Source: Bacteroidales bacterium
Lineage (GTDB): Bacteria > Bacteroidota > Bacteroidia > Bacteroidales > F082
Direction of reading: 5' to 3'
Length of the DNA stretch: 28,456 bases
Assembly: GCA_024689285.1 (NCBI GenBank)
Contig: JAILDR010000018.1
Span: 1 to 28,456 of the forward strand
A program made the translations under genes and the position numbers. Below, piece by piece: positions 1-28,456 of this stretch. Numbering within the stretch: position 1 is the stretch's first letter; the number at the start of each line of letters is the position of its first letter. The notes under the pieces are model-generated. The model saw only the letters and a program-made list of their open reading frames with translations. It ran no database searches and had not been told where the DNA came from.

Positions 1-203
1 CGTTCCAGCTGCATCATCAGGGTCTCATAGCGGCTGATGAAGTATTCCATTTCCTCCTCTTCGCCCATCACCTTCACAAAGTCGCCGCGTGCGATAATCT
101 TCAGCTTGGGGAACATACTCTTTACGAGCTCCAAATACTTGTCGTTGGGCCCGTGCAGTTCCTTGGCGTCTACGTTTTCAATCTGTAGGATTTGTTCTGC
201 CAT
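1..203 (-). CDS. PhoH-like protein, N-terminal part (cut by window edge)
   Basis: The first 67 residues of a gene that continues past the left edge. The peptide starts MAEQILQIENVDAKELHGPN and continues with FPKLKIIARGDFVKVMGEEEEM, which matches the N-terminal KH-like segment of bacterial PhoH-family proteins (typical words: FPkLkivARG and vkVmGdeeem). Family members have a C-terminal P-loop ATPase domain and are thought to act in RNA metabolism or stress; that domain is not in view. The ATG at 201-203 is the only start that fits the conserved N-terminus. The gene is divergent from the SAM-hydrolase-like gene at 364. The family call rests on only 67 residues. Confidence 0.8.
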   Translation of the reverse strand, partial: MAEQILQIENVDAKELHGPNDKYLELVKSMFPKLKIIARGDFVKVMGEEEEMEYFISRYETLMMQLE

Positions 204-224
204 ATCTCGACTTGATTGATGGTG

Positions 225-232
225 CAAAGATA
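225..232 (-). promoter_or_regulatory. Putative -7 box for the PhoH-like gene
   Basis: Read on the minus strand this is TATCTTTG, matching the Bacteroidetes -7 consensus TAnnTTTG, 21 bases upstream of the start codon at 203. No good -33 TTTG element lies at the expected 19-21 base spacing. Confidence 0.5.
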
Positions 233-314
233 GTCTATTTTTCAATAAGCTATGCTCTCAGAAAAATTTTCAAAAAATGCAAACTTTCAGCGGTAATATT
301 TCACCGAAATGCAT

Positions 315-322
315 TACTTTTG
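315..322 (+). promoter_or_regulatory. Putative -7 box for the SAM-hydrolase-like gene
   Basis: TACTTTTG matches TAnnTTTG and sits 41 bases before the ATG at 364. A convincing -33 element is not visible. Confidence 0.5.
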
Positions 323-363
323 CAAGTTGTAGGAAACAACATCAGAAAAAGATATTTTAAGCT

Positions 364-1182
364 ATGGCAATCATCACACTTACAAGCGATTGGGGACATT
401 CCGACTACTATGCCGCAGCCGTCAAAGGTGTGCTATTGTCGCAACTTCCCAATGCCACCATCATCGACATCACGCATGAAATTGCGCCTTTCAACACAAT
501 TGATGCAGGTTTTGTGGTGAAAAACTGTTTCCGTAGTTTCCCTGCCGGCACCATTCATATCATCGCTGTCGACACGATTGAGTCGGATAACATCCCTCAT
601 GTCGTGGTGAAGGCTGAGGGGCAATATTTTATTGCAGCCGATAATGGTGTGTTCCGTCAGATTTTCGACGAATACGAGGAAGCTGTCGAAATCAACGTGA
701 TGCAAGATTCCGACTCGTTCAACTTCCCCACCCGTGACCGTTTCGCCAAAGTCGCTGTGATGATAGCACAGGGTGTGCCGTTGTCGGAGATTGGCCCCAA
801 GCGCGAGACTTTGCGTGGTGCTGAATTCTGTGCCGTAGTACGCGACGACTCCATCGAGGGTATCGTCATCCATATTGATTCCTACGGCAACCTTATCACC
901 AACATCACCCGCGAGGACTTCACGAATGCACGCCGAGGTCGCGATTTCACCATTATGGTCAAAGGCAGGCTTTACACCATCAATAAGATTTCGGACAGCT
1001 ATATGGACGTACACGACACCGCCGACCTTGTGGCTATCTTCGGCTCGCACGGCAATCTCGAAATTGCCATGCGCGAGGCTCCCATTGCCTCGTTGTGCGG
1101 CATAGAGTTCAGGTCGACCATCCGGGTCGTGTTTCACGAGAAGGAAGAGACTGTGGCTCCTCCGACGGGTTCATTGTTCTGA
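364..1182 (+). CDS. SAM hydroxide adenosyltransferase-like protein (DUF62 family)
   Basis: A 272-residue protein of the DUF62/SAM_adeno_trans family, whose characterised members hydrolyse S-adenosylmethionine to adenosine and methionine and which is related to the SAM-dependent fluorinase and chlorinase. Family landmarks are the N-terminal TLTSDWGHSDYY (residues 5-16), DITHEIAPFNTIDAGF (35-50), FPAGTIHIIAVD (59-70), ADNG (92-95) and the C-terminal-domain signature DSYGNLITNIT. The usual VDPGVGtxRR loop after D70 is replaced by TIESDNIPH, and the usual FHGRD word is FPTRD (121-125), so two catalytic positions of the canonical family look changed. Start chosen at the ATG that opens directly into the first beta strand. 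The last 49 bases overlap the convergent PAP2 gene. Confidence 0.85.
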   Translation: MAIITLTSDWGHSDYYAAAVKGVLLSQLPNATIIDITHEIAPFNTIDAGFVVKNCFRSFPAGTIHIIAVDTIESDNIPHVVVKAEGQYFIAADNGVFRQIFDEYEEAVEINVMQDSDSFNFPTRDRFAKVAVMIAQGVPLSEIGPKRETLRGAEFCAVVRDDSIEGIVIHIDSYGNLITNITREDFTNARRGRDFTIMVKGRLYTINKISDSYMDVHDTADLVAIFGSHGNLEIAMREAPIASLCGIEFRSTIRVVFHEKEETVAPPTGSLF

Positions 1183-1745
1183 ATTCCGGCTTTCTTCTGC
1201 ATATTTTGGAACACCTTCCAGAAAACAAATCCGACCAACAAACCCAAAATTGAGCCCACGATGATATCGCCTGGGTAGTGGTAGCCGATGTAAATGCGGC
1301 TGTAGCTGGAGATAAAAGCCCATAAAAACAGCGCAATTGCCTGCCATGGGCGATATTTGCTTAATACTGGGGTCACAAAAGCAGCTATAGCAAAAGTATT
1401 GGCGGCATGAGAAGAAGTGAAGCCAAACCGCCCGCCCGCCAATCCTTTTGGGAGATGGATGATTCCCTCAAAATCCTTGTTGAAACAAGGCCGCAACCGA
1501 TGGAACAAAGGCTTGAAAAGGTGCGATGAAATTTGGTCGGAGCAAAGCACCACCACACCGATGGCGAGGAAGACCCACCAACAACGTTTGCCGTATTGCT
1601 TTACCGTCCAACATATTAATAATATGTATAGTGGAAACCATGCCCACATATCCGTGATGAGTACCATGAACTTGTCCATCCAGTCGGTGTGCAGACCGTT
1701 GAGGAAAAGAAAAAGTTTGGAGTCGATGGCGGAGACTGCTTCCAT
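1134..1745 (-). CDS. PAP2-family membrane phosphatase
   Basis: A 203-residue integral membrane protein with several hydrophobic spans and the three-part PAP2 acid-phosphatase signature: KPLFHRLRP (the KxxxxxxRP-like motif), FTSSHAANT (the PSGH motif in an SSH form) and SRIYIGYHYPGD (SRxxxxxHxxxD). Such enzymes remove phosphate from lipid phosphates such as phosphatidic acid, lipid A phosphate or undecaprenyl pyrophosphate; the substrate cannot be told from the sequence. It is the last gene of the minus-strand operon, 17 bases after obgE. A link to undecaprenyl phosphate would fit the PBP in the same operon, but that is inference. Its 3' end overlaps the convergent SAM-hydrolase-like gene. Confidence 0.88.
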   Translation of the reverse strand: MEAVSAIDSKLFLFLNGLHTDWMDKFMVLITDMWAWFPLYILLICWTVKQYGKRCWWVFLAIGVVVLCSDQISSHLFKPLFHRLRPCFNKDFEGIIHLPKGLAGGRFGFTSSHAANTFAIAAFVTPVLSKYRPWQAIALFLWAFISSYSRIYIGYHYPGDIIVGSILGLLVGFVFWKVFQNMQKKAGIQNNEPVGGATVSSFS

Positions 1746-1762
1746 AATGAGTAGTTATTATT

Positions 1763-2773
1763 TTACCAATCGTCTTCTGCATCACCTTTGTTCAGGGTCA
1801 GCCAAATCAAGTCTTTCAGCTCGTTGATGCCTTGGTTGGCGACTGAACTGACGAATACATGCGGCACCTTTTTGGGCAGGTGTCTTTTGATGCTTTTGAT
1901 GGTGTCTTCATCAACCAAATCACATTTAGTAATGGCGAGAATACGGTCTTTATCCAACAGCTCGGGGTTGTATTTCTTCAACTCGTTGAGCAAGATATCG
2001 TACTCTTTCTTCACGTCATCCGTATTGGCGGGCACCATAAACAGCAGGGTTGAGTTGCGTTCGATGTGCCTCAAGAATCTAATGCCTAATCCTTTACCCT
2101 CTGCGGCTCCTTCAATAATGCCAGGAATGTCAGCCATAACGAAGCTGCGATGGTCGCGATAGCTGACGATGCCCAGATTGGGCACAAGCGTAGTGAAAGG
2201 ATAATCGGCAATCTCAGGTTTGGCTGCTGAGACGACAGACAACAAAGTGGACTTTCCTGCATTGGGGAAACCGACTAAACCCACATCGGCCAGCAGTTTC
2301 AGTTCAAGGGTAATCCACTCTTCCTGTGCGGGTTCGCCAGGTTGGGCAAACTTAGGAGCCTGCAATGTGGCTGTTTTGAAAAAGGCATTGCCCTTGCCGC
2401 CGCGACCGCCCTTGAGCAGCACGACTTCTTGACCGTCTACGGTGATTTCAGCCATCTGCGTGTGGTCTTCGGCGTGAAAGGCTACGGTGCCCAACGGCAC
2501 ATCGATATAGATGTCGTTGCCGGCCGCACCGGTAAGTTGGTTTTTGCCCCCAGGCACACCATCGCCAGCATAAAGGTGCTTGGTATAGCGCAGATGGAGC
2601 AACGTCCATAGCTGGGCATTGCCGCGCATGATGACGTTGCCGCCGCGACCGCCGTCGCCGCCATCGGGACCGCCTTTGGGGATGTATTTCTCACGGCGAA
2701 AATGCAGCGAGCCTGCACCTCCTTTGCCCGATCGGCAGAATATCTTGACGTAATCAACAAAGTTTGAAGTCAT
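1763..2773 (-). CDS. obgE: Obg-family GTPase ObgE/CgtA
   Basis: A 336-residue ribosome-associated GTPase that acts in large-subunit assembly and stress control. Residues 1-160 form the glycine-rich Obg fold (GGDGGRGG at about 38-45, KGGRGGKG at 121-128). The G domain follows, with G1 GFPNAGKST (168-176), G3 DIPGIIEG (215-222), G4 TKCD (282-285) and an SSV G5 word. There is no extra C-terminal OCT domain, which explains the length compared with about 390 in E. coli. The ATG at 2773 gives the standard start ([16 protein letters not shown]). It lies 11 bases after the penicillin-binding protein gene and 17 before the PAP2 gene, so it is co-transcribed with both. Confidence 0.97.
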
Positions 2774-2784
2774 GGCTCAAGAAA

Positions 2785-5046
2785 TTAGAATTCATCGATG
2801 TATTCAATAATCTCGTCATTGTCAAATCGGTCGCAGTCGAAGTTGAGGTCGAGACCGGGGATGTTAGGCTTGATGAAATCGCCCTGGCTAATGCCGAGAC
2901 TCTTGTCGTTGTACACTTTGCGCATATACTTGGCCCAGATGGGCAACGCGGTGTGTGAGCCCTGTCCCAACTGGGTAGAGCGGAAGTGTACGCTGCGGTC
3001 TTCAGCCCCCACCCAAACACCAGTGGTCAGGTCGGGGGTAATACCCATGAAGTAGCCGTCGCTCTGTTTCTGCGTCGTACCGGTCTTGCCCGCTATGGGG
3101 TTGTTGAAGCCGTAATATGAGCGCAGACGGATACCTGTGCCGCTTTGCACCACGCCCTTCATCAGCTCTATCATCTTATATGCTGTCAGCTCACTCATAG
3201 CTTCCGATTCCTCGGGGCTGAAACGCTGGATAACATTGCCGTTCTTGTCTTCGATACGGGTGATGAACATGGGTTTGATGTAAACACCTTGATTGGCAAA
3301 AGTGCTCATGGCACCCACCATCTCGATGAGTTTCAGGTCGCAAACGCCGAGGCAGATGGCAGGCACCGCTTCGATGGGCGACTCCACGCCCATACGTCGG
3401 GCTTGCGCGATGACGGCATTGGGGCCGAATTGGTTCATCAGATAGGCAGAAATCCAATTGTTGGACTGCGCCAAGGCATATTTCAGCGTGATTTCCTCGC
3501 CCACACGACCGCCCGAATTGCCGGGCGACCAGAACTTACCATCCTCTAGCTGAATGTTGTATTGAATGTTAGGTATCTTGGTGCAAGGCGTGTATTCACC
3601 TTCCTGCATGGCCAGGGAATAAAGGAAGGGCTTGAAGGTGGAACCCACCTGCCGCCGCGCCTGTGTAACATGGTCATATTTGAAGAAGCGGTAATCCAAG
3701 CCGCCAACGTAGGCCTTCACATGGCCCGTGTGCGACTCGATGGAGATGAGGCTGGCTTGCAAGAACCATTTATAATAGCGTATGGAATCCATTGGGCTCA
3801 TCATGGTGTCGATGGGTCCTTTCCATGAGAAGACGGTCATCTGCACGGGTCGGTTGAATTCGGCTTTGATGCTGTCTATGCTCATGCCTTGGTTCTTTAG
3901 GTTGCGGTAGCGGTCGGTGCGCTTCATCGACGTTTCGAGAATATGGTCAATTTCGTCGGCGGTTACATTGGAATAGGGCGCGTTCTTCTGGCCTTTCCAG
4001 TGCCTGTAAAACATGGGTTGCAGCTCGCCACCCATAAACTCACGGACAGACTCCTCTGCATATTGTTGCATTCGAGAGTTAATAGTGGTGTAGATGCGCA
4101 GACCGTCGCAGTAGATGTTGTAGGGTTTGCCGTCGGGGCGCATGGTGTGCTTGGCCCATTCGGTCAGTTCCCCACGAAGAAACTCACGGAAATAAGTGGC
4201 CTGACCGCTGTTATGATCCATCACACCAAAGTGGGTCATATCGATAGGAATCAAAGAGATGGAGTCGCATTCGGCTTGAGTGATATAGCCGTTGTCGGCC
4301 ATTTTCTGCAACACGAGGTTGCGCCGACCTATAGAACGCTCGGGGTTGCGCACGGGGCTGAATCGCGTTGGTGCGTTGACCACACCTGCCATCAAGGCAC
4401 ACTCTTCAATGTTGAGGTCTTTTGGGGTTTTGTCGAAGAAAGTTTTGGCGGCTGCACGGATGCCATAGGCGTTGTGACCAAAAGCAACGGTGTTGAGATA
4501 CATCGCCACGATTTCTTCCTTCGAATAGTTGTATTCCAGCTTAGTGGCCGTAATCCATTCCTGAAACTTACGTAGCACAAGTTTCGGTGTACTCAGGTTC
4601 TCGCCACGCGGGAACAGGTTTTTGGCCAATTGCTGTGTAATGGTGGACCCGCCGCCTTTCTTGCGTCCTGTCAACACGCCAAAAGCCACGCGAATCAAGG
4701 CCCGCTCATCGATGCCGGAATGCTCGGTGAAACGCTCGTCCTCGATGCTGATTAAGGCTTCAGGCATATAGTGCGACAGTTCAGCATAACGTACATTGCT
4801 GCGGTTTTCCACATAATAAGTACCCAACACCTTACCGTCGGCTGAGATGATTTCTGTAGCCAGGTTGGTCTGGGGATTTTCCAGCTCCTCAAAAGAAGGC
4901 ATGGTGCCGAAGATACCATTGGCGACGCAGACGAAAAACAGGATAATCAAAACCAGGAATACTCCAAAGATAATCCAGAGATTTCGTATGGCGTGCGACT
5001 CGCCATTTACGGTTTTCTTTTTCTTATTATTACTCGTTTTATTCAT
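2785..5046 (-). CDS. Class A penicillin-binding protein (PBP1A-type)
   Basis: A 753-residue bifunctional peptidoglycan synthase. It has a short cytoplasmic tail, one membrane anchor at about 23-46, then a GT51 glycosyltransferase domain with IEDERFTEHSGID (101-113, catalytic Glu in EDERF) and GGSTITQQLAKN (132-143). A transpeptidase domain follows with SxxK at STFK (469-472), SxN at SNN (528-530) and KTGT (654-657). All catalytic motifs are intact. It polymerises lipid II and cross-links peptides in the periplasm. It sits 3 bases after gldH and 11 before obgE, inside the envelope-centred operon. The C-terminus is acidic (DNDEIIEYIDEF). Confidence 0.96.
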   Translation of the reverse strand: MNKTSNNKKKKTVNGESHAIRNLWIIFGVFLVLIILFFVCVANGIFGTMPSFEELENPQTNLATEIISADGKVLGTYYVENRSNVRYAELSHYMPEALISIEDERFTEHSGIDERALIRVAFGVLTGRKKGGGSTITQQLAKNLFPRGENLSTPKLVLRKFQEWITATKLEYNYSKEEIVAMYLNTVAFGHNAYGIRAAAKTFFDKTPKDLNIEECALMAGVVNAPTRFSPVRNPERSIGRRNLVLQKMADNGYITQAECDSISLIPIDMTHFGVMDHNSGQATYFREFLRGELTEWAKHTMRPDGKPYNIYCDGLRIYTTINSRMQQYAEESVREFMGGELQPMFYRHWKGQKNAPYSNVTADEIDHILETSMKRTDRYRNLKNQGMSIDSIKAEFNRPVQMTVFSWKGPIDTMMSPMDSIRYYKWFLQASLISIESHTGHVKAYVGGLDYRFFKYDHVTQARRQVGSTFKPFLYSLAMQEGEYTPCTKIPNIQYNIQLEDGKFWSPGNSGGRVGEEITLKYALAQSNNWISAYLMNQFGPNAVIAQARRMGVESPIEAVPAICLGVCDLKLIEMVGAMSTFANQGVYIKPMFITRIEDKNGNVIQRFSPEESEAMSELTAYKMIELMKGVVQSGTGIRLRSYYGFNNPIAGKTGTTQKQSDGYFMGITPDLTTGVWVGAEDRSVHFRSTQLGQGSHTALPIWAKYMRKVYNDKSLGISQGDFIKPNIPGLDLNFDCDRFDNDEIIEYIDEF

Positions 5047-5049
5047 ATA

Positions 5050-5523
5050 TTATTGTCTTTCAACGAATATTCCAATATCGGAAATGCCTTTCAGCACAGG
5101 TTCGCGCATAGCTTGCTCGATTTCGAAATGATAGGTGCCAACCAGCGGGAAGCGCAAGGCCTCGTTAAGCGGGATACGCAGGTCGCGCATACTGCCGCTG
5201 CCTTTGCCAATCCAAAGACCTTCGGGTGTGGCTAAGGTAAACTCAATCGTATCGTGAGTGATGTTCCCGTTGGGGAAGGTCGTATGGAGGAAGACGAACA
5301 GATTGCTGTAACGGTAGTTCTCCAAATGGCGCAGCTCCATCCCGAAGACATAACCATTGACGGTGTCGTCGATAGGCACATCGAAGCTGACGCGGTTCTC
5401 CACAGGCCACTCGGCATCCGGGATAACGGTCCGCCTATTGAAAGAGGGACTGGTGCAGGCTGCAAGAGCCAACGCTAATCCAACAATTAGCGAGACCCGC
5501 TTTCCGCTTTCCGTTTTCCGCAT
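5050..5523 (-). CDS. gldH: GldH-like gliding motility lipoprotein
   Basis: A 157-residue predicted lipoprotein with basic n-region MRKTESGKR, hydrophobic core and lipobox LALAAC with Cys at residue 23. The body, with GYVFGMELRHLENYRYSNLFVFLHTTFP and LWIGKGSGSMRDLRIPL, matches the GldH family, widespread in Bacteroidota including non-gliding species. I placed the start at the ATG at 5523: it gives a compact signal peptide and has GGAG about 10 bases upstream. Starts at 5544 (ATG) and 5553 (GTG, overlapping the ricT stop) are possible and only lengthen the n-region. Despite the name its role in gut-type Bacteroidales is unclear. It lies between ricT and the penicillin-binding protein gene. Confidence 0.85.
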   Translation of the reverse strand: MRKTESGKRVSLIVGLALALAACTSPSFNRRTVIPDAEWPVENRVSFDVPIDDTVNGYVFGMELRHLENYRYSNLFVFLHTTFPNGNITHDTIEFTLATPEGLWIGKGSGSMRDLRIPLNEALRFPLVGTYHFEIEQAMREPVLKGISDIGIFVERQ

Positions 5524-5545
5524 TCTATTATTACTCCGTCTCATA

Positions 5546-6664
5546 TCAGTCACTCATCTTTTTAAGGTCGGCATCGCCATAGCCTTCGTTGGTGTTGGTA
5601 TGTGCTTCCTTCGTGATGGCGTAGTCTTCCAGCTTCTCAGGCTTCTGTCCTTTTTTGTTCATGGCGATGATTTCCTTGACTTTGTCAACGGGAATGGCCA
5701 TGATGTTGCCCCGGTCGGTCTTGTAAGAATACCACATGATGCCTTTGAAGACATCGTTCTTTTGGTGAATGGCATCGCCGGCGTTGAATTTCAGCGCGAT
5801 ATTGGTGTCGGGGAAATCTTTCAGCGCATCGACATAGGCATCATATTCATAGTTGAGGCAACACTTCAGCTTGCCGCACATACCAGCCAGTTTTTGTGGG
5901 TTGGGCGAGAGCTGTTGTATACGCGCCACGTTGGTGGTCACCGACTGGAAGTTGCTGATCCATGAGGCACAGCACAATTCACGGCCGCATGAACCCAGAC
6001 CGCCCAGTTTGGCCGACTCTTGCCTGACGCCAATCTGCCGCATCTCCACGCGCACACGGAATTCTTCAGCAAGTTTTTTGATGAGCTCGCGGAAGTCGAC
6101 CCGTCCGTCGGCAGTATAGTAGAAGATGGCCTTGGTCTTGTCGCCCTGATACTCCACGTCGTTGAGTTTCATCTCCAGCCCGAGATGGTCGGCTATGGTG
6201 CGGGTGCGAGCCAAGGTGCTGTTTTCCAGTTTGATGGCAGAGAGCCATTTCTCCACGTCGTTGGTCTTGGCGCGACGATAGATTTTCTTCATTTCTTCGA
6301 GAGGAGTGCGGAAACGCTTGCGTTTCATTTGGCGTTCCACCATATCACCCAACAAAGTGACGATGCCGATGTCGTGTCCAATGGCAGCTTCAACTGCCAC
6401 CATCTCACCCACCTCAAGATTGAGGTCCTCGGGATAGGTGAAAAAGTCTTTGCGGTCGTTCTTGAAACGCACTTCGGCAAGACACACTTTCCCTTGCACT
6501 TCTTGGTTCTCATAGTCCTTCAGCCAATCAAAGTCATTGAGTTTGCAGCGGCTGCAACACAGCACTTTTTGACCCATATTGTACTCTCCCGTCAGCTTTC
6601 CGCCCCGGTTGAACACTTGTTGATCCTGGATAATATCTTCGTTTTTATCTTGATTCTCAGTCAT
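5546..6664 (-). CDS. ricT: PSP1/RicT-family iron-sulfur regulatory protein
   Basis: A 372-residue PSP1-domain protein. The N-terminus carries LCCSRCKLNDFDWL. The core has a run of conserved cysteines, LGSCGRELCC and MCGKLKCCLNYEYDAYVDAL, as in B. subtilis YaaT/RicT, which with RicA and RicF carries Fe-S clusters and affects RNase Y-dependent RNA processing. Whether the Bacteroidota protein has RicA/RicF partners is not shown here. It is the first gene of the operon running to the PAP2 gene, with its own -7 box at 6699-6706. The C-terminal 60 residues are charged, low in complexity and probably flexible. Confidence 0.9.
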   Translation of the reverse strand: MTENQDKNEDIIQDQQVFNRGGKLTGEYNMGQKVLCCSRCKLNDFDWLKDYENQEVQGKVCLAEVRFKNDRKDFFTYPEDLNLEVGEMVAVEAAIGHDIGIVTLLGDMVERQMKRKRFRTPLEEMKKIYRRAKTNDVEKWLSAIKLENSTLARTRTIADHLGLEMKLNDVEYQGDKTKAIFYYTADGRVDFRELIKKLAEEFRVRVEMRQIGVRQESAKLGGLGSCGRELCCASWISNFQSVTTNVARIQQLSPNPQKLAGMCGKLKCCLNYEYDAYVDALKDFPDTNIALKFNAGDAIHQKNDVFKGIMWYSYKTDRGNIMAIPVDKVKEIIAMNKKGQKPEKLEDYAITKEAHTNTNEGYGDADLKKMSD

Positions 6665-6698
6665 TTGTCAAAATCGATTAAAACTATAATATAAACGG

Positions 6699-6706
6699 CA
6701 AAAGTA
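6699..6706 (-). promoter_or_regulatory. -7 box for the ricT operon
   Basis: Read on the minus strand this is TACTTTTG, matching TAnnTTTG, 34 bases upstream of the ricT ATG. It is 14 bases from the identical octamer serving lemA on the other strand, so the two transcription units diverge from nearly the same point. No clear -33 element. Confidence 0.6.
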
Positions 6707-6720
6707 CGAAAAAATTTCAA

Positions 6721-6728
6721 TACTTTTG
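6721..6728 (+). promoter_or_regulatory. -7 box for lemA
   Basis: TACTTTTG matches TAnnTTTG and lies 49 bases before the lemA ATG at 6778. It is the divergent partner of the ricT box. Confidence 0.6.
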
Positions 6729-6777
6729 CAGGCGATAATTACGATAAAGATAGTTTAACTCAAAAATCATCACAATC

Positions 6778-7368
6778 ATGAAAAAAGGACTTATTATTAT
6801 CATCGCCATCGTTGTGTTGGCCGTCATTTGGGGCATGGGTATTTACAACGGATTGGTAACGAAACAAGAGACTGTGGAACAAGCCGTTGGTAATGTTCAA
6901 ACGGCTTATCAACAACGTGCCGACCTCATTCCCAACCTGGTTGCAACGGTAAAAAGCTATGCCGAGCACGAGGCAGGCACCCTGACAGCTGTTGTTGAGG
7001 CCCGCGCCAAAGCCACTTCGGTCACGCTTGATGCCAGCAATCTCACAGAAGAGAACATGAAGGCTTTCCAAGCCGCTCAAGACGAGATGTCTGGAGCGTT
7101 GTCGCGCTTGCTGGTCTCCGTTGAGCAGTATCCTGATCTGAAGGCCAATCAGAACTACCTTGACCTGCAAAGCAAGCTGGAAGGATGCGAAAACGCCATC
7201 GCCAACGCACGCAGACAGTTCAACGAGACGGCCAAGACCTACAACACATACCTGCGCCGTTTCCCCAACAACATTATAGCCAACGCTTTTGGCTTCGAAA
7301 AGAAACCTTACTTTGAGGCTTCCGAGGCAGCACAGCAGGCTCCCAATGTAGGCGATTTGTTCAACTGA
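6778..7368 (+). CDS. lemA: LemA family membrane protein
   Basis: A 196-residue protein with one N-terminal membrane anchor (about 4-22) and then a long helical domain carrying the LemA signature: YNGLVTKQETVEQAVGNVQTAYQQRADLIPNLVATVKSYAEHE, then QNYLDLQSKLEGCENAIANARRQFNETAKTYNTYLRRFPNNIIA and GFEKKPYFEA. The function of the family is not settled; it is linked to envelope stress in some bacteria. In many genomes lemA is followed by a TPM-domain gene or htpX, but here it is a single-gene unit with its own -7 box and a strong terminator 21 bases after the stop. Confidence 0.95.
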   Translation: MKKGLIIIIAIVVLAVIWGMGIYNGLVTKQETVEQAVGNVQTAYQQRADLIPNLVATVKSYAEHEAGTLTAVVEARAKATSVTLDASNLTEENMKAFQAAQDEMSGALSRLLVSVEQYPDLKANQNYLDLQSKLEGCENAIANARRQFNETAKTYNTYLRRFPNNIIANAFGFEKKPYFEASEAAQQAPNVGDLFN

Positions 7369-7389
7369 TTGATTGACTTACCTACCCCA

Positions 7390-7425
7390 AAAAACGGCCA
7401 CCGACTTGCATCGATGGCCGTTTTT
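7390..7425. terminator. Bidirectional intrinsic terminator between lemA and the S46 peptidase gene
   Basis: AAAAACGGCCA (7390-7400) pairs with TGGCCGTTTTT (7415-7425) as an 11-bp stem. After one C-A mismatch the inner CGA/TCG adds three more pairs around a CTTGCA loop. A T-run follows on each strand, so it can end both the plus-strand lemA transcript and the minus-strand peptidase transcript, whose stop codon is at 7446. Confidence 0.9.
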
Positions 7426-7445
7426 ATTTTGGTTACGGAAGTGAA

Positions 7446-9659
7446 TCAGATTTGCTCCTCTTCCACGCGGATGGGCTTGGGTTCGCTCTTGCGGATGTCA
7501 AGCTCGTCGATGAGGTTGGTGGCACCGGCGTACTTGTCGATGATGAAGAGCACGTAGCGCACGTCCACGTTGATGGTGCGTTGCAGTTTGGGCTCGAAGT
7601 TGACGTCGCCGCTCATGGCTTCCCAGTTGCCGTCGAAGGCCAGGCCGATGAGCTCACCCTTGCCGTTCATGATGGGGCTGCCTGAGTTGCCGCCGGTGAT
7701 GTCGTTGGTCGACAGGAAGCACACGATGAGTTCGCCGTTGTTGTCGGCATAGGCACCGAAGTCTTTCTTCTCGATGAGGTCGATCAGGCGCTTGGGAGCA
7801 TCAAACTCATAGTCGCCAGGAACATATTTCTCGAGGATACCGTTGGCTGTGCAGACGTAGTCGTAGTGTACAGCGTCGGCAGGCATGTAGTCCTGCACCG
7901 AGCCGTAGCTCATACGCATCGTTGAGTTGGCATCGGGATAGAGGCTCTTGCCAGGTTGGGTGGCGGCGTAGTACTCGCGCAGACCCTTCACGAAGACGTG
8001 GTCGTTTTCAGCAATGGCACGCTGGGCAGTTTGGTAGGCCGGGATGCCTTGCATGAGGACTTCCATCATCGAGGTGTTCATGATATAGGCGTAGTCCTTG
8101 GCAATCAGCTTGGGTTTGGGGTTGGCGAGGAAAGCTTTAATGTTGGCAGGCGTGGCAAAGATGCTCTTTTCATACACATATTCAGTAAAAGCATCGATGT
8201 TGCCCTTGAACTTCTTGTCGATGATGGAATAGATTTCAGGCAGTTCTTCAGCCTTGAAAGCGGCTTTGAAGCATTTCAGCATATCGGCGAAGGTCTTCTT
8301 CTCCACGCGCTGGTCGGTCTCGGCAAAGAGCGCGTCAACATCCATTTGCTGGAGCAGCGTAAGGGCCATCTGTTCGGCTTCCTTATCCTTTGAAGCGTAG
8401 GCTTCATAGTAACTGCCAAATTGGGCGGCGATGCCTGCAACGCCAGCGTTAGCGACAAAGTTAGGATAGTAAATGTATTTGGCCACCTCGCCCATGTCCT
8501 TGTAGGCTTTCTTGAGGTTCGGGAGAGCGTCTTTGTATTCGGTCTTGTTGTTCTTGTTGACCCAGTTGGTGAAGTCCTTTTCCAAGGCGACCTTGCTTTC
8601 GCTCACTTTGTTCTTGCGGAGCATCTTGCATTGGCCGATGAAGTTCTTCCAGGTGTTGGCCAGACCGGCGTGGTTGTCGGCATACATCAGGTTGATGTGA
8701 TCGTCAACCTTCATGTATTCTTCCATGGCGGCGAGTTGGGTACCGAAGACGTCGATGATGGCGGGATAGAAAGTGTCAACGTTGTAGTCGATGCCGTAGC
8801 TCGACATATAACGCTCGGTGCTGCCCGGGAAGCCCCAAATCATGGTGAAGTCATCCTTCTGGATGCCATCGAGGCTGATGGGGAGGTGATGCTTGGGGGT
8901 CAGCGGCACATTGTCCTTGCTGTAGGCGGCGGGGTTGCCGTCCTTGTCAGCATAGACGCGGAAAATCGAGAAGTCGCCGGTGTGACGGGGCCACATCCAG
9001 TTGTCGGTGTCGCCACCAAACTTACCGATAGACGAGTTGGCTACACCCACGAGACGCACATCGGGGAACACTTGATAGACAAACATATAGTACTCGTTGC
9101 CCTCAAAGAAGCCCTTGATGACAGGGTTGTACTTGCCGTCTTCGGAAGCAGCGGTCTCGAGTTCTTTAATCTTCTTGCGGATGGCAGCCTGCTGATCCTG
9201 ATAGTCCATGCCTTCCTTCACCTCGGCGAGGATGACTTTGGTGACATCTTCCATGCGGATGAGGAAGCTGGCAGTCATTTCAGGAGCGGGCAGTTCTTCG
9301 CCGTAGTTCTTGGCCCAGAAGCCGTCGCGCAGGTAGTCGTGCTGGTCGGAGCTGAGTTTTTGGATGGCGCCATAGCCACAATGGTGGTTGGTGAACAGCA
9401 AGCCGTGCTCGCTGACGATTTCGCCCGTGCAGAAGAAGCCACGCGGCATGGCGTCGCTGCCCAAGCCCACGATAGCGTCTTTCAGACTGCTGTGGTTGAT
9501 GCTGTAAAGTTCTTCAGGGGTCAGTTGCAGCCCCATCTTCTGCATGTCAACATAGTTCAGGCGCTCGACGAACATCGGGAGCCACATACCTTCATCGGCA
9601 TACACGCGACCCACCGAAACCATGATGGCCATCGCGATGATTCCTAATACTTTCTTCAT
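7446..9659 (-). CDS. S46-family dipeptidyl-peptidase, DPP7-type
   Basis: A 737-residue exported serine peptidase that releases dipeptides from peptide N-termini in the periplasm, part of protein-based nutrition in Bacteroidales. A signal peptide (1-21, ending VYA) precedes the mature start DEGMW. The catalytic His lies in FTNHHCGYG (89-97) and the nucleophile is S659 in GGNSGSP. The residue 18 after the nucleophile, which separates Arg-type DPP11 (acidic P1) from Gly-type DPP7 (hydrophobic P1), is G677 in AFDGNWE, so DPP7-like specificity is expected. Length is as usual for the family. Single-gene unit ending at the shared bidirectional terminator. Confidence 0.95.
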   Translation of the reverse strand: MKKVLGIIAMAIMVSVGRVYADEGMWLPMFVERLNYVDMQKMGLQLTPEELYSINHSSLKDAIVGLGSDAMPRGFFCTGEIVSEHGLLFTNHHCGYGAIQKLSSDQHDYLRDGFWAKNYGEELPAPEMTASFLIRMEDVTKVILAEVKEGMDYQDQQAAIRKKIKELETAASEDGKYNPVIKGFFEGNEYYMFVYQVFPDVRLVGVANSSIGKFGGDTDNWMWPRHTGDFSIFRVYADKDGNPAAYSKDNVPLTPKHHLPISLDGIQKDDFTMIWGFPGSTERYMSSYGIDYNVDTFYPAIIDVFGTQLAAMEEYMKVDDHINLMYADNHAGLANTWKNFIGQCKMLRKNKVSESKVALEKDFTNWVNKNNKTEYKDALPNLKKAYKDMGEVAKYIYYPNFVANAGVAGIAAQFGSYYEAYASKDKEAEQMALTLLQQMDVDALFAETDQRVEKKTFADMLKCFKAAFKAEELPEIYSIIDKKFKGNIDAFTEYVYEKSIFATPANIKAFLANPKPKLIAKDYAYIMNTSMMEVLMQGIPAYQTAQRAIAENDHVFVKGLREYYAATQPGKSLYPDANSTMRMSYGSVQDYMPADAVHYDYVCTANGILEKYVPGDYEFDAPKRLIDLIEKKDFGAYADNNGELIVCFLSTNDITGGNSGSPIMNGKGELIGLAFDGNWEAMSGDVNFEPKLQRTINVDVRYVLFIIDKYAGATNLIDELDIRKSEPKPIRVEEEQI

Positions 9660-9724
9660 TTGTTAATAGTTTAATGTATTGAATTTATTTTAATTATGAA
9701 AAATACTACTTGCTCAAGCGGTTG

Positions 9725-9732
9725 CAAAGATA
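9725..9732 (-). promoter_or_regulatory. -7 box for the S46 peptidase gene
   Basis: Read on the minus strand this is TATCTTTG, matching TAnnTTTG, 65 bases before the ATG at 9659. The rest of the 249-base gap to nrdG (to 9908) shows nothing else I can name, and no obvious terminator for nrdG. Confidence 0.55.
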
Positions 9733-9908
9733 GAAATTTTTCCACAATCCTTTTGCCGAAAAGATGTTTTGTCTTTTTTTATCCCACTAAGTAACTGCTA
9801 AAAACCAGAGTTAAATCAAGGCTGCTCTGCAACAATCCCTGCATCATCCTGCAAGTTAATTCGGGGTCAGGCGAAATCATGGGGGAGCGGGGAAAACGGG
9901 CAAAAGTG

Positions 9909-10400
9909 TTAAATTTCTACTTCAGCCACTTTCTTGTTTTTCCGGAATCTCTCCGTAATGTCCTTCACGCGGCCATCGGCGAGGCGTTTCATCATCCTTT
10001 GGTTGGTGGTGGCACTGTCCAATGGGCCTAACTCAGCCACATAACGACCCAGCTTGATGTAGTCGAAATGGTCTGTCGACACATTCTGTGGCAATTCGTT
10101 CTTGCCTGAATACCAAGCCATTTTCAGATTCTTGTGATGGGTTTTCAGCTGCCAGGCCAACTCAGCCACCTCCTTCGGATCGGCATCGCCGCCCATGAAG
10201 CATACGCAGGTGATTCCCGACTTGTATTGATCCACCAGACGGTTCAACTCAGCCATATCCAGATTGCAGCCCACATTGTCCCACAGATACTTGCTATGAC
10301 ACCCGGGACATTGGTTGGGACAGTTGGAAATATTGATGGCAAGCGTCACTTCGTCAGGAACTTCCTGAAAGACGATATCAAAATTAGCGTATTTTAGCAT
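9909..10400 (-). CDS. nrdG: Anaerobic ribonucleotide reductase activating protein NrdG
   Basis: A 163-residue radical-SAM activase with the CX3CX2C cluster motif in SNCPNQCPGCH (C27, C31, C34). It transfers a radical to the glycyl residue of NrdD. Length is typical of the small NrdG family (about 150-165). Its ATG at 10400 overlaps the last codons of nrdD by 7 bases, so translation is probably coupled. FMGGDADPKEVAELAW is a family-typical stretch. Confidence 0.97.
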   Translation of the reverse strand: MLKYANFDIVFQEVPDEVTLAINISNCPNQCPGCHSKYLWDNVGCNLDMAELNRLVDQYKSGITCVCFMGGDADPKEVAELAWQLKTHHKNLKMAWYSGKNELPQNVSTDHFDYIKLGRYVAELGPLDSATTNQRMMKRLADGRVKDITERFRKNKKVAEVEI

Positions 10401-12505
10401 CTCTCCATCTCCATTTTACCATAATGACGGCGGCGCGCCTCCTGTTGGCGTGGCTCGCTGAAATTGCTGACGCGCTTCAGGTAGCCGATGATGCGGGTCA
10501 GGTAGTCGATATTGTCGCCGTGGCATACGGGGCATTCCTTAAGGTAACGCTTGTCGATATGTCCGCAGTCATTGCATATTGTGTTGGGCACATTGAAGGT
10601 GAAGTAGTTGCACCCCTCGCGTGCCGCTACGCGCAACAGCTGGCGATACTGGTCTTTTGTGAGGTGTTCCTCCAGGTTGCAATGCAGCGCCGAGCCACCT
10701 GTAAGGTGCTTGATATACTTCTCGCCATGCAGGCGGAACTTGTCGAGGACATTGGTGTTGGGGTCTTCCACAATATAGAAATAGCTGTTGTAGCAGTCGC
10801 GGTGTACCTCATAGCCATCCTCCTTGTCCCACTTGGCGTGCTTTACGCCGACGTTCTCGGCAGGAATCATCTCGCAGTTGAACATCAGGCCGTCCTTCTT
10901 CGAGAAGTATTTTTTGTTGTACTTCTCGATGAGGCCCAGCACATCCTGTACGAAATGCTCATATTCGGGATTGTCTGAAATCTTGATTTTCAGGAACTCT
11001 GCAGCTTCCACGAGGCCGTTCACGCCAATGGTGAGATACTGACGGCCCATATTGATGTAGCCGGCATCAAACAAGGGCAACATGCCTTTTTCTTGCAGTT
11101 CCTTCAGGTTCTCGTTGTAGCAAATCTGCACCTTATGGCACAGGTCGACGATTTCCTCAAGGAAGGTGAGGTAGTGCATATTGTTGCGTGCAGCATATTG
11201 GACGCAGCGGTTCAGGTTGATGGTGAGCACGCTCTTCGAGCCTGTGCTGACGCCGCCGGCACCCAGCGTATAGCTGAAGCCGTTGTCCTGAATCTCGTTG
11301 CGCAGGCGGCAGCACGACGACAGCGAGTCGGCATTATCGCTCAGGTAGGTAAAGAACGAGTGTCCTTCAGCATACATCTCAGCGGTAAAGTCGGCCCAAT
11401 CCTGGTCGATTACGTCGCCGTCTTTCGAGAGCAGGGCCATCGTCTCAACGGGGAAGGTCAGCACGCTCTTCAGGCGCTCGGCGTTGAACCACTTCATGAA
11501 GCGCTTCTGCAACCAGCTGAGGCCCTCCCAGTCGGGCTTGGAGTAGTCGGGGAAGACGAAGTTGCCAAACAACGAATCGAAGTAATTCTTGTCGTAGTAA
11601 GCGATGTTCCAAAACACCGACTGATAGTTGCGTGCACCTGCGGGTTGGTTGAGCGAGTAGACAATCTGCTGGAAGCAGTCGGTAATCACCTTGTCGATGG
11701 TGCGCGGTTTCAGCGAGTGGTCAACCACCTCGTCGGCGCGTTTGTAATAGTCCTTACCATAATCGAGGCCTATGAAGTAGTTCATGTACATCAGGAACTC
11801 CGGAGTGGCGCAGGCGCCAGAGAGTTGCGACGACACCATAAACACCATATTAATAAAGCCGCCGCAGAAGGAGCGCAGTTTGGTGGGGGCGGTTGAGTTG
11901 CCGCCGATGGAGGATGTGCCCGAGGTGAGCCAGGGGTACATCGTGATGGAGGCGCAGTAGTTGGCCAACGAGGTCTCGTCGTTCTTGTAGATGAAGTGGT
12001 TGTTGAGCAAATAGAGGTAGCGGTCGGCAAGTTCCTTACCATAAACCGACTTGATGCGGTCGGTCAGCAGGCGGCGGTTGATGCGGATGAAGCTCGACTT
12101 GGGCAGCTCGCCAATGAGGGTGGCGATGTTTTTCTTCTCCACGTTGGCGTTGGCGTCATACTTCGAGCCTGTGGCGGCATTCGAGGCGTTGACGTAGTTG
12201 CTCAAGAAGTCGATTTTCTCGCGGATCTCGCGGTCTTCGGTGTGCTTCTGGCGATACAGGATGTAGTTTTTGGCTACCGTATAATATTGTTCCGCCATCA
12301 GGGCGGTCTCCACCTGGTTTTGTATTTCCTCGACGGTAATGCCATTGGTGACACGCACGCGGCTCAGAATGCTGTTCAGGTCCTCGTCGGTGGCATAGAA
12401 TCCCGATGCCAAAAAGGCCTTGCTGATGGCGATTTTAATCTTGTCTAACGAGAAGGCTTCCTGCTTGCCGTCTCTCTTGGTGATGTATAGTCCTCCGTTG
12501 CTCAT
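10394..12505 (-). CDS. nrdD: Anaerobic (class III) ribonucleoside-triphosphate reductase NrdD
   Basis: A 703-residue enzyme that reduces NTPs to dNTPs without oxygen. An N-terminal ATP-cone (about 5-95, ITKRDGKQEAFSLDKIKIAI) gives allosteric control. The C-terminus has a four-cysteine zinc site (CNDCG and CPVCH) and the glycyl-radical motif RIIGYL, with the radical Gly at 674. The tail after the motif is arginine-rich (EPRQQEARRRHYG). It overlaps nrdG and has its own promoter at 12582-12613. It shows that the host grows, or can grow, anaerobically. Confidence 0.97.
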   Translation of the reverse strand: MSNGGLYITKRDGKQEAFSLDKIKIAISKAFLASGFYATDEDLNSILSRVRVTNGITVEEIQNQVETALMAEQYYTVAKNYILYRQKHTEDREIREKIDFLSNYVNASNAATGSKYDANANVEKKNIATLIGELPKSSFIRINRRLLTDRIKSVYGKELADRYLYLLNNHFIYKNDETSLANYCASITMYPWLTSGTSSIGGNSTAPTKLRSFCGGFINMVFMVSSQLSGACATPEFLMYMNYFIGLDYGKDYYKRADEVVDHSLKPRTIDKVITDCFQQIVYSLNQPAGARNYQSVFWNIAYYDKNYFDSLFGNFVFPDYSKPDWEGLSWLQKRFMKWFNAERLKSVLTFPVETMALLSKDGDVIDQDWADFTAEMYAEGHSFFTYLSDNADSLSSCCRLRNEIQDNGFSYTLGAGGVSTGSKSVLTINLNRCVQYAARNNMHYLTFLEEIVDLCHKVQICYNENLKELQEKGMLPLFDAGYINMGRQYLTIGVNGLVEAAEFLKIKISDNPEYEHFVQDVLGLIEKYNKKYFSKKDGLMFNCEMIPAENVGVKHAKWDKEDGYEVHRDCYNSYFYIVEDPNTNVLDKFRLHGEKYIKHLTGGSALHCNLEEHLTKDQYRQLLRVAAREGCNYFTFNVPNTICNDCGHIDKRYLKECPVCHGDNIDYLTRIIGYLKRVSNFSEPRQQEARRRHYGKMEMERC

Positions 12506-12561
12506 ATAAGGTACTCGTTTTCGATTAAGATATTGATTATTAAGAAATCCCTTAAAGGGAT

Positions 12562-12575
12562 GGTTGACAACAACC
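12562..12575. promoter_or_regulatory. Inverted repeat GGTTG-ACAA-CAACC in the nrdD leader, possible operator
   Basis: A perfect 5-bp inverted repeat lies just downstream of the nrdD -7 box, where transcription should begin. A related site, GGTTGTCAACC, occurs at 12740-12750. The position fits an operator, but no known regulator motif matches and the arms are short. Confidence 0.3.
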
Positions 12576-12581
12576 GTTTTG

Positions 12582-12613
12582 CAAAATTAGAGCATTTTGT
12601 GTTTTTGTGTCAA
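12582..12613 (-). promoter_or_regulatory. Promoter of nrdDG
   Basis: Read on the minus strand: TTG (12613-12611), 21 bases, then TAATTTTG (12589-12582). This fits the Bacteroidetes -33/-7 promoter with normal spacing, about 77 bases upstream of the nrdD ATG. Confidence 0.65.
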
Positions 12614-12769
12614 GTGTTTTGGAAGAAAAATTTATCAACAACAATATCAACAATCTATTCTGGTGATACTCTTCAAGTTTCAAAAAACACCCCATTTCAG
12701 CGGCAGGCTGTCTCCTCGGAAACCCTATTTTCGGGTGTCGGTTGTCAACCAAAATCAGGGAAAAAATAG

Positions 12770-12808
12770 TCCGTGTTGCAGTTGTTGCAGTTGTTGCAGT
12801 TATTTTTC
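12770..12808 (+). repeat. 39-bp direct repeat, copy 1 (three GTTGCAGTT units)
   Basis: The copy is TCCG-T, three tandem 9-mers GTTGCAGTT (12775-12801), then ATTTTTC. It is identical base for base to the copy at 13137-13175. Confidence 0.95.
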
Positions 12809-12925
12809 AGGGGTATGGGTGAAGTTTTCGATAGTCAAAACCGGTCAAGATCATTTTGGTCAAAATCGGTTTCTGATGCGGCTGAGGTTAAAATCGTTTT
12901 GTTAAAACTCCATCCTATCCTTGGG

Positions 12926-12969
12926 TAGGAGTTAAGTAGGAGTTAGGTAGGAGTTACATTGGAGTTGGA
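12926..12969 (+). repeat. 11-bp tandem array, four copies
   Basis: Four consecutive 11-mers: TAGGAGTTAAG, TAGGAGTTAGG, TAGGAGTTACA and the more diverged TTGGAGTTGGA. The core is (T)AGGAGTT. Directly upstream, AACTCC at 12906-12911 is an inverted match to the GGAGTT core. Confidence 0.9.
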
Positions 12970-13136
12970 AATTTGGCAGAAATGTTAAATTTGCCCCAAA
13001 ATCACCCCCTTGTTATTGTTAATTTCTTCTTAATTCGTCAAGATAGTCATTTTAGTCATTAGTCAAAATCACTTTGACACCTTGACACTTTGACACCGTT
13101 AGAACGTATACAACTTATAATCAAAGCATTAGGATT

Positions 13137-13175
13137 TCCGTGTTGCAGTTGTTGCAGTTGTTGCAGTTATTTTTC
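13137..13175 (+). repeat. 39-bp direct repeat, copy 2 (three GTTGCAGTT units)
   Basis: Identical to 12770-12808 over 39 bases, with unit array 13142-13168. The flanking bases differ on both sides (T versus G upstream, G versus A downstream), so the repeat ends are sharp. Confidence 0.95.
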
Positions 13176-13199
13176 GAGGGTAAGAAGCCGTTTGCTATG

Positions 13200-13218
13200 A
13201 GAGAAACGTCGTTTCTCT
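13200..13218. repeat. 8-bp perfect hairpin AGAGAAAC-GTC-GTTTCTCT
   Basis: A perfect 8-bp stem with a 3-base loop. The AGAGAAA/TTTCTCT word recurs in the larger hairpin at 13300-13340 and again at 13344-13350. A further 6-bp hairpin, GGAGCA/TGCTCC, lies at 13242-13259. Confidence 0.8.
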
Positions 13219-13299
13219 TGCAGAGATACTTTGTTTCTCTGGGAGCAGGGGTTTGCTCCGTTCTAACCGAGAGTTTTATCCATTAGCCTTCCCCAATTT

Positions 13300-13340
13300 A
13301 GCGATAAGCCTTTTCTCTGCCAGAGAGAAGGCTTATCGCT
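13300..13340. repeat. 19-bp stem hairpin with GCC loop
   Basis: Bases 13300-13318 pair with 13322-13340 over 19 positions, all Watson-Crick except one T-G wobble at 13313/13327, around loop GCC (13319-13321). The outer arm word is AGCGATAAGCCTT. A partial third copy of the right arm (GAGAGAAAAGGCTT) follows at 13343-13356. There is no T-run next to it, so it does not look like a terminator for a gene. Confidence 0.9.
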
Positions 13341-13460
13341 TCGAGAGAAAAGGCTTGTTGCTCAAAGCGGCTTTTTTCGAGTCATCGTTATGCGGATTGT
13401 GGCTGTGTTTCAAACTGAGATTTGAGACTGGGAGGCCTATTGTTTTGTTCTCCACAAGAA

Positions 13461-13481
13461 ACAAATTTTACCCAAATTTGT
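13461..13481. repeat. Hairpin ACAAATTT-TACCC-AAATTTGT
   Basis: A perfect 8-bp inverted repeat with a 5-base loop inside the repeat-rich island. Confidence 0.75.
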
Positions 13482-13487
13482 TCTTTA

Positions 13488-13534
13488 CAAAAAACATTTT
13501 CTGCCTGATTTTGTATTTTGCAAAAAACATTTTC
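13488..13534 (+). repeat. 14-bp direct repeat pair CAAAAAACATTTTC
   Basis: Identical 14-mers at 13488-13501 and 13521-13534, with starts 33 bp apart. Confidence 0.85.
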
Positions 13535-13856
13535 CACAAAATACCGCTTTGGGCGTTTGGGTTCCTATATTGAATTAGTAGCCAGAGACTGCTGTTTTCT
13601 GCATCAAAGATGTCCAAAACCGAGAGAAGACCCTTCGAAACGAGGTCTGAAACTGATTTTTCAGAACGAATGTTTTTGTAAAAAGTAGGGTAAAACTACC
13701 AAAACAAGGGATTCTTGCCCGCATTTTGAGGCTTTTTAGCTGGAAAAAGCAGCTCTTTTTGTGCCATTTTCGAGGTTTGTGACAGACATCCGTTTATCCC
13801 TTATTATCGTAACTTATTGTAATTGTGGTTTTTATACAATATCAAAACAATCAAGC

Positions 13857-14014
13857 GTTTCAGTTTCAGTTGTTTCAATTGTATTTTAAAGGGGTGTCAA
13901 TTCTTGCTATGTTTATATAACTTACTAATTATTAATTAGTTATATAGTATTATAAAGGGAAAATGAAACATGACTGTACCTCTGAAACACAATTGAAACT
14001 GAAACAACTGAAAC
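13857..14014. repeat. Inverted GTTTCA arrays flanking an AT-rich palindrome
   Basis: The left array 13857-13881 reads (GTTTCA)2-GTT-GTTTCA-ATTG. The right array 13990-14014, read on the other strand, is GTTTCA-GTT-(GTTTCA)2-ATTG. Both are 25 bases long and made of the same parts, with only the GTT spacer moved. Between them lies an AT-rich stretch with the palindrome ACTAATTA-T-TAATTAGT (13924-13940). The right array ends 22 bases before the helicase stop codon. Function unknown; the layout recalls paired binding arrays around a meltable core. Confidence 0.8.
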
Positions 14015-14036
14015 AAATGGAACTGTTTGGGAGTTT

Positions 14037-17000
14037 TCAAGAACGCTTATGTTTAAGTGGGCAAAGATCTATTAATAGGTTGTCCTCTTCCTCTGGGGTC
14101 AATGAGCAATCCAAAGCTTCTGCAAGTTCTTCCTGTCTTGGCTGACCAAAAGTCAATCGGTACAATCCAAGTATACGCTTCATATTTTCATATCTCTGTA
14201 TATCCTGACTAAATTGGTAGAGCGGCACTATTCTCTCGACGCTCACCCCATCAGCATCAAAATGCCAACTTGGAACTATATCACACGGGAATTTTGCATT
14301 GGCCTTATCTTGTTCAGCCTTATCAAACAAATAATCCCAAGGATTATTCAGGCCTGCTACCGTTTTACCATATTTATCGGCAACTCGCTGACGAATCACC
14401 TTCCCTCTATACCTGTTAATACGTCCTTCTCTTTGCTCAAAATCAATAGGATTATTAGGAAGGTTCCAATGTATTATGCGTCTGCAATACCAATGGAAGT
14501 CCAAGCCTTCTTGTCCAATACTTGTGGTGGCAAGGACAAACGGGCGGAAAGGAGAGTTGAATGCCTCCCTGATATTTGTAGCTCGCACCTCACTTCCTTC
14601 ATTACTCTTAGCATTAACTCCAAACGCGGCAGCAAAATGTGATCGCATGTTGTGACGGACATCCTCGTCTTCAGATTCATTCTTACAAAAACTAGCAGCA
14701 TCATCAACCTTCATTCTTGTGGTTCGAATAGTTAATGCACGGCACAAAGCTGAAGTTATCCCTTCTATATCATCATAATCGTTACGGAGCAAAAACACAT
14801 ATTCATCCAAAACAGCCTGAATATTACCGTCGACACAATATGACAAGACTTTCTGCCAATAATCCATCTCTTTTCCTGAATACTGAATCTCTACAGCAGC
14901 GATGCTTTCTGGTTTATTGAACAAATCTATAAATGCCAAACCGATACGGAAAGCAGCTGGCAACACCTCATGGTCATCTGAATAATAACGCTTCAAGGCC
15001 CTATATGCACAAATAGCTGGCGAACCAAAAGACAAAAGCATCATGATTTTGGCTTGTTTGGCTGTCTCATTTGAGGTCGGTTTCTTGGGGAACGAGGGGA
15101 AGGACTTATCTTTCAATATTCTGCAAAGTCTGGGGATATACTCTTTTGTAAGTAGATTGTCCTTCTCTGAATTCTTATAATCTTTTTTAATTCTGTTCGA
15201 TACAGAGTCCAACCATCTGTTGTTGTATTTACTGTCCACAACCATTGGAAAACACCAACTGATATGTGTGCCTTCCCTGTCTTCATAATTACCATTCTGG
15301 AGACAAATCGCTTTGATCTTTTTTTGCAAATCCCCGCCAAACAGCTTGACTATCTGTTTGAATGTTTGTCCCTTATTAATGAATTGCAAGGGGTCAGCTA
15401 AATGTGCTAATGATCTGCTCGGATATGCCAGCAGAAGTGTTGTCATATTTTTTTCGTCTTTTGCAAACTTCAGCCTCCTGAGTGGTCTGCGGGCTGTGTC
15501 TCCTTGGTTTGCAACACGCTTATCTACGAAATACTTTATACCCTCATTATTTGGCAGTCTGCCAATGCTCATCTTTTCTGCTTCATACGAAACAAGTGTG
15601 GCAATCATCTTAGGGACCAACTTCCATGCTGAGAAAATGAGTGTTTTCGTAAACTTTTCTTGACCATAATATATTCCACCTTTTGGATATGGATAATATG
15701 GTAGCGCAGGAGGACACCAGAGCATTTTAGCTTCCTTCTCAACACCTCTCATTAGCAAATTTAGCTTCTCATTTGGCCAACGCTTAACTTTTGGGAAAAC
15801 ATATTTATTGACCTCGGTCAGATTAACGAATGCGTTTTTTAGACGTGCCAAGTCCATGTTCTGTGCTTTCTCGCCAACCTTATAGTCTCTAAGATAGGAC
15901 ATCGCGTATGGAGCTGACTTGGCATAGTCAATAGGGGAAGGGGCATGCTCGCCTTTACTCTCATAAATGGTGCAGAAAACCTTATCCAATTGGATGAAGT
16001 CATCAATCTCCTGTTTGGTGATAGGAAGAAGTCTATCCTTATTCACATCTACAATCATAGCATTTGGATCCTTCGAAGCTATGATTTTCTCTGTCCTTAC
16101 CATCACCATAGAATAGAAGTTCTGCAGATACTCCTTTAATCCTTTTATTTCTTCCATTATTGGAGAACGGTCTTTGGTATTGGCCAGCTGCAGCATGAGT
16201 GTATAGAGACGGTCACGTGCCTCTTCATATTTCTTCCAGTCAGGTTCTTGATCTGCATATAGGAATTTCAGCACTCGCATAAACTCTCTGTAATGCTGTT
16301 CTCCCTTGCTTTCATCATATTGGTTGGTAAACGCTTTAAAGGGTGTAGCGCTCAGCATGAGGACTTTTGCCTTTGTCTGTCCCAATACCTTTTGAGCAAT
16401 AGTAGACTGCTCACTTTGGTCTTTTGTCTCAATTAACTGGCTGTATCGCTGGAACTCATCCATAATATAGATATCAGCCTCTAATAATTCAAGGCACGCA
16501 TCCACCATCAGTTTTCGCAATGTCCCAACGGTTTCGTAGTATATGTCCGAGGTAACACAATTCCTTCTGAATGAAGGAAGTATAGCCTGTAATAGTTCCA
16601 TTAACGTCATCGGCATCTGTAAATCAAACAAGCGATAACATTCAGGTGCGCTCTTTATAGAAACTGGATAGTTTCGAACAGATTCAATAAACCGTTCCGC
16701 TACATTATCCCTAATCGCTTTTCGGGGATACCCTTCTTTCGTTGATTTCCAACTATCGACCCACCACGGTCCCATCATCAGCTTTGAGAGTTTGTCCTTG
16801 TATTGTTTAATCATGGGTTCTTCTTCCAGTATTGCATAGATAATGGCTCTTTCTCCCTTGATACCCATAGCGGATCTTTCGGTAAACGATGTGTCTGGAG
16901 TTAAAGAGTAAATATGTAGCGGAACATCAACACTAGTCGGTTTTAATGCAAGAAGAGTTATTCTGTCTACTTGACTGATAATACAATTCTTGTTACCCGT

Positions 17001-17282
17001 AAAATTTACTTTTGGCAAGTTCTGTGCCGCCAATTGCTTGTTGGAACAAATATAATACACGTTTAAGTAGTCCTTTTGATGGTGCATATCAGTAGCCCAT
17101 CGCTCGTATGCTTTTGCTATTACTCCTTTAGCGATCCAAGTCTTCCCCAACCCTACTTCATCCGCGACCAACATACGGTTTTGGTGGTCTTCATAGAAAC
17201 GACGGTCAATATAGTCCACAGTAGCCGATTGAAAATCACTCAACCGTTCTTTTACATTCTGTATTTCTTTTTCGTAAATCAT
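14037..17282 (-). CDS. Large SF2/SNF2-like helicase of a putative defence operon
   Basis: A 1081-residue helicase. Motif I is VADEVGLGKT (about 39-48), Walker B is IMDEFQRYS (about 273-281, DEFQ rather than DEAH), and motif III is SATPF (about 311-315). Motif V (TTSIGQEGLDF) and motif VI (QREGRINRYRG, about 950-960) come only near the C-terminus, so the lobes are split by about 600 residues of unrecognised sequence. I chose the ATG at 17282 because its ATGA overlaps the stop of the upstream PLD gene, a sign of coupled translation; a start at 17309 would add MEQIFSLRK. The motifs suggest ATP-driven movement on nucleic acid. Defence role inferred from partners and AT-rich composition. Confidence 0.85.
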   Translation of the reverse strand: MIYEKEIQNVKERLSDFQSATVDYIDRRFYEDHQNRMLVADEVGLGKTWIAKGVIAKAYERWATDMHHQKDYLNVYYICSNKQLAAQNLPKVNFTGNKNCIISQVDRITLLALKPTSVDVPLHIYSLTPDTSFTERSAMGIKGERAIIYAILEEEPMIKQYKDKLSKLMMGPWWVDSWKSTKEGYPRKAIRDNVAERFIESVRNYPVSIKSAPECYRLFDLQMPMTLMELLQAILPSFRRNCVTSDIYYETVGTLRKLMVDACLELLEADIYIMDEFQRYSQLIETKDQSEQSTIAQKVLGQTKAKVLMLSATPFKAFTNQYDESKGEQHYREFMRVLKFLYADQEPDWKKYEEARDRLYTLMLQLANTKDRSPIMEEIKGLKEYLQNFYSMVMVRTEKIIASKDPNAMIVDVNKDRLLPITKQEIDDFIQLDKVFCTIYESKGEHAPSPIDYAKSAPYAMSYLRDYKVGEKAQNMDLARLKNAFVNLTEVNKYVFPKVKRWPNEKLNLLMRGVEKEAKMLWCPPALPYYPYPKGGIYYGQEKFTKTLIFSAWKLVPKMIATLVSYEAEKMSIGRLPNNEGIKYFVDKRVANQGDTARRPLRRLKFAKDEKNMTTLLLAYPSRSLAHLADPLQFINKGQTFKQIVKLFGGDLQKKIKAICLQNGNYEDREGTHISWCFPMVVDSKYNNRWLDSVSNRIKKDYKNSEKDNLLTKEYIPRLCRILKDKSFPSFPKKPTSNETAKQAKIMMLLSFGSPAICAYRALKRYYSDDHEVLPAAFRIGLAFIDLFNKPESIAAVEIQYSGKEMDYWQKVLSYCVDGNIQAVLDEYVFLLRNDYDDIEGITSALCRALTIRTTRMKVDDAASFCKNESEDEDVRHNMRSHFAAAFGVNAKSNEGSEVRATNIREAFNSPFRPFVLATTSIGQEGLDFHWYCRRIIHWNLPNNPIDFEQREGRINRYRGKVIRQRVADKYGKTVAGLNNPWDYLFDKAEQDKANAKFPCDIVPSWHFDADGVSVERIVPLYQFSQDIQRYENMKRILGLYRLTFGQPRQEELAEALDCSLTPEEEDNLLIDLCPLKHKRS

Positions 17283-19144
17283 TTTGCGTAGACTGAAAAT
17301 TTGTTCCACATATCAAGAAACTCTTTACTCAAAAGGCGTTTCCCGTCTTTTCCATTGACGTTCTTAAGTCTTTCCACGTTCTCTTTAATATTGACTAAAG
17401 CGGTCTTATCCCTACTTGCTGCAAGCATTAATCGTTCATAAATAGGAAGAGAATACGGCTGAATGCTGCTGTTATTTATTGATTGTCGGCCAATCTTTTG
17501 ATCAGATCCAATTTTTTGCATTTCAATGTCCAACCTGTCATCAAGACAAAACATGAGATATCGCATAATCTTTTCTTCATTATCTAGTATTTCTGCCATA
17601 ATCCTACCATGTCTCTCTTCCGGGACAGTAATCGGCAGATGAAGTAGAAATTCTTTTTCAATGTCACTCCATGTTACCGAAACCCTCATGAAAGCAGATA
17701 GCTTTTGACAGCATAGTGGTTTGAAGGAATGCTCATTACTATCTGTCAATATCCATTTGTCTTCCTCATTAGAGAAAGGTGAAAATACAACTTTTACATG
17801 AGCGTATTTTGCATTGAAAGTTTCCCACGCCTTCCGGTTAACAACAACATGAGTGACATACTTTTCTTGGGAATCCAGGATATAATTACCATCATAAGGC
17901 AAATGTGAAACATCATACATTATGCTCCTAAACCTTTTTTCCTTCTCTTTTCCCTCGTCTATGGTAGCAGAATTCTTGATAGTATATTGCTTGATAAGAG
18001 GTGCGTCTGGATTTAGCAATGATTCCAAGACGCTTTTTGGAGATGTCTCTTCGTGATTACTACGCAATTGCACCTGTGCTTCATAATTCGTCCTCAATCC
18101 CCCCTGAGTGCTGTTGGTGGAACCAATAAACCAATTGTTCCATTGGCTCCAATCCTTTCCTAATGCAGCTTTTGCGATAAAGATTTTTGCATGTAGACTT
18201 ATACTACGTCCTAAAGACTCATCTTTGGGCTGACCGCTTTCGTATTCCTCGTAATCAGATGCCTCTTCAAACATGGGGTTCCATTGATAACAATCCCATT
18301 TCTCCAGAGTTTCAGGGGCTATCCTATCCAATTCATATTCCCTGCTAACAAGAATAGGTTTCTTCTTTATCCCTTCTGCCATTTTACCATAAAGGAAATT
18401 AAGGGTCGTGTCGTCAATAAAAGGGCTGATAACCATCAACTCGTAATATTTGTCACTCCTTAGCAAAGGGGAAACATCCTGTTTATTGAAGGTGTAAGGC
18501 CAGAATATTGCAGGTTTTGAGTCAAAGGGATTTGGAGCAGAGAATCTAACTCGTTTTAGCTCCTTGGAGAACTGCTTAATAATTTTATTACGTTCCGTTT
18601 GACTCATTAAGGCTGTCATCATCCTGATAAGCGAGGCATTATCGTCATGCTCATTACCCGTCTGATAACTATCCATTGAAACGGCGATATCAAAGTCGGT
18701 AGCCGCTGTCATGTTTCTGCTCATAACAATGAGCTTATACTTGTATTCTTGTGAATCAAGCAGGTTTTCATAACGAACCAGCCAGACTTTCGGATGGAAA
18801 TTTTGATTTGGACTGTTTAATTTGATATTCCAGATGTTTTGGTCTAAAAAGCCCATTAGCATTGAATAGGCACATTTGGCGGAAATGTTATTCTCATGAA
18901 CAAACACGAAGAGCTTTTCCCTCACCTTATCCAAGGCGTCGAGCATATCGGTCCGCAGGTTTCTTAAATCCGTGGTCTCTGACAGATATTTCCCATGAAA
19001 TAATGCCAATGGTATGCCCATCAGTACTTCAAGATCTAAAGAGTATGTTGTACCAATGGCCCATGAAGTTTGCCATCCTTCATCCGGCATTAGAATTCGT
19101 CCATAGTCTATGCGGTTTGTATGCTCTAAAACTTTCTCGTTCAT
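17279..19144 (-). CDS. Phospholipase D-like protein with two HxK half-sites
   Basis: A 621-residue protein with two PLD-type half-sites. The first is FHPKVWL (H117, K119), followed by MSRNMTAATDFD (141-152). The second is LHAKIFIA (H318, K320), followed by GSTNSTQGG (341-349). The Asp of the classical HxKx4D motif is absent from both, as in many divergent PLD nuclease-like proteins. No signal peptide or membrane span, so cytosolic. PLD folds next to helicases are usually nucleases (for example DrmC in DISARM or NgoFVII-type enzymes), so a nuclease is the best guess, unproven. The gene begins 2 bases after the DUF6361-like gene and overlaps the helicase ATG. About 250 C-terminal residues have no recognised domain. 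Confidence 0.82.
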   Translation of the reverse strand: MNEKVLEHTNRIDYGRILMPDEGWQTSWAIGTTYSLDLEVLMGIPLALFHGKYLSETTDLRNLRTDMLDALDKVREKLFVFVHENNISAKCAYSMLMGFLDQNIWNIKLNSPNQNFHPKVWLVRYENLLDSQEYKYKLIVMSRNMTAATDFDIAVSMDSYQTGNEHDDNASLIRMMTALMSQTERNKIIKQFSKELKRVRFSAPNPFDSKPAIFWPYTFNKQDVSPLLRSDKYYELMVISPFIDDTTLNFLYGKMAEGIKKKPILVSREYELDRIAPETLEKWDCYQWNPMFEEASDYEEYESGQPKDESLGRSISLHAKIFIAKAALGKDWSQWNNWFIGSTNSTQGGLRTNYEAQVQLRSNHEETSPKSVLESLLNPDAPLIKQYTIKNSATIDEGKEKEKRFRSIMYDVSHLPYDGNYILDSQEKYVTHVVVNRKAWETFNAKYAHVKVVFSPFSNEEDKWILTDSNEHSFKPLCCQKLSAFMRVSVTWSDIEKEFLLHLPITVPEERHGRIMAEILDNEEKIMRYLMFCLDDRLDIEMQKIGSDQKIGRQSINNSSIQPYSLPIYERLMLAASRDKTALVNIKENVERLKNVNGKDGKRLLSKEFLDMWNKFSVYAK

Positions 19145-19146
19145 TT

Positions 19147-20436
19147 CTAATCAATATTGTTCAGTCCATCATACAAGTCTTTCACAATGCTTAATGCCGA
19201 AGCATAACGATAGTTGATAAGTCCAAGACCCACCCATTGTTCTTTCTTGATTTCATCCATATCCTGGCCTTTTTCAATTTTCAGGAAACGACTTTTCGCT
19301 TTCTTGTTCCATCGCTCTTGTGTTTCCACTAAGCTACACAATTTATCTTCTATCTCGTCCCAGGACCTTGACTTACGGACAAGATTCTGAACTTCAATTA
19401 GAAACTTTTCTGTGGGAGATTTGACGTTGGTGCCAACCATGCACTTACATATATCGAAATTCTCTGAATCCATCATTCTATCATTCCGCGTAGAATACCA
19501 CTTTCGGCCTTGTTCCCGTAAATCCGCAATATATTTCTCTGACGCATCGGTATTAACGCGCAGCAGCAGATTATATGCAACGTGTATGCCGTAAAGGAAT
19601 AAGGAAAGGTCGTGAGACATAATCAAATTTTCACGAAGAGTATTGTTCTCTATTTCATCCAAACTTGTCCTGATAAAATGAAGCATCTGGTTACAGAGTG
19701 GGTCTTCTGAATTATAATTGCTTGAAGCAGAAAGGTACTTCTCCCAGAGAGAATTAGATGAAACCAACGCAGCAGGAAGACTGTCAGGAGTATATCTTTT
19801 AAGACGGTCTCGTAAAATCTCAGCCTCAATACGTGATAATGTCAAGCCATGATCTCTAATATATTGCCGCCAATCTGGTGTATATGAAACACCCTCAAAG
19901 CCATAGCCTTTATATTCCCCTTGTTCTTTGGTTGTATCATCACCTCTATTGTTTGAAAGCAATTCCTCCATAGTTGAGTGTTTGTTCAAAAGCAGCTGAT
20001 CAAGAGTGCTGTCTGTTTTGATGAGATGAAGACGGGTCATGCCGTTCCAATAGATTTCCGAAGGTTGCCTCTTCAGGATGCCACTTCTATTTACTTTACC
20101 GAAATAACTCTCTTCACTTCGTTCTGAATGTTCATCATAGAAATTTATGATAATCTTGTTCGTTTCTTCCTCTGCTTTTTTGAAATAGTCTTTTCCTGAT
20201 TTCGACTTATTAGAAGCGATTTCGTTATCTTCTAGGATATATGGGGTGATAAAGAAATACTTGGCTCTAGTATAGAGGGTAGAAAAACCCGGGAACACCT
20301 TGTTTGACATTGCGTCACGAATAATACCAACACCCAATTCGTCAACAACACCTCCCATGCCCATCAGGTCCATAAATTTTCTAATACGGTCTCGATGTCT
20401 TGGTGAAAAGTCTATCCATCCTATTTGTGATGCCAT
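19147..20436 (-). CDS. DUF6361-like protein, first gene of the putative defence operon
   Basis: A 429-residue cytosolic protein. The N-terminus, IGWIDFSPRHRDRIRKFMDLM (5-25), VVDELGVGIIRDAMSNKVFPG (30-50) and STLYTRAKYFFITPYIL (52-68), matches from memory the uncharacterised DUF6361 family, as does SGILKRQPSEIYWNG (118-132). No catalytic motif is visible. Residues 103-110 (HSERSEES) look like the translation of a dispersed bacterial DNA repeat, set in a low-conservation loop. It is preceded by a -7 box at 20505-20512 and lies 2 bases before the PLD gene. Conserved linkage with a helicase and a PLD protein would suggest a sensor or adaptor, but this is a guess. Confidence 0.75.
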   Translation of the reverse strand: MASQIGWIDFSPRHRDRIRKFMDLMGMGGVVDELGVGIIRDAMSNKVFPGFSTLYTRAKYFFITPYILEDNEIASNKSKSGKDYFKKAEEETNKIIINFYDEHSERSEESYFGKVNRSGILKRQPSEIYWNGMTRLHLIKTDSTLDQLLLNKHSTMEELLSNNRGDDTTKEQGEYKGYGFEGVSYTPDWRQYIRDHGLTLSRIEAEILRDRLKRYTPDSLPAALVSSNSLWEKYLSASSNYNSEDPLCNQMLHFIRTSLDEIENNTLRENLIMSHDLSLFLYGIHVAYNLLLRVNTDASEKYIADLREQGRKWYSTRNDRMMDSENFDICKCMVGTNVKSPTEKFLIEVQNLVRKSRSWDEIEDKLCSLVETQERWNKKAKSRFLKIEKGQDMDEIKKEQWVGLGLINYRYASALSIVKDLYDGLNNID

Positions 20437-20504
20437 AATCTTTATTTTATATGAACTACAACAAACATTTTCTACAGGACCTTCATCCTTTAAGAATCAA
20501 CATG

Positions 20505-20512
20505 CAAAGTTA
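20505..20512 (-). promoter_or_regulatory. -7 box for the DUF6361/PLD/helicase operon
   Basis: Read on the minus strand this is TAACTTTG, matching TAnnTTTG, 69 bases before the ATG at 20436. A TTG lies 16 bases further upstream, shorter than ideal. It suggests the operon is transcribed separately from higBA, although no terminator is visible in the 228-base gap after higA. Confidence 0.5.
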
Positions 20513-20664
20513 TAAAAAAGCTTATTTCCAACCGGGAAAGAAACACTTTAATCGGACAAAAGTTCAATTTCGATTCCTAATTTGTTGAAGAGGGCTTACT
20601 GCACAGCACTTTTCAAAGGCTCTTCTTTGAGTATTTTTTAGTCCATGAATTGAAATGGTTTCAT

Positions 20665-21027
20665 TTAGCACCCCATCATCGCCGCAGGCGTAATGTTCAA
20701 AGTGCGGCAAAGCAGACGAGCTATTTTCAAAGTCGGCTCTGCCCTACCAGTCACATAATCGTTGACTCGCGAAGGACTGACACCGATAAGGGACGCCAAC
20801 TGCTTCTGCGTCATTTCCTTTTCTTCGAGAGACAATTCTATCAAGTCGGCCACAGAAGGCTTCGCAATAGGATAATGCTCCTTCTCGTACTCAATCACAA
20901 CATTTGACATCATGGTCAATTCCACAGCGTTTCTGTCATTAGCGGGTGTCTCATCTGTAACCAACGGAAGTAGTTCTTCTATTCTCGCTAAAGCGAATTC
21001 GTATTGTTCTTTCGTGATTCTGCTCAT
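20665..21027 (-). CDS. higA: HigA-type antitoxin, XRE-family repressor
   Basis: A 120-residue protein with a C-terminal helix-turn-helix of the XRE family (MTQKQLASLIGVSPSRVNDYVTGRAEPTLKIARLLCRTL, about 72-110) after an N-terminal helical region. It is located 12 bases after higB, the toxin-first order typical of hig modules. It should neutralise HigB and repress the shared promoter. The HTH placed at the C-terminal end and the length fit the HigA proteins paired with HigB_toxin-family (PF09907-type) toxins. Confidence 0.9.
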   Translation of the reverse strand: MSRITKEQYEFALARIEELLPLVTDETPANDRNAVELTMMSNVVIEYEKEHYPIAKPSVADLIELSLEEKEMTQKQLASLIGVSPSRVNDYVTGRAEPTLKIARLLCRTLNITPAAMMGC

Positions 21028-21039
21028 ATTGCTTTCCTC

Positions 21040-21339
21040 CTATATTGTTGAAACATCGATTTTGTCATAATCGCTATGGGTGCCTACGTACCGAATAAAA
21101 ATATGTCCTATCGTGAATTTTACCACCACCACGAGACGGTATTTGTTTCCCCTAATATTGAACACATATCGTTGGTTTCCTACATAATCCGTAGCTGGAA
21201 AATCAGTTTTGATGTCAGAAAGGTTCTTCCATTCCGCCTCCTCGGCGATTTCATACCAGCGTTCCAAGGCTGTTTTCGCGTCGGCATGTCCTTCCGATTC
21301 ATAGAACTCGACCAGTTTTTTATGTGATACAATTCTCAT
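21040..21339 (-). CDS. higB: HigB-type toxin (RelE-fold mRNA interferase)
   Basis: A 99-residue protein with the HigB_toxin-family signature: an N-terminal helix with FYESEGHADAKTALERWYEIAEEAEW, then NQRYVFNIRGNKYRLVVVVKF and the C-terminal IFIRYVGTHSDYDKID. Members cleave mRNA on the ribosome. The gene appears complete. The -7 box at 21348-21355 is so close to the ATG at 21339 that the transcript would be nearly leaderless, which may keep toxin translation low. The pair sits directly upstream of, and on the same strand as, the helicase/PLD operon. Confidence 0.93.
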   Translation of the reverse strand: MRIVSHKKLVEFYESEGHADAKTALERWYEIAEEAEWKNLSDIKTDFPATDYVGNQRYVFNIRGNKYRLVVVVKFTIGHIFIRYVGTHSDYDKIDVSTI

Positions 21340-21347
21340 AGCGGCTG

Positions 21348-21376
21348 CAAAAATAGGAATAAATTTTGAAAAACAA
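21348..21376 (-). promoter_or_regulatory. Promoter of higBA
   Basis: Read on the minus strand: TTG (21376-21374), 18 bases, TATTTTTG (21355-21348). The -7 box ends 9 bases before the higB ATG, leaving only a few bases of leader. HigBA autoregulation at this site is expected from the family; no clear palindromic operator was identified. Confidence 0.55.
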
Positions 21377-21569
21377 TATAATCAACGATATTTATTTTGA
21401 TTTCTGGAAGAATTCATCTTTGCCACTTCCGCATACCTTCGGCGCGTCTCGTCGGCCAGTCATTTAAGGTTCAAGCTCATTCAGCCCAGCACCTCGCATT
21501 CGTCTTCTCCCACGAATATTTTTTCTGACGAAATTTTCCATAGTTAGAATAATGTTTTGTAATTTCCCG

Positions 21570-21577
21570 TATCTTTG
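21570..21577 (+). promoter_or_regulatory. -7 box for the ftsX operon
   Basis: TATCTTTG matches TAnnTTTG and ends 13 bases before the ATG at 21590. The rest of 21340-21569 holds only the higBA promoter region and no gene I can support. Confidence 0.6.
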
Positions 21578-21589
21578 CCGTTTCAAATC

Positions 21590-22474
21590 ATGAAGATGTC
21601 AGCAATCAACTCAAGTAAACGCCGCGTGGCTGGTTCGTATTTCATGTCGCTGGTGAGTATCACATTGGTACTCTATCTGTTAGGCATGTTCGCCCTGCTC
21701 ATGATGCACGCGCAGAGACTCTCAAAGCACCTCAAGGAAAACATCGGCTTTGAGATTGTGCTGAACAGCAACGTGAAAGAAGACTACATCTTAAGCCTGA
21801 AAAAAGAACTCGAGGCCATGCCTGCCGTGAAATCCGCCGAATACATCCCCCGTGACGAGGCCATCCGCCGCCTGAGCGAAGACCTCGGCGAGGACTTCCT
21901 GCAATGGCTCGGCAACGAGGAAAACCCGCTCCTCCCCTCGCTCGACGTGCGCTTCAACGCAGCCTACGCCAACCCCGACAGCCTTAACGCCTTCGAAAAG
22001 CGAATGATTGAAAACAACCATATCAAGGAAGTGTACTACCAAAAGTCGCTCGTCGACCTTATCGACCAGAACGTCAATCGCATCGGCCTGCTACTGATGG
22101 TGGCCAGCCTCATCCTCCTCGTCATCGCCGTCACGCTGATACGCAACACGATACGCATCTCCATCTACTCGAAGCGTTTCCTCGTGCGCAGCATGCAGCT
22201 TGTGGGGGCCACCCCTGCTTTCATCCGTAAGCCCTTCGTCAGGCAAGGCCGGTGGCAGGGATTCTTTGGAGCCGTGATGGCCGACTTGCTCCTGTTGGCC
22301 ACGCTCTACTGGATGACGCGCCGGCTGCCCGAGTTGGCACTTGTCCAAGACTATAGAATCATCGCCGGCATCTTCGTCGGCATCATCCTACTGGGCATCC
22401 TGCTCGGCGGACTCTCCACCCGTTCAGCCCTGCGGAAATACCTCAACACCGACGTGGACCGACTTTATGCATAA
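21590..22474 (+). CDS. ftsX: Cell division protein FtsX (permease-like)
   Basis: A 294-residue inner-membrane protein with four hydrophobic spans: one near the N-terminus (about 16-38), then an extracytoplasmic domain with IGFEIVLNSNVKEDYILSLKKELEAMPAVKSAEYIPRDEAIRRLSEDLG typical of FtsX, then three C-terminal spans. With the ATPase FtsE it controls peptidoglycan hydrolases at division; ftsE is not adjacent here, which is common in Bacteroidales. I chose the ATG at 21590. A TTG in the same frame at 21575 lies inside the -7 box, so it cannot be the start if that promoter is used. MSAINSS at 21596 is another option. Confidence 0.93.
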   Translation: MKMSAINSSKRRVAGSYFMSLVSITLVLYLLGMFALLMMHAQRLSKHLKENIGFEIVLNSNVKEDYILSLKKELEAMPAVKSAEYIPRDEAIRRLSEDLGEDFLQWLGNEENPLLPSLDVRFNAAYANPDSLNAFEKRMIENNHIKEVYYQKSLVDLIDQNVNRIGLLLMVASLILLVIAVTLIRNTIRISIYSKRFLVRSMQLVGATPAFIRKPFVRQGRWQGFFGAVMADLLLLATLYWMTRRLPELALVQDYRIIAGIFVGIILLGILLGGLSTRSALRKYLNTDVDRLYA

Positions 22475-22487
22475 CCACAAAAACGAA

Positions 22488-22572
22488 TCTTGAAATCTGA
22501 AATTTGAAATCTTGAAATCTTGAAATCTGAAATCTTGAAATCTTGAAATTTGAAATCTGAAATATCGAAATC
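22488..22572 (+). repeat. Degenerate GAAAT tandem tract between ftsX and the DUF3098 gene
   Basis: Eleven GAAAT words at a 7-8 base period (forms GAAATCT, GAAATCTT, GAAATTT) fill most of the gap between ftsX and the DUF3098 gene. A shorter relative lies before the glycyl-tRNA synthetase gene. Confidence 0.9.
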
Positions 22573-22580
22573 CTAACATA

Positions 22581-22850
22581 ATGGCAAAAGAAACAACAAA
22601 GAAAGAAATGGTCGAAAAAATGGAAGACCAGAAGGTTTTGCCCTTTAGCAAACAAAACTACATTATCGTAATGGCAGGCCTCGCCCTGCTGGCCCTGGGC
22701 TTCATCCTTATGTTGGGCGGCGGCTCAACCGACCCCGATGTGTTCAATGAAAAAATGTTTGACTTCCAACGTATTACCTTGTCAACCATCTTGGTATTGG
22801 CAGGCTTTGTCGTTGAAATCGTCGCAATCTTCTGGAGGAAAAAGAAATGA
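22581..22850 (+). CDS. DUF3098 small membrane protein
   Basis: An 89-residue protein with two membrane spans (about 28-46 and 66-84) joined by [21 protein letters not shown], the hallmark of DUF3098, a Bacteroidota family of unknown function. The N-terminus is charged and cytoplasmic. It sits between ftsX and uppP, as is common in this phylum, and its stop overlaps the uppP start (ATGA), so it is translated with uppP. A role in envelope or division work is suggested only by this neighbourhood. Confidence 0.92.
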
Positions 22851-23668
22851 ACTGGTTACAAGCACTCATTCTCGGCCTCATCCAAGGCCTCACGGAATAC
22901 CTGCCAGTCAGCAGTAGCGGCCACCTGGCCATCGGTCAAGCGCTCTTCGGTCTCGAAGACGGCGAGTCGAACCTCACCTTCACGGTATTGCTCCATGTGG
23001 CCACCGTGCTCAGCACCCTGGTCATCCTTTGGAAAGAAATCGTTTGGATTTTCAAGGATCTGTTTATCCGTCAGAAGTGGGGCAGTTACCAAAACCTGAA
23101 CGGCGGCACGAAATACGCCATCAACATCCTCATCTCGATGATTCCCGTGGCCATCGTGGGTTTGTTCTTCAAGGACAAAGTGGAAGAAGTCTTCGGCTCG
23201 GGATTGCTCATCGTGGGCATTATGCTTTTAGTGACGGCCTCGTTGTTGGCCTTCTCGTATTTCGCCAAGCCACGCCAAAAAGAGAACATCAGCCCCATGC
23301 ACGCCTTTATCATCGGTATCGCGCAGGCCTGCGCCGTGATGCCAGGCCTCTCACGCTCGGGCAGCACCATCGCCACAGGTTTGCTGCTGGGCAACAAAAA
23401 GGAAAAGCTGGCCCAATTCTCCTTCCTGATGGTCATCCCGCCCATTCTGGGTGAAGCGCTGCTTGACGTCAAAGACATCTTTGAAGTCGGTTTCAGCCAA
23501 GCCATGAGCGGCATCTCGCCCGTGGCAGCCATCGTGGGCTTTCTGGCGGCCTTCATCTCGGGCTGCTTCGCCTGCAAGTGGATGATCAACATCGTGAAGA
23601 AGGGCAAGCTGGTGTATTTCGCCATCTATTGCGCCATCGTCGGTATCGTTGCCATAATCTGTGCCTGA
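22847..23668 (+). CDS. uppP: Undecaprenyl-diphosphatase UppP (BacA)
   Basis: A 273-residue multi-span membrane enzyme that dephosphorylates undecaprenyl pyrophosphate and so recycles the lipid carrier for peptidoglycan and surface glycans; it gives bacitracin resistance when raised. Both signature motifs are intact: [17 protein letters not shown] (14-30, with E17 and H26) and [13 protein letters not shown] (166-178, with R170). Overlaps the DUF3098 gene by 4 bases upstream and truB by 1 base downstream (TGATG). Confidence 0.97.
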
Positions 23669-24411
23669 TGTTCCATTTCGAAGACGGCGAGGTCATCCTC
23701 ATCGACAAACCCTTAGACTGGACGTCGTTCGACACGGTCAACTTCATCCGTTCCCTGGTCAACCGCTGTTACGGCATCCGCAAGCTGAAGGTAGGACATG
23801 CGGGCACGTTAGACCCTTTGGCCACGGGCTTGCTCATCCTCTGCACGGGCAAGATGACCAAGCAAATCGACAATTATCAGGCCCAGGTGAAGACCTATAC
23901 GGGAACCATCCTGCTGGGCCAGACCACACCCACTTTTGATTTGGAGAGCGAGCCTGACGCCTTCTACCCTACCGACGGCATCACGCCCGGGCAAATCGAG
24001 TCAGCGCGCCAGCAGTTTGTCGGCAGCCTGAAACAATACCCGCCCAAGTATTCCGCCATCAAAATTAAAGGGAAACGTGCCTTCGACTACGCCCGCTCCG
24101 ACGAGGAAATCGAGCTGAAAGCACGCGATGTCAGCATCAACGAATTCAAAATCAGTCTCGACCGCTTTCCTGAATTAGACTTCGAGGTCACTTGCAGCAA
24201 AGGCACCTACATCCGCAGCCTCGCCAACGACTTCGGCAAAGCCTTGGGCAACGGAGCCTGCCTCACCTCGCTGCGCCGCACCCGTATTGGCGACTTCAGA
24301 GTTGAAGATGCCTGGCCGCTGATGGAGCTGAAACAGCACATTATCGATACCGGGGACCAATATAAGGAATGGAAGAAGGCCGAAACGGAAAAAGCCGAAA
24401 AACAAAACTGA
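23668..24411 (+). CDS. truB: tRNA pseudouridine(55) synthase TruB
   Basis: A 247-residue enzyme that makes pseudouridine 55 in the T-loop of tRNAs. The catalytic motif is GHAGTLDPLATGLL with Asp49; LIDKPLDWTS (11-20) and KQYPPKYSAIKIKGKRAFDYAR are further family words. Start chosen at the ATG in TGATG, overlapping the uppP stop by one base; earlier in-frame starts would lie inside uppP. There is no PUA extension, which fits the shorter TruB class. Last gene of the ftsX-DUF3098-uppP-truB unit. Confidence 0.96.
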   Translation: MFHFEDGEVILIDKPLDWTSFDTVNFIRSLVNRCYGIRKLKVGHAGTLDPLATGLLILCTGKMTKQIDNYQAQVKTYTGTILLGQTTPTFDLESEPDAFYPTDGITPGQIESARQQFVGSLKQYPPKYSAIKIKGKRAFDYARSDEEIELKARDVSINEFKISLDRFPELDFEVTCSKGTYIRSLANDFGKALGNGACLTSLRRTRIGDFRVEDAWPLMELKQHIIDTGDQYKEWKKAETEKAEKQN

Positions 24412-24436
24412 AAATCAGTATTTTGTAAAAAATCAC

Positions 24437-24467
24437 TTGACAAAATTCCGTTTTTGTTATATCTTTG
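24437..24467 (+). promoter_or_regulatory. Promoter of queA
   Basis: TTG (24437-24439), 20 bases, TATCTTTG (24460-24467). Spacing and both boxes fit the Bacteroidetes housekeeping promoter; this is the best example in the window. The start codon is at 24508. Confidence 0.8.
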
Positions 24468-24472
24468 TAGTC

Positions 24473-24487
24473 TTTATCGGAGATAAA
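24473..24487 (+). promoter_or_regulatory. Short 5'-UTR hairpin TTTATC-GGA-GATAAA
   Basis: A perfect 6-bp stem with a 3-base loop at the expected 5' end of the queA mRNA, about 20 bases before the ATG. It is too small for a preQ1 riboswitch; it may only protect the 5' end or may be chance. Confidence 0.35.
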
Positions 24488-24507
24488 ACAACAACAATAC
24501 AAACATA

Positions 24508-25566
24508 ATGAAACTTTCACAATTCAAATTCAACCTGCCGGGCGATCTGATTGCGCTCTATCCGTTGGAGAACCGCGACGAAGCCCGACTGATGGTCGTC
24601 GACCGCAAGACCGGAAAGATTGAACACCGCATTTTCAAAGACCTCGTCGAATACGTGAAGGACGGCGACGTGTTCGTCATCAACAACACAAAAGTTTTTC
24701 CCGCCAAACTCTACGGCAAGAAAGAAAAGACCGAGGCCGACATCGAGGTGCTGCTGCTGCGCGAGCTGGATCATGAGAGCCGCCTGTGGGATGTGCTCGT
24801 CGACCCGGCGCGCAAAATCCGTATCGGCAACAAGCTGTATTTCGGCCCCATCGACCAAGGCGAAGGCCTTGTGGCCGAAGTCATCGACAACACCACCTCG
24901 CGTGGGCGCACCCTTCGTTTCCTTTACGACGGCACCTACAATGAGTTTAAGCAGACGCTGTCCAACCTGGGCCACACGCCCATTCCGCGCGAGCTGAACC
25001 GCGAGGAGCGTCCCGAAGACGCTGACGACTTCCAAACCATCTACGCCAAAGTGGAAGGTGCCGTGTCGGCCCCTACAGCCGGAATGCACTTCAGCAAAAT
25101 CCTGATGAAACGGCTGGAAATCATGGGGGCTACCTTTGCCGAGCTCACCTTGCACCCCGGCATGGGCAACTTCCGCGACATCGAGGTGGAAGACCTCACC
25201 AAGCACAAACCCGACTCAGAAGAGATGTACATCGACGAGAAGTGTTGCGAATTGGTCAACGAGGCCAATGCGCGCCACAACAACGTGTTTGCCGTAGGCA
25301 CCACCACGCTGAAGGCCCTTGAAACCGCCATGACCATCGGCGGAACCATCAAGCCCTACAGCGGCTGGACAAACAAGTTCATCTTCCCGCCTTACACCTT
25401 CTCGGTGGCCAACTGCATGATCACCAATTTCCACCTCCCCAAATCGCCCATGATGATGGAAGTGGCAGCCTTTGCCGGCTACGACCTGCTGATGAAGGCC
25501 TACAAGGAAGCCATCGCAGAGAAATACCGCTTCTTCACCTATGGCGACGCGATGATGATTATTTAA
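24508..25566 (+). CDS. queA: S-adenosylmethionine:tRNA ribosyltransferase-isomerase QueA
   Basis: A 352-residue enzyme that transfers and rearranges the ribosyl part of SAM onto 7-aminomethyl-7-deazaguanine in tRNA to make epoxyqueuosine, the penultimate step of queuosine synthesis. Family words in order: [19 protein letters not shown] at the start, [47 protein letters not shown] and the C-terminal [13 protein letters not shown] with [13 protein letters not shown]. Length is standard. Has its own promoter; the downstream glycyl-tRNA synthetase gene shows none, so the two may be co-transcribed. Confidence 0.97.
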
Positions 25567-25590
25567 TGCGGAATGTGGAATGCGGATTAC

Positions 25591-25634
25591 GAAATGATGA
25601 ATATCGAAATTTGAAATATTGAAATTTGAAATAC
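25591..25634 (+). repeat. Short GAAAT repeat tract between queA and glyQS
   Basis: Five GAAAT words (25591, 25606, 25613, 25621, 25628) with TTT or ATT between them, of the same type as the tract at 22488-22572. Just upstream, GCGGAAT/GTGGAAT/GCGGATT (25568-25588) is a second small tandem. Confidence 0.8.
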
Positions 25635-25641
25635 AGAAACA

Positions 25642-27165
25642 ATGAACCAAGAAGATTTCTTTAAAAAGATAACCGCTCATGCGAAGGAATATGGTTTTAT
25701 TTTCCCCTCGAGTGAGATTTACGACGGCCTGTCAGCCGTTTACGACTACGGCCAGAATGGTGTGGAGCTGAAGAAGAACATCCGCGAATACTGGTGGAAA
25801 GCGATGGTGCAGATGCACGAAAACATCGTGGGCATCGACGCCGCCATCTTCATGCACCCCACCACCTGGAAAGCCTCAGGCCACGTGGACGCCTTCAACG
25901 ACCCGCTCATCGACAACCGCGACAGCAAGAAACGCTACCGCGCCGATGTGCTCGTCGAAGACTATATGGCCAAGATTGAGGAGAAGATTAATAAAGAGGT
26001 GGAGAAAGCCCGCAAGCGCTTTGGCGACGCCTTCAACGAGGAACAGTTTGTGACCACCAACCCGCGAGTGTTGGAACACAAGGCCAAGATTGAGGAAATC
26101 AGCCACCGCCTGTATGGCGCGATGGAGAAGAACGACCTCGACGCCATCAAGCAGCTCATCCTCGACCTGGAGATTGTCTGCCCCATCAGCGGCACACGCA
26201 ACTGGACCGATGTGCGTCAGTTCAACCTGATGTTCGCCACCAAGATGGGCAGCGTGGCCGACGGATCGGACACCATCTACCTGCGTCCCGAGACGGCCCA
26301 GGGCATCTTCGTCAACTACCTCAACGTGCAGAAAACCGGCCGCATGAAGATTCCGTTCGGCATCGCCCAAACGGGTAAGGCCTTCCGTAATGAGATTGTG
26401 GCCCGTCAGTTTATCTTCCGTATGCGTGAGTTCGAGCAAATGGAGATGCAGTTCTTCGTCCGCCCCGGCACGGAGCTCGAATGGTTCCAACATTGGAAGC
26501 AGGAACGCCTCAACTGGCACCTCTCCTTGGGTCTGCCCGCCGAGAAATACCGCTTCCACGACCACGAGAAATTGGCCCACTACGCCAACGCCGCCACCGA
26601 CATCGAGTTCGACTTCCCCTTCGGCTTCAAGGAGCTGGAAGGCATCCACAGCCGCACCGACTTCGACCTCTCGGCCCACGCCAAATATTCGGGCAAGAAA
26701 CTCCAATACTTCGACCCCGACACCAACGAGAGCTACACGCCTTACGTCATCGAGACCTCCATCGGCCTCGACCGTATGTTCCTCGCGATGTTCAGCAACG
26801 CCTACACCGAAGAGAAACTGGAAGACGGTTCGGAGCGTGTGGTGCTGAAGTTGCCGGCCATCCTGGCACCTTACAAAGTGGCTGTGCTGCCTCTGGTGAA
26901 GAAAGACGGTCTGCCGGAGAAGGCCCGCGAGATTATCGACAGCCTGAAGTTCGACTTCATGTGCCAGTATGAGGAAAAGGACTCCATCGGCAAGCGCTAT
27001 CGTCGCCAGGATGCCATCGGCACCCCGATGTGTGTCACCGTCGACAACGACACCTTAGTCGACAACTGCGTTACGGTTCGTGACCGCGACACGATGCAGC
27101 AGGTGCGCGTCCCGATCGGCAACCTGCGCAACATGATTTTCGACGAGCTGAAGCCGAAAAAGTGA
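25642..27165 (+). CDS. glyQS: Glycyl-tRNA synthetase, single-chain class II type
   Basis: A 507-residue class II aminoacyl-tRNA synthetase of the homodimeric type, as opposed to the two-subunit GlyQ/GlyS of E. coli. The N-terminus has SSEIYDGLSAVYDYGQNGVELKKNI and MHPTTWKASGHVDAFNDP (71-88). Motif 2 is RPETAQG (215-221) with FRNEI (248-252) and EFEQMEMQFFV. Motif 3 is TSIGLDRMFLAMF (about 371-383). A C-terminal anticodon-binding domain begins near PAILAPYKVAVLPLVKK. All elements are intact. No -7 box is visible between it and queA. Confidence 0.97.
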   Translation: MNQEDFFKKITAHAKEYGFIFPSSEIYDGLSAVYDYGQNGVELKKNIREYWWKAMVQMHENIVGIDAAIFMHPTTWKASGHVDAFNDPLIDNRDSKKRYRADVLVEDYMAKIEEKINKEVEKARKRFGDAFNEEQFVTTNPRVLEHKAKIEEISHRLYGAMEKNDLDAIKQLILDLEIVCPISGTRNWTDVRQFNLMFATKMGSVADGSDTIYLRPETAQGIFVNYLNVQKTGRMKIPFGIAQTGKAFRNEIVARQFIFRMREFEQMEMQFFVRPGTELEWFQHWKQERLNWHLSLGLPAEKYRFHDHEKLAHYANAATDIEFDFPFGFKELEGIHSRTDFDLSAHAKYSGKKLQYFDPDTNESYTPYVIETSIGLDRMFLAMFSNAYTEEKLEDGSERVVLKLPAILAPYKVAVLPLVKKDGLPEKAREIIDSLKFDFMCQYEEKDSIGKRYRRQDAIGTPMCVTVDNDTLVDNCVTVRDRDTMQQVRVPIGNLRNMIFDELKPKK

Positions 27166-27180
27166 TGATTTGTCCTATGT

Positions 27181-27204
27181 AGGGACGCATCGGATGCGTC
27201 TCCC
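27181..27204. repeat. REP-like palindrome (GACGCAT-CGG-ATGCGTC core)
   Basis: The core arms GACGCAT (27184-27190) and ATGCGTC (27194-27200) pair perfectly around CGG, and outer G bases extend the stem through one wobble. Short palindromes of this GTAGGGACGCAT type are familiar between genes in Bacteroidales genomes. It lies 16 bases after the synthetase stop and before the terminator. Confidence 0.7.
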
Positions 27205-27229
27205 ATGATAGACAACCCCATAGACAAAG

Positions 27230-27278
27230 ATTGGATTTCGATTTTACAACAAATTGAAATCCAATTTTTTATTTTTTT
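27230..27278 (+). terminator. Intrinsic terminator after glyQS
   Basis: ATTGGATTTC (27230-27239) pairs with GAAATCCAAT (27256-27265). Five further inner pairs (one G-T wobble) close a TACAAC loop, giving a 15-bp stem. A T-run broken by one A follows (27266-27278). Confidence 0.9.
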
Positions 27279-27349
27279 GTCTTCGTGCGAATTGATAGAC
27301 AAGCCCTCCAAAGGGCTTGACAAATGGTTTTTTGTCTTGAGAATTGTTA

Positions 27350-27357
27350 TACTTTTG
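27350..27357 (+). promoter_or_regulatory. -7 box for the LRR protein gene
   Basis: TACTTTTG matches TAnnTTTG, 77 bases before the ATG at 27435. A TTTG lies 15 bases further upstream, shorter than ideal spacing. A 7-bp hairpin (AAGCCCT/AGGGCTT, 27301-27318) stands upstream. Confidence 0.55.
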
Positions 27358-27434
27358 CGATGCGAACCACGAGAAACGCAAAAACGCAATACAACGAACA
27401 ATAAAATAAGGTATAAACAAAAAAAATCACAAGT

Positions 27435-28456
27435 CATGAAAAAGTCTATCATAATTGCAGTTTTAATGGCCTTGGCCTTAAGCGGAATGGCTCAGGAAGT
27501 CCATTTCGATTTCTCTGTCACAAATTCGACGGGCTATGAAATCTACTACCGTATCATTGATGTAGAAAACCATTGGGTGGAAACCACTTACCCCTGCCAA
27601 AACGGCGACAACTACTGGTGGGGCTACGACCAACCCGAAGGCAGGCTCATCCTTTCCGACTCTGTCAACTACCAAGGCGTGGTCTATACTGTTGTCGGCA
27701 TCGGTAACCATGCTTTTTACAATTGCACAGGTTTGAGAGGCGTCCTCACACTGCCCGAAACCATCGAAACTATTGGCGAAAGTGCCTTCAAAGGTTGCAC
27801 TTACCTGAATGGCAATTTGAACATCCCGATTCTCGTAAACCGCATCGAAGACGAAGCTTTCTGTGATTGCTCGGGCTTGTCGGGTACGCTTACACTAAGC
27901 GATTCTTTAACCTTCATCGGTGCGAAAGCTTTTTATCGTTGTTCTGGCTTGTCGGGAGTGCTTTCCATTCCTAACAAAGTAACAGAAATAGGGAATAGTG
28001 CTTTCGAACAATGCAGCGGATTCGATAATATGGTGACTTTGCCAAAAACATTGGAGCAGATTGGAGAACAAGCTTTTAAAGGCAACTCCAACATCAAGTT
28101 TTTCAGCGTAAAATGTCAAACTCCACCCGTCACAGCTGCCAATGCCTTTGACGATATCCCAACCGAAACTCCAGTCTATGTGCCTTATAATGCCAAGGAA
28201 GCCTACCTAGATGCCTCAGGTTGGTCGCGCTTTGACGAAAGAATCATTGAAAAATCCCTTTGGGACGGCTCAGCCAAGCCGTGGACAGAAGGTAGTGGTA
28301 CAGAAGACGACCCCTACCTCATCGAATCTGCCGAAAACTTGGCGTGGTTGGCAAAAGCCGTCAATGAAAGGTTTAATTCTTTCGAAGATGTGAAAGCCTT
28401 CCAAGATACTTGTTTCAAACTAGTCATCGACCTTGACCTGCAACGAAATACTTTGA
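27435..28456 (+). CDS. Secreted BspA-like LRR_5 surface protein (cut by window edge)
   Basis: At least 340 residues, open to the end of the window with no stop. The signal peptide MKKSIIIAVLMALALSGMA is followed by QEVHFDFSV. Four to five leucine-rich repeats of the BspA/LRR_5 type follow, each with an IGxxAFxxCSGL-like core: IGNHAFYNCTGL, IGESAFKGCTYL, IEDEAFCDCSGL, IGAKAFYRCSGL, IGNSAFEQCSGF and IGEQAFKGNSNI. Then comes the VYVPYNAKEAYLDASGW segment that usually closes such arrays, and a new section with WDGSAKPWTEGSGTEDDPYLIESAENLAWLAKAVN, common in Bacteroidales surface proteins. Likely exported and surface-attached; binding partner unknown. Anchor or sorting domain would lie beyond the window. 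Confidence 0.9.

What the first reader, a model, noticed from the sequence alone, without database searches (positions are those of the whole stretch)
14037..20436. Helicase / two-site PLD / DUF6361-like operon: candidate undescribed defence system
Seen: three minus-strand genes packed with a 2-base gap and an ATGA overlap, encoding a DUF6361-like protein, a cytosolic PLD-fold protein and a 1081-residue SF2 helicase. There is no methyltransferase, DrmB-like protein, protease or restriction-type specificity subunit. Known: helicase plus PLD pairs occur in DISARM (DrmA, DrmC), and PLD folds serve as nucleases in restriction. Inferred: this set is a separate system in which DUF6361 provides sensing or assembly, the helicase tracks nucleic acid and the PLD protein cuts. 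With no modification gene, self-recognition would have to work differently from restriction-modification. I cannot exclude that it is already catalogued under a name I do not know.
Basis: partly seen in the sequence, partly recalled or inferred. Interest (0 to 1): 0.8.

Follow-up and report, generated by a model that had tools for sequence, protein, structure and literature searches.

The report
Azaca anti-phage operon (zacA-zacB-zacC)
The three-gene cluster that looked like an undescribed bacterial immune system is a complete copy of Azaca, an anti-phage system already named and catalogued, although how Azaca works is still unknown.

Summary
Three minus-strand genes (14037-20436) are packed with a 2-base gap and an ATGA overlap. 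They encode a DUF6361 protein, a two-site PLD-fold protein and an SF2 helicase, in an AT-rich island (39.8% GC against about 51%) between core genes of a Bacteroidales chromosome.

The claim that the system is undescribed is wrong. The three proteins match the PADLOC models ZacA, ZacB and ZacC over essentially their full lengths (251, 399 and 914 bits). That is Azaca.

The other guesses hold up. The A-B-C order recurs in 13 of 17 loci found through ZacA and in 14 of 14 ZacC-bearing records opened, of 56 with a match. DUF6361 was found in 3 of 393 genomes of one order, one being the seed. ZacC was not found in the two closest relatives sampled. Several copies sit beside R-M, Mrr, Wadjet or Abi genes.

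ZacB is predicted to be a Tdp1/PLD3-like pseudo-dimer; ZacA is all-helical with no clear match. Most likely ZacC moves along invading DNA and ZacB cuts it. That mechanism is inferred. Interest is low.

The parts
19147..20436 (-). zacA: DUF6361 protein, 429 aa, first gene of the operon; predicted all-helical
   Evidence: PADLOC ZacA 250.8 bits over residues 1-426; Pfam PF19888 52.7 bits; AlphaFold2 mean pLDDT 81.7
17279..19144 (-). zacB: two-site PLD-fold protein, 621 aa; H117xK119..N144 and H318xK320..N344
   Evidence: PADLOC ZacB 399.3 bits over residues 6-617; motifs invariant in 28 aligned members; fold matches Tdp1, PLD3/4, BfiI, SauUSI
14037..17282 (-). zacC: SF2 helicase, 1081 aa from the ATG at 17282 (1090 aa from GTG at 17309)
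   Evidence: PADLOC ZacC 914.5 bits, profile 6-1018 of 1019; Walker A, DEFQR, SATP and QREGR..R motifs invariant in 13 aligned members
20665..21027 (-). Xre/HigA-like antitoxin, 228 bases upstream of zacA; neighbour, not judged part of the system
   Evidence: HTH_3 E 2e-13; no homologue found near other Azaca loci at the cut-offs used
21040..21339 (-). HigB-like toxin; neighbour, not judged part of the system
   Evidence: PF09907 HigB_toxin E 7e-32; PADLOC PD-Lambda-2_A E 2.9e-36

Best explanation
The locus is a complete and apparently intact Azaca anti-phage system, probably acquired horizontally, placed between nrdD and ftsX of a Bacteroidales chromosome next to a HigBA-type toxin-antitoxin pair. 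Shown: the gene content and order, full-length matches to the Azaca models, intact helicase and PLD motifs, no match in the two closest relatives sampled, and an AT-rich composition. Inferred: ZacA, ZacB and ZacC act as one complex. ZacC uses ATP to load on and move along invading DNA. ZacB, a single-chain pseudo-dimer with one metal-independent active site made of two HxK...N motifs, cuts the phosphodiester backbone. The helical ZacA protein senses a trigger or couples the other two. With no methylase in the operon, self is probably spared by what triggers loading (DNA ends, a replication intermediate, a phage protein or a modified base), not by host marking. The confidence below is for the identity as Azaca; for direct cutting of invading DNA, by whatever trigger, I hold about 0.6.
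Against: No activity was measured. Nothing computed shows that the three proteins form a complex or that the target is DNA rather than RNA. Pfam finds no PLD domain in the window's own ZacB. ZacA has no clear structural match, and part of its conserved N-terminus lies in a stretch modelled with pLDDT under 50, so its role is a guess. The scanned neighbours of several copies are metabolic, regulatory, membrane or unassigned proteins, so linkage to defence is frequent but not constant.
Confidence: 0.95

Rival explanations
1. Azaca, but working as a genome-integrity sensor that kills the cell: the helicase holds the nuclease in check on intact DNA and frees it when it meets damaged or replicating phage DNA, so host DNA is destroyed too (abortive infection).
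For: Hachiman is described in the start of its abstract (PMC12278908, listing) as a nuclease-helicase complex whose helicase restrains the nuclease on intact DNA and reacts to damage; that paper placed ZacC in the same helicase tree set (passage). The zac operon has no marking gene among the proteins scanned. That Hachiman acts by abortive infection is recalled.
Against: No relation between ZacB and HamA was tested. No growth-arrest data were seen.
Confidence: 0.3
2. A special case of direct cutting: Azaca as an ATP-dependent restriction of modified DNA, like SauUSI. A specificity element in ZacA or in the ZacC insert recognises a modified base, ZacC translocates and ZacB cuts.
Against: No target-recognition domain was found by Pfam in 13 ZacC members. 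SauUSI and BfiI align only to the second half of the ZacB PLD region (residues 208-396 and 211-403).
Confidence: 0.2
3. A DNA repair or end-processing locus, not a defence system.
For: The top Foldseek matches of ZacB are Tdp1, a repair enzyme. An AddAB-like nuclease-helicase pair lies beside or near 5 of 12 annotated plasmid loci.
Against: Sporadic distribution (3 of 393), no match in the closest relatives, plasmid carriage across phyla, and listing as a defence system in papers seen in passages.
Confidence: 0.04

Closest known systems
Azaca (ZacA, ZacB, ZacC; Millman et al. 2022, paper not held here, recalled and cited through papers)
   Same: Same three proteins, full-length profile matches, and the gene order seen in the relatives opened here.
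   Different: Nothing of substance. The only local peculiarity is a HigBA-like toxin-antitoxin pair 228 bases upstream, which was not found at the other loci examined.
DISARM (DrmA/DrmB/DrmC/DrmD with a methylase; composition recalled)
   Same: Helicase plus PLD protein; a few ZacB members match DrmC weakly (best E 1.6e-06) and ZacC matches DrmD in its C-terminal helicase lobe only.
   Different: No methylase or DrmB found; both matches are partial and the helicase one is shared with other SF2 proteins.
SauUSI, BfiI and NgoAVII restriction enzymes
   Same: PLD-fold nucleases, in SauUSI joined to a helicase-like ATPase; structural matches to ZacB.
   Different: SauUSI is a dimer held together by its nuclease domains, with the ATPase in the same enzyme (abstract); ZacB carries both half-sites in one chain and the helicase is a separate protein.
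Hachiman (HamA, HamB)
   Same: Nuclease plus helicase (start of the abstract of PMC12278908).
   Different: Two proteins; no PLD or DUF6361 protein is mentioned in the abstract text seen.
Mokosh types I and II
   Same: Listed together with Azaca as systems with a PLD-like domain (passage).
   Different: No Mokosh model was listed at E <= 0.1, though I did not check that the library holds one; no DUF6361 protein is recalled in Mokosh.

Membership tests
Azaca | ZacA (DUF6361) protein | tested here: met
   PADLOC ZacA 250.8 bits, residues 1-426, profile 1-395 of 396; PF19888 over cut-off
Azaca | ZacB PLD-fold protein | tested here: met
   PADLOC ZacB 399.3 bits, profile 2-578 of 586; two invariant HxK...N motifs; PLD fold
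Azaca | ZacC SF2 helicase | tested here: met
   PADLOC ZacC 914.5 bits, profile 6-1018 of 1019; motifs intact
Azaca | three genes adjacent, order A-B-C, one strand | tested here: met
   2-base gap and ATGA overlap; same order in the relatives
Azaca | protects against phage | not testable with these tools
   needs an experiment
DISARM | DrmB (DUF1998) and a DNA methylase beside the helicase and PLD genes | tested here: not met
   no such match among the window proteins scanned (20 with Pfam; 5 with PADLOC)
DISARM | full-length DrmA or DrmD helicase and DrmC | tested here: not met
   only partial matches: DrmD residues 909-968, DrmC E 0.0079; NCBIfam DrmD 54 bits against a cut-off of 610
Mokosh | MkoA/MkoB or the MkoC helicase-PLD protein (names recalled) | tested here: inconclusive
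   no Mokosh model listed at E <= 0.1 for any of the three proteins, but presence of Mokosh models in the library was not checked
Restriction enzyme of the SauUSI kind | PLD nuclease, helicase-like ATPase and target-recognition domain in one chain | tested here: not met
   nuclease and helicase are separate genes; no recognition domain by Pfam
PD-Lambda-2 (for the upstream HigBA-like pair) | all its genes, with a long B protein | tested here: not met
   A matches full length; B covers only positions 9-117 of a 402-position profile; the next gene is zacA

The most novel reading that the evidence does not exclude
Azaca is directed at DNA ends or DNA-protein adducts rather than at internal sites. 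ZacB would be a Tdp1-like end-processing phosphodiesterase that ZacC delivers to the ends, nicks or protein-capped termini of invading phage or conjugating plasmid DNA, with an AddAB-like end-resection pair as an optional partner. Support is the Tdp1/PLD3-like pseudo-dimer fold, the HxK...N form of both motifs, and an AddAB-like pair beside or near 5 of 12 annotated plasmid copies, all five in Hyphomicrobiales (two further Hyphomicrobiales copies opened lack it).
Probability: 0.1. Interest if true: 0.55.

Novelty: already known. Interest (0 to 1): 0.15.

Why it matters
It settles that the locus is a catalogued system and not a new one. It also gives a set of Azaca relatives from Bacteroidota, Actinomycetota, Pseudomonadota and Archaea, with invariant residues for mutational tests, and a structural reading of ZacB (Tdp1/PLD3-like pseudo-dimer) for a system whose mechanism one 2026 review still lists as unknown (PMC12926258, passage).

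Tried and rejected
New system: rejected on the full-length ZacA/ZacB/ZacC matches. DISARM and SauUSI-type membership: rejected, see Membership tests; Mokosh: inconclusive. HigBA pair as a fourth and fifth component: not supported, since no homologue of either protein was found in the loci examined (27 loci at E 1e-3, some being overlapping copies of one place; 23 loci at E 1e-4, six of them relatives' ftsX regions and one an Azaca contig end); the proteins are small, so distant ones could be missed. Core-genome repair locus: rejected on sporadic distribution. Virus-borne: a scan of viral contigs with ZacA found no relative; one record in the phage collection carries the operon but looks like an integrative element.

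Full report
What is there. The three ORFs are at the stated places and strand: zacA 19147-20436, zacB 17279-19144 and zacC 14037-17309 or, from the in-frame ATG at residue 10, 14037-17282. The 2-base gap and the ATGA overlap follow from these coordinates, the translations and the bases. GC is 39.8% in 12506-21339, against 51.0% to the left and 51.6% to the right (sliding windows). The flanks are ordinary chromosomal genes: nrdD and an nrdG-like gene, a Dpp7-like peptidase, PSP1, gldH, a penicillin-binding protein and obg to the left; ftsX, a DUF3098 gene, uppP, truB, queA and a class II aminoacyl-tRNA synthetase to the right. No tRNA gene was found. Upstream of zacA on the same strand lie a HigB-like toxin and an Xre antitoxin.

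What it is. Against PADLOC the helicase matches ZacC (914.5 bits, E 3.3e-275, profile 6-1018 of 1019), the PLD protein matches ZacB (399.3 bits, E 8.7e-120, 2-578 of 586) and the DUF6361 protein matches ZacA (250.8 bits, E 8.5e-75, 1-395 of 396). These three are the Azaca system. NCBIfam has no model over its cut-off for them, and Pfam names only the DUF and the helicase lobes. Papers seen in passages name Azaca: as a system with a PLD-like domain citing Millman et al. 2022 (PMC10952713), as the owner of helicase ZacC (PMC12278908), in a table row of systems of unknown mechanism (PMC12926258), in a Pseudomonas island hotspot (PMC12629846), among the systems found in an E. coli genome set (PMC10121019) and as rare in archaea (PMC13321033). 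Twelve held papers contain the word with 'defense system' and 'phage'. The Millman paper itself is not held; what I say of it beyond those passages is recalled.

Linkage. A pattern-based scan of the genome collection (one genome for each of 84,980 species, by the tool's description) with a ZacA alignment gave 29 stretches and 17 confirmed loci. In 13 of 17 zacA, zacB and zacC follow in this order (L002-L006, L008-L014, L016). Not all 13 are whole: in L011 zacC is in two ORFs and in L016 the zacB ORF is short (464 aa). The other four: L001 ends inside zacB, L007 ends inside zacA, L015 has a 62-residue match only, and L017 has a partial zacA without an intact zacB or zacC. Two more genomes found by the DUF6361 profile show the same order (L064, L065; notes one stop inside the zacC match of the second). 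ZacC is also matched in 55 plasmid records, 42 of them over at least 80% of its length, and 1 phage-collection record. I opened 14 of these 56, and all 14 have the A-B-C order. In L051 zacA is seen only by its annotation; in L044 zacB, and in L046 zacA, are annotated in pieces. None of the ten lowest-ranked plasmid records, with partial matches, was opened. The 14 include a Halomarina plasmid, so an archaeon carries it. PF19888 was found in 3 of 393 genomes of the order, one of the three being the seed genome.

Mobility and neighbours. The two closest relatives of the host among 393 genomes searched (FtsX 71% identical; NrdD 94-95%) give no ZacC match. The same query finds zacC in 5 of 5 genomes known to hold it; in the same call G001, whose zacB runs off its contig, gave only a weak partial match, and G006, whose zacA runs off its contig, and two genomes without a known copy gave none. 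Of 122 flanking ORFs listed mechanically (one search lists 125, three of which are the zac genes of L043) I scanned 38. Defence-related neighbours were an Eco57I/MmeI-like methylase and an AAA_15/AAA_21 ATPase (L005), Wadjet JetD with an SbcC-like gene and a NERD-helicase (L008), Mrr (L013, L014), HipA (L003) and a type I R-M set (L043). L009 gave a NADAR protein and L012 a Macro-domain protein, a small-molecule-type methyltransferase and an alcohol dehydrogenase, of uncertain bearing. L002, L004, L006, L010, L011 and L016 gave metabolic, regulatory, gliding, membrane or unassigned proteins. In 12 annotated plasmid regions I saw type I R-M genes on both sides of the operon (L040), AbiE and SbcCD (L042), an Eco57I-type and an N-6 methylase (L050), a VapBC pair (L051), and a PD-(D/E)XK plus UvrD-helicase pair beside or near the operon in 5 of 12 (L042, L044, L045, L049, L051), all Hyphomicrobiales and so not independent; two other Hyphomicrobiales regions (L050, L052) lack it, and L041, L046, L048 and L053 show no clear defence neighbour by annotation beyond integrase, transposases or an HNH endonuclease. 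The HigBA pair of the window was not found beside other copies.

Verdict. The locus is a good, apparently intact Azaca copy and otherwise ordinary.

Noticed in passing
window 20665-21339 (-): HigB-like toxin followed by an Xre antitoxin, 228 bases upstream of zacA on the same strand; matches PD-Lambda-2_A and the start of PD-Lambda-2_B, but the set is incomplete.
   Followed up: partly
window 12506-14036: About 1.5 kb AT-rich stretch without a convincing gene (its small ORFs were not scanned), with a 46-nt repeat in two copies (12770, 13137), an 11-nt tandem unit and a near-perfect 20-nt hairpin at 13300-13340. Possibly the scar or attachment region of the island.
   Followed up: partly
L040 (Haliscomenobacter plasmid pHALHY01): The whole zacABC set lies between hsdM-hsdS and a type I R gene; the phage-collection record L043 also has hsdM, hsdS and hsdR-like genes next to zacABC.
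   Followed up: partly
L042, L044, L045, L049, L051: An AddAB-like PD-(D/E)XK nuclease plus UvrD-helicase pair recurs beside or near zacABC on Hyphomicrobiales plasmids.
   Followed up: no
L043 (MT835621.1, 'Bacteriophage sp.', unverified): The record carries a lysozyme-CHAP protein, an integrase, type I R-M genes, zacABC and an impB/mucB-type polymerase; it looks more like an integrative element than a phage.
   Followed up: no
L015 and L017: Remnants of Azaca: a 62-residue zacA match in Segetibacter and, in Hoyosella, a partial zacA with a zacC helicase-motif match, holding a stop, in another frame of the same stretch, as if the middle of the operon had been lost.
   Followed up: partly
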